Below are positions 1-64,000 of a stretch of 64,000 bases of DNA, piece by piece; position 1 is the stretch's first letter; each line of letters opens with the position of its first letter. This stretch comes from Chaetoceros tenuissimus. Lineage: Eukaryota > Bacillariophyta > Thalassiosirophyceae > Chaetocerotales > Chaetocerotaceae. The notes under the pieces were generated by a model. It searched no databases, was not told the origin of the DNA, and was given only the letters and a program-made list of their open reading frames with translations. The DNA is taken from positions 620,001 to 684,000 of the forward strand of contig BLLK01000045.1 of NCBI GenBank assembly GCA_021927905.1, given 5' to 3'. Made by a program: the position numbers and the translations under genes.

Positions 1-259
1 ATCACCATCGCTCATTTCGCTAAATAGGTTATGGATAGAAATAAGTCGGACCACATATGGCTTAGGTAGTACCAAGAGAAGAGAGCAACTGGCAATCAGA
101 GGAGCTGCAAACAACCCGCCGCCACACAGCACACCACAGCAAAAAAAGCATCTTGATCTTTCATCTCATATCAATTCATCAGCACATAATTCTCGGTGTG
201 TATTGGATCGAACATCAGTACCAACGTATTCACATACATTTTATTAGCATCCATTCAGA

Positions 260-1346
260 ATGTGGAACAATCAGGCACAAAATCCATATGGACCTCAATG
301 TAAGAATATTATATTATCGGATGCGACAACATGACAATACTGCATCATGATGCTTTTTATCTCATTCATCTCCTTGCTTTCACTCTTTTGCAGCAACTGG
401 AACCAGTGGAGGATCTAGTAGTAACCAACAGAAGCATGATATTTTCGTTGGAAACTTAGCTTTTCAAACAACAGAAGAGCAACTTCATCAAGTGTTTTCA
501 GAAATTGGTCGGGTGATAAAAGTAAGAATGGTATCGGATATGGAAACTGGAAAACCAAGAGGGTTTGCATTTGTAGAATTCGAAGATCCACAAGCAGCCC
601 TCTCTGCAATTAGAAATATGAACGATTACGATTTGAATGGAAGAAAGCTTCGTGTGAATTTCAGTAACAGTAGTCATTTGGAAACATTGGCTGGACAATT
701 GGGTATGGATATGACTAAGAAAGATGCGAATGTAAATATTGCACCAAATCTTGGATCTGCTCCAAGTGCAGGTGCGACAGGTATGGCAGGGGTCAATAGT
801 ACACAGTCAGGAGGTGCAGATGTGGGAACACAGGCAGTTGCTGCTGCTTTGAAGGGTATGTCAAAGGGTGAAATGTATGATGTCATGTCGAAACTTAAGG
901 AAATAGCAGACAAAGATCCTGAAGAAGCAAGGAAAATCATCTCAGGACATCCGCAGTTACCAGAGGCATTGCTTTTTCTAATGAGTCAATTGGATATGAT
1001 TAAATCGCCTCTTCCTAACAGTGCAGGTGCTCCTCCTCCTGCAATGCCTATTCCAGTTCCTCAACCAGCAGTTCCACCACCACCAACAGCTAGAAGTGAT
1101 CCAAGAGATCCTCGGGCAAGACAAGATCCAAGGGATCCAAGATCCAGAGGGGCTGATCCTAGGGCACAAATGCATTCGGTACCTCCACCACAACAGCCAA
1201 CTGGTAGCATCGCAGGATTGGATCCAACGTTGGTCAACCAAGTAATGGGATTGACTCCAGCTCAAATTCAACAATTACCAGTTGAGAAGCAACAAAGTAT
1301 TTTAGCATTAAGACAGCAGATTGAAAATGCCAGGGGAGGGATGTAA
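260..1346 (+). CDS. CSTF2: Cleavage stimulation factor subunit 2 (CstF-64), 2 exons
   Basis: Nuclear pre-mRNA 3'-end processing factor that binds the GU-rich downstream element. CDS joins 260-299 and 394-1346 (330 aa); the 94-nt intron has GTAAGA at its donor and a T-rich tract before CAG. An RRM spans about residues 29-105, with RNP2 (IFVGNL) and RNP1 (KPRGFAFVEF). About residues 135-190 match the CstF-64 hinge (helical, with EEARKIISGHPQLPEALL), which binds CstF-77/symplekin. A proline-rich linker follows with DPRDPRARQ-type repeats. The last ~45 residues match the conserved C-terminal three-helix domain (LTPAQIQQLPVEKQQSIL). The small first exon encodes only a Gln/Asn-rich leader. All hallmark domains are present, and the linker is shorter than in animals. 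Bases 1-259 look like its promoter and 5' leader. Confidence 0.92.
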
Positions 1347-1451
1347 GGATCAATGAATAATAAAATTACTATATTATTTTTTACAAAAGCATTTATATAG
1401 TTTTATTATGTACACAATCCAATATTCATACTTATTCTAGTCCATAGAGAA

Positions 1452-2606
1452 TCATAAGGGTGGTATACTTGAAGGACTTCTTCTCAAAAGATGATAGCAT
1501 GTTGATAGATCATTTTCTTGACTACTTGCTGCAATCATGAAGGGCAAGAGACCAGTGACTGGATCACACTCCTCAACGGTTGCATCTGACATTTGTAGAA
1601 TCATCATAGGATTATTTAAAAGACTCACACCACATTCCAGCGCAAGATGATGAAAAAGCCGACCATTTTCATCCCTCCTGTAAATGGATGAAGGATATCT
1701 TATTGCAAAATCATTCAGATACTCTGGAACAGCTCTAATTACATGGTGAAGAATGGGTAATTTTTTACTGGCAGGAATGCACTCTTTTATGATTTGAAAG
1801 GTTTTTTCTTTTCCGTAGAATTGGACTGCTACATCAAATGTAGTCTCTTTTCTATCATTCATTTGAAAAAGCAGTCCCAAGTCTCGAGGAAAGTATTTGA
1901 TTGTTTTTGACAATGTTAACGCGAAACTACCTGGACCATTAGTCTTGCTTGTTATAGTTGAATGAATGAAAGGCTCTTCACAGTGGTTCTCTTTGAGTTT
2001 CTTCTTGTTCCACTTGAGTAAAAATTCAAACCTTGATTTACACGCAATATCACAGCTTGCATGTAACAAATTATACTTATTGAGGTCCTTAGATTTGAGA
2101 AGTTTCTTGCTTTGTAGAATCTTGAGAACTTCTGTGTAAGTCCGATCAACAGCTGAAGACTTATCCATGCTCTTCATCTGACATAGAACTTGTAGCACGT
2201 TTGGAGTATGGACAATGGTGGAATACTTCATTTTCAAGCCTCCTCTTCCATTTCTCCCGTTTACATTATACAACATGGCTTCATCAGCAAGTAGTGGAAC
2301 GAATCGTACAGATTCAACAGATTGAGCACATGATTGTATCGGAATCCATGCCTTATGATTAAGACATAGTAACGAAGATGGAAATGCGCGGATAACTTTT
2401 TGAACTTGTGTGATGGAATGTTTTTTTTCATGCAGATTATGTAGCATCTTTCCAACTTCAGTAGAAAGGTCTCTCACCATACACCGAACATGTTCATCAA
2501 ACTTTGCATGTATCTGGTTGGGCAATGTATCTCGCAATTTTGCGAGCCCTTGGATAAAGGTTCCACGCGGTAGAAGGTTCTCGTATTCTTTTGACCAGGA
2601 TTCCAT
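1452..2606 (-). CDS. Ankyrin-like repeat protein of a diatom-type family
   Basis: Single-exon ORF of 384 aa; ATG at 2606 and TGA at 1452-1454. The sequence has degenerate ankyrin-like helix pairs: NKYNLLHASCDIACKSRFEFLL, ILHHVIRAVPEYL, GRLFHHLALECGV, and a terminal unit ending in TGLLPFMIAAS and YHLLRRSP. From memory of the family, the terminal TGLxPFMxAA...LLRRSP arrangement recurs in large lineage-specific ankyrin-like families of diatoms whose function is unknown. No signal peptide, membrane segment or catalytic motif is seen. The gene ends about 105 bp from the convergent CSTF2 gene and is divergent from the SET fusion gene. Function is unassigned; a protein-interaction scaffold is the most that can be inferred. 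Confidence 0.75.
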   Translation of the reverse strand: MESWSKEYENLLPRGTFIQGLAKLRDTLPNQIHAKFDEHVRCMVRDLSTEVGKMLHNLHEKKHSITQVQKVIRAFPSSLLCLNHKAWIPIQSCAQSVESVRFVPLLADEAMLYNVNGRNGRGGLKMKYSTIVHTPNVLQVLCQMKSMDKSSAVDRTYTEVLKILQSKKLLKSKDLNKYNLLHASCDIACKSRFEFLLKWNKKKLKENHCEEPFIHSTITSKTNGPGSFALTLSKTIKYFPRDLGLLFQMNDRKETTFDVAVQFYGKEKTFQIIKECIPASKKLPILHHVIRAVPEYLNDFAIRYPSSIYRRDENGRLFHHLALECGVSLLNNPMMILQMSDATVEECDPVTGLLPFMIAASSQENDLSTCYHLLRRSPSSIPPL

Positions 2607-3005
2607 GCTATTGTATATGTTTCCTTCAGTGTAAGCTATCCTTGATGAGTGTAGTTATTATGCGTATTGTATTGCAAAAGGCGATCAAAGATGATGAAAT
2701 AATACTTCTTCAAAATTCTAAAAGTTTGCGACAACTTCACAAGCTCCCGCCTGGAATCTAAAATTAACTTCAACGTCTCTAATTGATTCCTACTCTTGCT
2801 AAAAGATTTGAACGTTCAAATGAGTGTCAAAAGCAATTTTAGCAAGATTTATACTTGTTTGAAAAGCAACGGTCCTTAAATCTTTGATCGTGCGCTCGGT
2901 CATGCCTCATCAAAGACGCCTATTTCAGCTGCTCATAATTATATCACTTTTCACGAATGTTTTTTACCCTATAGCTTTTGTTGAATTGAAATAAGGAACA
3001 AAACC
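2607..3005. other. Divergent intergenic region
   Basis: This 399-bp AT-rich spacer lies between two divergently transcribed genes and presumably holds both promoters. I see no ORF, repeat or recognisable core-promoter element that I would defend. Confidence 0.5.
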
Positions 3006-6000
3006 ATGAGACTAGGACAGGCAATCACCGTCCTCACAGCTGTAGCAACATTTGGCCTCTCGGGGGTAAATGCAGAAGCTGACAAAGCGCAGTACCATAA
3101 TGAAGCTCTCTTCAAGTGGGTCAAATCATCAAATGGATTCATCCACCCTTCTCTAGAAATGCGCAGAGCTGACCCTTCCGATAGCACCTCCATGTTTGGA
3201 CTTTTTGCAACTGGGGATATCAAGGAAGATACTCAGCTATTCAATATTCCCTCTAAGCTAGTAATGAAGGATCCTACTGGAGCTGAAATTGAAGCTATGC
3301 AATGTGGCCTTGTGTATGAGCTTATTGACCACTTGAAAAAGAAGGATGAATCCGAATTCGCACCATATGTTAATTACCTTTTGGATACTCAGCCTGCTGG
3401 ACAATTGCCTTCTGCATGGTCCGATGCTGGTAGAGAACTTTTTATGCAAATTCTCGGACATGAAGGATTCACCATGGAAGAAGCAAAGGCTAGTCTTCCT
3501 GAGACTGGCGAACTTGACTTGGAAAATACCCTTGCTCCTGGATATCCAATTGGATGGATTGAGAACGAGTGGTATGGGCTTTGTGATGGACCAGAGGGAG
3601 AACTTGAAGAGTATGCTGCAATGATTGTGATTCAACGTGCATGGGATAACATTCTCATTCCACTCTATGACATGGTGAACCATCGTAATGGAAAGTGGCT
3701 CAACACCAAGAGTGACGAGTCTGGTGTCCACAGTGGAAAGGGTGTGAATGTTCTTGCATTGAGAGATATCAAGAAGGGAGAGCAGATCTATTCGACTTAC
3801 AACATGTGCGAAGATTGTGGAGGAAGAGTTAAAACTTATGGAACAGCGGAGATCCTTCGTGATTATGGGTTTGTAGAGGAATATCCACAAACTTGGATTT
3901 TCCAAGACATTGATGCTGATTTCCGTATTGATACGAAGGGTATTGATGACGATGGAGAGACAATTTATGAGATCACAGAATGGATCAATGGAGAGCCAGA
4001 TGAACAAGATCTTGTTGATCTAAAGGCGAAACTAGAAGAAGTGGAGTATGGAATCAAATTGCTAGGAACAAAGGAAGACCATCCTGATGTTTCTGAATAT
4101 GAGTATGCAATGATGGTAGAATACATGGAAGCTATGAAGACTGCATTCACTGTCGCATCGGAATGGGAAGACTCTGAAAAGATGTGTGTTGTTGATGGAT
4201 CTTGTAGTGTTACACTCGATCGTTACACAGATCTCGATGTTGAATATAATACCAGTATTGAGCCAGGGTACATGGATTCTTCATGTGATCTTCAACGTCA
4301 CTTTCACAAGTACGACGATGGAACATACCTCGATTTGGAGTCCTACAAGAGTCAATACCAAACCATTACATTCATGTACACAGCTGACAATAATGCAGCT
4401 TGTATGGATCTTGATGATACTGTCCAGATTTGTGATGACTACCGTCCTCAGTAAGTTCTACCACTTCTGTTAATCTTTTGTTGATCTTTGTAGGACATGC
4501 TAACACCTTCTTCATAGCTATCACGAGTATGCAGTTCATACCGCTGCAAGATTTTTGCCAAAGAATGGCCTGAAACGCGCTTTGTTTGTCGGTGGTGGGG
4601 ACTCTATGCTTCTTCATGAACTTCTCAAATATGAATCCATTGAACTCATCGTTGGTTTGGAACTTGATCAGAAAGTAACCAGAGGATCTTACAAGCATTT
4701 TGGAACTCAACCACATTTTGATGACGATAGAGTGGTAAGTTCATAGAATTTGATTATTCACTTTGTTTTTCATTTATGCTGAAGAAATTTCATCAACAAA
4801 GGAATGGTGGTTTGGAGATGCGACCAAGTCTCTCATGATGATTCCTAAGGAATATTTTGCTTCCTTTGATTTGGTACTTGTGGATTTGTCCGAGACTGTC
4901 ATGAGTTTTAAAGTCAGTGACGAATTGGATATCTTCGAAGCTTTGACTCTACTCGTGAAGCCAGATGGAATCTTTGTCAAGAATGAAGTTTACTTTGATG
5001 TTTTCAAGGAGATCTTCCCATATACAGCATTGATGCGCTGGTATGATGTACCTGTGGTATGTGCTCAGGTTATGGTAATGGGAAGTAGAACGATTGACTT
5101 CATGAAGCAAGAAATGATCGAACAGGATGCGGAGAAGCTTATTGTAAAGGACTTGAAGGACACCGAAGATGAGTATGAGATTGTGCACCATTACTCTCGT
5201 AACATGAACATTGTAGACAAATATTGTGGGCACAAAAGGGATGATTCGAAACAGACGGATAGTCCTGGTATTGCGATGCTTGTAGAAGTAGATGAAGAGG
5301 TAGATGTGGACATTTCTATTGAAGCTGTCGAAAAGGCCCTTCAAAAGAATTTTAACGTCATCAAATCCGTTAGATCTGATATGGATGAGTTCTCTGTGAT
5401 CACTACTATTCTTAAGGAGGGATACATCACTCTCAGACTTCTACCAAAGAAAAAGTATGCTGGATTTGACATTCATCTGTGGGGAAGCTTTACAAAACAC
5501 GAAACTGCGTTAAATGACATGCTTGGAGTTCTCAATGTATCAAAGTCAAATACTTCTTCTTATCGTCTTATTGCAGGAGGAATGTTTGGTGTAGACACCT
5601 GGAAGGAGGACAATGCGCTTCGTGGTCCACAATTCAGTGAAATTTGCGAAATCATGAAGGATTCTGTTCCTACTCCAGATAAGAAGCCCGGTCGAAGTGA
5701 TGCATCTGATGTTATGGATGGGATCAATACCGGTCTTAGTCTTCTTAATAAGAAGAATCTTAAAATTGCTGTTCTCGTAGGAAATGGTGAATCAGCTCCA
5801 TCATCGTACGAGAATGCCAGTGAAATTGTTGAAATTGGCTGTGAATCGATGCTTGGTTTCAATGAATTTGGAAAATTTGCAAAGGACAACCTTCAATCGT
5901 GCGAAACTCATCTTTTTAAGTTCTTGAAACAATCAGCACATGAAAAGAAATTTGATGCTATGGTAATCAGTGAATCAGCGGAGAAGATGACAAGCTCTGT

Positions 6001-6844
6001 GCTTTTGGCATTGCTTTCAACTCAAGGAACCAAATTTGTTGACTCAGTTTTCTCTAAAAATTCACTTATTTTTGCAGCATCTACTGACGGAAGTGGCAAT
6101 TGGAAGAAAAACTTCATGAAGCATTTTGCTGACGAAGTTTTCATTGATGAACCTGCCGCATTTGCTGAAGTTTTGTTGCAGAATACCTCCAAGGGTGGCC
6201 AAGTTGATCTTTACATTGTGAATGACGACGATGAGTACTTTGTACAGAAGCTAAATGCCAAGGTGACCGAGATCAATAATGATGAGACCAGCATTCAAGC
6301 TATTTTCAATGGAGTCTCAGGAGGAGCTTGGCTATTCCAAGATGAATTTGTACCTTCTACACCTTTCACTCCGGATGATTTCAATCAGATTCCTAGTCTT
6401 ACTCAGTGGGATCAGCAATCACCAATCGGACATCAAATCATCCTTCAATTCGAAGCCAATGGAGCGATTTCAAAGGAAGTTACACCAGAATCATTGAAGA
6501 AGGCCATCATCATGTCAATGGATATGATCGAGGAGAATAGTGTAACAACCGACTCGATTGAAGTTTACGCTGATCTTGGTGAAGGTCTACTCCTCACAAC
6601 CTTTTGGTCTCATGGAACGCTATCTGTCTTGTATGACGGCAAGACTCATATTGATGTGAACATCCTCACCTTGGATGAAAATGTCAAAGCGGGAGATATT
6701 CTTCAGAAAACAATTTCCAATACAATCAAACCGTTCAAGATCAGACTACGTGATGAGCAACCTAGAGGAAATGGCAGAACTGTAGCTTATCAGAGAGACT
6801 TGAATGATACCCCAAAGCCAAGATGGGCCCCAAAAACTTCTTAA
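3006..6844 (+). CDS. Secretory SET methyltransferase fused to aminopropyltransferase and AdoMetDC-like modules
   Basis: CDS joins 3006-4450, 4518-4734 and 4802-6844 (1,234 aa), with two 67-nt introns. Residues 1-23 form a signal peptide. Residues ~40-290 form a Rubisco-LSMT-type SET domain with PLYDMVNH, GEQIYSTYN and ILRDYGFV. About 480-690 form a spermidine-synthase-like Rossmann fold: YHEYAVH gate, FVGGGDS, GLELD, WFGDA, and LVDLSE where spermidine synthases have DSSDP. About 707-800 resemble a bacterial SpeH-type AdoMet decarboxylase (EGYITLRLLPKKKYAGFDIH), but the ESH cleavage-site context is not evident, so a pyruvoyl enzyme is doubtful. About 870-1000 (IAVLVGNGES, FDAMVISES) and 1060-1210 (EGLLLTTFW) look like a second, more degenerate pair. 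SET and first aminopropyltransferase assignments are firm; the rest is moderate. I infer an ER/Golgi enzyme modifying lysines and polyamines of silica-forming proteins. Confidence 0.8.
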
Positions 6845-7123
6845 TTAGATCATACCAAAACAACTAAAGTTTAGTATTCATTCATTCCTCAGCAGTCTAA
6901 TATTTTATTACTAAGTAAGGTACGACGTACGACATTAGTGGTGTCACTTGTTGGTCCAATGCAGTATCCATTTTGGTCTGGCCGTTGTAACTCTGATCAT
7001 TTCGTCGTCCGGACGACCACACAGAAAATCAAGAAGTAATTACCACTTTCATGTTACAGACTTATGCTACATTCTTTTGCGTTTGTTTATTTCGCAAATC
7101 AAAATTACTAGCTACCAGATAAA

Positions 7124-8368
7124 ATGAATTATCACTTATTTCTTTTTTGTGTTTTTTTCGCTTATATACAAACCGAAGCTTTTACTCTTACAAGCTTGAC
7201 TCAGACTCGATCAAATGGAATATTGCATGCCACCGAGAAAGATATTATCTCTGATCACAGTTCAGAGGTGAAATCTAAGCGACGTGCAAAAAGTGCAAAA
7301 TGGATAGCATGTTGTTCAACTAAGGACGTGACGAGAGCTATCGAAATGTATATTGAGGAAGGAGATCAAGTTGCAGAACTGGGCTCGCAACTTCGCGAGA
7401 GTTCTACTGCTATTTGCGAAAGGGTTGGCCCTGATGGGTATGCACATTTAGTAGATATTGAACGGAAATTCCCTAACGAGAAAAAAGGTCTACAAAGAAC
7501 GTCTGCCATGCGAAGGCTCGACGACGAGAAAGATTTCTACTCTGATCGGTCAACATTTACCGAAATGAAGAATTTTGATTTATGGCGAGAGGCACTTTTT
7601 CTGAAAAATATAGGAGAGACAAGGAGACAATACGATGCACTTGTAGTTGATGTTAGTATCGTTGTGGGTAATGATCTAGAGTTAACTTGCATATCTCTCA
7701 TAAAAGAGTTTCTAGCATTGAACGAATCGTCAGATAATGATGAGAATAAATGTAAGGTGGTGATTGCCAAGTCTGGATCGCTTCACGATCTAGCTAGGAG
7801 ATTGTTTCATGCCCAGAGATTATTTGATGGACACGAGTCTATAGACTATTCTTTTCTTCGCGGTTCTACTGCAATAATAGGAACTGTTGGAGTTGAAGAA
7901 TATAGACGTGCAATACCATTTGCTGTTCGTCCAAATGATGTCTGCATTGAAGTGGGTGCCCACATGGGAGTAACTACTAACTTAATTCATAGAGCTACGC
8001 TTGGGTCTGATGTTAGTGAAGAATCTGGGTGCATTGGGATTGATATTGGGCCACGCATTGTGAAAGCAGCTAGAAAGAAGTTCCCTGATGTAATCTTTGA
8101 AGTTGGTGATGCTTGGAAGGTGGGAGAATTGATGAGACAAAGACACAAGCATTTCCGCAACAATACAAATAATAGCATATACGATGCTGTCTTCGTCGAT
8201 GTTGGAGGCCTTTCCGGGGAAAACGGTTTACTTGAGGCTATTTCATTGATTTCTTCGATCTCAAACTCTCTTGAACCAAGATGCATTGTCATCAAAAGTC
8301 TTTGCATAAGGAGGCTTGCATCTAATCTAGTGCCGTTTTACGATGTATGGAAGAAAAAACACAACTAA
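7124..8368 (+). CDS. Secreted or plastid twin-Rossmann methyltransferase-like protein
   Basis: Single exon, 414 aa, with a hydrophobic N-terminal signal (LFLFCVFFAYIQTEAFTL) ending in an ASAF-like EAF motif, so plastid or secretory targeting is likely. Two AdoMet-binding-like segments can be read. The first is around residue 85 (GDQVAELGSQLRESSTAIC), followed by an acidic strand (HLVDIE) and DALVVDVS. The second is around residue 272 (DVCIEVGAHMGVTTNLI), followed by CIGIDIGPRIVKAARKKFP, EVGDAW and DAVFVDVGG. Both follow the motif I-II-IV order of class I methyltransferases, suggesting an internal duplication with the first copy more degenerate. Substrate unknown. The gene is convergent with chlorophyll synthase, 81 bp apart. 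Confidence 0.7.
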   Translation: MNYHLFLFCVFFAYIQTEAFTLTSLTQTRSNGILHATEKDIISDHSSEVKSKRRAKSAKWIACCSTKDVTRAIEMYIEEGDQVAELGSQLRESSTAICERVGPDGYAHLVDIERKFPNEKKGLQRTSAMRRLDDEKDFYSDRSTFTEMKNFDLWREALFLKNIGETRRQYDALVVDVSIVVGNDLELTCISLIKEFLALNESSDNDENKCKVVIAKSGSLHDLARRLFHAQRLFDGHESIDYSFLRGSTAIIGTVGVEEYRRAIPFAVRPNDVCIEVGAHMGVTTNLIHRATLGSDVSEESGCIGIDIGPRIVKAARKKFPDVIFEVGDAWKVGELMRQRHKHFRNNTNNSIYDAVFVDVGGLSGENGLLEAISLISSISNSLEPRCIVIKSLCIRRLASNLVPFYDVWKKKHN

Positions 8369-8449
8369 AATTAAAAATTATAATCGTACTTGAACTTGTT
8401 TACTGAAAAAAAAGAAGATACTTGTATTTTCTGTGTTTTGTTTTCTTGT

Positions 8450-9649
8450 TCACCAAACATGGTTTCCAAGACACAAAGCAGAAAGTAATACACCAAGAAA
8501 ATCGATAGGAGATGAAGAGGCAACATACTTCACATCATTTTTTAGTGGATCTTCCAAAAGTACAGTCTTTTGAAGATAAATATGAGGCACGAGTAACAGC
8601 AGAATGGCAGTGGCATATGCTGCCTCATCTATTGAATAAAGATAAGAGGATACAAGTACTGGTGGAATGTTCTTTGAAGCAATAACGATGTAACTTGCAA
8701 TATCAAAACCATACATCAATGGGATGGACATTAATCCAAATTTTTTGTCACCTTCCACTGATTTGAAGTCATTCATTACTGCATTTGAGATTCCAGTAAT
8801 AGCCCATGTTAGCGGAATGAGTACATTGGTTAAAGTGAAGTCTTCAGAAAAAACTGAGAGACCACACCACCATGGAAATGATATATAACATACACCAATT
8901 GCCAGAGCTCCACTCCAACCATTTTGCTTTAGTTTGAGTGGGGGTGCGGAATAAATATATGATATGATATATCCAACAGTTGCAATCATGGTTACTGTGT
9001 ATGTCTCATGATTCGCCCAAGAATCGAGGAATGCTGCAATACCGAGTCCTCCAAACAACAGGAATGAAAGTTGTGAAAACACTTCTTGCGGTTTGATGGC
9101 TCCACTTGGAATAGGACGATCAGGCTCGTTAATAGCGTCAATGTCTTTATCATACCAATCGTTTATTGTTTGGGCAAAGCCTTCACTCATAGGACCTGCT
9201 AAGATGACAGTGAGCAAAGCTTTCATCGCATCAGTGGTACCGAGAACTATGTCACGATCATTCACATCAAATGGATTATATATCCAATGGTAGTTTCCAC
9301 TAGAAGCAGCTCCACACATGACAATTAAGCTCAAAGGTATCCATGTTATAGGTTTCATAAGTTGTAAATGAACCTTCCATTTGTCAAGATCATGTGCAGC
9401 ATTCTTAATACCAAGCACTTGTCTGATAGAGGCATCTTGAAAGGGTTCCTCATTTCTTGGACTAGTTCCTGTTTGCAAATTCAATTTAGTCAATTGTGAA
9501 GGCTTCGTATGTTTGAGGAGATATTGATCAGTTCCAAATAAATCTAGCGAGCTCGAAACAGGACTACTATTGGACATCGGGGCAAAAGCATTACTCCTCT
9601 GACTAGAAATAAGAAATACGAAAGAGATTGTTATTGTAGTCATAAACAT
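8450..9649 (-). CDS. CHLG: Chlorophyll synthase (chlorophyll a synthase, UbiA family), plastid-targeted
   Basis: Single exon, 399 aa. It prenylates chlorophyllide with phytyl/geranylgeranyl diphosphate in the thylakoid membrane, the last step of chlorophyll a synthesis. The N-terminus has a signal peptide ending at NAFAP, the ASAFAP-type motif used for import into complex red-lineage plastids. The UbiA diphosphate-binding motif NDWYDKDIDAINEPDRPIPS is the ChlG signature, and the second Asp-rich motif is DFKSVEGDKKFGL. About eight hydrophobic membrane segments follow in the usual ChlG spacing. Length matches the family plus a transit peptide. It reads away from the PDZ-DENN gene's 3' end and is tail-to-tail with the twin-Rossmann gene. 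Confidence 0.95.
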   Translation of the reverse strand: MFMTTITISFVFLISSQRSNAFAPMSNSSPVSSSLDLFGTDQYLLKHTKPSQLTKLNLQTGTSPRNEEPFQDASIRQVLGIKNAAHDLDKWKVHLQLMKPITWIPLSLIVMCGAASSGNYHWIYNPFDVNDRDIVLGTTDAMKALLTVILAGPMSEGFAQTINDWYDKDIDAINEPDRPIPSGAIKPQEVFSQLSFLLFGGLGIAAFLDSWANHETYTVTMIATVGYIISYIYSAPPLKLKQNGWSGALAIGVCYISFPWWCGLSVFSEDFTLTNVLIPLTWAITGISNAVMNDFKSVEGDKKFGLMSIPLMYGFDIASYIVIASKNIPPVLVSSYLYSIDEAAYATAILLLLVPHIYLQKTVLLEDPLKNDVKYVASSSPIDFLGVLLSALCLGNHVW

Positions 9650-9801
9650 TTTTTAACAGGGTTATCTTTTGTTATGAAAATTATGAGAGGTGAATTCATC
9701 ATCATGTATCATATTTTGATGGCGGCTTCTCAATAAATGGCCGTTACAAAACGGTTAAGAAAAATGTTCTATTTCCTTCTTTCTCTCCTTTCTCCTGGTT
9801 T

Positions 9802-12800
9802 TCACCAAAATGGCAGCATTTCCTTCTCCTGGGAACTAATAAACAATGACATGGATTGGCCGCGAAGAAAAGTTTCCATAATTAAATAAAACTCGTCCAT
9901 ATCCAATGCGAGGATAGTATCTCGTTCCAGTGACGATATATATTTCGTGCGTAGTAGATCCTCACCATCAAAAAGAGAGGTGTATGTCTTACAATGTCTC
10001 AACTCCTTCACTTTGAGAAAGCGATCTTCGTCGAAAAGTATATCTCCATTCCGTTCGCCTTGATCGGTCTCTTCAGATATCCAGTAACAGCAAGTGTTTG
10101 TACCGGCCACTAATTCTTCAACAAAAGCACGACAGATTTTTGAGACTGCATCGACTTTTTGAGGTATGGTTACTGAAGTGGAATCGATGAGGGGACTATC
10201 ACATCTCCATATTGTATCTGATTGATATGAGCCAATCACATTACCAAGATTTTCCGCAAGATTCAACACTTGAGATCTTAAAACTCGGTTCCAATCTGCT
10301 TCCTTAATGTCAGCAGACTCAAAGTTATGAGAAAAACGTTTTGTTAAAATGACCCTACCGACATCAATATCAACAAGAGTCACATCATCTGGAAGTGACT
10401 TTAATATTTTCATACTAGAAGGCGAATCTAATGGGACACCAAGCATGAATGGAGCAGGATATTGAAGTAGATCCTTAACTAATGATGTGGGAGCTGTTGG
10501 AACACAGAGATGGGACCATTGTAAAGGTCGAAGAAGTCGACGTAAACCCGAAATAGCAGATACTAGCATAGTTCTTCTACTTGAAGTGAAAACGATTTTC
10601 TGTTCGAGTATAGCTGCGATGAATAGTAATGCCAAAGGTATCGGTGGAAGAGATTCTGTAAGTGCTTCGAGTGAAGCTCTTTCAAATTCTTTCTTTTGAT
10701 CCAATATTGGTCTATCAATCCATGGTGCTGAACCTTGTTCAATGTAAGGTTTCAATAGTGCTGAGAACTCTTCGTGTTTTTCTCCATTTAACCCTTCCAG
10801 GTAAGTCGCAAAAGAAGTACAGTCATATTTCCCTTGCTTAGATAACACTTTGTCTTCATACATCTTCATTAGAGTAGCCCTCATGGCAGGAATAGTATTT
10901 CTCTCAGAAACCAAGGTGATTGCATGAGCTTTGTTCAACATGTTGGGGGAAGTGTTGTTAAAAACTAGGGTAACACCGTACAGGAATTCTGTCGACTCAT
11001 CAGTTTTCTTTCCATTTGGTGCGAGAAAATTAACTAGGGAAACCTCCCAATCATTATCTAGTAAACGTCCAAATTGAACTAGATCGGTGAAATTCTTCTT
11101 CTTAATCGAGGGTATCATGGCATAACTCACGATAGTAGTTGGGAGAATCTGTTCCAAGGAATGTTTTGCTGTTGCATCTTTTCCGTGGGCACTGAGAGCT
11201 GCCGTGCATATTCTTTCATAGGAGTTAGGATCGAAACTCATTGAATTTTCGTCCTGCCTTGATACGTCTGTAGATAATGACTCGTCCACATTCTTAGCTG
11301 TGAATATCATGGCATAATCTGCATTAAAGCTACAGTCTATAATATCACCTTGTTTCTGTTCATAGACGATATCTTTTTGAACATTGTGGACTGGGGAATG
11401 TTTCGAAATTCCTTTTGGAAGGTCTAGTTTCCTTAAAAACCTTGCAACTGCGCCATCCGCTATCTTTGGTGTTTTGTCAACAACAGTGGAGTTACATTGT
11501 GCTTTGTCGCTATTGATTTCGGAACACATCCATTCATGTGTGACATGAGCTCTATATTTTGGATGATGGTTTAAGTAATAATCATGAACCAATTCATTTC
11601 GGAGTTTCTTTAAAGACACAACGAAATCTTGATTTTTGGCGAGACTTGCACATATATGAGCAATTCTTTCCTCTTCTTTCTTCTCCGCTGGGACCTCAGT
11701 GGCATCTATCAAAATTCCACGAATATCTTCAATAAGATCATAAATTTCGTTTGAATATGATGCAAAGTCCAACATTCCACCGTCAGGTGCAATAAAGGAC
11801 TCCCATAGGTTTTCGACTGCTACAAGAAATTGACTCGCAACGTTGTAGTCTTTCTTTTCACCCTCCATTGCTACAGCATTCATAACTTTTTCCAACAAAG
11901 TTAGAATTGTCCTATTGATAAAAATTGCACAAGTCAAGCCACCTGCTGAACCAGATAAGCGTTTCACTTCTTTTTTGACCTGATCTTTCGATTGGTCAAA
12001 ATTCTTATCAAGAGTATCATTTTCGAGTTGACAAATAAGGTAAATGATCATAAATCTAATGTGATTTCGTGTAGAGCTGTAGGCTTTTGATGCAATCAAA
12101 GACGAATCTAGAAGAACATTTTCAACGGATGGGTCTATGTATGGTTTTGAACCGCGAAGGTAAGCACGCATTCTAGCACATTCGTCAGATATTAGAAATG
12201 ATGCGAATTTGGAAAGTAACGATTTCTCCAAAGTCTTTTCCATGTTGCAGAAAAAATCAACATCAATTTTTCCTTCTTTCAATAATCCCTGCGTTACTTT
12301 CAACTCTTGCTCATTGAAAAATGTTCCCATATCAAAGATAGGACTATCGTTATCACTCGCAAAAAGAAACTTTGAAGCAATTAAATTTGCATGGTCGAGT
12401 TTCTTCTTTTGTGGTGCAATTGCAAAGATATCTCTAAATGACAAAAGTTCTAAGTAAAACATGAGGCAAGTACTGGTAGAAATTTGAGAAGAATCCACTC
12501 TATCGCCACCAAGGCCAAAATCATCATTATTCGTGAGAAAGGACGCAAAAAAGGGCAGTTTACGCCCATCAATACAGCAAATCCTTAGTGCTAATTGTAG
12601 AATTCTACGAAGATTGATGTCCTGTTGGCATGCAGCTGAAATCAACGAGAATGAAGATCTCTGATTATTTCTGTAAAAATTGTATATTAGACAAAACAGA
12701 AATCCTCCTCTCAATTGCTAAATATTATGAAGTCTCTTACCTTTGGGATGCATACTGTTGAAGTTCTATTCGCAATGCCTTGCTTGGAGCGTCTGGTAAG

Positions 12801-14821
12801 ACCGTTGAGTTCTGTGAGTCGTTTACATCATCGAATGTTGTACGCGCTTTACCACTATTGTGATCGTCGAGTATACGATTCACTGCTCCAATTGCTACCG
12901 AAAGATAATCCATTTCTTCTATATCTGTTCGATGCTCTCCGTTGAAGACCAAAATCGCTGGCCTTCTGGTTTTTGCAATGATCGTAGGTACATCTGCGAT
13001 TGTACCTTTACTAACATCAGTGTCTCCAACTTTGACAAGACCGTCGCCTACACAAACAACACCTGACTTTTCGGCATTTCCTCCTGGAAGTACATAATCA
13101 ACGTAAACACCATGCCCTGGTAAAAATGTTTGCTTCAAATTTACACCAAGCATTCCTGGTCGTAACAGCATCAAATACTGTCCAGGTTTCAAAGAATCGA
13201 CATGTTCCTTGATTATATGACCGGGAATAGACTTTTGCATTAATTCTATTTGAGATTCTTGAATTTGAGCACGCTTAGGTTCGCCTTTTCTCACCATTTT
13301 TGGTGGAGGAGGTGAAGGATGTCTCACTCTCTTTTGTAATTGTTTCAAAATGTTGGCTCTGTTTTGATTTTGTTGATTATCTTCATACCTTCCCTTGTAA
13401 AGATTTGGTTGGCTAGAAGAAGAACTGTTTCGTTTTATTGGCGTTGGGTCATCCGCTGATAGCTCATTCTGTACAATATTTCTCGCTTTTGAAGCCCAAT
13501 TTCTCAGCTGTGTTGCCCTGTTTGGAGACGAAGGCGCTACACTAGTATCAGCTTTTTGAGATTCATAAATCGAACTAGCATCGGAGTTATAGGAAATCTC
13601 GTCATCAGATTCCACATAAACTGAGGAACCCTGTGAATCATTGCTTGATCCCTCTTCAGATTCTTCCGCCTTGTCATAACTTAAATCATCTTCGAGATCA
13701 TCTTGCTCAACTTCTGTATCTCCAGCATTTCTGGAAACAGCAGCTTCTTTTGCTTTATTTATATTTGCCGCAATGCCACTTATATTGTTTTCCACTGCCT
13801 TTTGAACTTTTTTATTAGTCTCTTCAATATTCTTTTGTGCAATTTTCAATACCTGATTGTTTTGAAGTGCATCCTCTGCTTTCGATCTCCAATTCATAAA
13901 TCTATTACGGATCATATTTGCTGGTTCAGTTGAATCATCTTTTTTGTCATCACTATTTTGTAGTTGATCCTGTGGGATAGGTCTAGCTTCTCCATCTTCA
14001 AGTTCATTTGCATTCATCTCAACATCAACACTAGATTCAGACTCTCCCATTATGTTTGCTGATTCAGTATTATGACACTCCTTGTTGTTCTCACTCTCAT
14101 CGGATTGATAATTTTCAGTTGTTGGGGAAGAATAAATCTTTGTCTCTTCATCAATGAAATTACCCTTTGATTGAGGTGCATCTTCAGGCTGTGCATTTTC
14201 TTGCTCTAAATATTCATTTTTCAATGCCGGAACATCATTTATAGATCCATTGACTGTCGACTCGGTCACTTCTTCTGTTTCCTTAGGTTCCTTAGGTTCA
14301 GTAGCATCTATCAGCTCATCTCGTACAACTTTTTTATTATCAGAGCTTGTGACATTCTCATCATTGTTTTGAGATACACGAATTGTGTCGTTTACATCTT
14401 GACCATTACTCTCATCTTTGATCAATGACGAATCATGTGATACAGATTTCTCATTATACTGTGATGTTTCTTCGTCATCTTTCTTCTCTTCTTCACTTTT
14501 ATCAGCGACAGATTCATCCTGGGACTTGTCTCTGGAAGGAGAAGGCATCATACCCATCATAAAGTCAAGAGCTGATAAGTTTGTATCGTTCTGACTGTCA
14601 TTCTCACTGCTACTAGCTTGAACAATTTCTGCTTCATTATTTGTAGTTGACTCGGCAAATGAAACAGCTTCTTCCAGCCAATCATCAATTGAAGAATCTT
14701 TGTCGTCAACAGAGCCAGTGTTGGGCTCTTGAGTGACAGGTTCGGATGCTTTATTTGGTATTTGCATTTCAGATGTTGACGATGCTGCTGCTGCTAATTC
14801 ATCTGGTGTAGGTAGCTCCAT
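9802..14821 (-). CDS. PDZ-DENN domain protein, 1,649 aa
   Basis: Exon 1 is 14821-12741 and exon 2 is 12670-9802, with a 70-nt intron. The splice joins a codon split 2+1 and keeps frame (QQYASQ-R-NNQRSSF). Residues 1-~530 are acidic, Ser/Asp/Glu-rich low complexity. About 545-630 form a PDZ-like domain (GHGVYVDYVLPGGNAEKSGV, VGDGLVKVGDTDV). Around 810-870 an RGS-like helical stretch may occur (SLLSKFASFLISDECARM), low confidence. About 1180-1600 carry a tripartite DENN module: a uDENN-like start (IVSYAMIPSI), cDENN core (LPPIPLALLFIAAILEQKIV, FTSSRRTMLVSAISGLRRLL, LQWSHLCVPTAP) and PAPFMLGVPL. DENN domains are generally guanine-exchange factors for Rab GTPases, so a membrane-trafficking role is inferred. 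The PDZ plus DENN combination is unusual. Confidence 0.85.
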
Positions 14822-14918
14822 GATATGTATGATTGTTTGAGAAAAATGAGACTATTTCGCTTGCAAAAGAATATATTCTTTGATCACTCTCCTCAATTTG
14901 TGTCTCTATACAACAAGA

Positions 14919-15227
14919 ATGACGGGTCTGATAAATTCTTATTCACTCAGTTTCAATGGAAAGTTCTTCCTTATCAATACTTCCGAGCATTTATATGATA
15001 GCAATGTAATAGTGGAGGGAAGAAGAGCACCACAAGATGAGGAGATGCATTGTGTTCTTGCAAATCCCAGTCTTGTTTACCAACAACTGCTTCAAGCAAA
15101 AACAGAAAAAGAAGAAATGGGAAGAATAGAAGAAGGAGTAAAACGAATATCAAGAAATTGTGTTTTCTTAAAATCATTGGGCATTACAAGTGTTGTAATT
15201 ATTTTTAAATTGATTCTTATTAGATAG
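14919..15227 (+). CDS. Possible small tail-anchored protein, hypothetical
   Basis: From the first ATG (14919) this encodes about 102 aa with no recognised domain. Visible parts are a short charged helix (QLLQAKTEKEEMGRIEEG) and a hydrophobic C-terminus (SLGITSVVIIFKLILIR) that could be a tail anchor. It lies just upstream of, and divergent from, the PDZ-DENN gene. It may equally be a chance reading frame in the intergenic region. Confidence 0.25.
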   Translation: MTGLINSYSLSFNGKFFLINTSEHLYDSNVIVEGRRAPQDEEMHCVLANPSLVYQQLLQAKTEKEEMGRIEEGVKRISRNCVFLKSLGITSVVIIFKLILIR

Positions 15228-15523
15228 AAATGATTATGTGCAATAAATCAAAGTCGGAAATACACAATAATTTTATAAGTCGCAACGTCATTTTGAATTA
15301 CTAGATTCTATTTGTTTGTTCATTTAATATATTATTCATTATGTCAAACAACTTTTAGGCTTAAATTAGATATAAAAATTTATATAATTCACATTATGTA
15401 TTCGTAATGTAAACAGTAAAGTTAAGACAGTATCTATAATATTCATATGTATTTTGAAAACTCACAAAACTGTGGAATTAAAGAAAATGGATCCAGGATT
15501 ACTATACTAAAATTTTATTATTC

Positions 15524-15531
15524 TGACGTCA
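15524..15531. promoter_or_regulatory. CRE/bZIP-type palindrome upstream of cyclin B
   Basis: TGACGTCA lies about 230 bp upstream of the cyclin start codon and is followed by TAAAG. The same 13-base string recurs at 51040-51052 upstream of another gene. CRE-like sites are known bZIP targets in diatoms; function here is inferred. Confidence 0.35.
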
Positions 15532-15761
15532 TAAAGGCCTATTTGAAGCTAATCCGCTAGGGGGCTTAAATAATAAAAAATCCTGCTGCTGGTTTTGGCG
15601 AGCATCGCTCATTTCACTTTTTTCCTCTCCACACAGCAGCAGAGCAGCAGCGAGAAAACAAAGCCTACCCTTCTCACAACTTACTCATACATCACATTAC
15701 TATACAATAACATAGTGTGATACACAAACATCAAATCACATCGATAGACAATACATTAAAC

Positions 15762-17055
15762 ATGTTTGGAAGAAATGCAGCTGAAAGCAAACCTTTGCGA
15801 AGAGCGTTTGGGGTAAGACATGTGTTTTTGGAACGATGCTCGAATTACAACATGTTCCTTTCATTTCTAGAGTAGAAAATTGTGAATTTCAGCGATTACC
15901 ACCTATAGAATTGAGAGAAAGCACCTTGTGATTTGTATTCAGCAAGAAATATCTTCATAGTGCGTTCTAATATATATGATGTCTTCTAACTTATCTATTC
16001 CTTCTTCATAACTTTAGCAGGATGTAACCAACACTAATCGCCAAAACTTCAATGGAAAAAATGCAGGCAAAGTTGAAAAGAGAAATGCAGGTATTGTAAT
16101 TGAACAACGTGCACAATCTAGAGTTAGAACCAACCAGGAAGATGCTCGCATGAGAGATGTAGACATTCTTGATAATAGAGACGATATCGAGGTAGTTCCA
16201 GTTCGCCACCAATCTATCAGAAGTGGAACAGAATTGACTGCTGAGCAGAAGCAACGTCTAGATGATATTGATGAACGTGATTCTGATGATATTCTTTGTG
16301 TTACATCCTACGTCAACGATATGTTTGAACACTACTTCCAAAAGGAACCAATGACTTCGCCAAATCCAGAGTACATGAAGCAGCAGGGATTCATCAATGC
16401 ACGTATGAGAGAAATTCTTGTAGATTGGTTGGTAGATGTCCACTACAAGTACAAGATGGTTCCTGATACTCTTTACCTAACCATCAATACTATTGATCGT
16501 TTCCTTGAGAGAAAAGAGATTGAACGTAGCAGATTGCAGCTTTTGGGAGTAACAGCTCTTTCTCTCGCTTCAAAGTATGAGGAGATCTACCCACCAACAA
16601 TCTCTGACCTTGTACGCATTTGTGACAATGCATACACTGAAACTCAGATCGTTGATATGGAGTTTGAGATTTTGGGAAAGCTTAACTACAATATCACTGT
16701 TCCTACCTCTCACACTTTTCTTGTGAGATTCTTGAAAGCTGGTCACGCAAACAGAAAGATTGTTCACTATTCAATCTATCTTCTTGATAGTACTCTTCAG
16801 TGTCACGATCTCCTTCAATTCCTACCAAGTCAGCTTGCTGCAGCAGTTGTTATGATTGCGAGAACCAAGGAGAATAGATACCCATGGAGCCCTACTCTTC
16901 AGAAGTGCACAAACTACACAGAGGATGAGGTGGCAGTAGTTGCAGAGGCAATCTTGGCTGTAAGATCTGTCGACAAGAGCAACGTTGATGCAGTCGAGAG
17001 AAAATACAGTCGCGATAGATTCGGACGTGTTGCAGGTACTCATTTCTCCCTTTAG
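15762..17055 (+). CDS. CYCB: G2/mitotic B-type cyclin
   Basis: CDS joins 15762-15812 and 16021-17055 (361 aa) across a 208-nt intron. It is the regulatory subunit of a mitotic CDK. The N-terminal cyclin box (about residues 105-235) contains the B-type signature MREILVDWLVDVHYKYKM, then TINTIDRFLE and LLGVTALSLASKYEEIYPP. The C-terminal cyclin fold follows (SHTFLVRFLKAGH, SQLAAAVVMIAR). The destruction box reads RRAFGDVTN at residues 13-21, with Phe in place of the usual Leu, and the intron falls between its Gly and Asp codons. The first exon therefore carries only the front half of the degron. Length and architecture fit cyclin B. Confidence 0.93.
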
Positions 17056-17649
17056 ATCGATGATTGCATGCTCTCTCACCTGTACAAAGTTAATGTAGTT
17101 GCTAGGCAGCACATACTCTGATGAATCCAAAAGAATATCAAAATCATTGGGTAGTAGACTTGCGCTATTTGGAATATCGTAAGCGCCTTTTCACCTCTTC
17201 AAGGGATTAGAATGAGAAATAAAATAAGAAAAAGTATTATAGAAAATCAAGAAAATGCAAATATTGAATATTTAGAAGAGAAACAAACAAATTTCTCCAG
17301 TCTGCTAGCTCCGCAGTAATCTTGAGTAGTCTCATTCTTCGTCATATTGAATATCATGACCATAGAACTTCAAACTGTCTTTCAAAGTTCGTACACAGTT
17401 GAAATTGGAATCTTTTTTCTGGCTGGATGAGCGAAATAACAACGTTTTAACGGCATATCGGTAATGGCGTCACTCATCATCACTCTTCACTCGTCATTGT
17501 TGTTTTGTTTGTTCAATCAACGATGCCATTCTTTTTCATCTATTACATAGTATACTCCAATATCCTTCTCTGAATAAGCAATCTAGCCTTTACTCCCCTG
17601 AGCTCTCTACAAAACTTTGCACTCGCTTAACTAAGTAGACAATATTCAA
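17056..17649. other. Intergenic region
   Basis: The 594-bp spacer between two same-strand genes presumably holds the cyclin 3' UTR and the next promoter. No ORF, repeat or RNA gene is evident. Confidence 0.45.
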
Positions 17650-19164
17650 ATGCCAAAGAATGAGGACCTACTCAACCTCATCATAATAAACATTCGAAAA
17701 GATGGAGGGTTCACTTATCTTAACCTCCTCTCCTCACATGATGATGAAACCATATCAATTTTGAAGGCAGAAAAGTTAAAGATGTCATCTTTTCTTCGAA
17801 ACTATCCAGAAACTGTTGAATTAGACATGAATTCTGATAGACATACAGTGCGGTTGAAGAAACTGGATGAAGATGATGAATGTATAACCATTGATACCAA
17901 AATTGTCCGTCATTTCGATGGAGAATTGCTTGACCGGACTTTGTATGAATTGAGGAAAAGACAAGCCAAACAGACAAGGAGAAGTAAAGATGACGATAAA
18001 GATATTCCCGGTGCGCAGCTTGAATGGTTGACTCGCAAAGTAGAGAAACAGTTGTATACATTCCTTCGATCGCAATTCAAGAGTCCAAAGTTTGTTTTGC
18101 CATTTACTGAGGAGTGGTTGAATGAGGTGCAGATATATTATTTACAATACCTGGAAAACAAAATCAAAGACAACTGTCAAATAGAAATCAAGAAAGATAA
18201 CAATGGTCAAATACGAGTCCATCTGATGAGTGACAATAAAGATGATACTATACCGCTTAAACAAATCTCATCTAGGATTCTTCATATTTTGAAAATGAGA
18301 AAGAACCCAGTTGGAGGAGTTGAAATAGGCATGATTCTAAGTGATAAAGATCTAAGATCAATGACAGATGGGGCAGATTTGAGGCAGATGATCAAAAAAT
18401 ATCCTCAATATTTTCGAGATATCCATCTATTCGAAGAATTTGACGATGATCAACAGTGTTCATGCTTTATTGATATAGAGAGGGATGTTTTGAACAGATC
18501 CGAAGATGAACTTCTCATTCAAGATCGAAAATTACTATCAGATGATGTGGGAAGATACTCTGTCACAAAGCCTAAATTGGCTGCCGTCATGACAAAAACT
18601 CTTTATAGAATTTGCAATGACAGAAATCCTGATTGCTCGGTAGCAATTGATAACAAATCAGTTTGTGTAGATCTCACAGCAGGCATTGGAGGGAATACGA
18701 TGTCTTTCTCTCGAGTTTTTTCAAAAGTCTATGCATATGAGATAGACGAAAATAGGTTTGGTTGCTTAAGTGAGAACATAAAGAGACTTGATACAGTGTA
18801 TAAAAACAGAATAAAGATTGAGTGTAGAGATTCGTTGGAAGCGTTTCAGGAGTTGGTGGTGAATAATGTACTATCCGAAAGTGGTTCCGTTGTCGTGTTC
18901 ATCGACCCGCCGTTTGGTGGAATAAGACGCAAAAAGGAACTTATATCTGGCCAACATCTTTTCCTTGGAGATGTGCCACTGACCAGGGTTTTAATCAATG
19001 TAGCTTCTTCCATCATGGTCACTTTTGGACTGAAATTACCGCTGAATTTCGATGTTCATACATTTCTTGAAGAACTATCAAAAGAAAGACGCAAGTTTGA
19101 AGCAGTTTGTATCAAAAAGATGGAACAACAACTATTCGTAGTCCTACAAGTGGCTCCAAAATGA
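17650..19164 (+). CDS. TGS1-like RNA methyltransferase with winged-helix-like N-terminal regions
   Basis: Single exon, 504 aa. The C-terminal ~170 residues form a class I methyltransferase: motif I VDLTAGIGGNTMSFSRVF, acidic AYEIDENRFG, and catalytic VVFIDPPFGG. This pattern is closest to trimethylguanosine synthase (TGS1), which methylates m7G caps of snRNA/snoRNA at N2; TGS1 normally has an SPPWGG-type motif, here DPPFGG. Two earlier segments, about residues 5-60 (NIRKDGGFTYLNLL...KMSSFLRNYPETVELD) and 215-275 (RILHILKMRKNPVGGVEIG...LRQMIKKYPQYF), look like winged helices of the LOTUS/OST-HTH type, an RNA-binding fold. This architecture differs from animal TGS1, so the substrate is uncertain. 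Confidence 0.7.
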   Translation: MPKNEDLLNLIIINIRKDGGFTYLNLLSSHDDETISILKAEKLKMSSFLRNYPETVELDMNSDRHTVRLKKLDEDDECITIDTKIVRHFDGELLDRTLYELRKRQAKQTRRSKDDDKDIPGAQLEWLTRKVEKQLYTFLRSQFKSPKFVLPFTEEWLNEVQIYYLQYLENKIKDNCQIEIKKDNNGQIRVHLMSDNKDDTIPLKQISSRILHILKMRKNPVGGVEIGMILSDKDLRSMTDGADLRQMIKKYPQYFRDIHLFEEFDDDQQCSCFIDIERDVLNRSEDELLIQDRKLLSDDVGRYSVTKPKLAAVMTKTLYRICNDRNPDCSVAIDNKSVCVDLTAGIGGNTMSFSRVFSKVYAYEIDENRFGCLSENIKRLDTVYKNRIKIECRDSLEAFQELVVNNVLSESGSVVVFIDPPFGGIRRKKELISGQHLFLGDVPLTRVLINVASSIMVTFGLKLPLNFDVHTFLEELSKERRKFEAVCIKKMEQQLFVVLQVAPK

Positions 19165-19269
19165 TACTAGTCGTTGTGTATCTTTTCAATTGAAATTAGT
19201 TAGAATTTATGTGGTTCTATACATGACAAATATTTGGATTTCAATCTAATTCAACAATACACATTACAC

Positions 19270-21875
19270 TCAAAATGACCCTTGCCCTTCTTCGACGCTG
19301 CTCTCTTCTGTAGCACTTTCTTCGTCATCACTGGCAACACCAAGTTGCTCCTGCAACAATTGGATTTGATTATCCCTTTTCTTGATTAACTCCTCAAGAA
19401 TCATAGTCTCTGACTCTTTATTACGAAGATCTATCATGCTGTTCTTCCACTGTGTATTCAATCTCTCATTTTCAGCTTCTAACTCTACCTGCTTTTTCTC
19501 TACAGCTTCGAGAATCTCAGATATATCTCTCAAAAGAGCATCTTTCTCTTCTAATTGCGCTTGAAGAAAGGTACTGTCAGCTTTTCGGAGTGAAGAGTGT
19601 ACAGCTTGTTCGTGCAATTGTGCACGTAACCTTTCAACTTCCATCTCATCTTGTGCTTTTTTCTCAGGAGTTTTGAAAATATCATGCTCGCCAGGACCAG
19701 GTGTACCATTACCCTTCTTTGCAAGAACTCCTCCCAAAAGTCCCTGGATTCTATGAAGCTCATTTACTAGCTTTCTTCCTTCCATAAGAGTACTTTCGTC
19801 ACCTAAACTTGTACTACCGATACTTTGATCATCTTTAATTTCATCGTCTTTACTTTTGTCATCTATTTGCAGAGATGTGAGAGAATTCAGAAGAGTGTTA
19901 TCCTCATCTTTACCAACAAGGCCATTAAGAAGAGAGTTAGAATGTGAACTGGCATCGGCCTCTCCGCTAATTGTTTTTGGGATACCCTGGTCGGCGGTCA
20001 TTCGAAGCAAAGTCTCACGGCGTTTCTTTTTTCTCTTCTTTTCCTCCGTAGTTGTGGTCTTCAGAATTAAGTTCTCCAAATTACTGACGGCTTGTGATAG
20101 CACTTGTACATCTTCATCGTCCATTGAAGCAGCTGAATTCCCTTGTGCTTCCCTGGCTTCTTTCAACTGTTGCTTCAGCTCTTCAATTTCTTCTCTGTAA
20201 TTTTCTAACAAAGTCCTATCGTCTCCGACTTCGGTGATTGTAGCGTGCTGCTTAATTTTCTTTGCACGACTAGCGAATTTTAAAGTAAGATGACTCTCTT
20301 CAATGTGCTTGGATAAAGGAGATATATTACATATGATACAAATTTGTGCATTTCCACCCAAACTAGGTTGTAGCAATCTCGTCAATTTCGAATCACGATA
20401 CTATTGATAGAGTTATCAGTGGAAGAATGAGAAATAAAAAAATTTCATATCTGATCACTTACCGGAATATGCATTGTATCAATCCTTCCATCATTTCCTT
20501 TTTTCGAGCTAGCATCGGCTAACTTGTATACTACATGACTTAGTGTAAGGAGTGACTTGTTGATATATGTTCCTTCTTTTTGCCTTGTCCCTGTACTCCC
20601 TGTATTTCTTACTGATTCACTTCCAGCTAAATCCACCAGACTCAAAGTACTGACTCGAACAGGTCCAGATGTTCGTGCTGGTGCAAATGTGCTTGATGCA
20701 ATGGAATCTTCACTGTTTAAGCCATTACGACTTTCATTTTTTACTGGTGTGTTGCCTCGTGGAATTCTCCTTCTACTCTCTATAATTAATCGGAATATAG
20801 AATGAGAACGAGAACTGTGTTTGTTCATGCCTGTACTACCTGTTTGCCTTCTCTTTTCACCAGCTGCAAGGAGAGCAAACACTTGCTCAGGATCAGTTAC
20901 AATCTCTTCCTTGAGTCCACGTACTACAACTCCTTCATTCTTACTCTCAAAAATTCGGATTGCAGATGCTGAATTTGCTGTGGGTGGCATCCCATTAGCT
21001 GAAGTGTGCAAAGATGTTGTAGATACAGTATTCATTAGTGGTTGCCTCTTTTCAGGAGTTGCGAGTAAATCGTTGATGACTTCGTTATAAATTTCCATAA
21101 ATGAAACTCGAAGCAAATATTCGCGTGTTTCTGACTTTTGAGCGTGAATGTAATCGAAGCAGTCTCGAATTGCTAGTTGAACAATACCTTCGTCATCACC
21201 ACCGTTACCTCCTCGTCTCTTTGTACTTCCAGTCATGGTATGAGTTTTTCCCGTGGCTGTTTGGCCATAAGCGAAAACTGATGCATGATAACCTTCCATG
21301 GCTGAAATTACGGAGTCTTTTACAGTACTGTTGTATATATCTTCGTTGTTGTGATTAGGTCCAAAAGAGTGGTCAAATGCATATTCTGAATTACGGTTTC
21401 GATCAATATCAGTATGACTGGACTGACTGACCACATTATCAAAAATATTCCATGCAGGTTCCGTGTCTATAACTTCTTCCATGTCAGATGTACGACTACT
21501 TTGTCTTGAAGCCTCTCTCATAAATGATTGAGGTCTAGAACTAGCCCCAGTGCTGAGTCTCGCTCTTGATGATTTACTTGAGCTTAATCTTTGTTCTGGA
21601 GTAGGTCCAGATTTCTTTGCATCACTGGGTAAAATAGGTCTCAATCTAACACATACTTGAATCTTAGTTTTGCGATCGGTCGATGGTTTTTCTAATTTTT
21701 TCTTGGGTGATGAACGAGATGAAATAGATGTAGACCTTCTTCGTCGATTATCAAATGTAGGTGTAGCAACTGCTCGAAATCTGTCAGTAGAAGGGGATGG
21801 TGATCTAAAATTAGAGTCACGTCTAGATGACCTATGAGTTGGAGATCTTGGTGCCATAGTTGCAGCTACTGCCAT
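19270..21875 (-). CDS. Kinesin motor protein, N-terminal motor (kinesin-7/CENP-E-like)
   Basis: Exon 1 is 21875-20463 and exon 2 is 20400-19270 (847 aa). The 62-nt intron splits the motor exactly between HIP and YRDSKLTRLLQPSLGGNA, restoring the kinesin signature. Motor residues are about 70-510: P-loop AYGQTATGKTHTM, switch I NKHSSRSHSIF, switch II LVDLAGSE. The first 70 residues are Ser/Arg-rich. The motor contains long inserts, including a ~60-residue Ser/Arg-rich one near its start and one with repeated Thr-Ser around residue 290. The C-terminal third is coiled coil with a long acidic linker. The motor and neck resemble kinesin-7. A role in mitosis or transport cannot be decided from sequence. 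Confidence 0.9.
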
Positions 21876-22973
21876 TATTCTTTATGAAAGATGAATGATT
21901 CGTTTGTGTACTTCTCTAGATGAATGTGTCTATGTATGCTTGACACGATCCAAAGGTGTTTTCGTTGTACTTTGAAAAGAATTCGCACTCAATATTTTGT
22001 TTCTTTACTGCACAGAGTTCGTTCTGTCCCGATTCTTTTTGTGTTTGAAAGGATATGAAGTAAATTCACTCTTTGTCTACTTTCGACCAAGGCTGATGAA
22101 TCACTCCAATACGAATTACTATGTAGTAGCGCAATTACTTGCTCGTAGTGTAGTGAAGGTAGTGTAGTTTTCAAATTGGTCGTGACGTCGTGACAGAAGC
22201 CCAGCATTATTTTCACTTGCTATTTTGTGCTTCCGCTGACGAGTGATAACGTTGGTAACGCGCGCCCAGAGTTTGAAATTAAATCTCCCAAGTCGACGAG
22301 GTCAAACAGAGTGGCATTTAAAATATTTGAAATCAATTTGAATTATGATGATTCTTCATAAGAAGATGGTATAAATAAGTACATTTTTAAACTATTTCAT
22401 ATTTTCTATAATAATCATTGAAAAAGTTTTGCGATGCTTTTTGCAATGAAGATAAATTGAAAGTGCTTTAAAGTACCTATTAAAAATGAAAAATGCTGTT
22501 TCAAGCTAGCTAGCAATTTGCGTTTCAGTGCCTTTTTATATAATACCTAAGCCAAGCAAATTCGTAAATACCTGCTAGTTACAACCATCTTACAAATAGT
22601 GAATAGCTCTCAGCACCAATTCATTTATTTTGTCGTTCATTTTACTGTATTCATTTTTGTTCCTGAGATGACACGTCAGCATTTGTTTGAGGTCATGGAT
22701 ATGATGTGGTGCGGCAATTTTTAGTAAAATAAATAATTCTGACACCGTTGCGACATTCACCACGAATAACTTCCGATGAAAAAGATATCCCTTCATCATA
22801 GCCAACGATCACCTGCTGCGAAAGATCTTCTACTTGAACTTTGTTCTTTAGGTGATGGTTTTTCCTTCTTTTGCCTTTCATCACAAAATTTCTGCAGTAG
22901 CTGATACTTTGAAATTTCAAGTGTATTACAAGAGTCTCTTACTGAGAACTATAATAGTATTGTAATTATTGTC
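21876..22973. other. Intergenic region before first DUF6824-type gene
   Basis: This 1.1-kb AT-rich stretch follows the kinesin promoter. Overlapping minus-strand frames of 71-75 codons at 22590-22920 were considered and not called. A GTGACGTCGTGAC motif at 22182-22194 is a possible bZIP-type site near the kinesin start. Nothing else is supported. Confidence 0.4.
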
Positions 22974-23618
22974 ATGATCACGCCTACAGAAAGAGATATC
23001 CTTTCTGGAAAAGGAAAGAAGTGAGTGCACAAATCTCTAACATCGAACTTTTCAACTCTCTGATTCTCCCCATGTTGAATTTATAAACTGATCTTCTCTC
23101 TACATCAATCTAACGCCATTCCATATAACAATATTGCCTACCACCATAGTGTTTGCAACAGAGATGGAAACCAAAGGTTGCTTGCTTTGGCAAAAATGAA
23201 TATGGTAGACTACATCTCGACTACTTCAAAAAGAGAAAAAGCCCTTATCGTTGATCAAATCATTTCGACGATGAAGACGGAAGGGAGAAATTTCTTCAAA
23301 ATGGATAAAGCTACCAATGACTGGAAGATTGCTGATGAGAAAAGCATCCGTACGAAGATCACCCAGTGTATTCGCGATAGAAAAGCCAAGAAGTCTAGAT
23401 GCAGCAGTCCAGCTACTCTGGTCTCTGAGTCATCGTTAGATGCCGATGACGAAAGCCTTTTCTTCCCAGAGCTAAATGAGCTAGACGTCTTGATTGCAAA
23501 TGATATTGATACTGTCCATGTCACTACCCTGAACCAAATGGAGCACTTTGTATCCCAGTCAAGAGATTGGGATTCCATCCCATTTAATCCATCTATCTTT
23601 GACAATGAACATGTCTAA
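22974..23618 (+). CDS. DUF6824-type small protein, copy 1
   Basis: CDS joins 22974-23020 and 23150-23618 (171 aa) across a 129-nt intron. Exon 1 encodes TERDILSGKGK, equivalent to the DVLxGRGxG start of the diatom-expanded DUF6824 family. Exon 2 continues NRDGNQRLLALAK, an EKALIVDQIISTMKTEGR helix and DWKIADEKSIRTKITQCIRD, matching the family order GN..., EK..I, GRF, W, EK.QALR. The acceptor at 23149 was preferred because it gives the same join as the paralogue at 25130 (KGK-N-VCNRDGNQ versus RGK-D-ISNGDGNQ). The acidic C-terminus (~65 aa) is unique. Biochemical function is unknown; a nuclear or DNA-binding role has been guessed for the family but is not shown here. Confidence 0.7.
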
Positions 23619-25129
23619 ATTCTGCAAATCTTCGAGCATTAGTTAAAATTTGGATTGCAGCAACCTTGGTCCAAACTCGTGTCGCGTTGTAGCTTCGAGT
23701 AGTAGAGTCAATCGCACTTAATTAATGTTGTTCAAGACACTGTCAAAGCTGAACCCTCTACCAAACGTGACGCTGTTATTAAATATACATAAAATTTACA
23801 ACTCAACTTGATTCAAAATTCCAATCATTCTCTGGAAATCTTTTATAGACACAGGACAAGTTCGTATTGTAGCACTTCGCTTAGACGATACACAAATGGG
23901 TCAATTGCTTTGTGAATAGCTGTTCTTCTATTTAGGCTGCGTTGAATGAGAATGAAGGTAACATTACACAGCACGACGAAATACTGCATGCCTGCACTCT
24001 TCAAAAGTGCACCATCCTCACCACAATAACATTTTCATTTGAAGTTTAGATAATCTGGTGAGGCAAAATTATTTCGAAAAGTTCGATACAGAACAAAACC
24101 TAAGATGGTTTTCTCTTAATTATGATTAGAAATCTATTTGCCTTCGCAAAATATCGCAATGCAATCTATGAAGGCTATTGTAAACGATGTCTTTTACTAT
24201 TAAAGAGTGTGATGAAAGGTGCGCTCTATTGCTGTACAAGATTGAAATTGATATTGACAGAAACCTTTTCCAATCTAAGAACCAAATTATTCATTGAGTC
24301 CCACGTACAAATTTGTAAGTTCATAATTCGTATCCATCCATCTTACTTCAATTTCTACGCCTACGACGTTGCAACTGGCTAGACTTAAATACGATATGAT
24401 AAATATCAGTAGTATCACTGCCCTTTCTCGTGCAAACTATAAATTTATAATACCCTAGTCGTATCATTTATAAAAAGAACATTTATTCAAAAGCAATTGA
24501 AAGTCCTTTTGCTACATTCAAGAACAAACAGGAGATGCCCTCTTCAAGCATTTGTAATCGCTTGCCACTTGCGATTAGGAAACGGGCACTGATAGTATCC
24601 ATGACGAAGCATAGCAGGCTCGGAGTTGAGCAAAGATAGCCATCATGACTAAAAGAGGGAAGAGGCCCTTCGTTCGTACATAGAAAAAAGTATATTGATT
24701 CGCTCTTCAAAAGAGCAAGAAATTGAATGGAAGTTGCTACATCATAAAAAAGAAGTATCGCTTGCCCTTTGCGGATTTTCACTTTAGTAATCGGGTTGAG
24801 TAGAAGTCTGAGCATCAGGAATAATGAAGAAGCATCCCTCGGAGTTGAGCAATGAAACATGCGTGGGACTTGAGAAAGAGGCCCTTCTGTCACTATTTTA
24901 GATTTTAAACATGGCTAAATTCCCAAAACTCCGATGTTTAAAGTTTAAAAAAGTCATCGACAAAAATAACGACAGTGGTCACTTTCACTTCAAAATCCCA
25001 ACGAAGGATGCAACGTAGCTAAGATACGTTGTTTGATGTAGCTTCTTTTCATCGATGAAGATCGAACTTACGAGGAGAAAGCAACTTGAAGAATCACTGC
25101 TACATTTCATGAAATAGATCGTTACAAGC
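23619..25129. other. Gene-poor region between the two DUF6824-type copies
   Basis: The 1.5-kb AT-rich spacer begins with downstream sequence resembling that after copy 2: GTGTCGCGTTGTAG occurs near 23680 and again near 26091. It contains the diverged tandem repeat listed separately. A minus-strand frame at 24483-24893 lacks a natural ATG start and was not called as a gene. Confidence 0.45.
24491..24887. repeat. Diverged tandem repeat, two ~170-180 bp units
   Basis: Unit A (about 24491-24670) and unit B (about 24717-24887) share, in the same order, TTGCTACAT, CGCTTGCC, GAAGCAT, CTCGGAGTTGAGCAA and AGAGGCCCTT, with many substitutions between. In the minus strand both are open in one frame and give loosely similar peptides (GPL...CSTP...L). 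The duplication is therefore old and could derive from a coding exon, but no full gene is evident. Confidence 0.5.
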
Positions 25130-25957
25130 ATGACTATCATTAAACCTACGACACGTGATATAAAATTTGGTAGGGGAAAAGAGTAAGCAAACAATTTCAA
25201 TGTGTATTTTGAACTTCAAAACAAGTGATCTGCTCATTTGCGAAAGAATTACGGCTTCTTACTTCAAACTCAGCTTTGTATTTGTGCATTTGAAGTCATC
25301 CCCATCTAATGACATTTTAATATTCTTTCTAGCATTTCAAATGGAGATGGCAACCAAACTTTGATAGCTTTTGCAAAACAAAAAATGTTCAAGTATATTG
25401 CTAGTTGTTCTAAAAAAGAGAAAGCGCTTATTGTCAAGGAAATCATATCCATGCTAATGCAGGAGGGTAGAAACTTTTATGAGAAAAATACTGCTACAAA
25501 TGAGTGGCAGATTGCGAGCGATAAAAGGATTCATACAAAGATCACCCAGTGTATTCGCGACGTTACCCCAAAAAAGTTGCGCAAGCCAGCATGTTCCAGT
25601 CCAAAAACTGTGATTTCATGTGCTAAGAATAAGGTTACAAGTGAGTGGTATATTGTTAGGAAGAAAAGCATCCATGCAAAGGTCTCTCAAGACATTCGCA
25701 AGGTCACACCACAGCATTTCCGTAGCGAAGACAGATCCAAAGAATGTGGCAGCCCTAGAACTGTTGCTGTAAAATCACCTGATATTGACGAGGATATTTC
25801 TAGTGGAGCTCTGGAAGAGACCGGATTTATTTCTCCTATTCTCCCTCCTCTTGTATGTCGCAATAGCTCCGCCATGAAAGATAATTTCTTTGATAAATTG
25901 GAAGACATTGAAATGTTTGAGGAAGTCCTAGAACTCCTTCTCTTGGTTGAAGATTGA
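25130..25957 (+). CDS. DUF6824-type small protein, copy 2 with internal duplication
   Basis: CDS joins 25130-25182 and 25333-25957 (225 aa) across a 150-nt intron with a TTCTTTCTAG acceptor. Exon 1 ends in RDIKFGRGK and exon 2 begins ISNGDGNQTLIAFAK, the same exon design as copy 1. The domain core is EKALIVKEIISMLMQEGRNF, then NEWQIASDKRIHTKITQCIR. That last segment is repeated about 40 residues later as SEWYIVRKKSIHAKVSQDIR followed by VTP in both, so the W-to-IR half of the domain has been duplicated within this paralogue only. The C-terminus is acidic. The two genes lie ~2.2 kb apart in the same orientation and are best explained as a tandem duplication. Confidence 0.7.
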
Positions 25958-27130
25958 GCTTCAGAGAGTAATGAACTATGCATCGTTGAAAGAACATAGG
26001 ATAATGCAAATTGCATATTCTACAACACTTTCAGCTGTGATTGCAAATGAGTTCACCTCTAAAAGAAGAATCTCTGCAATACTATTTTTGTGTCGCGTTG
26101 TAGCAGAAAGGGCTCTCTTCAATCTTCAATATCCAAATTCATCTATGCCCTCTCCACGTGATGCTGTATTTCCAAATGATAAACTTAACAAACATCTTGA
26201 ATCAATTTTCACAATTGTCTGTATGATTTATGCCATTTCGTGTGTCAGAAGTTTCTCATATATTTTTCAAAATTGATAAAGAAAACAAGAAGATGCGAAC
26301 GAGCTTTCTCGCTAGCAAAAACATGCTTGTATAGGACGACTGAAAGCTGAAAAAGAATAACTCTTTCTTTTCAGTTCTCTTGACTTGTTGTATTCAAGAA
26401 CAAAATGGAACAAAACCTTGTTTTGCGCAATCTAACTTGGAGAATGGTGAGGGGTTTGAATAACAACTGTGCCAAACAATTCAATATGAATATATCAGAT
26501 CTTTGGCAAATAATCATTTGAGCCACCCATATTGGATGACTGGAAGAAGTGGAAGATCTCTCGAGAAATTCTGATGCGAAATGACCGAATCATAGCCAGT
26601 AACCATAAAAATGCTGCCGACTTTCATCTTTAAACCATATGCATAGTCGCCCAAATAGATTAATGCTAAAGAAAGGTCTTCCCATCAACCATCATTATCT
26701 ATGAGGAGTAAATACAAACTTGAGAGGATGAAAGGTATCTACTGAGCTTCGGTATTCGCATTCTTTGTAAAACTGGGATATTCAGGAAGGTGCGCCATCC
26801 AGTAGTAGCATCATCCTTCTTCTTCTTTCAAATTGTGGTGAATGTGTGATTGAATTGGAATTATCCAATAAAATTAGTCTCAGTCCCATGTAGCATGATG
26901 AAAAGGCTCATTATTTTACTCGTAAGTAATATAAAAACAAGTCAGTACTACAAACAACTTGCTTTTGCATTTCAAAAAGATTATTCTTTTTTCTATTATT
27001 CACTATTACTTCAAGCGGGTATGTGAATGACTGGGCCAACTGCTGACAAACTCACTTAGCTCTTTCTGATGAAGCTCTAAAAATTGAAAACAAACACATT
27101 ATTAGACTGGGATTATTCCTGATGACTTCG
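25958..27130. other. Intergenic region
   Basis: The 1.2-kb AT-rich stretch follows DUF6824-type copy 2. Part of the first 300 bp (near 26091) resembles sequence downstream of copy 1 and is probably 3' UTR. A plus-strand open frame at 25947-26276 has no recognisable domain. No other structure is supported. Confidence 0.4.
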
Positions 27131-27820
27131 CTAGAAATTGATACACGGATTTACTTCCATAAGGCAAAAGTAGCATACATCACAGTTAAAAGGACAAGTT
27201 GCTGTTGCGCAGTCAATGTCTCCTTTTTCGATCCGCCATGATGCCCCTTTACATTCACACGTGGACCAATCTGAACCGCAAGTATGATATAGATCTTTTT
27301 TCCTAATATTTGTTGATAGATTGAGTACATAGTATCATTAATATAAAACGCATGTCTTTAACACGATTTCCACGTACCAATAATAATCATAAGTCTCACA
27401 ATTTCCAAGGTCAAAAACCAATGTTGGTGACGATGATGGTATTGATGACGGACTAGCTGAAGTAGAAGGAACAAATGTTGGAGCTGCAGTTTCTATCTGC
27501 ACCTCTTCTTCGGTCTTTATTTTGCTTGTTCTCGAAAAGATTTGATTGTTTGTATCTGCTGTATTGACCACTTCTGATTTCTTTGACTTTGATCGTTTGG
27601 CTTTCTTTGACTTTGTGCTCTTTTTTGATTTAGTATTCCTTCTACTTCTATCATGATAAATTTGTCCATCTTCCATGATCGTAGAGCGAAGATTTTCCCA
27701 GTGTACTTCATTTTGTTCAATATCACTTCCACTAGTAGATCTCAAATTTGAGCTTGCGTCAGTGGTGGCAATGATATAAAGAAGCACTGAAAGTATTTTT
27801 TTCCACACGATTGCTGTCAT
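27131..27820 (-). CDS. Secreted Lys/Ser-rich, Cys-rich silaffin-like protein
   Basis: Exon 1 is 27820-27378 and exon 2 is 27302-27131 (204 aa), with a 75-nt intron (donor GTACGT, acceptor ATATTAG); the split Trp codon is restored in frame. The start was put at the internal ATG (27820) because it begins a good signal peptide (WKKILSVLLYIIATTDA). Residues 61-82 are a basic block of repeated KSKKS/SKKAK units, like the Lys-spaced clusters of silaffins and cingulins that direct proteins to silica. A Pro/Ser/Thr stretch follows (PTFVPSTSASPSSIPSSSPT), common in diatom wall proteins. Exon 2 adds nine Cys in ~50 residues (CGSDWSTCECKG, CPFNCDVCYFC). No homologue is named; wall association is inference from composition. 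Confidence 0.65.
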
Positions 27821-28091
27821 GTTATATTCTGTGTGAAATTTCAATTTGACAATACCTAGCTAGATCTAGTAACACTTTTTCCTGTGCAATCTGGTGAAAG
27901 AAATTTTACGGATGTGAATAGAAGTTCACCAAATGAATTAGGTATGGTTATCTACAAAACATGGAAGGAAATTTTGACTAGAATTTTTATTCAAAATGGT
28001 ACAGATTTTTATGCAAAGTCTTACGAATGAAAGTCTTCGAATAACTGTCTATATAACGTCTACAATAACTTTAAAATCCCCTTCCTCCAGT

Positions 28092-29225
28092 TTACTCGAA
28101 TGGCTTTGTTAGAGAACTCCTTGATAAAGTTGGAATAAGGGGCGGTCTATTGACCCGCGCAGGAGCTGGGTACTGATGAGAATTTATCGTAGGAGGTAGA
28201 GGGCAGTTTCCTGGATCAATTCTAGACACTCCCATCTGGGAATAGTAAGAATCTGCAGACTGCTCGTCTTGAATTTCTTTCATTCTTCTTGCTCTTGTCA
28301 TTGGACTTCTACTACGCATTCTCGTCATAATTTTCGATCCCAGACTACCTTCACTATTTCTTCTGGATCTGCCGCGGCTGGCAAATGTTGAGTCATCCCT
28401 TTCGTCAAAACTGTTGCCTCTGTCCAAAATTGATCCTGTTGACAAATTGGAAAAGCTAAATCCAATACTCCCAAAATCAGATTCCATATCATCATCATTA
28501 TACTCGTCTACCTCAGTTGGTGCCACTTTATTCCCAGCATTTTTTGCAATTTCGGTCATGATCTTATGTAGTGCACCAACATCGCCAGCGTTTCTTCCTC
28601 CCAACGCAAGCACAATGGATGACCTTTTAGTTGTCCATTTATCTAGTCGAAAGTTGCTCACCATCCTTTTGGTCCTTCCCTCTTTGATATATTTGGACTT
28701 GATAGGATATATTCTATATCCATCCATTGTATGACCAGGCTTATACCCATCATTCTTGAAATCTAATGCAAGCTTCACGAGGCCATTTCTCTCGCTTGTA
28801 GAGAGATATGGGTTTGCTGCCCATTCGTCAAAATCATCTTTGCCCCTAAAGAACAGAATGCGATTTTTTCCATGCACAATCCAGAATGTTGATCGCCATC
28901 TCTTTGTAAGTCGAGACTTTTTACTAAAGCGAGCAAGAACTTCTCCGCTATGTTTGACATCACTATAGGAAGGTAGAGTTGTTTTGACTTGGTCTGTTTT
29001 TCCCCATAATCTCATCTTTGTCACTTGGAGCGATGTTGGAAAAGGAGGCGGTGGAGCAAATTTCTTGTTGCCAAGTACGGATGATGATTGGGTGGAATCT
29101 TTATTACTCGTAATGCTACGGAATGAGGATGTTCTGGAAAGAGTAGATGGCGACCTTTCCAGAGTAATGTATTGGATACTACTAGATATCGTCGTGAGAC
29201 CTTGCACGCTACCGTTGTCCGTCAT
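28092..29225 (-). CDS. PH-like domain protein
   Basis: Using the first true ATG (29225) the protein has 377 aa; the frame stays open a little further upstream, so a 5' exon is possible. A pleckstrin-homology-like core lies at about residues 90-230: SGEVLARFSKKSRLTKRWRS, FWIVHGKNRILFFRGKDDFD, then YRIYPIKSKYIKEG and FRLDKWTTKRSSIVLALG, ending in a helix (ALHKIMTEIAKNAG). This is the strand-rich order of PH domains with the C-terminal helix. Flanks are Ser/Arg-rich and disordered, with SRSPMTRARR-type sites that could be phosphorylated. A membrane-phosphoinositide role is only inferred from the fold. Confidence 0.65.
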   Translation of the reverse strand: MTDNGSVQGLTTISSSIQYITLERSPSTLSRTSSFRSITSNKDSTQSSSVLGNKKFAPPPPFPTSLQVTKMRLWGKTDQVKTTLPSYSDVKHSGEVLARFSKKSRLTKRWRSTFWIVHGKNRILFFRGKDDFDEWAANPYLSTSERNGLVKLALDFKNDGYKPGHTMDGYRIYPIKSKYIKEGRTKRMVSNFRLDKWTTKRSSIVLALGGRNAGDVGALHKIMTEIAKNAGNKVAPTEVDEYNDDDMESDFGSIGFSFSNLSTGSILDRGNSFDERDDSTFASRGRSRRNSEGSLGSKIMTRMRSRSPMTRARRMKEIQDEQSADSYYSQMGVSRIDPGNCPLPPTINSHQYPAPARVNRPPLIPTLSRSSLTKPFE

Positions 29226-29530
29226 ATTCTTATCTCTGGTCTCCCTATCTCGTTTTCGTATTTTCAATGGAGGTTTGGAGATGTGGTATCAGATGGCAAT
29301 TTCAATTGAAATTGATCTTTTCAGCATCAAGCATCCAAGCGCTTTCCGTTGAAAGTGTGAGTGATTCATAAAAATTCTATTTTAGCTAGTTAAATATCGC
29401 TACAGTTTGCTAAATTAGTTTGAGGAAAAAATAGTCTCAATTTTCCTCGTTTAAGTTCCAGTTTCAAAACGAGGGAAGGAAAGTTTAAATTAATCGACTG
29501 AAATTGAGGGGATCATCACATCATACTAGT
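29226..29530. other. Short intergenic region
   Basis: About 305 bp separate two minus-strand genes, holding the presumed promoter of the PH-like gene and the 3' end of the methyltransferase-like gene. No repeat or RNA gene is seen. Confidence 0.4.
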
Positions 29531-30391
29531 TTATCTCCTCTTTTTGAAACCGTTATATTGCGCACACCAAATTCCTTGACATGTATCCGCTGTAACATCG
29601 GGTTGAAATTGAACGGACCATGCTCCTACATCATTTACCGACCATAATATATCACCTTTATCGTCATATACTTTGAAGGCTTGCTTCAACCAATAATCGT
29701 TCTGTATATTGACGGGTGCAAATAATCTACCTGTTTCAGGTGTCAACATATATTTCGCATAGTATCTGGCTTTTCTATCATTAATGCCAAAGTTAAAAAC
29801 AATCACGTCAAATTTTTCCATTTTATTTGCTCTCCAAACATCTTGCACATATCTTTCGTCATCTAGCTCGTAAAATTTGATATTTGAAGGAAGGTCTTTC
29901 TCATTTACGTTTTCATCCCAAGCTTTTGATGACCAATCTATAGCTTCAATCTGAAAAGGCTGCTGATTCTTAAATCCCATATTATACAACGTCTGAGTAG
30001 AAACGCCAGCTCCTGCTCCGGCATCTAATATCCTAGCAGTGCGACCATCTTTCTTCGCTTTCTCGAGAGATTCAGAAATATATGAAGATTGTATCGAGTC
30101 ATATACTTCCTTTGGACTTATATTTGTGTCTCTTGAAGCTGTGATTGAGTTTGTATATTCTTCCTTTCCATATCCGTCTGTAAAAATTTTGGGTAGCTGA
30201 GTTTGTGAATTATCAGACTCGATTCCTTCAACAACTGTAGGTAATAATAGGATAGATGCTACTGTTGCCGAGGCATGCTTCTCGTTAAACAATAGATTTG
30301 AAATGAAATTTCGTCGTTGTTGTGGCTGATTCAAGTTCCATGATTCTGCTCTTGGTGATAGGAATAACAAGAGCAGACATATCTTTTTCAT
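29531..30391 (-). CDS. Plastid/secretory methyltransferase-like protein
   Basis: Single exon, 286 aa. The N-terminus has a signal peptide (MKKICLLLLFLSPRAES-W). It is followed by QRRNFISNLLF and a second hydrophobic stretch ending VVEG, resembling a twin-Arg thylakoid-lumen signal behind a plastid presequence. The body is a class I methyltransferase fold: motif I ARILDAGAGAGVSTQTL, acidic IEAIDWSS, FYELDDERYV, and motif IV FDVIVFNFGIND. The C-terminal half is Trp/Tyr-rich without a family signature. Substrate unknown. It is divergent from phytoene desaturase across a 417-bp shared upstream region, so the two could be coordinately expressed (inference). Confidence 0.7.
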   Translation of the reverse strand: MKKICLLLLFLSPRAESWNLNQPQQRRNFISNLLFNEKHASATVASILLLPTVVEGIESDNSQTQLPKIFTDGYGKEEYTNSITASRDTNISPKEVYDSIQSSYISESLEKAKKDGRTARILDAGAGAGVSTQTLYNMGFKNQQPFQIEAIDWSSKAWDENVNEKDLPSNIKFYELDDERYVQDVWRANKMEKFDVIVFNFGINDRKARYYAKYMLTPETGRLFAPVNIQNDYWLKQAFKVYDDKGDILWSVNDVGAWSVQFQPDVTADTCQGIWCAQYNGFKKRR

Positions 30392-30808
30392 GATTCTTCG
30401 TTCGAAGGGATGTAATGTTTCTTAATCAAAAAAATAATGTTTTTCAATGACGAAAACCACCTAACATATGGCATATGGACATAACAAGCGTACTAGTCTA
30501 ACTCGTATTATTGTAAAAAGGAAGAAGGAAGAAAGATGAGGCGAAAAAAGGGAGCGAAGAAGGGATCTCGTGTTGGCGCGGAAAAAAGATAGATACAGAT
30601 TCAACCTAGGTTAGGCCATTTATGATTGGTGAGTACTACTCGTAAGTGCGTACTACCACTCAGTCAGTGATACTGATTCAACGTGTTTTGCCTTCTGTTT
30701 CTCCACATCACATCAACACCATTTCTTTGTTCGACTTTTGTATCCACTTACTCAACTCTAGCTCATATATTGATACTCTCTTTCAGAACCTTTGAGTTAG
30801 TATAAAAT
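30392..30808. other. Divergent promoter region of the methyltransferase-like and phytoene desaturase genes
   Basis: The 417-bp spacer separates two divergent plastid-related genes. It contains pyrimidine-rich leader sequence before the phytoene desaturase ATG. I could not identify specific binding sites. Confidence 0.45.
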
Positions 30809-32671
30809 ATGAAAACTACTTCTTTCGCACTTGCTGGACTTGCTCTTCTTGCTTCCAAGGCTGCTGAGGCATTTGCACCTCATGCACGCGTTGGATCAGC
30901 AAATCTTCGTGCGGGATCTTCTAACCTTGTAATGAAGGATTTCCCAAAGCCAAATGTTGAAGATACTGACAACTATCGTTTTGCAGAAGCAATGTCTAGT
31001 TCTTTCACTTCTAGTCTTAAGGTACAAAATGAATCCCAAAAGAAGAAAGTAGCAATTATTGGAGGAGGACTCTCTGGACTTGCTTGTGCAAAGTACTTGA
31101 GTGATGCTGGACATGAACCAATTGTATATGAGGCGCGCGATGTACTTGGAGGAAAGGTTTCTGCATGGCAAGATGAGGATGGAGACTGGATTGAGACTGG
31201 ACTTCACATTTTCTTTGGAGCATACCCTAACATGATGAACATGTTTGCAGAACTCAACATTCATGACCGCCTCCAATGGAAGATCCATCAGATGATTTTC
31301 GCTATGCAAGAGCTTCCTGGTGAATTCACCACTTTTGACTTTATTCCTGGCATTCCAGCTCCATTCAACTTTGGGCTTGCAATTCTTATGAACCAAAAGA
31401 TGCTCACCCTTGCAGAAAAGATTCAGACTGCTCCTCCTCTTCTTCCTATGTTGATTGAAGGACAGAGCTTTATTGATGCACAAGATGAATTGTCAGTAAC
31501 AGATTTCATGCGAAAATATGGTATGCCAGAGCGTATCAACGAAGAGGTTTTCATTGCTATGGCAAAGGCGCTTGATTTTATCGATCCAGATAAGCTTAGT
31601 ATGACTGTTGTTTTGACTGCTATGAACCGTTTCTTGAACGAGAGTAATGGATTGCAGATGGCGTTTTTGGATGGAAACCAGCCAGACCGTCTTTGTGAAC
31701 CAATGAAGCAGCATATTGAGGCTCGTGGAGGAAAAGTTATCACTAATGCACCAATTGAAAAGATTGTAACCAAGGAAGATGGAACCATTGATCACCTTCT
31801 TATGCGTTCTGGTGAGAAGATCACAGCAGATGAATATATTTCTGCTATGCCAGTAGATATTGTGAAGCGTATGACCCCAAAGAACTGGCAGAATATGCCA
31901 TACTTCCGCCAGTTTGACGAGTTGGAGGGAATCCCTGTTATCAACCTTCACATGTGGTTTGACAAGAAGCTTAAGGCTGTTGACCACCTTTGTTTCAGTC
32001 GCTCTCCACTTCTTTCCGTTTACGCAGATATGTCTGTAACATGTAAGGAATATGAAGATCCTGATAAGTCTATGCTTGAGCTTGTATTTGCACCATGCTC
32101 CCCAATTGCTGGAGGAAACACAAACTGGATTGCTAAGTCTGATGAGGAGATTATTGATGCTACTATGGGAGAGTTGGCTCGTCTTTTCCCAACCGAGATT
32201 GCAAATGATGAAAAGTGGCCTGCAACCAAATCTCAGGGTCCAAATGGAACTGCAAAGTTGATTAAGTACTCCGTTGTTAAGGTACCAAGAAGTGTTTACG
32301 CTGCTATCCCTGGACGTAACAAGTACCGTCCTAGTCAAACAACACCAATCCCTCACTTTACAATGGCTGGAGACTGGACTTCCCAAAAATTCCTTGGAAG
32401 TATGGAAGGAGCAGTTTTGGGAGGAAAGCTTGCTGCTGAAGTTGTTGCAAACCGTGCACTTGGAAATGCTGATAAGCCAATCAAGGAAATTCAACAAGAC
32501 ATTATGGAGAAGGCTGCTGCTCATGTTGCAGCTGAGCCAATTGGAATCAAGGGAGATGGAGCAATCGCTTTTGGAGCTGGAGCAACCCTTGGAAAGCAAA
32601 ATGGTGACTTGTTGAAGCAATGTGATCCTATTCAGTTCGCATCTTCTGAAGAATATGCTGCTGCAGCTTAA
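30809..32671 (+). CDS. PDS: Phytoene desaturase, plastid-targeted
   Basis: Single exon, 620 aa. It desaturates phytoene to zeta-carotene using FAD and plastoquinone on plastid membranes, an early step toward fucoxanthin and other carotenoids. Residues 1-22 are a signal peptide ending AEAFAP, the ASAFAP-type motif for complex plastid import. FAD-binding: VAIIGGGLSGLACAKYLSDA. PDS-specific segments include GGKVSAWQDEDGDWIETGLH, FFGAYPNM, EVFIAMAKALDFIDPDKLSM, and the C-terminal FTMAGDWTSQKFLGSMEGA. Codon use is strongly biased toward a preferred set (e.g. GGA, CTT), consistent with high expression. Its stop is 50 bp from the convergent TMEM260-like gene. Length is normal. Confidence 0.97.
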   Translation: MKTTSFALAGLALLASKAAEAFAPHARVGSANLRAGSSNLVMKDFPKPNVEDTDNYRFAEAMSSSFTSSLKVQNESQKKKVAIIGGGLSGLACAKYLSDAGHEPIVYEARDVLGGKVSAWQDEDGDWIETGLHIFFGAYPNMMNMFAELNIHDRLQWKIHQMIFAMQELPGEFTTFDFIPGIPAPFNFGLAILMNQKMLTLAEKIQTAPPLLPMLIEGQSFIDAQDELSVTDFMRKYGMPERINEEVFIAMAKALDFIDPDKLSMTVVLTAMNRFLNESNGLQMAFLDGNQPDRLCEPMKQHIEARGGKVITNAPIEKIVTKEDGTIDHLLMRSGEKITADEYISAMPVDIVKRMTPKNWQNMPYFRQFDELEGIPVINLHMWFDKKLKAVDHLCFSRSPLLSVYADMSVTCKEYEDPDKSMLELVFAPCSPIAGGNTNWIAKSDEEIIDATMGELARLFPTEIANDEKWPATKSQGPNGTAKLIKYSVVKVPRSVYAAIPGRNKYRPSQTTPIPHFTMAGDWTSQKFLGSMEGAVLGGKLAAEVVANRALGNADKPIKEIQQDIMEKAAAHVAAEPIGIKGDGAIAFGAGATLGKQNGDLLKQCDPIQFASSEEYAAAA

Positions 32672-32720
32672 GTCAGTTTGAAAAATAAAAATAGATATAT
32701 TTATACTCAAGTCATGCAAT

Positions 32721-35094
32721 TTATTGTCTCTTTACCATACCCAAAACAGATTCGTACATAGATTTGACTTGTTCAAAAGACGGATCGCTTTTTGACTCCT
32801 TCATTGAAAGAAACTTCTCCCATGATATTGCCCATCTCGATGATGCCCAAGATTTTATATCCTCCCCCTCTCCACTCCACCATACATCATCTAATCCTGT
32901 TTCCATGAGAGAAAGGAGATCCTTGGGGAAAATGTCATCAATGTCAAGAGATAAAGTATCCTCCCTATTTTTCACAACCCAAAGGTATCCGAGTCCGAGG
33001 TTCTTCCATGTATGTGGTAAAGAGGCTATCAGGTTGTCATTCAGACGCGCCAATTCGAGCCAGGCAATAGATTCAATCAGAGCTTGACCAATGGAGGCAT
33101 TCGGGGAAGTGTTCCCTTCACGCACAGCCAAATCAAGTAAAGTCGTTGCTCTAGATGAAAAGTGGTCAAAGAATTCCCTCACAATGGTAGATTCCCATGT
33201 AACTTGATCATATTGTTTCTTGTCCGGAAGAGCTGATCTTTGATACTCCTGAACCACTTGGGTCCATATGCTTTTGCTTTGTAGTCTGTATTCCTCGGCA
33301 GAACGATTTCCTGATTCCTTCAAGATTACTACTTCGTCAACAATCCCATGTGGAATTTCCTCAAAAAAAGAATCATAATGTTTATCAGGGAAGGAAGGTT
33401 TGCCACCAATGAATATTCTTTGCTTGTCCCTCAAGTTCACTTTCAAGAAATCTGACAGTTGAAAAGTATGTTCCTGTCCTTGGCCGTATCGTTTTCCTGG
33501 GAAGAGTAGAGACGGATAAAGTAACCTTTTTGCTTCAAACCAAGAATAAGACATCATACCAAGGTGAAGCGACGTTACATCTGTTCTATAACCCTCACAT
33601 TCTTGAAGATATCTGACACTTGTCCATTGCTGATCATAGTTAGTCAACAAGACTGAATCTAAAGGGAGGGAAGAGAGAATTGATTTTGCATACTGAGAAA
33701 AATGATAATTATCCCTTTGATTTTGAGAGCTGCGTGTAAAAAGACCTACAGCAATAATGAAAACCAAGGGCAAGAATATCACCAAGCTCGACTTTTGAGG
33801 CCATAATGTTGTCAAGTACTTTAATACCTTTGATAGACCAATCCCAACAAAGAAGAAGCTCAAGATATTTACATGCATCCAAAATCTTTGATGGATTCCA
33901 AAAAAGAGATCATTATGAAGAGGAAGATTTGACAGTCCATGAAAGACAACAAGATAAAAGAGGAGCGATGCCAAAACAAGCATCTCGAACGAAGGTCCAC
34001 CCAACTTGAAGTAGCATTTGCTTTGGTATTTCTTGATTTCCTTGCTTTTACGATCTGACTGGAACTGTTTACCTTTGTAATGTTTCATGATATGATTGGA
34101 AATTGTATTATAAATTCCAAGGAAAAAGCATCCCACAACAAATGGGTTGGTTTGTGAAAAGGTAAAGTCTTTTAACCACAAGATTGTCCGATACCAAAAA
34201 CCACAAGCGTGGTCGTCGTCTCCACTATAAAGTTGAAAGGTACCATAATCTGCTCGCATTACATGTCGGATGAGCCCCTTGATAGATGTCACATCTCCCC
34301 AAGAACCAACATGTGGAAACAACATTGAGAAAACTGGAAGTGTCAAATAAAGCATAGTGAAACTAGTCAGAAACATGGCTGCACATGCCCCAATGAGTTT
34401 CATATTGCCATCAAAGCATCTACTTGTGAATAATACCCAGCTCACACAAGGTAACAAGTAATATAGATGTATGTTGATTCGTCAAAGCTAAACCACTAAC
34501 AAACGCTCCAATGAGAGCATTTCGACCTGTAGGCTCAAGCGCAAATCTACTTGTTCGAAATAAAATCAGAGATACAAAAAGGTTATGAAGGGCAAATACT
34601 TCTGCTGTAATGTGATACTGCCAAGCAATTTTAGTGAATGAATGTAACAGACCAGTACAAATTGCTGTTATTGTAGTTTGAAGTGGTTGCTGGGGATCTC
34701 TTGATAGTAGAATGTCAAATGTTGAGAGGCTCAAATATCCTGACGACAAAGAACCAAAGACACAACTGGAGACATTCACCATCATAGCTACATTCTCATT
34801 AGTGAAAAATGCAAGTTTCGATACCAGGTACACTACTATTTGGTAAAGAGGGTAGCCTGGTGGATGAGACGTTCCGAGTTGACAGCCCTCTGCCAAAAGC
34901 TCTCCACTATCACCTCCTGCAACAGAAGGCGACAAAGTCGAAAGATAAAAGCAGAAGGAAACCCAAATTGGCACCCAAAATGTAATCGTTTTGAGGCTAA
35001 AAGCTTTTCCCTCACCTTGTACTTGCTGCGATTTATGTTTTGACGCAGCTTGCTTAGCTTTGAGCTTTTGGCTATTCTTTTTCACTTTCGCCAT
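32721..35094 (-). CDS. TMEM260: TMEM260-type (DUF2723) protein O-mannosyltransferase with a frame break
   Basis: Two frames together give about 790 aa. The first (35094-34420) has a basic N-terminus, a membrane helix and the DUF2723 signature GGDSGELLAEG, then LGTSHPPGYPLY and LALTNQHTSILLV. The second (from about 34457 to 32721) continues with membrane helices and a soluble C-terminal part (VLLTNYDQQWTSVRYLQ). The family transfers mannose to extracellular protein domains in the ER. The frames overlap by ~37 nt at 34420-34457 and differ by one position. No ordinary intron fits, although GT-AG pairs 25 or 28 nt apart would restore frame. A sequencing or assembly indel, a minute intron or a real frameshift all remain possible. 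Exact junction unknown. Confidence 0.8.
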
Positions 35095-35239
35095 GTTAGA
35101 TTGTAGGTGAGCTTCATCAGGGGGTCATTTTAAAAATGAAGTGAATAATAAAAAAAAAATCAAATTTGAAATTGCATGTAGTACCTAATGCACTTCATGA
35201 CAACGATGCGAGTATCTTCTACATCATGTGCATTCTGTA

Positions 35240-35600
35240 GCTTTCAGATTTTGGATTATCACAAATAAAATGGAGAGTTAGAGAACGAATTCATTGGGAC
35301 TCCAGCATTTGCCTCGCCCGAGGTGGTGAAAGGGTCTACTGGATTCGACGGCAAGCTATCTGACTGGTACTCTGTAGGAGCAACATTGTATTGTGTAAAG
35401 TTTGGGAATCTCCGTTTTCTTCGGGAAAGAGAATTGACTTATTTAATAGTATCATGAATTCTGACGTTTCTTTTCCACATGATGCTGATATTTCCTTCAG
35501 GGATTTGTTACAGAATCTCATGACCAAGTACCCTCAATCAAGAATGACTTGTAAGTCCATCATCCATCATCCATTTGTATCAACAAGAGGCAGTAGATGA
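35240..35600 (+). pseudogene. Protein-kinase C-lobe fragment, frame-broken
   Basis: Three plus-strand frames in sequence show kinase subdomains VII-XI: SDFGLSQIK (about 35243), then EFIGTPAFASPEVV and GFDGKLSDWYSVGATLYCV in another frame (35283-35400), then FRDLLQNLMTKYPQSRMT and IIHHPFV in a third (to 35600). Subdomain order and spacing are those of a Ser/Thr kinase (CaMKK/SNF1-like activation segment), but no N-lobe, P-loop or catalytic HRD loop is found upstream before the neighbouring gene. At least two frame changes with no credible introns mark this as a decayed partial copy. It sits between the promoter of the TMEM260-like gene and the 3' end of the POT1-like gene. Confidence 0.7.
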
Positions 35601-35667
35601 ATACATTGATTTCACAAATAAAAAATAGCGAATGTTGGGTGGTAAAACATGTTCGTAAAATACTATG

Positions 35668-38600
35668 TTAATTTACAACATGAGGTACTTCAGATAATAT
35701 GAAATACTTTTCATTTTCAGCGGTCACCATAGAAAGAATTGCACCTTCAAGCTGCTTTCTTTCAGAGATCAATCTATAGAAACAATCGAAAGCTTGTCTA
35801 GTTTTCCTACATAGTTCTTGATCATCATTTTCTTGGTCCACTTTAACTTCGTTCGCTGTTAGTTGAAATATTTCTCTCGCGACTTTGTCTGGGACCAGGA
35901 CAGATAACTCAACTTCCCCGTCAGTGATATCGAGCATAAATTGAAATCTTGAACTCGTAGGACTCTTTTTGGCCATACATAACCAACTTAGATCCCCATT
36001 CTTGTTTATTGCTGGCTTCGTATCTCTTATATAAAATTTCACAAGGTTAGTAGATGCTGACGTCGGTAGCAAGCATCTTACAAGATTTTCCATTTCAGGT
36101 TTGGGACGAATGTCTCCTAAAAGGGCTATCATTTCTCTTTCATCTTGAAGGCGAGGTGAAACCTCAATAGGCATTACGGCACTGGATGGATTGAAGGCTT
36201 GGTTATTGATAACACGATGATGATGATGTTTCAGCATCATCTTTACCTCTAGAGTAGATTCCAGAATAGGAGTAACTAGAGTGTTTGTATTCAAATGCAT
36301 AGCTTTTCGACCAAATTATAAGTGTGAAATAGAAAAGAATTCATCAACAGAAAGAGATTTTGAAATACTTACTCAATGGAGCCTCATTTTTTACCATTGC
36401 ATTCCTAATTCGAATAAATCTACCAAGGCTGAACAATCCTGAATTTTGGATTTCATTGAAAAAGCTCCATAGGCTTGATTCCCAAATAATTGCATTGATC
36501 ACTCGACCACATAATTGCTTTGGCCCTTCAATATGTTGAGAGTCACCAAACCCATCCATCTCTTGGGGCTCTATGTAATCTTTATGTCCGTCTTTCATTC
36601 TTTTGATAATATCAGAAATTACCTTTAAACATTTCATAGATGGCTCGCTTCGAACATCCTGTGCACTTTTCACGAAGCCTTTTGGCAACATTTCACATCT
36701 GCCAATTCCAGTACCATCCCAGAGACGAAGAATGCCTTTAGGATTTTGAAGACAAAGATCACTTTCAGGATAAGGTATAATGTCAACAACCATTGCTGTC
36801 AAGTCTCCATCTAACAAAGAGCTCGATTCATTATTTTCAGCCCTAGATCTCCTTGCCTCAATATCGCTTATCGTAAATTTATACTGAGGATTAACATTAG
36901 GACACGAAGCCATGCGGTTTTGTGCAAAACACCAAAGCTTGTAAATCTGACTTTTATTAAAGTCAAAGTCACTTTTGGGGGTCGGGTTAATCTCGAGATC
37001 CTCAACCGGAATTACTACATCTTCATCACATCCCTGAAAAATTCGCAATGCTTCTCTGCTAGGCCGACAAACTCTGATCGTACTCCAATCAAATGCTGTA
37101 AGCTTTATCTCGCCATTATATTTCTTTTCATATAATACACAATGAAATTAAACTTGTTAGATGAAAATTCATAGCGATGTAGAACTGACAAGAGAGGGAT
37201 AACTTACATCGACTAAAATTCGGGACCCACAAAGGATATCACCAGCCTGTATCAACTTTGGAAACTTAGCCTTGTTCTTCCGAAATACCGACAGATTGAC
37301 ACAATTCATGGAGTTTTCTCTGTGGCCAGCATTATCGGGCCTAGACATGGTGAGGCTATCATCAAAGACACTAACATTCATCTTCAAATCATGTTTTGTT
37401 TGCCATGGAGCACCAAAATTGAGAACTGCTACCATAATATTGACTTCTCTCTTTTTTCGTGGTCCACTTCTATTCCTTTCATACAATGATTCAATTTCAG
37501 AAAGGCGAAGACACTCTCGCTCCTCGACGACCGGAGCTTTTCTCTTATTACTTGAAAACGATACTGTACTACTTATATTTTGTACCCGACTACCTGTTCC
37601 TTTGTCACCAGTGCTGCTTTCATTGCGTTTATTTAACTTCTGGACTGTATCATAGCCTTTTCTGAGCTTCTTAGATGCCTCTAACATATCTTGGTTAGAC
37701 GACCTCAGGAAAGACTTCTTTTCACCTTTTTCGATCTTTTGAGTTACCCGCTTGTTGATGGAATAGCAATATCCATTAGGCAAGTATGATTCGTCATATT
37801 CTCCATTTTCGTTCTTCATCATTACATCAATGATTAAATCATCATGATCAAAACGTAGCATATTTTTGCTCGAATTACTGCTATTTGTATCATTTACTGT
37901 CATACAAGACATCATACTTTCAGGGCCAATGCAAATGCAATATTCCGCACATTTCCCAAACTGATGATCCATAAAATGATCTCTAGCTTCAATTGCATGC
38001 ATCGGCAAAATACATTTTGCAGGCACATTTTTAAGAGATATCATCATGTGATCTTTGAGTCTCAACTTTTGATTTGGATTCTTGTTCCCATACGAATTCA
38101 TAAAAGTTTCAGCTCTTTCAATGATTTTCACCATTGCTAATGCAAATGAATCATACAAAAAAATCTTTATTCTTCTTGTTTTTTGACCAAAAACTGCCTG
38201 TGAAAGACTTCTTACTTTTTGTTGATCTCCAGTAAGTATATCTTCCTCCATAATCTCAAAACTAAGTACTTGTGAATATAATGGATGAAGTGGTCCATTT
38301 TGCATGACCCACTCACGTGGTATTGGTGTCGATGATCTAGATAGCAAATGGCATCGACCAGAAGGTATTGGCATACTTCGTAAGCTAGCATCAATTGGCT
38401 TGCACTGTTGTACTTTGCGAATGTTGAGAAACGATGCCAATTGGATATGAACTGTCGATACGTCCAAACTAATCTCGGAAATTGATTTCACTTTATATTC
38501 TTGGAGTTTTTCAACACATGGTATTGTAGCCATGACACGATCCATAATGGACGCATAGTTTTGATTTTTTGGAAAATTATCCTGTAAACCTGGAGAAGTT

Positions 38601-39067
38601 ACTGGTGCATCAAGTTGAGTATCTAACTGCATTTGACTTTCTTCATTGACAGAAGGTTCAAATTGACTTTCGTCGTTGACCATCTGGTGATTCCTTTTCC
38701 TTTGATTCCAATCTTTCAATTCTGCAAGCAAATTTACTGCAAAAAAGCCAAATTTTGCTGCTAAGTATATGTCATCCTCGCTTTCAAAAACTCCTGCTGA
38801 AAGATTATCATTTGGGTCATAAAACACTCTCGGCACAAGATAACCCAGCAAAATCCTCTTATAGATTGCTTTCCAATCCTGAAATGATTTCACTTCCTCA
38901 GTATTGACTGACTCTACAATCTCATCACTAATGCGACCGATGAGGGATGTATTGTAGTCTCCATTAACCTGCGAACTCTCTTCTGTATCTTTGTTTGATG
39001 TCTCCTGCACTACCGACTCTTTTGACGCCTTGACAAAAGTACTGAAAAAACCGACTTGGCCTGACAT
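35668..39067 (-). CDS. POT1: POT1-like telomere end-binding protein, 1,081 aa
   Basis: Exons 39067-37208, 37123-36373 and 36302-35668; introns of 84 and 70 nt, both GTAAGT. Residues ~540-690 match the first OB fold (Telo_bind) of POT1/TEBP-alpha: VNIMVAVLNFGAPWQTK, NVSVFDDS, CVNLSVFRKNKAKFPKLI, AGDILCGSRILVDKYNGE, LTAF. The intron lies inside the OB fold, and splicing restores VDKYNG. About 700-860 resemble the second OB fold, including GILRLWDGTG as in POT1. POT1 binds the single-stranded 3' telomere overhang. The ~530-residue N-terminal extension and ~210-residue C-terminal part are not recognised; the former contains further strand-rich segments that might be another OB fold. Far longer than animal POT1. 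Confidence 0.78.
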
Positions 39068-39291
39068 AATCTTCTACGTCAAACTTTTGATAGGGCTACT
39101 TTTTACTTTGAGTCACTGTAACGATTGGATTGTATTTGTGGTTTCTAAGTATAGAGAAATTAATAGGCACATTAAGGTAGTAGAATAGAACAATAGAACA
39201 TCAAAAAGAAAAAGCTTGAAAGCTTTGAGCTTTGTACTTCGTTTTGTTTCAGTACAAGTAGGTACGTACGCGTTGATATTTCAGAGGAGCA

Positions 39292-39745
39292 ATGTGGGTC
39301 GTTTCATACAAAGGATTATGAGCCGTTCCATACAAAAGATTATCATACTAAGCTTGTACGTACGCGTACGTCATTTGTTTTACAAAATAATTAGCTTTAA
39401 ACATATCCAATATCACTCTTCAATTACAGACTTTCTTAATTATTAAAGCCTTTCGGGCAATTTAAATATTATTTAATTACCAGAAACATTCAAGTCTACC
39501 TCTTTCGTTACATATTTTTCATATATATGAATTCGTAAGATTTCTGTGCATTATTTTCTTATAATGCCTTATTAAATAAAGGATGTGTCTATGGTGGAAC
39601 AAAGCTTTTATAATGAGTATTATACTCAATTATCAGAGTGTGAGAATGAGAAAACACTACTCTTAGATTGATTTTTTCAAATACATAGAGAAAAGAAAGG
39701 GAAAAGGAGGGTCTCTTGTACAAATTTGTATAAAACGCCCCTCAT
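39292..39745. mobile_element. MITE-like element, copy 1 (~454 bp)
   Basis: Non-coding AT-rich element. Its ends are inverted copies of ATGTGGGTCGTTTCATACAAA (left) against ATGAGGGGCGTTTTATACAAA (right end, reverse complement). A degenerate second copy of the inner end motif (CGTTCCATACAAAAGATTAT) follows the left end. It carries no transposase, consistent with a non-autonomous DNA-transposon derivative. No clear target-site duplication. Copy 2 follows 67 bp downstream in the same orientation. Confidence 0.55.
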
Positions 39746-39812
39746 CGATTCTATTGTCTATTGTACAGACATTCTAACACAGTGACGAGGTAATAAGTGC
39801 GTGCTGTACCCA

Positions 39813-40265
39813 ATGTGGGTCGTTTCATACAAAGGATTATGAGCCGTTCCATACAAAAAATCGTCATACTAAGCTTATACGTACGAGTACGTCATTTGTT
39901 TTGCAAAATAATTAGCTTTAAACATATCCACTTTAACTCTTCAATTACAGACTTTCTTAATTATGTAAGCCTTTCGGGCAATAAAAATATTATTTAATTA
40001 CCAGCAACATTCAAGTCTACCTCTTTCGTGACATATATTTCATACATATGAATTCGTAAGATTTCTTTGCATTATTTTCTTATAATGCTTTATTAATTAA
40101 AGGATGTGTCTATGGTGTAACTAAGCTTATAATGAAAGTATTATACTCAATTATCAAAGTGTGAGAATGAGAAACACTACTCTTAGATTGATTTTTTCAA
40201 AAACATAGAGAAAAGAAAGGGAAAAGAAGGGTCTTTTGTACAAATTTGTATGAAACGCCCCTCAT
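39813..40265. mobile_element. MITE-like element, copy 2 (~453 bp)
   Basis: Nearly the same sequence as copy 1, with scattered substitutions and 1-base indels. Its ends are better preserved: 21-bp inverted termini with two mismatches. The near identity over the full length, with AT-rich interior and no ORF, points to a recent second insertion or a local duplication. The flanks of the two copies are unrelated outside the element. Confidence 0.55.
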
Positions 40266-40493
40266 GGTCAGAGGAGTCAAGTTCCCGAGACACCCTAATT
40301 ATTGGAGACAGCATTCAATTCAAATATTAGACTTCTATTTCTCGTACATCACTCAAAGAACTTCACCTATATGTGCTTAAAATCTTATTCTTTTTTCGTT
40401 TTCAATCAATGCGGCATTTTCATTTTCCACTTTAGAGTATGTAAAATGATAGCTTTATTATATATGAAAAATATGACCATTATTAGACTTCAT

Positions 40494-41540
40494 TTATATA
40501 TTGTCTAGATATTGTTTGAGAATAGATGCTAATTCATCAGCATTCTCATGATGTATACTATGGCCACTATCTTTGACTGATGTAATCATAAAATTTGGAA
40601 AATGTCGCTGTATTGTACTTAGATGTGAGCTTTTGACATATTTCGATTTGGGACTATTTACGAGGAGCAGATTTCCTTGGTACATAAAGTCATCGATACC
40701 TTCTTCACATCGAAGATTGAGGTTGTCATCTAAGACATCGAAACCAGCCATTACATCCATTTGATTTGATATTGCTTCAATATTTAGCTTCCACTGCAAT
40801 CTTGGCGTGCCATCTACATTCGCTTCTTCGACACTTGTCAGAATGAAAGCTCTAAGCTCATCATCAGGAACACTATCAAGAAGCTCTAAATCTAACTCTT
40901 TTTTACTTGAGAACTTTGTGATTTCAACGCTAGTCAGTGTATCAACTATATCTTGGACGTTTCTCCATGCACAATCTTTTAGTGTATACCTAACTGGAGA
41001 AATATCTAAAACTATTGCTCCACACACTCGATGGGGCTGTGATAGGGCACACGACATCGTAACTTTTCCTCCAAGTGAGTGACCACACAAAATAGCATTT
41101 TCAATTTCATGCTCCTCCATAAAGGCGAAGACATCAGCGGCCATGTGAGAATAAGACATTTCATCTTTCCATTCATTTCTATGATTGTCACCATGATTTC
41201 TAAGATCGACAGCGTAGATTGTTCGCTTTTTCTCTAGTTGATTGTAGAGCAAAGCCCCTAACGTCGCAAGGTTTCTTTTTTGTCCAAGAAGGCCATGAAG
41301 AAGTATTACAGGGGGATTTGAAGACTCTGGAGATTGCAAGCACATGTAATTCAGAGGAACTGGTTCCATGTTTTGAAGATTGGATTCTGTAGATGCCTTC
41401 AAAGCCAACCTTGGCTTCTGGTCGTATTTTCTTCGTATCGTGAAAGCATTGATTACGTTTAAGATCGAGATCAACTGCACAAGAAATAGGATAGCTTTCG
41501 AGAGCATGATGTTTACTTCTAAGGAGATAAGTATGATCAT
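40494..41540 (-). CDS. ABHD11: Alpha/beta hydrolase, ABHD11-like, probably plastid-targeted
   Basis: Single exon, 348 aa. The core matches ABHD11: oxyanion region VILLHGLLGQKRNLATLG, YAVDLRNHGDN, nucleophile elbow CGHSLGGKVTMS, VLDISPVRY, and the catalytic His in DSGHSIHHEN. The family acts as a serine hydrolase (mitochondrial in animals, protecting lipoylated 2-oxoacid dehydrogenases). Here a second Met (41507) starts a good signal peptide (LSKAILFLVQLISILNVINAF) ending in NAF followed by Arg, an ASAF-type plastid motif, so the product may act in the plastid. Start choice between the two Met codons is uncertain. Confidence 0.88.
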   Translation of the reverse strand: MIILISLEVNIMLSKAILFLVQLISILNVINAFTIRRKYDQKPRLALKASTESNLQNMEPVPLNYMCLQSPESSNPPVILLHGLLGQKRNLATLGALLYNQLEKKRTIYAVDLRNHGDNHRNEWKDEMSYSHMAADVFAFMEEHEIENAILCGHSLGGKVTMSCALSQPHRVCGAIVLDISPVRYTLKDCAWRNVQDIVDTLTSVEITKFSSKKELDLELLDSVPDDELRAFILTSVEEANVDGTPRLQWKLNIEAISNQMDVMAGFDVLDDNLNLRCEEGIDDFMYQGNLLLVNSPKSKYVKSSHLSTIQRHFPNFMITSVKDSGHSIHHENADELASILKQYLDNI

Positions 41541-41990
41541 TTAATCCATCTAACATATCAAAAACACCAAACAGATGGATGATGATGGATGCAATATTAA
41601 TATGCAATGATGTGCAAAATGGGACAAATAGTCTGTCCGCCGTGCCAAGTGGAGTGATGGCACTCTGACTTGCCGGTTATTTTCGCATTGGTCGATCCCT
41701 TCGCTTGTTTGCTTCAACAATATCGATACATTTACAGTTAAAAGAAAATTACAGTGCGACCAGTATTGAATGTTACAAGAATTGGAACTCTAAATCCACG
41801 TAGCACGCACTTTATTTGATCTCCTCATTTTTAAAGTATGATGGTAGATGGTAGTTTACATTTACTTATTTCTTTGACATGGCATGTACTGTACGACACG
41901 GTTGGCAATAGATTTTGGAACATTATTTCTGAATTTACTACATAATTTTGAATATTGAGCAATATTGAGCAGCATTTCTTTCTTGTATAA
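41541..41990. other. Intergenic region
   Basis: The 450-bp AT-rich spacer lies between two minus-strand genes. It presumably holds the hydrolase promoter and the 3' UTR of the transporter. Nothing further is recognised. Confidence 0.4.
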
Positions 41991-42770
41991 TTATGTGATG
42001 ACAACATCACTAACGTCCTCCTCATCACCCCTCGCCATTTTGGTAGGTGAAGGACTAGTAGGTCCAGTCATTTCCATTTCAGAAGCGTCAGATTTGTCAC
42101 CATACATCCACCATGAGCACGAACAAACAGGAAGGCCATCTCGAACGTAGGCCTTGTAAATACCCCGAAGGCCATAAATAAATGTAGCGATTCCACAAGT
42201 CATTGCAATCAATGGGTCTAACCACCACAATCCTCCATTAGAACTCTTTGATAATACTGTGGTAAGAAACAATGACGCAGCCAATACAGTTCCAAACGCT
42301 GAACAAAGACCATCTTTTCTCAACGAAGGAGAATTCATTGCTTTAGCATACTGAAATTTGAACATCGCCAACAGTCCAAAGATTAGCATGCTAAACATTG
42401 ATACATAATATAAAGTAGTGAGGTTCTTCAATTCTTCCATTCCCATTGCAAAATCCTCAGAAGCAGTGATAATGGTTCCAAATCCCAAAATCACTAATAC
42501 AAAAGTGATACCAACACTAGCTCTCTTTTCCCTCGCTAGTAATCTAGCTTCCTCTGCTGGATCTGATGACGAAGGTAAGTAAAATCTCCACAGTACGATT
42601 GCCGAAGATATAAAGTCTACCAAGTTTTCAAGTCCGTAGACAAGAATAAGCGATGAATCTAGTTTGTAGTATGCAGCAATTCCTCCAATGGCAGCCACCA
42701 TTGTACAAATCAAAGACACCCAGCATAGTATGAAGACATGATGGCCAGTTGGAGATTCCCAGCAACCCAT
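41991..42770 (-). CDS. TMEM163-like cation diffusion facilitator
   Basis: Single exon, 259 aa with about six membrane helices. The arrangement YGLENLVDFISSAIVLWRFYL in helix 2, SLRKDGLCSAFGTVLAASLF in helix 5 and WWLDPLIAMTCGIATF in helix 6 matches TMEM163/CDF proteins. In that family the acidic residues of helices 2 and 5 (here Glu/Asp of ENLVD and Asp of RKDG) coordinate zinc. Such proteins export divalent metals, mainly Zn2+, from cytosol. The C-terminal tail is acidic and cytosolic by prediction. There is no His-rich loop. Length fits TMEM163. Confidence 0.8.
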   Translation of the reverse strand: MGCWESPTGHHVFILCWVSLICTMVAAIGGIAAYYKLDSSLILVYGLENLVDFISSAIVLWRFYLPSSSDPAEEARLLAREKRASVGITFVLVILGFGTIITASEDFAMGMEELKNLTTLYYVSMFSMLIFGLLAMFKFQYAKAMNSPSLRKDGLCSAFGTVLAASLFLTTVLSKSSNGGLWWLDPLIAMTCGIATFIYGLRGIYKAYVRDGLPVCSCSWWMYGDKSDASEMEMTGPTSPSPTKMARGDEEDVSDVVIT

Positions 42771-43370
42771 TTTTCTTTTTTGTTCTGAAAATGTAGAATA
42801 GTCCAGTCAAAGGCGTATGCTATTCCCACCAAGAGCTTAGGAGTATGAGCTTAATCAAGTTCTAGCTGACACAGCGTTAGAAGCAATTGCTAGATACAGG
42901 AAGAGGTGAAGAAATAAGGGAGATAAAACAGAGTGGTCACTGTGTTCTCATCTCTCATCTCTCTACTCACATTCACTCGTGCTTGTGGCTCGTGTGCTGG
43001 TTTGTCGCATTGTTGAGCTAGATACGACTGTACGTAGTACATACGAAGATTCAGCATTTTTTTGTAAATTATTGATTTCCAATTTTTATCGAATACAATA
43101 GTTCTAGCTATGACAACCTGATATCCAGCATGTTCATCATTGGAATATTCTTCGAGACTATCCTACATACCTAACATTGTTTCTATCGCAAGCTCATCCT
43201 GAGATATGTATTCAAACTTTGTCGATCTTGAAAATCCCTCGTTTGCTTCCACAAATCGAGCTCCTTCCAATTAAATTGTTGAGATAAGTCATTATTATAG
43301 TATTGCGATTATTATTTTTAGTCGTTATATTGTAGATATCCCTTCATCAACTTTTGTAAAAAATTTCTTC
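42771..43370. other. Intergenic region
   Basis: The 600-bp spacer between two minus-strand genes holds the transporter promoter and the DBP5 3' end. No ORF, repeat or RNA gene is seen. Confidence 0.4.
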
Positions 43371-44990
43371 TTAAATTTCTATCATGTCAGCTAGCTCCTC
43401 AGGGTCTGCAGGCGCATTAGCAATCATTTCTTTTCCACCGGTTGAGAAGTGGGCCTCAATGGCAGCCAAAATCTGAATAGAGTTTTGATCATCAACAAGG
43501 CTAATTGCAGTACCCTTTCTTCCGAATCTTCCAGTTCTTCCAATTCTGTGAAGGTATGTTTCAAAGTCTGGGTTTCTATCCTTATCTACTGGAACATCAT
43601 AGTTTACAACCAAGCATACATTATCTACATCCACACCACGAGCCAAAACATTGGTTGTGATGAGAACATTACTTTCTCCATTTCGGAATGCTTCCATGGT
43701 TGCATCACGTTCTGCATTGTCCACCTGTGAATGCAAAACAGAGCACGAGTAATCCTGCTCTGTCAAAGTTCTATAAACATTGTCTGCTTCTCTCTTTGTC
43801 CCAACAAAAATAATACTCTGTCCAATTGTCATGAGTGTATAGATATCAGCCAAGAAAGCTAGCTTTCCTCCATCGTAAGGTCTAGTATCAATCCACAATT
43901 GCTTGATGACATCCAAAACTAAAAACTCTGGTCCTGCTTCAATCAAGATTTTATCTGGGTTTGAAACCATCTTGGTTGCAAATTCAACTACTTCAGGAGG
44001 GAATGTAGCAGAAAATAGCAATGATTGGCACGTCTTCGGCATAGCCTTTTTAACCAACAAAGAATTCGCACGATGTCCACCTTCTGCAACCATCTCATCA
44101 GCCTCATCCAATACGAAAACTTTCATATTTTTCGTGTTGATGGTTCGGCGTTTGATCCAATCTACAACTTTACCAGGTGTTCCAACAATCAAGTGAGCTT
44201 CGCATTTCTCACCTCTTTCCATTCTTTCACCAGCCAAAGCTAGCTGTATTTTTAGTCCATCCATGTGTGCCGCCATAGGCTTGACAGTTTTATTCACAAT
44301 CTGAACAGCCAATTCACGTGTAGGAGTGACACAAAGTGCTTGTGGTGTAGCAGGTGAATCAATTTCAATTCTGTAAAGCATACCGATGACAAATGCAGCA
44401 GTTTTTCCACTTCCACTCTGTGCCTGACCGATTACATTTCTAGGAGGATTCGCTAGGATACGCGGAAGAGCTTCTTCTTGAATTGCCGATGGTCTTTCAA
44501 ATCCCATTTCAAAGATTGCATCTAGGAGATATTTTGGTAAGTTCAGTTCCTGAAATGTTCTTGCGGAGGAAAGATGGGATGATGCATCGGATTGTATAAC
44601 TTTGAGTCTCTCGTGTCTATTTTCCTATCATTGGAATTCATTTTTTTGTAGATAAATATTCAATCGTGCGTTGAGAATTCGTAGTTTCGCAGAGTCAGTC
44701 AGTACATTGAATTTCGTGATATCAAAGGTTGGTCGATTTTGTTCGTTGCCAATTACTCTTGAAATATAAGTCGACTTTCTTCATAGAAGTAGTATATATT
44801 GACTTACCTTTTGACGTTCAAGAGCTAGTTTCTGCATTCTTTTTGTAAGTTCTGCAGAAGCTTCCTTCTTCTTCCTACGCTCTTCGGCTGCATCCTTTTC
44901 CGCATCAGCTTTAGCATCTGCTGCTGGCTCTTCTACTTTAGGTGTTTCTTCAGCAGGAGTTGCTTCTTCTTTCTTAGTTTCGTCACTCAT
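43371..44990 (-). CDS. DBP5: DEAD-box RNA helicase DBP5/DDX19 (mRNA export)
   Basis: Exon 1 is 44990-44808 and exon 2 is 44624-43371 (478 aa); a 183-nt intron joins ALERQK to ENRHERLKVIQ in phase 0. It releases export factors from mRNA at the cytoplasmic face of the nuclear pore. The N-terminus is Glu/Lys/Ala-rich. FQELNLPKYLLDAIFEMGF is the DDX19-type lead-in to the Q motif. Then AQSGSGKTAAF (Walker A), PTRELAVQ, GTPGKV, VLDEADEM, LLFSATFPPEV, IIFVGTKREAD, TTNVLARGVDV and HRIGRTGRFGRKG. All helicase motifs are intact. The family's N-terminal autoinhibitory helix may lie in the Lys-rich exon 1/2 junction. Confidence 0.95.
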
Positions 44991-45293
44991 CTTTTTTACC
45001 AGGTTTGCTTCTTACTTCAGTTAAGTAATGAATTCTATCGAAAACAAAGGAAGTATCTATGAGATAGATTGTATTTGTTTTTATGAAATGGAAATGGCCG
45101 TCGTCGTTTTTGTGTTTCTGGTGCAGGTCCGTCGTTGTCGGCTCTTCTTCTTTAGTGTTCCATGAATAATACCAACCAATCAGGGTCAACGGGTGTGATT
45201 TGCCGCTTGGATTTGCAGCCACCCTTTCCTCAAGCCTATCTTTTTTCACAGAAAACTTTTCCCACAAATTTGAAGTGAACGAAATCTAAAGAA
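44991..45293. other. Divergent promoter of DBP5 and SPOUT1
   Basis: The 303-bp spacer separates two divergent RNA-metabolism genes. A minus-strand open frame crosses it but shows no domain and looks like 5' leader sequence. Confidence 0.45.
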
Positions 45294-46721
45294 ATGGAAG
45301 AGGAAGACGCTGCAAAGAAAGCTGCACGTAAAGCAGAACTGAAGAAACAAAAGCAGCAACGTATAAAGGAATCAGGAGGGAAAAGACCGCGTCCTGAAAA
45401 GGCAGCTCAACCACCAAAACCGAAAAAGTCCAAATCGAAGAAAAGAAAAGATGCACATAAAAATGAAGGTCATCATAAGTTTGGAAGGGTAATGGAACAT
45501 GTACCATGTCCGAATAAATCGCGTATGTCAACATTGTCCATTGCTATTCCTGGATCTATTGTCTCAAATGCTCAAACTCAAGAATTGAGAACTCATCTTG
45601 TTGGACAAATTGCTAGAGCTGCTGCTATTTATCATGTAGATGAAATTGTTGTTTTTAATGATCGTCTAGGAAAAGAGATTAAACCAAGATTCAATTACAG
45701 GAAAAGGGACAATGATCGTGATCGTGATGGGGATGACAAAGATGATGATAAGAAAGGAAATAATGATGAAAAAGGAACTCGACTACAGCCTTCTACTGAT
45801 CCACATGCTTTTATGGCGAGGATTTTACAATATTGCGAATGCCCTCAATATCTTCGTAGGCATTTTTTCCCAATGCATCCAGATTTACAATTTGCTGGAT
45901 TGCTTGCTCCTTTAGATGCTCCACATCATGTGAGAGCTTTAGATCGAAGTGAATTTCGTGAAGGTGTAGTAACGGAAAAGAAGGGGAAGGGCGACAATCC
46001 TGGTTCTCTTGTCAATTGTGGTATTAGAAATCAGCTTGTAGAGTAAGTTTTGGACGATCAATGAATATTACTTCAGCATGCTGTAATTTCACACTAATTT
46101 CATTAAATTTGTAGAATCGACAGAGTCTTGGCTCCTGGCATTAGATGCACTGTGCACATAGAACCAAAAGCGTATGGTACTCCTGGAAAAAGTTTGAAAG
46201 GTAAAGTAGTGAGCCCAAGCGAGCCTAGGGAGAGAGATGGAACATATTGGGGATATCAAACAAGAATGGCATCATCAATCAAAGCTATTTTTGACGAAGC
46301 GCCTTTTCCAGGTGGTTACGATCTAAAGGTTGGAACATCTGAACGTGGAGATATTTCAGTAGACGATGAAAGTTTTGGTTCAAGCTATACAAAAGAACGC
46401 CAATCATTTAAACATGCAATCATTGTACTTGGTGGAGTTGCTGGTATTGAAGAGTGCGTTGATGCTGACGAAACTATGGACATTTCAGGAGACAAAAGTA
46501 AGAGTTTGTTTGATATGTGGGTAAATGTTTGTCAATTTCAAGGAAGTAGGACAATCAGAACAGAAGAAGCCTTATTGATTAGTCTAGCTAGACTTCGTCC
46601 ATTTTTATTTTCTATCCCAATCGAAAGCAAGAAGAAAGAAAGAAAAAATCTGCCAACAACTGTGGACTTTAGCGATGATGAAGTCTCCGAAGAAAGCAGT
46701 TCCGAAGAGGAAGAAGATTAA
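45294..46721 (+). CDS. SPOUT1: SPOUT-fold RNA methyltransferase, C9orf114/SPOUT1 family
   Basis: CDS joins 45294-46042 and 46115-46721 (451 aa), 72-nt intron; the split Glu codon restores NQLVE-IDRVLAPG. The N-terminus is Lys-rich. The knotted-fold core begins LSIAIPGSIVSNAQTQELRT, followed by AIYHVDEIVVFNDRLG, YLRRHFFPMHPDLQFAGLLA, PLDAPHH and IDRVLAPGIRCTVHIEP. It resumes at GYQTRMASSIKAIF and AIIVLGGVAGIEECVDAD. Members are SAM-dependent RNA methyltransferases; human SPOUT1/CENP-32 also supports spindle function and miRNA maturation. An Asp/Lys insert (residues ~140-160) and an acidic tail are lineage additions. Confidence 0.9.
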
Positions 46722-46968
46722 AACTTTTAAAGATTTTTAAAAAATTTACTTCTTGGATCTAAAATAGCTGTGTCAAAATATACTCATGCGACATTGGGAA
46801 AACTTGATTTTTGGCAATTGGCAACTGGCAACACAGAACACAGCACAACGACAACCTATGATGACAGAACAAAACTAAAACCACTTTTTAACATTTACCT
46901 CCCTAATCTCTATATCCACAAATCAAGGATACGAGGAAGTATCAGCGCCTTACTAGTAACTATACAAG

Positions 46969-48777
46969 ATGGGAATAAATAAACTTTTACCTATGCTAGA
47001 TTCAATGTCACGGCAAGTGACCATTGACAAAGCTGAGCATTTTCTAGTACCTAACGAAGATCATCATACCATAACACAGAATCCATTGAAAAGAAAACCA
47101 GCAACAAGTTTGAATGAGATGATTCAAAATCTTTCCGATAAGAGACGCAAGACAAATGAATGTCAAGAAGTAAATAATGAAGAATTACGGAATATTCGTG
47201 TTGGTGTGGACATCTCAACATGGATAGCTGCTGCTTGCGCGATGCGTGGTCAGGATTTAATTGATGAACGACATTTGTCGGCATTTGGTAGAAACGAGCT
47301 TGCTAATAAGACCTCAAATGCAGGATCAAATACTGAACATGACGATGAAAACAACCAAGAGTCAAAGACCAATGATGGGGACAAAATGAAAGAAACGGTT
47401 GAGAATTTCATAGCTGATTGCACACGTTCAGTGATAAAAAAGCTAAAGTCGATGCAGTATATTTTGACTCCGTCAATTATAGTTGTTCTTGATGGTAGTT
47501 CCCCACCTGTAAAAAAGCTCGTTGTCGAAGATAGGAAGAAAGCTCGTGCCAATGCTGAATCACGAAGAGATGGAGACGTTGCTGTTTCAGTACCAGCAGA
47601 TCAAGAAGACATTGAAGAGTTGGAGCATCGAACAAACAAGCAAAGGTTTCTATCTGCAAAAAAGGCTGGGGCAGGTAGTGGAAAACTCTATGGCATAGTT
47701 GTTGCATCCATTATTCGGAGCTTGAGACAAGAAAAAATTGCATTTCAAGTTGCACCATATGAAGCAGATGGACAGTTGACATATCTTTGTAATAAAGGAT
47801 ATATCGATTTCATTGTTTCAGAGGATAGTGATTTCATTCCATATGGTGCCGACGCAATACTGTACAAATATAAACCAGTGATTCCCTTTGAATATGGAGT
47901 TGATTTCAATAATTTTTCAGAGAATACATTCAAACATTGTACAGCCACTGCCACACTCATAATGAAAAAAGACCTTACTGCCTGCACGTCACCAACATTT
48001 TCTCTCACTGGTTTTTCTGATGTAATGATAACAATGATTTGCGTTGCTGCAGGTTGTGATTATCTTTCATCATTGAAAGGGATAGGTCTTACTAGCGCAA
48101 GACATGCGGTAAAAGACGCGATTGATATTCAGCTGGTAGAAGGTGGCGACTTTGTTGATAAAGTATTGCGTGGCTTATTTACCAGGTGTTATGGTACATT
48201 GCATCCAAGGGAAAAGAAAGAATATTCGAAAGGGTTTGTCCAAGCTTTGACAATGTTCTTACACCCTGTTATTTTCGATCCTATTCAGGCAGTGTGTAAA
48301 TTTGCAAATATGGATTCCCCAAATGAACTCCTGATGACTCATCAACCTTTTGCAGATGTTGTGAGCGATCCTAAGAAACTGGAGGCAATTACGGGCTCAC
48401 TATATGAGCAGAAAATGGCAATTTATATTTCTGAGGGATGGATAAATCCCAAGATAATGGAATTGAGAGATGACGAATCAACTCCTAGTCAAATTAGATC
48501 TTACCTCGAAGAATGGAATACGAAGCAAAAGGAAATATTACCTCCACAAGAAACTGATCGACCGAACGGCAATTTGCAGGTATCTCAAGAAGATACTAAT
48601 ACACCAAATAGAGTAGTGCACCTAAGTAATCCGTCACAGTCCACAAATGCAACGAGTGCAAGTAAACCATCTACTCAAGGGACTCACTTGAGTAATTCTA
48701 GCAATGAAGAACTCAGTCCAAATTTACTCAGTCCAGCCACTACAGGCGCTACAGCGAAAAATCTATCTATCGACTAA
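46969..48777 (+). CDS. XPG/FEN-family nuclease, EXO1-like
   Basis: Single exon, 602 aa. The first residues MGINKLLPMLDS are the XPG-N start (catalytic N-terminal Gly). VGVDISTWIAAACAMRG supplies the first metal-binding Asp, and IIVVLDGSSPPVKK the next conserved Asp. The XPG-I motif is QVAPYEADGQLTYLCNKGYI then VSEDSDFIPYGA. The helix-two-turn-helix is CVAAGCDYLSSLKGIGLTSA. These match the EXO1 subgroup (5'-3' exonuclease/flap endonuclease in mismatch repair and resection) better than FEN1. Unusual insertions occur between the first residues and the VGVD strand (~60 aa) and after AMRG (~50 acidic aa). The C-terminus is Ser/Thr-rich and short for EXO1. Confidence 0.85.
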   Translation: MGINKLLPMLDSMSRQVTIDKAEHFLVPNEDHHTITQNPLKRKPATSLNEMIQNLSDKRRKTNECQEVNNEELRNIRVGVDISTWIAAACAMRGQDLIDERHLSAFGRNELANKTSNAGSNTEHDDENNQESKTNDGDKMKETVENFIADCTRSVIKKLKSMQYILTPSIIVVLDGSSPPVKKLVVEDRKKARANAESRRDGDVAVSVPADQEDIEELEHRTNKQRFLSAKKAGAGSGKLYGIVVASIIRSLRQEKIAFQVAPYEADGQLTYLCNKGYIDFIVSEDSDFIPYGADAILYKYKPVIPFEYGVDFNNFSENTFKHCTATATLIMKKDLTACTSPTFSLTGFSDVMITMICVAAGCDYLSSLKGIGLTSARHAVKDAIDIQLVEGGDFVDKVLRGLFTRCYGTLHPREKKEYSKGFVQALTMFLHPVIFDPIQAVCKFANMDSPNELLMTHQPFADVVSDPKKLEAITGSLYEQKMAIYISEGWINPKIMELRDDESTPSQIRSYLEEWNTKQKEILPPQETDRPNGNLQVSQEDTNTPNRVVHLSNPSQSTNATSASKPSTQGTHLSNSSNEELSPNLLSPATTGATAKNLSID

Positions 48778-49096
48778 AAGTAGTGCTGTATACTGTAGAT
48801 TGAGATTATTTACCAGAACCTGTTGAGATCCGTATCACTATTTACTCGTATAAATATGAAAAGAAAAGACGAGTATTTTGATCCAGTATGGTAACTATTG
48901 GTATTTGCCTGAGACTGTCGAGCAATGACGAGAACTCAAATACACGACTCAACCGGATGTGGTTTGGGCTTCTTTGCCCCAACCACCAGTTTTTTGTAGA
49001 ACATCTACGAGTATTCCATTCTCTCAAGACACCAATACTGCACTTAAATCAATAACAAAATAGTCTTCCAGTTATTCAAGAAAGGGTCAGCTCATT
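48778..49096. other. Short intergenic region
   Basis: The 319-bp spacer lies between two plus-strand genes. It contains the nuclease 3' UTR and the NOP16 promoter. A minus-strand open frame here shows no domain. Confidence 0.4.
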
Positions 49097-49677
49097 ATGG
49101 TGAAACACGGAAAAAATAAAAAGAGAAGAGCAGGGCGTGTGGGTAAAGTAAAACTTCCCGTAAGTATTTCTACTTCATAGGGCACAATATGCGTTCTTTC
49201 ACACAATCTAATAGCATCATACCTTTTCTTGATATATAGAATCGTACATATCAATTCTTTAAGCCTCCACAATACACGGATGAAATCATAGCTAAACATT
49301 GGAATCCTAGATTATCAGCAAAAGAAAACTTCAAAAGAATTGGCCTTTCCTCAGGCGCAGGGTTGAATTCAACAACAAAAGAAAGCGCGTCAAATCCATC
49401 AAAGGCTATTGAATTATTTGACATTCCAGATTCAGATAAGATGAATCCATCACAGAAAATGCTTCCAGTCAGTACCGAGAATCAAAAGTACATGGTTCCA
49501 CTTTTGGAAAAATACGGAAATGATTACAAAAAGATGTCGAGAGATATGAAGATGAATCCAATGCAACACACAGAAACACAATTACGAAAAATTGGATCTA
49601 GATTTTTATTGCTGGAAGAGAAGCAACTTCGCGTGGAGGTACCTGAAAAAGTGAAGGAGCTTATGCAATGCTTTTGA
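49097..49677 (+). CDS. NOP16: Nucleolar protein 16 (60S ribosome biogenesis)
   Basis: CDS joins 49097-49159 and 49240-49677 (166 aa) over an 80-nt intron. Exon 1 encodes the basic start MVKHGKNKKRRAGRVGKVKL typical of NOP16. After the splice come QFFKPPQYTDEIIAKHWNPR and SAKENFKRIGL, the family's conserved W-x-x-x-x-S/T-x-x-x-N region. The C-terminal signature is VPLLEKYGNDYKKMSRDMKM followed by NPMQHTETQLRKI. NOP16 joins early pre-60S particles in the nucleolus. Length is in the usual range. The first exon is too short to be seen without splicing. Confidence 0.92.
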
Positions 49678-49842
49678 AGGGCTTAACAGTATGGATGAAA
49701 ATGGCATTTAGTGGATTGCTCTGTTAAAATCTCTTGTTATAATATTAGTTACACATAGTATGTACTTTTTTGCGAAAAGAAAAAAATTAACATCAATATA
49801 ATTGTTTTCTCCCAGTATTGAGATGTTTTCACGATGATAAGT

Positions 49843-50772
49843 TTACAAGTTTGCAGCGTTTTCGTCAAAAGAAACATTCAAAGGGACACTGAAATAATCC
49901 TCAACATTGTATTCTCGTAGATTGCTTTGCCCAAAGATACAACTTTCTGCAGTTTCAGGATCAAAGTATTTTGCCTTCTCTTCTTCATCAGTTAAGAATT
50001 TGATTTTGTTTCTAGTATTAGGATCGATGAAGCCTTTTACCATTGAATAGAAAGTGCGGAAAATGCCAGGAGCGTTACTAAAGTAAACTCTTGCTAATCT
50101 CTCAACATAACAGTCTTGTAAGATATGGATCGTTTTCTTTGTAATATCTAGACTAGATGCATGCTTCATTCTCCAACCATCAAAGTCCAAAACTATGACA
50201 GCTTTTTCATATCCCATTTTCTCTGTGCACGCAAGTAGCCGCTCTATTTGATAAACGAGGTGCATGATATTGTGTTCCGGATTATTTGAATTCTCTCTCT
50301 TTTGATAAATCCATAGAATAGCTCTTTCTTCTTTGTCATATCCTCTTACAAACATCTTACCGGTTTCTGCCTCATGCATGAGGATATTCCGAATTTTGTG
50401 CTCCTCCTCTGTCTCTGGATTATGTGCAGCTTTTAACATTTCTTTAACCTTCATATCCTTTCGCCATTGAATTGCGTATTTGATTCGTTTGATTGCCTTA
50501 GGAATATTTCCCTTGTCTGCACGATAGTGGCGAATCAGGAGATTCTCGTCGGACATATCTTCAATTTCTTCGGGAGTAAGTGCTTCAAGAATTTTTCTGC
50601 AACCTTCTTCTTCTGTTTGCTCATCATGAAGACGTTTTTCTTTTGTTTTCCTAATGATACTCTGTGGTTCATTTACTTTTGCAGTTTTGCCAACAAGTAT
50701 GTCGTTCATATCTACAGCCTCAATGTTATCCATATGAGCAGATAGAATGCTATGGCTCCGCAAAATTGTCAT
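49843..50772 (-). CDS. CRAL-TRIO (Sec14-like) lipid-transfer protein
   Basis: Single exon, 309 aa. A CRAL-TRIO N-terminal helical region (DENLLIRHYRADKGNIPKAI, KRIKYAIQWRKDMKV) is followed by the lipid-binding domain: GKMFVRGYDKEERAILWIY, LLACTEKMGYEKAVIVLDFD, KKTIHILQDCYVERLARVYF, SNAPGIFRTFYSMVKGFIDP. Sec14-like proteins exchange phosphatidylinositol and other lipids between membranes. There is no signal peptide or GOLD domain, so a cytosolic protein is expected. The C-terminal tail is short. A CRE-type TGACGTCA lies about 270 bp upstream of its start. Confidence 0.88.
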   Translation of the reverse strand: MTILRSHSILSAHMDNIEAVDMNDILVGKTAKVNEPQSIIRKTKEKRLHDEQTEEEGCRKILEALTPEEIEDMSDENLLIRHYRADKGNIPKAIKRIKYAIQWRKDMKVKEMLKAAHNPETEEEHKIRNILMHEAETGKMFVRGYDKEERAILWIYQKRENSNNPEHNIMHLVYQIERLLACTEKMGYEKAVIVLDFDGWRMKHASSLDITKKTIHILQDCYVERLARVYFSNAPGIFRTFYSMVKGFIDPNTRNKIKFLTDEEEKAKYFDPETAESCIFGQSNLREYNVEDYFSVPLNVSFDENAANL

Positions 50773-51406
50773 TGTTGTGAAATTTAAGGAGGTAGAATAC
50801 TATGATAAGAATACGAGCACGAGGATGGACGATTTTCGTTCACTTGATCCTGAGGTTCTTAATATCTACAAAAAGAACCTAACAAAGGGATGCAAGAAGT
50901 GATAGAATTGCTTCAGAAGTTCGAGTAAAAGGGGTAAAGACTGCCTTGTACGTTTGGTTAGTTCTTCTCTTTGAACCTGCGTGTGTGTGAGCTATGAGCT
51001 ATGATGAGCGCTGAGCAACCATCCACAATTCCATTTGGATGACGTCATAAAGACCGATAGGCCATTTCACGTCATTGACAATGATTCCCAAACCATGTAT
51101 GTAGTATCCCAATCTACAATAATCTTCTAAAATTAATGTAAGGTACGTTGTAATTATCTAATATGTAATATCTTATTTCATCGCACAATAGTTATTTTAC
51201 ATTACAAAAGTGCCTTTGATATGTAGCTACTTTACAAAGGAACGAAAATAAAATGTTCTAATTTTGATTCGATTCATTTGTACCATTCAATTGTGCCTCT
51301 ATGGCAAATCCGTAAAAAAGACGACAACAAGCAACGAATGGTAGCATGAGCCATGTTCCTGAAGTACACGAGAAGCATGAAGATTATGACAACAAATAAA
51401 AATTCT
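50773..51406. other. Intergenic region with CRE-type site
   Basis: The 634-bp spacer precedes the CRAL-TRIO gene (minus) and follows the end of the secreted ankyrin gene (minus). It holds the TGACGTCA element at 51040-51047 and AT-rich sequence. A CACGTCATTGACAATG string follows at about 51068. No gene is supported. Confidence 0.45.
51040..51047. promoter_or_regulatory. CRE/bZIP-type palindrome upstream of CRAL-TRIO gene
   Basis: TGACGTCA followed by TAAAG, identical over 13 bases to the site upstream of the cyclin gene at 15524. It lies ~270 bp upstream of the CRAL-TRIO ATG. Binding by bZIP factors is inference. Confidence 0.35.
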
Positions 51407-52258
51407 TTATAACTCATTTTTACCATCATTCTTCATCTCTCCTGTCTCTATATTCTCCTCATCTTCAGTATCAACTTTCAAAGATTTCTCCAGTAAATGA
51501 TAAGGTTTTCCTCCTCTATTTTTTAATGAGACTAGTGTATTCATGAATTTCCCTTCAATAGAAGCATCTTTACTCGATTGAGAAACAATTGTAGAGATAA
51601 TATCAAAAGCTGTTACTTTCGCTTCGCGATAGGATGCATCAAAGTCAGCATTGATTTCTGCGCCATTATCAAGTAAGAGATTGACGATCTCTGCATTCCC
51701 GGAGTAAGTATGCCAAGCCAACGGTGTCATTCGAAGAGCCTGGGATAGATGATATGCATGAGCCATGAGGGAAAGAAAGCAAAAGTTTCAAATCAACATG
51801 AATGTCTCACCTCTGGATGTGTGACTCGCAGGTTCACATCAGCTCCATTTTCAATCATCAATTTTGCAATTTCAAAACTATTTGATATGGCACTTAAGTG
51901 AAGGCATGATTCTCCATCGTCTGTTACTTTTTTCGCAAGTCCTACTCATGTACAAGCCAAAGTTAAACCAAAATGTCATGTAGATAGAGTTCATGTGTTC
52001 AACATTCCTTACCTGCATCGATTTTCATATATTCTTCTATAAGATCCATGTGGCCCTTAGCACATGCGTCCCTTTTAAAACAAGAAAGATAATTAGAATA
52101 GTGATAAATCTTCTCTTGTGATTTTCAAGGTAAGGATAGCAATGATCTATCCTGAATAATGAAACTACTCACCAGAATCCCTTCAGACCATCATCAGCTG
52201 TAGCAGCAAGTAACAGTGAGAATAGAGAGACTAAAGTCAAAAGATATGAACAACTCAT
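51407..52258 (-). CDS. Secreted ankyrin-repeat protein, 4 exons
   Basis: Exons 52258-52173, 52071-52013, 51941-51811 and 51739-51407 (202 aa), introns 101, 71 and 71 nt; codons split 2+1 and 1+2 rejoin cleanly. Exon 1 encodes a signal peptide (SCSYLLTLVSLFSLLLAATA). Exons 2-4 encode about three to four ankyrin repeats: WDACAKGHMDLIEEYMKIDA, GESCLHLSAISNSFEIAKLM then IENGADVNLR, and MTPLAWHTYSGNAEIVNLLL then DNGAEINADFD. The C-terminus is acidic. Introns fall near repeat borders. Ankyrin proteins are normally cytosolic or nuclear, so an ER-directed one is odd; secretory-route ankyrin proteins linked to silica vesicles are reported in diatoms, which is only a suggestion here. Confidence 0.8.
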
Positions 52259-52533
52259 TATTCTAATAAAAGAAAAAGATTATGATAGCTTCTTGTGCGT
52301 TGTTAGGCTCTTGGTACTACTACTATTAATGCTCCTCACACAGTACTACCTAGTTTTTAGTTTTTCAATGAACAAAACCGCATATCCTCATTATTCCGTC
52401 ATCGTCTGGCCGTCCCACCACCACAACTTCAACTTTGACCTCACTCCTCTCTTTCTTTTTAGTCTAGTGCTCTTCCTTCACAAAAGATAGTTATCCACGA
52501 AAACAAATAATACCACGCCGTTCTATTTCAAAT

Positions 52534-53700
52534 ATGTCTCACTACCAGAACCCAAGAGGTGGCGGAAGAGGAAGAAGCACTAGAGGGCGAGGAGCAGGAG
52601 GACGTGCGAATTCTAGCTACTCCCAAAATAGCAGCAGTAATCCACCAGTATGTCGTTTTTTCCTTCAAAATAGATGTAGTTTTGGAGATCAATGTAGATT
52701 CTATCATCCAAAAGATTTCGATGCTGCCTCCATACAAATGCAAGTGCCTCCTAGTGGGGGAACATTGGGATATGTAGCGAAGAAGAGGCAATTTGACCCA
52801 AACAAGTCTAAAGCAATTGACATGGCTAAAAAGGCACAAGATAGTGAACCACGCCCTTATGCAGATATGGAGGGACCTTTCTACAGTTTAGATATAGAAT
52901 GCGTAGCAACTGGTTATGGAATGTCGAAGAAACATCGTACACCATGCAGGGTTGCACTCGTACGAGATGATGATGGTGAAATCACCACAGTACTAGATGA
53001 ATGCATAAATCTTGAAGGAGTTGAAGTAGTTTCATATATGACTGAACTAACTGGTACAACGAAAGAGCAGTGCTTGGATCCTAATGCAAAGACTTTGGAG
53101 GAGGTGAGAGAAATGGTGAAGACTGAATTAGGAAACACTGGAGTTCTTGTTGGACAAAGTATCTCCCATGATGTCGATTGGTTAGGCTTGGAAGAAGGCC
53201 ATGACTTTCGAGAATCATTTTGTACATCGATCATTTTTCGTCAGAGGATACCAAAGAATTTGAACAGTGCTGGAAACGAGATTAAAAGACTGGAAGAAGC
53301 TGACTCTGACTCGAAAGATCCAAAAGAGGTTATTGATAAAAGCACACACTCTAATTTGGATGAAGCGGATGACTCTAACTTACCTATACCAACAAGATAT
53401 AGGATATTTTCATTGAGACATTGCTGCATCCATCTTTTGGGAGATGACATCCAGGATGGATCTCACGATCCAGTCAAGGATGCAAAGTATTCTCTACTCT
53501 TGTTCAACAAATATCGAAAAGCACCAGTAGCAATGCTGAGAGCTGTGAGAGATTCTTTGCATAGAGCACCGCAAACGCCAAGCTTTGCTAGTATGAATCC
53601 AGTTTTGGATGGGGTTGTCTTGAATACCTTTGGTTACAAAATGAAAGCTTCTGCTCGTTTTATTTGGAAGTGGTGGATCACACATAAGAACAGGCGGTGA
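52534..53700 (+). CDS. CCCH zinc-finger DEDD 3'-5' exonuclease (REXO-like)
   Basis: Single exon, 388 aa. The N-terminus is an RGG-like Arg/Gly stretch. A CCCH zinc finger sits at residues 40-58 (CRFFLQNRCSFGDQCRFYH), an RNA-binding module. A DEDD-type RNase-T/REXO exonuclease follows: Exo I YSLDIECVATG (Asp-Glu), Exo II VLVGQSISHDVDWLGL (Asp), and Exo III HDPVKDAKYSLLLF (His-Asp-x(3)-Asp type, DEDDh). An acidic insert lies between Exo II and III. The closest pattern is the REXO1/REXO4 group, which trims RNA 3' ends. CCCH plus exonuclease suggests RNA-guided substrate choice. All four acidic residues and the His appear present. Confidence 0.85.
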   Translation: MSHYQNPRGGGRGRSTRGRGAGGRANSSYSQNSSSNPPVCRFFLQNRCSFGDQCRFYHPKDFDAASIQMQVPPSGGTLGYVAKKRQFDPNKSKAIDMAKKAQDSEPRPYADMEGPFYSLDIECVATGYGMSKKHRTPCRVALVRDDDGEITTVLDECINLEGVEVVSYMTELTGTTKEQCLDPNAKTLEEVREMVKTELGNTGVLVGQSISHDVDWLGLEEGHDFRESFCTSIIFRQRIPKNLNSAGNEIKRLEEADSDSKDPKEVIDKSTHSNLDEADDSNLPIPTRYRIFSLRHCCIHLLGDDIQDGSHDPVKDAKYSLLLFNKYRKAPVAMLRAVRDSLHRAPQTPSFASMNPVLDGVVLNTFGYKMKASARFIWKWWITHKNRR

Positions 53701-53785
53701 ATGGAAGTCAACCTTAAATTTATTTATTGATTTTTGTCTTGAAAAAAGTTCAACAGCGTTCATCATCCGTTTTTCGTTATCTTCT

Positions 53786-54679
53786 TCATCTCTCTTCATT
53801 GTCAATGCCTTGAACGTATTGTACAACAGTCTCGACGAATTCATTCGGCTCATCTAGATACACTGCATGGCTTCCTTCAATCTCAATCCCTCTTGCACCA
53901 CTCAGCTCCATTAATTTCTCGGTAACCTTTTTTCCCATCCGATCTTGATTTCCATTGATTGCCAAAATTGGGATGCCTTGCTTTTTTAGGAAATCAAAAG
54001 TTTTCCCATCATAATTAGCAGAGAGAACAGCGGGACTTGCAACAGGTATCCATATTTTCAAATAATCCCCTAAAGTCACATCGTTCTCTGTGATGGCATT
54101 TATTATAAGATCCATGATTGTTTTTCCAGATGCACTAGGGGATACAATTATTGCTGGACCTCCACTTATGACTTTTTTCTTTGAAAGCGCATTAAACACA
54201 TCCCGGAGAGCTTCACCTGTTGCTGTCACCGATAGATCTAATGCTGTTACGGAGAATTTTCCTTCTCCTCTGAGACAAAGGTCGTCAAAGATTCCACTAG
54301 TGACCCAATCCTTTTTTGTATATTTTGCACCATGTAGCAATATTATTTCAGTAATTTCATTCATCTTGCCCTTTTTTATGGATGCCCCACAGTGAATGAA
54401 ATCTAGTGTTTTCTTGTCATCGCCACTACCAAATGGAAATGAAATTGGAACCGATGAAGATGAGTGTAGAGAAGATGCTTCTTTTGTAGCAGCTGCAGAC
54501 ATGCCTCGACTTGAAGCAGAATCCGCTCTAGTAAACGTTCGCTCTGATGTTATCATGACTGTAAGAATCACAACAAAGATCGCTACACCAATGAGTAAGG
54601 TTTTGATTTTGATAATTATGTACATGATTGAATCCAAGCTAGATGATACTGCTGTCGGTGATGTATTGCTTTTCTTCAT
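53786..54679 (-). CDS. ABHD14/CCG1-interacting-factor-like alpha/beta hydrolase, membrane-anchored
   Basis: From the first true ATG (54679) the protein has 297 aa. A single membrane segment at residues ~18-45 (IIIKIKTLLIGVAIFVVILT) suggests a type II anchor, then a Ser-rich stalk. The hydrolase core contains ITEIILLHGAKYTKKDWV, VTALDLSVTATG, and the nucleophile motif IIVSPSASGKT, which has Ser-Pro-Ser in the manner of CCG1-interacting factor B/ABHD14 rather than GxSxG. Late elements are GNQDRMGKK and the catalytic His in GSHAVYLDEP. Substrates of this group are poorly known. It is convergent with the exonuclease gene, 85 bp apart. Confidence 0.78.
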   Translation of the reverse strand: MKKSNTSPTAVSSSLDSIMYIIIKIKTLLIGVAIFVVILTVMITSERTFTRADSASSRGMSAAATKEASSLHSSSSVPISFPFGSGDDKKTLDFIHCGASIKKGKMNEITEIILLHGAKYTKKDWVTSGIFDDLCLRGEGKFSVTALDLSVTATGEALRDVFNALSKKKVISGGPAIIVSPSASGKTIMDLIINAITENDVTLGDYLKIWIPVASPAVLSANYDGKTFDFLKKQGIPILAINGNQDRMGKKVTEKLMELSGARGIEIEGSHAVYLDEPNEFVETVVQYVQGIDNEER

Positions 54680-55140
54680 TGCCCTATATGAATATCTAGG
54701 AAATATCAAATCTCCAACTTCAGTAAAAGATGCTTCACCACCTCTCGATGTTTCTATTCTACTCTTCCTTCCCTTATATGTTTTAGTAACAATAGGTCAC
54801 CATACGAGAGATGTCATTAACTATTTAATCTACCGTATTCCATCCCAAATCCCAAATTCCTAAATTTTCCTTTGTATCTGTGTGTGTAGGTATGTAAGTA
54901 CTTGTGGTATTGACCAAAATAGTCCTACTGCAACTTCGATCCGACTGCCTGTCCGATCTTCTGTCAATAGCTATTTTAGTAAATGCCACAGTAGTCGGCA
55001 TCAAGTTACACAAGATTTTTCAAAAAGAAAAGAACTCAGAAGTCAATTGTAGCACAGACCTCCGACACAGTAGAATGAATAGAACAACACACTGAACTCC
55101 ACTGTTGGTCTTCATAGAAACTTTCCTCAATTCATAACTA
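54680..55140. other. Divergent intergenic region
   Basis: The 461-bp spacer between the hydrolase and the SAP-protein gene presumably carries both promoters. No conserved element is recognised. Plus-strand frames that enter it are antisense shadows of the hydrolase. Confidence 0.4.
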
Positions 55141-57219
55141 ATGACACACTTAGAAGAGATTACGAATTCTCCTGAAAAGCCACAGGAATGTCGAGAGATT
55201 GGTCAATTCAGCCCATTCAATCGTAAAAGAAAAGCAGAGACTACAGAAATCAATGACAACTCATTGAAACAAAGCCCACCATCTACAGAGCTCAGTCAAC
55301 ATTTGACAACAGACAAGGAAAACGAACAAGTCAATGGCATTTCTCTATCCAAAGAGAGACTACAATTTGAGCACAACTCCAAGAGCTTCAAGAATGATGC
55401 TGGAACTCTCTCTCACGACTCAAACGTTGAATCGAACTGCAATGCAACCTCATTAGTAGATCCAGTCTCATCACCTCCAAGCCAAGCAACAACACAAGAC
55501 AGTTCCTCTATTGGTTCAAAACCCAATGCTCCTACAACTGCTGTCAATGGATACTTTCCTTATCCTCCTACACAAGCTGTCAATGGATACTTCCCTAATG
55601 CTCCTACACCTCTCATGGGCGTTCCTTTTGTTCCTCCTACACCTCTCATGGGCGTTCCTTTCGTTCCTCCTACACCTCTCATGGGCGTTCCTTTCGTTCC
55701 TACACCTCTCATGGGCGTTCCTTTGGTTCCTACACCTCTCATGGGCGTTCCTTTGGTTCCTACACCTTTCATGGGCGTAGACTATTCATCTCTGACTGTT
55801 CCAGCTTTAAAAGATGAACTTCGATCGAGAGGTCTCAAAGTTGGTGGAAATAAATTTGAATTGATTGCTCGTTTGCAAGAATTTGATTTGATTGCTCGTT
55901 TGCAAGAATATCATCAACAACATGAAGAACAAGTATCGGGTGCCCTCTCTGACATTCTCAATAGAGAAGATACCAATGGATGCTTTCCTTTACAGCAGTC
56001 TGAAGAGGAGATAAAAGAGGCGAAACGCTTGAAGAAAAATGAGCTTCAGCGTGAACGCAGAAGAGAGAATAAGGAAAAGATCAAAGCTATCGAGCAAAAG
56101 CCAGAGGAGACAAGAACTGAGAAGGAGGAAACTTTGCTACAAGCTCAGAAAGAGAAACGCTTGAAGGATAATGAACGGTATCACAATAAAAAGGAAAAGT
56201 ATGAACGGATCTGTGCAAAGCCAAAGGAGGAAAGATCTGAAGATGAGAAAACTTTTGTTCAACAATATGAAGAGCAGCGTGATCTGAAAAATGAACAAGC
56301 AAGAGAACGGTGGCAGGAGAGAAAGGACGAGTACAATGAACAAAAAAGAGAACGGTATCAGGAGAGAAAGGACGAGTATGAACGTATCAGCGAAATTCCT
56401 GAAGAGGCAAGATCTAAGGAGGAGTGCATGTTCATGTATGAATATAAGCATTATCTCGAGCTGAAAAGTGAATATAACAAGAAACGCAGGAGAGAGAAAG
56501 GTTCACTTACAATTGACGAATTTGAGGAAGAATCCAAAAAGTTTACAGAAAATGTTGCTCTTAGTTGTCCTGACCCTTCACAGGCACCTTCCACCGCAGA
56601 AATGATCACAAAGTACCTCAAAAACAAACACGACGAAGAGAACAATGAAAACATCAAGAAGAACTTTCTTGCACGGATGCTGTATGAAAATTACAACATC
56701 TTTCACTTTGGTGTTTGTCCAATTGAGGACATGCAAAAGATACTGACTGATGAGGAGGAAGAATTGGATGTTATCATTCCTTACTTGGAGTTTTTAGCTC
56801 AATTCACTACATTACCTCACGTGGATCACTTAGATCCACATCATGTCATTCATCAAAGAGGAATTAGTGCAGCCACCTCTGAATTGTATTCGTGGTGGCT
56901 GCAAAGATTTTTGGAGAGCATTCGTGTTGGACTGAATCATGCATTTGTTCGGGATAACATTCAGCAGCTCAAGGGTGCGAAAGTCTACATGTTTGGCAAA
57001 CATGAACCAGAAGAAGAATGGGGAATTCGATTCATTCGTGCTGCTAATCATCATTTGCAGAATATGCAAAACTTTGTTATTACACGAGACCCAGTCATCC
57101 CAGATTTTGTTTTGGAAATTACATTTGGGGCGACAGGGTTTTTCGATCCACATACTACAATTGATCTCATTAGAATCAATGGACAAGAATGTGAACTTAG
57201 AATTTGGGGACCACCATAG
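55141..57219 (+). CDS. SAP-domain protein with coding minisatellite and long coiled coil
   Basis: Single exon, 692 aa. The N-terminal ~150 residues are disordered. Residues ~153-212 are six copies of a Pro-rich unit (TPLMGVPFVPP type). A SAP motif occupies ~214-248 (LTVPALKDELRSRGLKVGGN), the DNA/RNA-binding helix pair of chromatin proteins, and its last helix is duplicated in tandem (FELIARLQE/FDLIARLQE). About 285-450 are highly charged coiled coil with repeated EEARSKEE/KDEYER units. The C-terminal ~230 residues (e.g. SAATSELYSWWLQRFLESIR, FVITRDPVIPDFVLEITFGA) form an unrecognised globular region. Function unknown; the SAP motif suggests nucleic-acid association. Confidence 0.75.
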   Translation: MTHLEEITNSPEKPQECREIGQFSPFNRKRKAETTEINDNSLKQSPPSTELSQHLTTDKENEQVNGISLSKERLQFEHNSKSFKNDAGTLSHDSNVESNCNATSLVDPVSSPPSQATTQDSSSIGSKPNAPTTAVNGYFPYPPTQAVNGYFPNAPTPLMGVPFVPPTPLMGVPFVPPTPLMGVPFVPTPLMGVPLVPTPLMGVPLVPTPFMGVDYSSLTVPALKDELRSRGLKVGGNKFELIARLQEFDLIARLQEYHQQHEEQVSGALSDILNREDTNGCFPLQQSEEEIKEAKRLKKNELQRERRRENKEKIKAIEQKPEETRTEKEETLLQAQKEKRLKDNERYHNKKEKYERICAKPKEERSEDEKTFVQQYEEQRDLKNEQARERWQERKDEYNEQKRERYQERKDEYERISEIPEEARSKEECMFMYEYKHYLELKSEYNKKRRREKGSLTIDEFEEESKKFTENVALSCPDPSQAPSTAEMITKYLKNKHDEENNENIKKNFLARMLYENYNIFHFGVCPIEDMQKILTDEEEELDVIIPYLEFLAQFTTLPHVDHLDPHHVIHQRGISAATSELYSWWLQRFLESIRVGLNHAFVRDNIQQLKGAKVYMFGKHEPEEEWGIRFIRAANHHLQNMQNFVITRDPVIPDFVLEITFGATGFFDPHTTIDLIRINGQECELRIWGPP
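55603..55776 (+). repeat. In-frame minisatellite, 30/33-bp unit x 6
   Basis: Consensus CCTACACCTCTCATGGGCGT followed by TCCTTNGTT, with an extra CCT in the first two units. Units differ almost only at one third-codon base (T, C or G), so they are recently homogenised. All units are whole codons, keeping the frame. A weaker upstream repeat (GCTGTCAATGGATACTT, twice, 55541 and 55575) precedes it. Confidence 0.9.
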
Positions 57220-57634
57220 GTACATGTTGAAAAATAGTAATAGTGTATAGTATCAGTAGGAATAATTATAAGAAAATATATCTTAGACTTCAAATTATTG
57301 CTACATCAACGATCATTGCTTCTTCTCCTTTCCTTGCTACTAATGTGTCAGCTTTCTCTATCCTTTTGAATTACTATAACTGCTCTTATATTTGAAGCCA
57401 GTCTAGAAATTTCTTTCTCCAGTCGAAATGTTTTCTCTCTAATATTCCCAGCTGCAATCATATGCCTTTTCTTCTCCTCAATCAATGTAGTTTTGGTTGG
57501 AATGATTTTTCCTAAAGTTTTTTTTTATAACTGTTGGATTTGAGTCAGTAAGAGAAAAGAAATCGCGATTGAGACCAATTGTCCGGAGCAATTACTTGGT
57601 GGATGGGAGGCCCGCTTGATGGAGGTCTGCTTTG

Positions 57635-57676
57635 TCATCATCATCATCGTCGTCGTCGTCGTTGTCGTCGTCGTTG
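57635..57676. repeat. Triplet microsatellite (CAT/CGT)n
   Basis: About four CAT units run into about ten CGT or TGT units on the plus strand. It produces poly-Met/poly-Thr shadows in minus-strand frames. No host gene covers it. Confidence 0.85.
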
Positions 57677-58154
57677 TAAGAAACATGCTAACCAAACCAT
57701 GTTCAGGCATACCACTAGTTGCACCTGTCACCAAGTTTATTCCAAATCATTTGATGCATCCGAGGTAATTAACTTCTAATCCAAATACTGTCAATACAGT
57801 ATTTTCAGAAAAAGGATACAGCCATTTGACCTGTCTCCTCACTCAACATTTTAACAGACTCCTTTGTTCAACCATATGTTTCTAAATTTCAACTTAAAAA
57901 ACAAAAACAATCACCTTTCAAAAATACAAAAGCCAGTCGATGAACAGATCCATTGTTAACATGTGCAAAAAGCGTATCCCAACACGCAACTACTTGCCGC
58001 TTACGCGTTCCATCCTGAACCCTACACAGGCATTTAATTTCGCTCGAGGGACGGCGCATAGTTTTGTTGTGAGGGATACAAAAAGGAAGAGAGCCACCAG
58101 CAAGGTAAAGAGAGCGGTGTTCCCGAGTGAAGGCCGAAGCCAACAAACGATCCA

Positions 58155-58181
58155 GTAGTTGCCTGCAAAGCAGACAACTAC
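58155..58181. other. Short inverted repeat (hairpin)
   Basis: GTAGTTGCCTGC, loop AAA, then GCAGACAACTAC: a 12-bp stem with one C-A mismatch. It lies in the gene-poor region, is not T-rich downstream, and its role is unknown. Confidence 0.6.
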
Positions 58182-58703
58182 AACCACACTGCAGTGCTGA
58201 AAGCAACCACAGTTCTCATGTCACCGAGTTTTTCTATAAAATAGAAAGAACAAGGGCATGAGAGGCACCCTATAATTACGACCCCCACGCAGAAGGTCCT
58301 GACAACTGAGCAAAAGCATTAGGTTGGAAAAACACATCTTTCTCAGCGAGAGTTCTCTTCTCAGTAAGAGGTAGTAAAAAGTGCGCGCTGCAACTGATGT
58401 GAGTATCCGCTCCAAGTAGGTAGTTTTCATAGAGATGGGACTCGTCATCGAGATATCAGTTGAAGTCAAGACAGGGTAGACAGCTTGTTGACACCACGAG
58501 ATGACACAAAGGAGAGAAGAACTCTCAGAATTCTGCAGAATTTTCGCATTTGAGTTTTTGGAAGCAATCAACATACCATAAAAACATTCAATAGGTGAAG
58601 AAGTAGATTAGATACTCCTACCGGTATATCAAAACAAAAGCATTGAAGAAAGAAGAATTAACAAGATCAACACTTATTGAACAAACCAAAGCACCACATC
58701 AAC

Positions 58704-60197
58704 ATGATTAAGTTCCTTCATCAAGTAGTGTTCATGCTAGGAGTTTTGTGCATTCACATGTCGGATTCTTTTTCCCTCCAATCAAGTTCTTTTATTGGAT
58801 CATGGGATAATTACCAAGTTAGAAAGAGTCAAAGCCATGGACAAGTTACTAGAAATTCCATCACCATGTATGAGAATGAATTTGACCCTCCATCTAAAAA
58901 AGCAGTAGCAAAGAAACATCTCGCATCTGGATTCTGGAAAGCATTGGATTATACCGAGAAATGGGTAGCTGAGAACCTTTCTAGGTCAAAGAAGGACTAT
59001 CAGACGATCAAGAAGGAAGTTGGCTACGATTGCGAGCTGAATCTCTCTACTTTAGGTTCTATTGCAGGGATCTTTAGGCGCTTCAAAGAGGCGAACCAGC
59101 GAGTAGAAAGATACAAACGTTCCGTCATAGGTGTTGATTTGAAAAAGGTCAAGACATGGGAGAGAACTCATGTTCTTATCATGCCTTTCTGTGATTTGTT
59201 TGGAGATTTTGAATCTTTTCTTAACATTTTAAATGCTATAGAAGAGGCACGAAGCAATGCGAAAAGTTTGGTTACCAATGGCGTCATTGACAAGAAAATG
59301 GATGCAATCACTGGCAATACGGATGAAAGAGATTGGAAGTAAGTACAATTTGAAAAATTGCTAAGGAAAGTTTTGCTTTTCTTATGGAACTCACCTGCAA
59401 TGTCTACGTTTCAAAGTGTTGCAATCAATGGAACATCATTGCATCCAGATTTTAAATACAAAGGGGTTGGTATAGCGCATAGAAGACAGTCCCCATATCC
59501 AACTCTAGTTATTGATATGAAAGTAAAGCCTATCCAGCATTATGATAAGGTAAAAGAGCCATTACCAGTGGCGAGTGATGTCCAAAAACTAGAATCTCTA
59601 TTTGCGCTTTCCGCCGCTATAGCTTCTGACACATCCAGCTCTGATGGGCACAATCACGACATTTTTGATTCTCTTGCAAATGTAAGTTTATGAAGGTTAA
59701 TTATATATTTCTTATGCTCATCTCCTTACTTAGATTTTACTAATATTAACAATTATACCTATTGAAAGACTGAAGGGATCAATGAGCTTGTTCTAACAAC
59801 TCCAATGGATGATATCAAAGAATGGGTTCAGAAAAATGATCCTCTATTTGAGAAAGAATTGGCGTCATTTACATCTTCTAAAGTGAAGGATTCAGATGCT
59901 GCTTTTGAATATGTATTTTTGAATCTTTCTCTTCATAAGTACCGAAAGAGAAAGCCTTCTGCTGACTTTGATTTCAAAGCAGGGCCCCGTTCCTACTTGG
60001 TACTTCCGAACTTTTTGAGCTATTCAGCCACTAGTTTTGAAAGATTCACAAAGGATATTCAGAACATCTTATCTTCCGTTGATGGTTTGAATGAAAGAGT
60101 ATCTGTTGATTCAATGCATCCAGAGAATATTGAAGATCGTAAGAGAAGTCCTCATCCGTTGATTATTTTACAATGGTACGATGAAGTAGAAAATTAG
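58704..60197 (+). CDS. Protein with two DUF1415-like units, plastid/secretory signal
   Basis: CDS joins 58704-59338, 59417-59681 and 59769-60197 (442 aa), introns 78 and 87 nt. The ATG at 58704 starts a signal peptide (HQVVFMLGVLCIHMSDSF) with an SF cleavage context. Two DUF1415-like units can be read. Unit 1: KTWERTHVLIMPFCDLFGDF, then TSLHPDFKYKG and HRRQSPYPTLVIDMKV. Unit 2: RSYLVLPNFLSYSATSFERF, MHPENIEDRK and RSPHPLIILQWYDEVE. DUF1415 proteins have the pattern LP...F, HP, RSPYPTLHLLRE and unknown function; the match is by pattern memory. The acceptor at 59416 was chosen for its pyrimidine tract and frame. Confidence 0.6.
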
Positions 60198-60266
60198 ACC
60201 AGTACTTTGTTTGAAATATGTGTGTATGTTATTCTATAGGGAGAAAGTAAAATAGTAATGCTGTTA

Positions 60267-61172
60267 TCAGCAAATATTTTCTCCATCATGGTCATGATCT
60301 CTTGTAATCTTCCAAAGCTCAATATCATCAACCGAGTAAATGGGGTGTTGGTGTGCAGTTGGAATTTGTTCAACTTTCAATCCTCTCTTGGCAGCATGGT
60401 GACAAAAGTACACCTTTGGATCGTATTCTGGATAATACCGATGTTCATAGGTGCAGAATGCAACGCTTGTTTCCGACATACACTCATCTAATCCATCAAT
60501 CAGAGGTATTATGGGATACAGCTTTGGCAAAACACAGTCTGCTACCAAAATTACATTAAATTTCGCACCAGAGCCCTTGTTCTTTTTCAATGCTACCAAC
60601 AATGATCCATCTCCCCACCAATACTTTGTAGTCAAAATATTACTTGACTCCACTTGCACAATATCGTCCTCTTCTTTTTCACATTTTTTGGATGACATAT
60701 TCTTGACATTCTCCTTCGCAAGCTCAACCACCACATCACTCCCATCTGTACAGAGAACAAACGACCTAGGAAACAGTAAAGCTGCAGCAATACTTGTGAC
60801 ACCAGTGCCAGCTCCAAAATCTGCAATATTCATATGCCCATCAAAAGTTTTTATAGCTGTAGAACCTTCTTGAGAAACGAGATGTTCAAGATATTTTACA
60901 AGGACCAATGCTGCAGGCCAAACTGTTGCACCTGTTCCATATGTTTCTTCCACTTCACCCCGCTGAAATTGCTTGACCTGAAAGTTATATTCTTTGGGGG
61001 ATTTAATTTCGATTGGATAGTTCTCGGCTTGACTGTGACGATTTCTCCACCCTAGAACTTGGATTGTCTTTTGTAACCCGGTCTTCTTCTCGCCCTTGTG
61101 TTTTGAGTCATTCAATTGCAACGACTTGCTGAATGCTGAAACTATAGGATGGGGATTACTAGGTAAGGGCAT
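60267..61172 (-). CDS. METTL21/Methyltransf_16-type lysine methyltransferase
   Basis: From the first true ATG (61172) the protein has 301 aa. Features of the METTL21/FAM86 family: GTGATVWPAALVLVKYLEHL (family lead-in, normally TGxxxWPAA), motif I IADFGAGTGVTSIAAALLFP, acidic VLCTDGSDVVVELAKENV, WWGDGSLL, and VILVADCVLPKLYPI in place of the usual DVVYxxE/D motif. CTYEHRYYPEYDP follows. Members methylate lysines of chaperones and elongation factors in the cytosol; substrate here is unknown. No targeting signal. Convergent with the DUF1415-like gene, 69 bp apart. Confidence 0.85.
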   Translation of the reverse strand: MPLPSNPHPIVSAFSKSLQLNDSKHKGEKKTGLQKTIQVLGWRNRHSQAENYPIEIKSPKEYNFQVKQFQRGEVEETYGTGATVWPAALVLVKYLEHLVSQEGSTAIKTFDGHMNIADFGAGTGVTSIAAALLFPRSFVLCTDGSDVVVELAKENVKNMSSKKCEKEEDDIVQVESSNILTTKYWWGDGSLLVALKKNKGSGAKFNVILVADCVLPKLYPIIPLIDGLDECMSETSVAFCTYEHRYYPEYDPKVYFCHHAAKRGLKVEQIPTAHQHPIYSVDDIELWKITRDHDHDGENIC

Positions 61173-61493
61173 GACATTCAAAGGCAAGGTTAGTGCAATT
61201 TAAATCAAGGAGAGAAGAGAGGACATTAAAAATGAGGTGAATCTGAAGCAGTCTGGAAGACTGAAGACAATGACGATGATTCCTATTTTAATGTATGGGA
61301 CAGTATTTGAAAGGGGTATTGGGAAGAGGGTGGTAGGTGGGAATAAGATGGATGAGCCAAAGATGAGAAGCCTACTAGAAGCCTACTCTAGTAGAAGCCT
61401 TTTCCCTCCTTGTTCTTTGAATGACTATCTTGAACCTATGAATGTTCATGCAGTTCTACTTATGTATCATCGAATAAGTGTATTCCATTGATC

Positions 61494-63197
61494 ATGATCA
61501 ACAAATTGCTTTCAATTAACCAAAGATTGACTGGTAGAAGGTTTGAGGTTTTCGTTTTTCTATGCCGACTACCAATTCTTGGGAAACTTTTTCTCTTCTT
61601 AATTAAGCAGAGACTTGGCTTCTCAGCTCTCACACGATTTGCCGAAGAGATAGATGAATATCCACTTTACTATCCAATTCCATACCCAGTAGATGCAGAT
61701 GAGAAATTAAAGAGTCAGAAAATCATAGTAAAAGTACCAAACAGTATAGCTCCTCTTGACAATACATACTTCAGTCATTGGACAATATCAGACTACATTG
61801 AAAAATACAAATCGAAAACAATAACACCCACTATTGTTGCCGAAAAATTAAGAGGACTCATCAACGAATTAAATAAGCGAAACCCTATACTGACATCGTT
61901 TAATAGGGACGAATTGATGCGCCAAGCAATGTTATCTACAGAAAGATACAGACTGGACAAGAATTTGGAGATGGATGGAGTTCCTCTTTTGATAAAAGAT
62001 GAAATTCCAAGTTTAGGATTTCCCTTGACTTTTGGCACATCGTTTATACAAAAAGAAGTTACGCCATCAGATGTACCCGAAATAATTCAGCGGCTTTTGA
62101 ACAAAGGTTTTCTACTGATAGGGAAGGCAAATCAGCATGAATTAGGAATTGGAACAAGTGGGAGTAATGTATCCTATGGTACTTGCCGTAACCCATATAA
62201 TGAAGAACATTTTACTGGTGGTAGCTCATCTGGTCCTGCAGCTGCAGTCTCAATGGGTTTGGTACCTGTAGCTATTGGATCTGATGGTGGTGGGTCAATT
62301 CGCATACCAGCCAGTCTATGTGGTTGTATTGGATTGAAAGCGACATACCAAAGGATTCCGATCGATTGTAACTTGGCTCCAAGTCTAGTGCACGTTGGTC
62401 CATTTGCAAATAATGTCATTGATGTTGCAAAAGTATATTCAATCATGGCAGGTCGAGGTAGCAACGACTTTCAACGTCATTCCTTCGGACAACCAAACCC
62501 ATCATTACCCATCTTTGACAATGCTTTCAAGGGGTTGAAGATTGGAGTATTTTGGGATCATATAAACGAATCTGATTTAGAGATTATAACTGCAATTAAA
62601 AAAGCGCTCGTCTTTTTTGAATCAAGAGGATGCTCGATAGTTGACATTGAACTACCCTACTTAAAGGAGATTCATCAAGCACATACAGTAACTATTCTCA
62701 CAGAAATGCTACTCATGTTGGAACCATATATGAGAAAACATATGAATAAATTTCAGCTAGAGTCTCAGGTATCACTTCTCATTGGTAAAACTTTTACCGC
62801 GCGAGAATTCCTGGCGGCACAAAGAGTCCGTTCTTTTGCCATGAAGCATATAGAAAAGTTATTCAGAGATGAAGTTGACATAATCCTGTCACCTGCGACA
62901 GCAATTACCGCTCCAAAAATAGAAAAGGATAGCCTTGCTGTTGGCGAATATGATCCTATCCAAACGTCAAAACTAATGAAGTTTATAATACATGGGAATA
63001 TGACAGGTATTCCTGCAATCATTTTTCCATGCGACTACGACAAAAAAGGCTTACCTATTTCTTTACAAGCACAAGCTGGACATTGGAACGAAGATTTATT
63101 GTTAAGATTTGCTCACGAAGGTCGCAGACTTCTTCCGAGAGGGATGAAGAAGCCAGTGCATTACGTTGATGTTTTGGGCAATGAAAATGTTAAATAG
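61494..63197 (+). CDS. FAAH: Fatty acid amide hydrolase (amidase signature family)
   Basis: From the first true ATG (61494) the protein has 567 aa. The N-terminus has a hydrophobic membrane-associating segment (VFVFLCRLPILGKLFLFLI). The Ser-Ser-Lys triad motifs are visible: Lys in GVPLLIKDEIPS, cis-Ser and nucleophile Ser in GGSSSGPAAAVSMGLVPVA, with the linking GSDGGGSIRIPASLCGCIGL. ELGIGTSGSNVSYGTCRNPY is the typical lead-in. These fit plant/protist FAAH enzymes hydrolysing N-acylethanolamines and related lipid amides. Length is normal for the family, and all catalytic residues are present. Confidence 0.92.
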   Translation: MINKLLSINQRLTGRRFEVFVFLCRLPILGKLFLFLIKQRLGFSALTRFAEEIDEYPLYYPIPYPVDADEKLKSQKIIVKVPNSIAPLDNTYFSHWTISDYIEKYKSKTITPTIVAEKLRGLINELNKRNPILTSFNRDELMRQAMLSTERYRLDKNLEMDGVPLLIKDEIPSLGFPLTFGTSFIQKEVTPSDVPEIIQRLLNKGFLLIGKANQHELGIGTSGSNVSYGTCRNPYNEEHFTGGSSSGPAAAVSMGLVPVAIGSDGGGSIRIPASLCGCIGLKATYQRIPIDCNLAPSLVHVGPFANNVIDVAKVYSIMAGRGSNDFQRHSFGQPNPSLPIFDNAFKGLKIGVFWDHINESDLEIITAIKKALVFFESRGCSIVDIELPYLKEIHQAHTVTILTEMLLMLEPYMRKHMNKFQLESQVSLLIGKTFTAREFLAAQRVRSFAMKHIEKLFRDEVDIILSPATAITAPKIEKDSLAVGEYDPIQTSKLMKFIIHGNMTGIPAIIFPCDYDKKGLPISLQAQAGHWNEDLLLRFAHEGRRLLPRGMKKPVHYVDVLGNENVK

Positions 63198-63445
63198 GAT
63201 TGTGAGCGTTTTGGCAGCGGGTAAAAATGACAAAACTAAAAAACTGTGTACGTAGAGAGTGTACTGTACCTTACTTCCTCGTAATGATTCTAAGCAGCTT
63301 CTACGTATGCTTCTATTCAAACATTTAAACATTTCATGCTATCTAAACCATAAGCCAAAGATTAGATTCTTAGTCAAAGTTTGTTGCTACTTCTTTCCCC
63401 CTCTCTGCGGTTTCAATAACGGAAACTTCACAAGAGAAAAAGAAG

Positions 63446-64000
63446 ATGGATACTTCAGTCATACCTGTAGCAAGTAATGTTGAGACAAATCCAGATAACA
63501 TCAACGACATGGAGCCCAAATTTGCGGTGAATGATCGATGTTATGTTGGGGATAAACATGTGTATGAGTCTACCATCAAAGATATCAAAAGAGATAATGA
63601 AGGTAAATCTTTTCTACTTTTGCATGAAATAGAGTCTTAGGAGGAGAAATACTAGCTTTCATTTCTCTGACATGATTTGACAAACAGGGTGGCAATATTT
63701 AATACACTTCAAGGGATGGAATTCACGACATGATCAGTGGATGTCGGAATACTGTGTCTTTCCTGATTCAGAAGAATATAAGCTCAAGGCCTCTGCGACG
63801 AAAGAGGAGAACAAGAAAGCTGAGCAAGCTCGAAAAGACAAAGAGAAAAAGAAGAAGCAAATGAAACGAAAGAGCATCGACTCTAGTCAGCAAGGCGAAA
63901 ATCCACCCAAAAAAAAGCGAGGGAGACCAGCAAAAGAAACAGTGATTCCCTTTGAAAGTTTTTTTGAATTACCAATCACCTTGAAAATAGTTCTACAAGA
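63446..64000 (+). CDS. MRG15/Eaf3-like chromodomain protein, 5' part (runs off the window)
   Basis: CDS begins 63446-63602, then after an 85-nt intron 63688-64000 and beyond the window end. The chromo barrel reads FAVNDRCYVGDKHVYESTIK, then across the splice NEG-WQYLIHFKGWNSRHDQWM and YCVFPDSEEY. A Lys-rich linker (RKDKEKKKKQMKRKS; GRPAK AT-hook-like) leads to FESFFELPITLKIVLQ, the start of the MRG domain. MRG15/Eaf3 binds methylated H3K36 in NuA4/Rpd3S-type complexes. Only the N-terminal half is present because the window ends. Confidence 0.88.

Follow-up and report, generated by a model that had tools for sequence, protein, structure and literature searches.

A predicted secretory diatom protein joining SET, aminopropyltransferase, and AdoMetDC-like domains, with the decarboxylase catalytic residues replaced

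The gene at positions 3006-6844 of the window, which is the whole 64,000-nucleotide stretch of DNA analyzed, raises the question of what a single chain carrying a signal-peptide-like start, a SET methyltransferase domain, an aminopropyltransferase (APT) domain, and AdoMetDC-like sequence could do in a diatom, and whether such a combination is new. We identified the gene as real, intact-looking, and well delimited, with its start, stop, and coordinates confirmed and with 3 exons that join into a frame of 1,234 amino acids without an internal stop. Both introns are of the GT-AG type. They had been described as keeping frame, which is correct for the joined protein; each is 67 bp long, not a multiple of 3, and the frame is therefore kept only after splicing. 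The exons and introns are arranged as follows.

3006-4450, forward strand: exon 1, residues 1-481 plus 2 bases of codon 482, an open frame with coding-like codon use, holding the signal-peptide-like start, the SET domain, a linker, and the N-terminal edge of the APT alignment
4451-4517, forward strand: intron 1, 67 bp, GTAAGT...CATAG
4518-4734, forward strand: exon 2, carrying the YHEYAVH, GGGD, and ELD motifs
4735-4801, forward strand: intron 2, 67 bp, GTAAGT...CAAAG
4802-6844, forward strand: exon 3, residues 555-1234 and the stop, with the remaining APT, the AdoMetDC-like module, and the C-terminal half

Under a codon-use model trained on the other long frames of the window, exons 1, 2, and 3 scored 0.242, 0.158, and 0.186 bits per codon, respectively, in the frame of the gene, and among the forward frames, which were those scored, the other 2 of each exon had negative values. 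Several chains of solved spermidine synthases showed unbroken similarity over residues 446-613, spanning both junctions (481/482 and 554/555), and because this similarity is continuous across them, the splicing model is independently supported. Exon 1 contains the SET domain (residues 64-266) together with 36 residues (446-481) from the start of the APT alignment. Exon 1 alone gave no APT match, and the APT part of exon 3 alone (135 amino acids) reached a sub-threshold 14.1 bits against the Pfam cutoff of 22.9, so the APT is recognized only in the joined protein. Along that protein, we distinguished the following parts.

3006-3074, forward strand: signal-peptide-like N-terminus, MRLGQAITVLTAVATFGLSGVNA before EA, from hydropathy and a VNA cleavage motif
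3195-3803, forward strand: SET domain, residues 64-266, PF00856 at E 4.9e-8, above cutoff
4341-5209, forward strand: APT domain, about residues 446-690, with both introns inside and an approximate C-terminal limit
5258-5554, forward strand: AdoMetDC-like module, about residues 707-805, catalytic residues lost, recognized by SpeH profile, hhalign, and fold matches
5723-6394, forward strand: possible decayed second APT-like copy, about residues 862-1085, with GNGES where the APT has GGGDS
6395-6841, forward strand: C-terminal part, about residues 1086-1234, the end of a stretch (870-1210) that the earlier note had read as decarboxylase-like, without AdoMetDC sequence support

Hydropathy in 11-residue windows rose to 2.07 at the N-terminus, and the VNA cleavage motif was judged by eye; together, they make the N-terminus signal-peptide-like, in line with the signal peptide that had been proposed in front of this architecture. 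From this N-terminus, we infer that the 1,234-amino-acid protein is probably secreted. Silaffin precursors, according to a passage in PMC5501833, bear signal peptides for the ER.

The SET domain scored 33.8 bits against a Pfam cutoff of 22.4 in the joined protein and 36.0 bits (E 9.8e-9) in exon 1 alone. The NH motif is kept at 225-226 and the C-terminal Tyr motif at 262-266 (YSTYN), followed by the YGF motif (LRDYGFV), and we take these 3 to be marks of SET methyltransferases of the SETD3/LSMT type. The substrate-binding domain of SETD3/LSMT-type SET proteins was not listed by Pfam in either the joined protein or exon 1.

The APT domain was identified by PF01564 (Spermine_synth) at residues 482-615 with 65.5 bits against a cutoff of 22.9 (E 5.7e-18), and a spermidine synthase was matched in the PDB over residues 448-640 (E 3.4e-12). 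NCBIfam PRK00811 covered residues 444-616 at E 8.8e-23 and below its equivalog cutoff; that the NCBIfam APT models match below their cutoffs is expected for a divergent member. We compared the domain with 4 SpeE sequences (2 bacterial, 1 archaeal, and 1 phage) and with solved spermidine synthases. It keeps Q452 (the Q of YQ), H484-E485, GGGD at 507-510, E530 and D532 (ExD), D560 (GDA), and D582, the catalytic Asp position at the start of the DSSDP-type motif. In this family, such motifs serve dcAdoMet binding and supply the catalytic Asp. The earlier reading of a spermidine-synthase-like fold from YHEYAVH, GGGD, ELD, and GDA agrees with the profile match and with the conserved positions, including the HE of the first motif and the D of the last, and binding of dcAdoMet is plausible from these residues. 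The fourth position of the DSSDP-type motif is Glu585, which we rejected as a sign of decay because the Priestia SpeE, 1 of the 4 references, likewise has Glu. On the acceptor side, 2 features of all 4 reference SpeE sequences are missing: the GP behind the catalytic Asp motif and the Tyr of a PxY motif further on. The APT may for this reason act on an uncommon acceptor or lack activity. If active, it may take an amine other than ordinary putrescine.

Decarboxylase-fold sequence of the SpeH kind had been proposed in 2 places, and part of this proposal stands, at residues of about 707-805. Unlike SET and Spermine_synth, which exceeded their Pfam cutoffs, the AdoMetDC profiles remained sub-threshold: Pfam AdoMet_dc reached 15.1 bits against 25 (E 0.031) on the piece 708-825 and was not listed for the whole 1,234-amino-acid protein, NCBIfam TIGR03330 reached 14.7 against 75.65 on the module, and phmmer matched no AdoMetDC in the PDB to it. 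A profile built from 6 SpeH sequences gave 15.0 bits over residues 701-812; 0 of 2,000 shuffles reached this score, the highest among them being 7.7, and when the protein was scanned with this profile in windows of 112 residues, the 12 top-scoring ones all overlapped the module. By hhalign, 0 of 100 shuffles reached the score of the module, whose own probability was only 12%. Structure prediction matched an AdoMetDC-like fold downstream of SET in models of low confidence. Folded alone and without an alignment, the module (pLDDT 59.7) matched human spermine synthase, T. maritima and human AdoMetDC, and T. brucei AdoMetDC/prozyme chains at PDB ranks 1-9 (E 1.8e-3 to 3.2e-2), with unrelated folds from rank 10 onward (3.4e-2) and 0 of 1,275 matches reaching E 0.001. 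An AlphaFold model of residues 690-1234 (mean pLDDT 33.4) had spermine synthase and T. maritima AdoMetDC as its 4 best folds and unrelated folds from rank 5, and its matches were used only alongside those of the smaller model. We regard the fold matches as supportive rather than decisive.

The profile alignment, in T. maritima numbering, places Gly761 at Ser63, Arg766 at His68, and Trp781 at Cys83, and we take His68 and Cys83 to be catalytic residues of the T. maritima enzyme. Ser63 is named as the processing residue in the title of PDB 1tmi. Because the catalytic Ser, His, and Cys are all replaced, the module should neither process itself nor decarboxylate; an active AdoMetDC (SpeH, class 1b) was rejected, and the module is expected to be a catalytically dead pseudoenzyme. 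This apparent loss of AdoMetDC catalysis, read from the aligned residues, is the most informative feature of the gene, since a dead decarboxylase next to surviving SET and APT motifs separates 2 ideas, the making of polyamines in place and their transfer and methylation.

The second place, near the C-terminus (within 870-1210), was rejected as a further AdoMetDC copy, with no support from the SpeH profile, hhalign, or the PDB search. The SpeH profile scored -1.0 bits on residues 1081-1215, which 519 of 2,000 shuffles reached (76 of 100 by hhalign); when the AdoMetDC-like module was aligned by hhalign with the C-terminal piece, 29 of 100 shuffles reached the score; and a search of the PDB with this piece returned only 2 proteasome-subunit sequences, at E 1.3. 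An apparent Ser-His pair at residues 1157-1158, noted by eye, was not relied on, and weak Pfam matches (DUF3006, CHRDL_1_2_C, and others) were taken as chance.

Residues of about 862-1085, in turn, possibly represent a decayed second APT copy. In an hhalign comparison of the front and back halves of the protein, residues 862-899 aligned with 488-529 of the APT core over 38 columns at 37% identity, with a probability of 4% and with 0 of 100 shuffles reaching the score; VGNGES falls under VGGGDS and then IVEI under IVGL. The score of the SpeE profile against residues 856-1085 was reached by 7 of 1,000 shuffles, and by 1 of 100 with hhalign. The hhalign figures come from a set of 5 such comparisons.

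We also searched for relatives outside this locus and examined the remainder of the window. No relative was found in viral contigs with a query of 792 of the 1,234 residues, and in genome contigs, 23 pattern matches to a 193-residue query were obtained, with 0 confirmed as relatives. A 388-residue query matched 25 plasmid records and 3 phage records, none covering 80% of the query, with identity of at most 31.1% among the matches listed (20 and 3, respectively) and with annotation, where present, as speE or spermidine synthase. The window further encodes a chlorophyll synthase (passing the cutoff of the subfamily model TIGR01476 and below that of the ChlG equivalog), a 15-cis-phytoene desaturase above cutoff, a kinesin, CSTF2, and other eukaryotic genes; with the introns, these point to a photosynthetic eukaryote as host. 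The chlorophyll synthase frame opens with a hydrophobic stretch and NAFAP, a start typical of plastid presequences in diatoms and other algae with secondary plastids of red origin. Pfam was applied to 20 of the window's 34 other long frames and assigned none of them to a silica-related gene, a result to be read with the low complexity of silaffin-like proteins in mind.

The three-way fusion had been put forward as new in the earlier note, which fails because the class was already published in 2011. A passage in PMC12029483, citing Michael 2011, describes diatom genomes with AdoMetDC-APT fusions, some of them with an added histone-methyltransferase domain, and that domain is probably a SET domain. 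The 1,234-amino-acid protein is best read as a further member of this class and not as the discovery of a new architecture. Fusions of this kind are thought to help diatoms make their glass cell walls, and both the architecture and the hypothesis date from 2011. The abstract of Michael 2011 (FEBS Lett 585:2627) reportedly describes signal-peptide-bearing diatom AdoMetDC-APT fusions, catalytically dead AdoMetDC versions for which methylation of polyamines and their transfer to silaffins was proposed, and also Tudor domain variants. Among the open-access papers listed for APT, AdoMetDC, or silaffin, none contains "Tudor domain", and no open-access paper was found that joins aminopropyltransferase, SET domain, and diatom; both results concern open-access text and not absence from print.

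In the passages available from later papers, several AdoMetDC-APT fusions per diatom genome are mentioned, with functions still uncharacterized (PMC6356823, a 2018 review), along with 3 SAMDC-APT fusions in P. tricornutum (PMC10968388) and 32 APT-domain fusion proteins in Nitzschia inconspicua, for which further study is said to be needed (PMC12803844, 2025). AdoMetDC-APT fusions have been suggested to occur only in diatoms and to make long-chain polyamines, a suggestion relayed in the excerpted PMC12533330, which also reports the up-regulation of one such fusion (no SET mentioned) with added aluminium and ties it to increased silicification. According to passages of PMC11151724 and PMC11554505, the diatom-specific SET methyltransferases of Nemoto 2020 have been proposed to regulate wall proteins and long-chain polyamines. 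Across these passages of the literature surveyed, no activity or substrate of any diatom APT fusion is reported.

We consider it fairly likely that the protein is a diatom SET/APT/AdoMetDC-like fusion in which APT and SET are active and the AdoMetDC part is a pseudoenzyme, and that it modifies long-chain polyamines or silaffins. A signal peptide would lead the protein into the ER, by the same route as silaffin precursors, where the APT would bind dcAdoMet made elsewhere and pass aminopropyl units on to an amine, with long-chain polyamines and silaffin lysines as the probable acceptors. Using AdoMet, SET would N-methylate the acceptor or the product, and the pseudo-AdoMetDC may serve dimerization or substrate binding, in the manner of the N-terminal domain of human spermine synthase and of the trypanosome prozyme. 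The polyamine or silaffin role assigned earlier to this gene thus coincides with the published hypothesis for such fusions, and its decarboxylase step does not survive the loss of the 3 catalytic residues. The gene offers a tractable single-gene test of the modification of silica-forming polyamines or silaffins.

In this reading, the gene structure, the SET and APT homology, the kept dcAdoMet-binding and catalytic-Asp positions, and the lost AdoMetDC catalytic residues were observed, whereas secretion, every catalytic step, the substrates, and the role of the pseudo-module are deduced; other readings were weighed against it. There is a small but real chance that only the SET domain is catalytic, the protein being a secreted methyltransferase of proteins or polyamines with APT- and AdoMetDC-derived pseudo-domains that bind the polyamine substrate. 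The divergent acceptor region of the APT, lacking GP and the PxY Tyr, and the dead AdoMetDC would fit such a protein, but the APT still has its principal motifs for binding dcAdoMet and its first catalytic Asp, and Glu585, shared with Priestia SpeE, gives no sign of decay. We consider it unlikely that the protein is a secreted protein-lysine aminopropyltransferase-methylase, in which the APT would act on silaffin lysines instead of free polyamines, the SET domain would methylate, and the dead AdoMetDC and decayed APT copy would form a substrate cradle or dimer interface. If true, it would be the enzyme of silaffin polyamine modification, for which we know of no enzyme identified to date.

A secretory modifier of polyamines or proteins with some other role and no link to silica appears quite unlikely. 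What suggests a biosilica function is the class of the protein together with its likely host, and the frames in which Pfam named no silica gene would favor this alternative, although this is a weak point given low-complexity silaffin-like proteins; against it, the excerpted PMC12533330 connects AdoMetDC-APT fusions with long-chain polyamines and one of them with silicification. A complete single-chain machine, supplying its own dcAdoMet from the AdoMetDC part for use by the APT and methylating through SET, is highly improbable, for although 3 folds are recognizable in one chain and reviews (including passages of PMC6356823) describe some diatom fusions as potentially working so, the self-cleavage Ser and the catalytic His and Cys are Gly761, Arg766, and Trp781, and sequence comparisons gave no support for a second AdoMetDC-like stretch.

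The favored fusion of active APT and SET domains with a pseudo-AdoMetDC can be compared with several known systems. The nearest solved relative of its SET domain in the PDB search was SETD3, of the SETD3/Rubisco LSMT type, at E 0.042, which is not significant; with SETD3, the domain has in common the stretch LIPLxDMxNHxNG (LIPLYDMVNHRNG here and LIPLWDMCNHTNG in SETD3). The SET proteins of Nemoto et al. 2020 (Mar Biotechnol 22:551) have a SET domain in common with it and, in the passages citing them, are proposed to act on wall proteins and long-chain polyamines. The class of Michael 2011, as represented in citing papers, has APT, AdoMetDC-like, and protein-methyltransferase domains, as does the 1,234-amino-acid protein, and its reported dead-AdoMetDC versions resemble this protein; the possible decayed second APT-like copy goes unmentioned in the citing passages.

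Human spermine synthase (PDB 3c6k) is likewise an APT, and its chain is the best fold match of both models of the AdoMetDC region. Its AdoMetDC-like domain is the N-terminal one, whereas here the module follows the APT and is accompanied by SET and a signal peptide. A role in dimerization is described for the spermine synthase N-terminal domain in a passage of PMC11203672. The trypanosome prozyme has an AdoMetDC fold without key catalytic residues (PMC5201418, as excerpted), like the module described here, and AdoMetDC/prozyme chains are among the fold matches of that module; the prozyme, however, belongs to the eukaryotic AdoMetDC type and works as a free-standing activator of an AdoMetDC, whereas in this gene the module lies inside a fusion.

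The gene neighbourhood includes three further features:
8453-9652, minus strand, chlorophyll synthase
7112-8365, plus strand, 418-codon frame adjoining the fusion gene on its downstream side
30806-32668, plus strand, 15-cis-phytoene desaturase (TIGR02731, 691.6 bits, over cutoff)

Because the chlorophyll synthase carries a hydrophobic N-terminus with an NAFAP motif, its sequence points to a host that would be an alga with a complex plastid.

The 7112-8365 frame begins with a hydrophobic stretch resembling a plastid presequence and, by eye, has two apparent methyltransferase-like halves; searched against Pfam and NCBIfam, it gave no match. The phytoene desaturase, like chlorophyll synthase, is a plastid-pathway gene of the window.

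Polyamine genes were also located in phages:
L001 571-1487 and L009 621-2089, Microcystis phage MaAM05 loci
L003 52-927, SpeH of Bacillus phage vB_BcoS-136

According to its annotation, MaAM05 carries a polyamine module in which two copies of speH, one speE and the agmatinase gene speB lie consecutively; the second SpeH is divergent but retains ESH. SpeH of vB_BcoS-136 is embedded in a longer protein, and its additional sequence at both the N- and C-terminal sides distinguishes it from the compact T. maritima SpeH.
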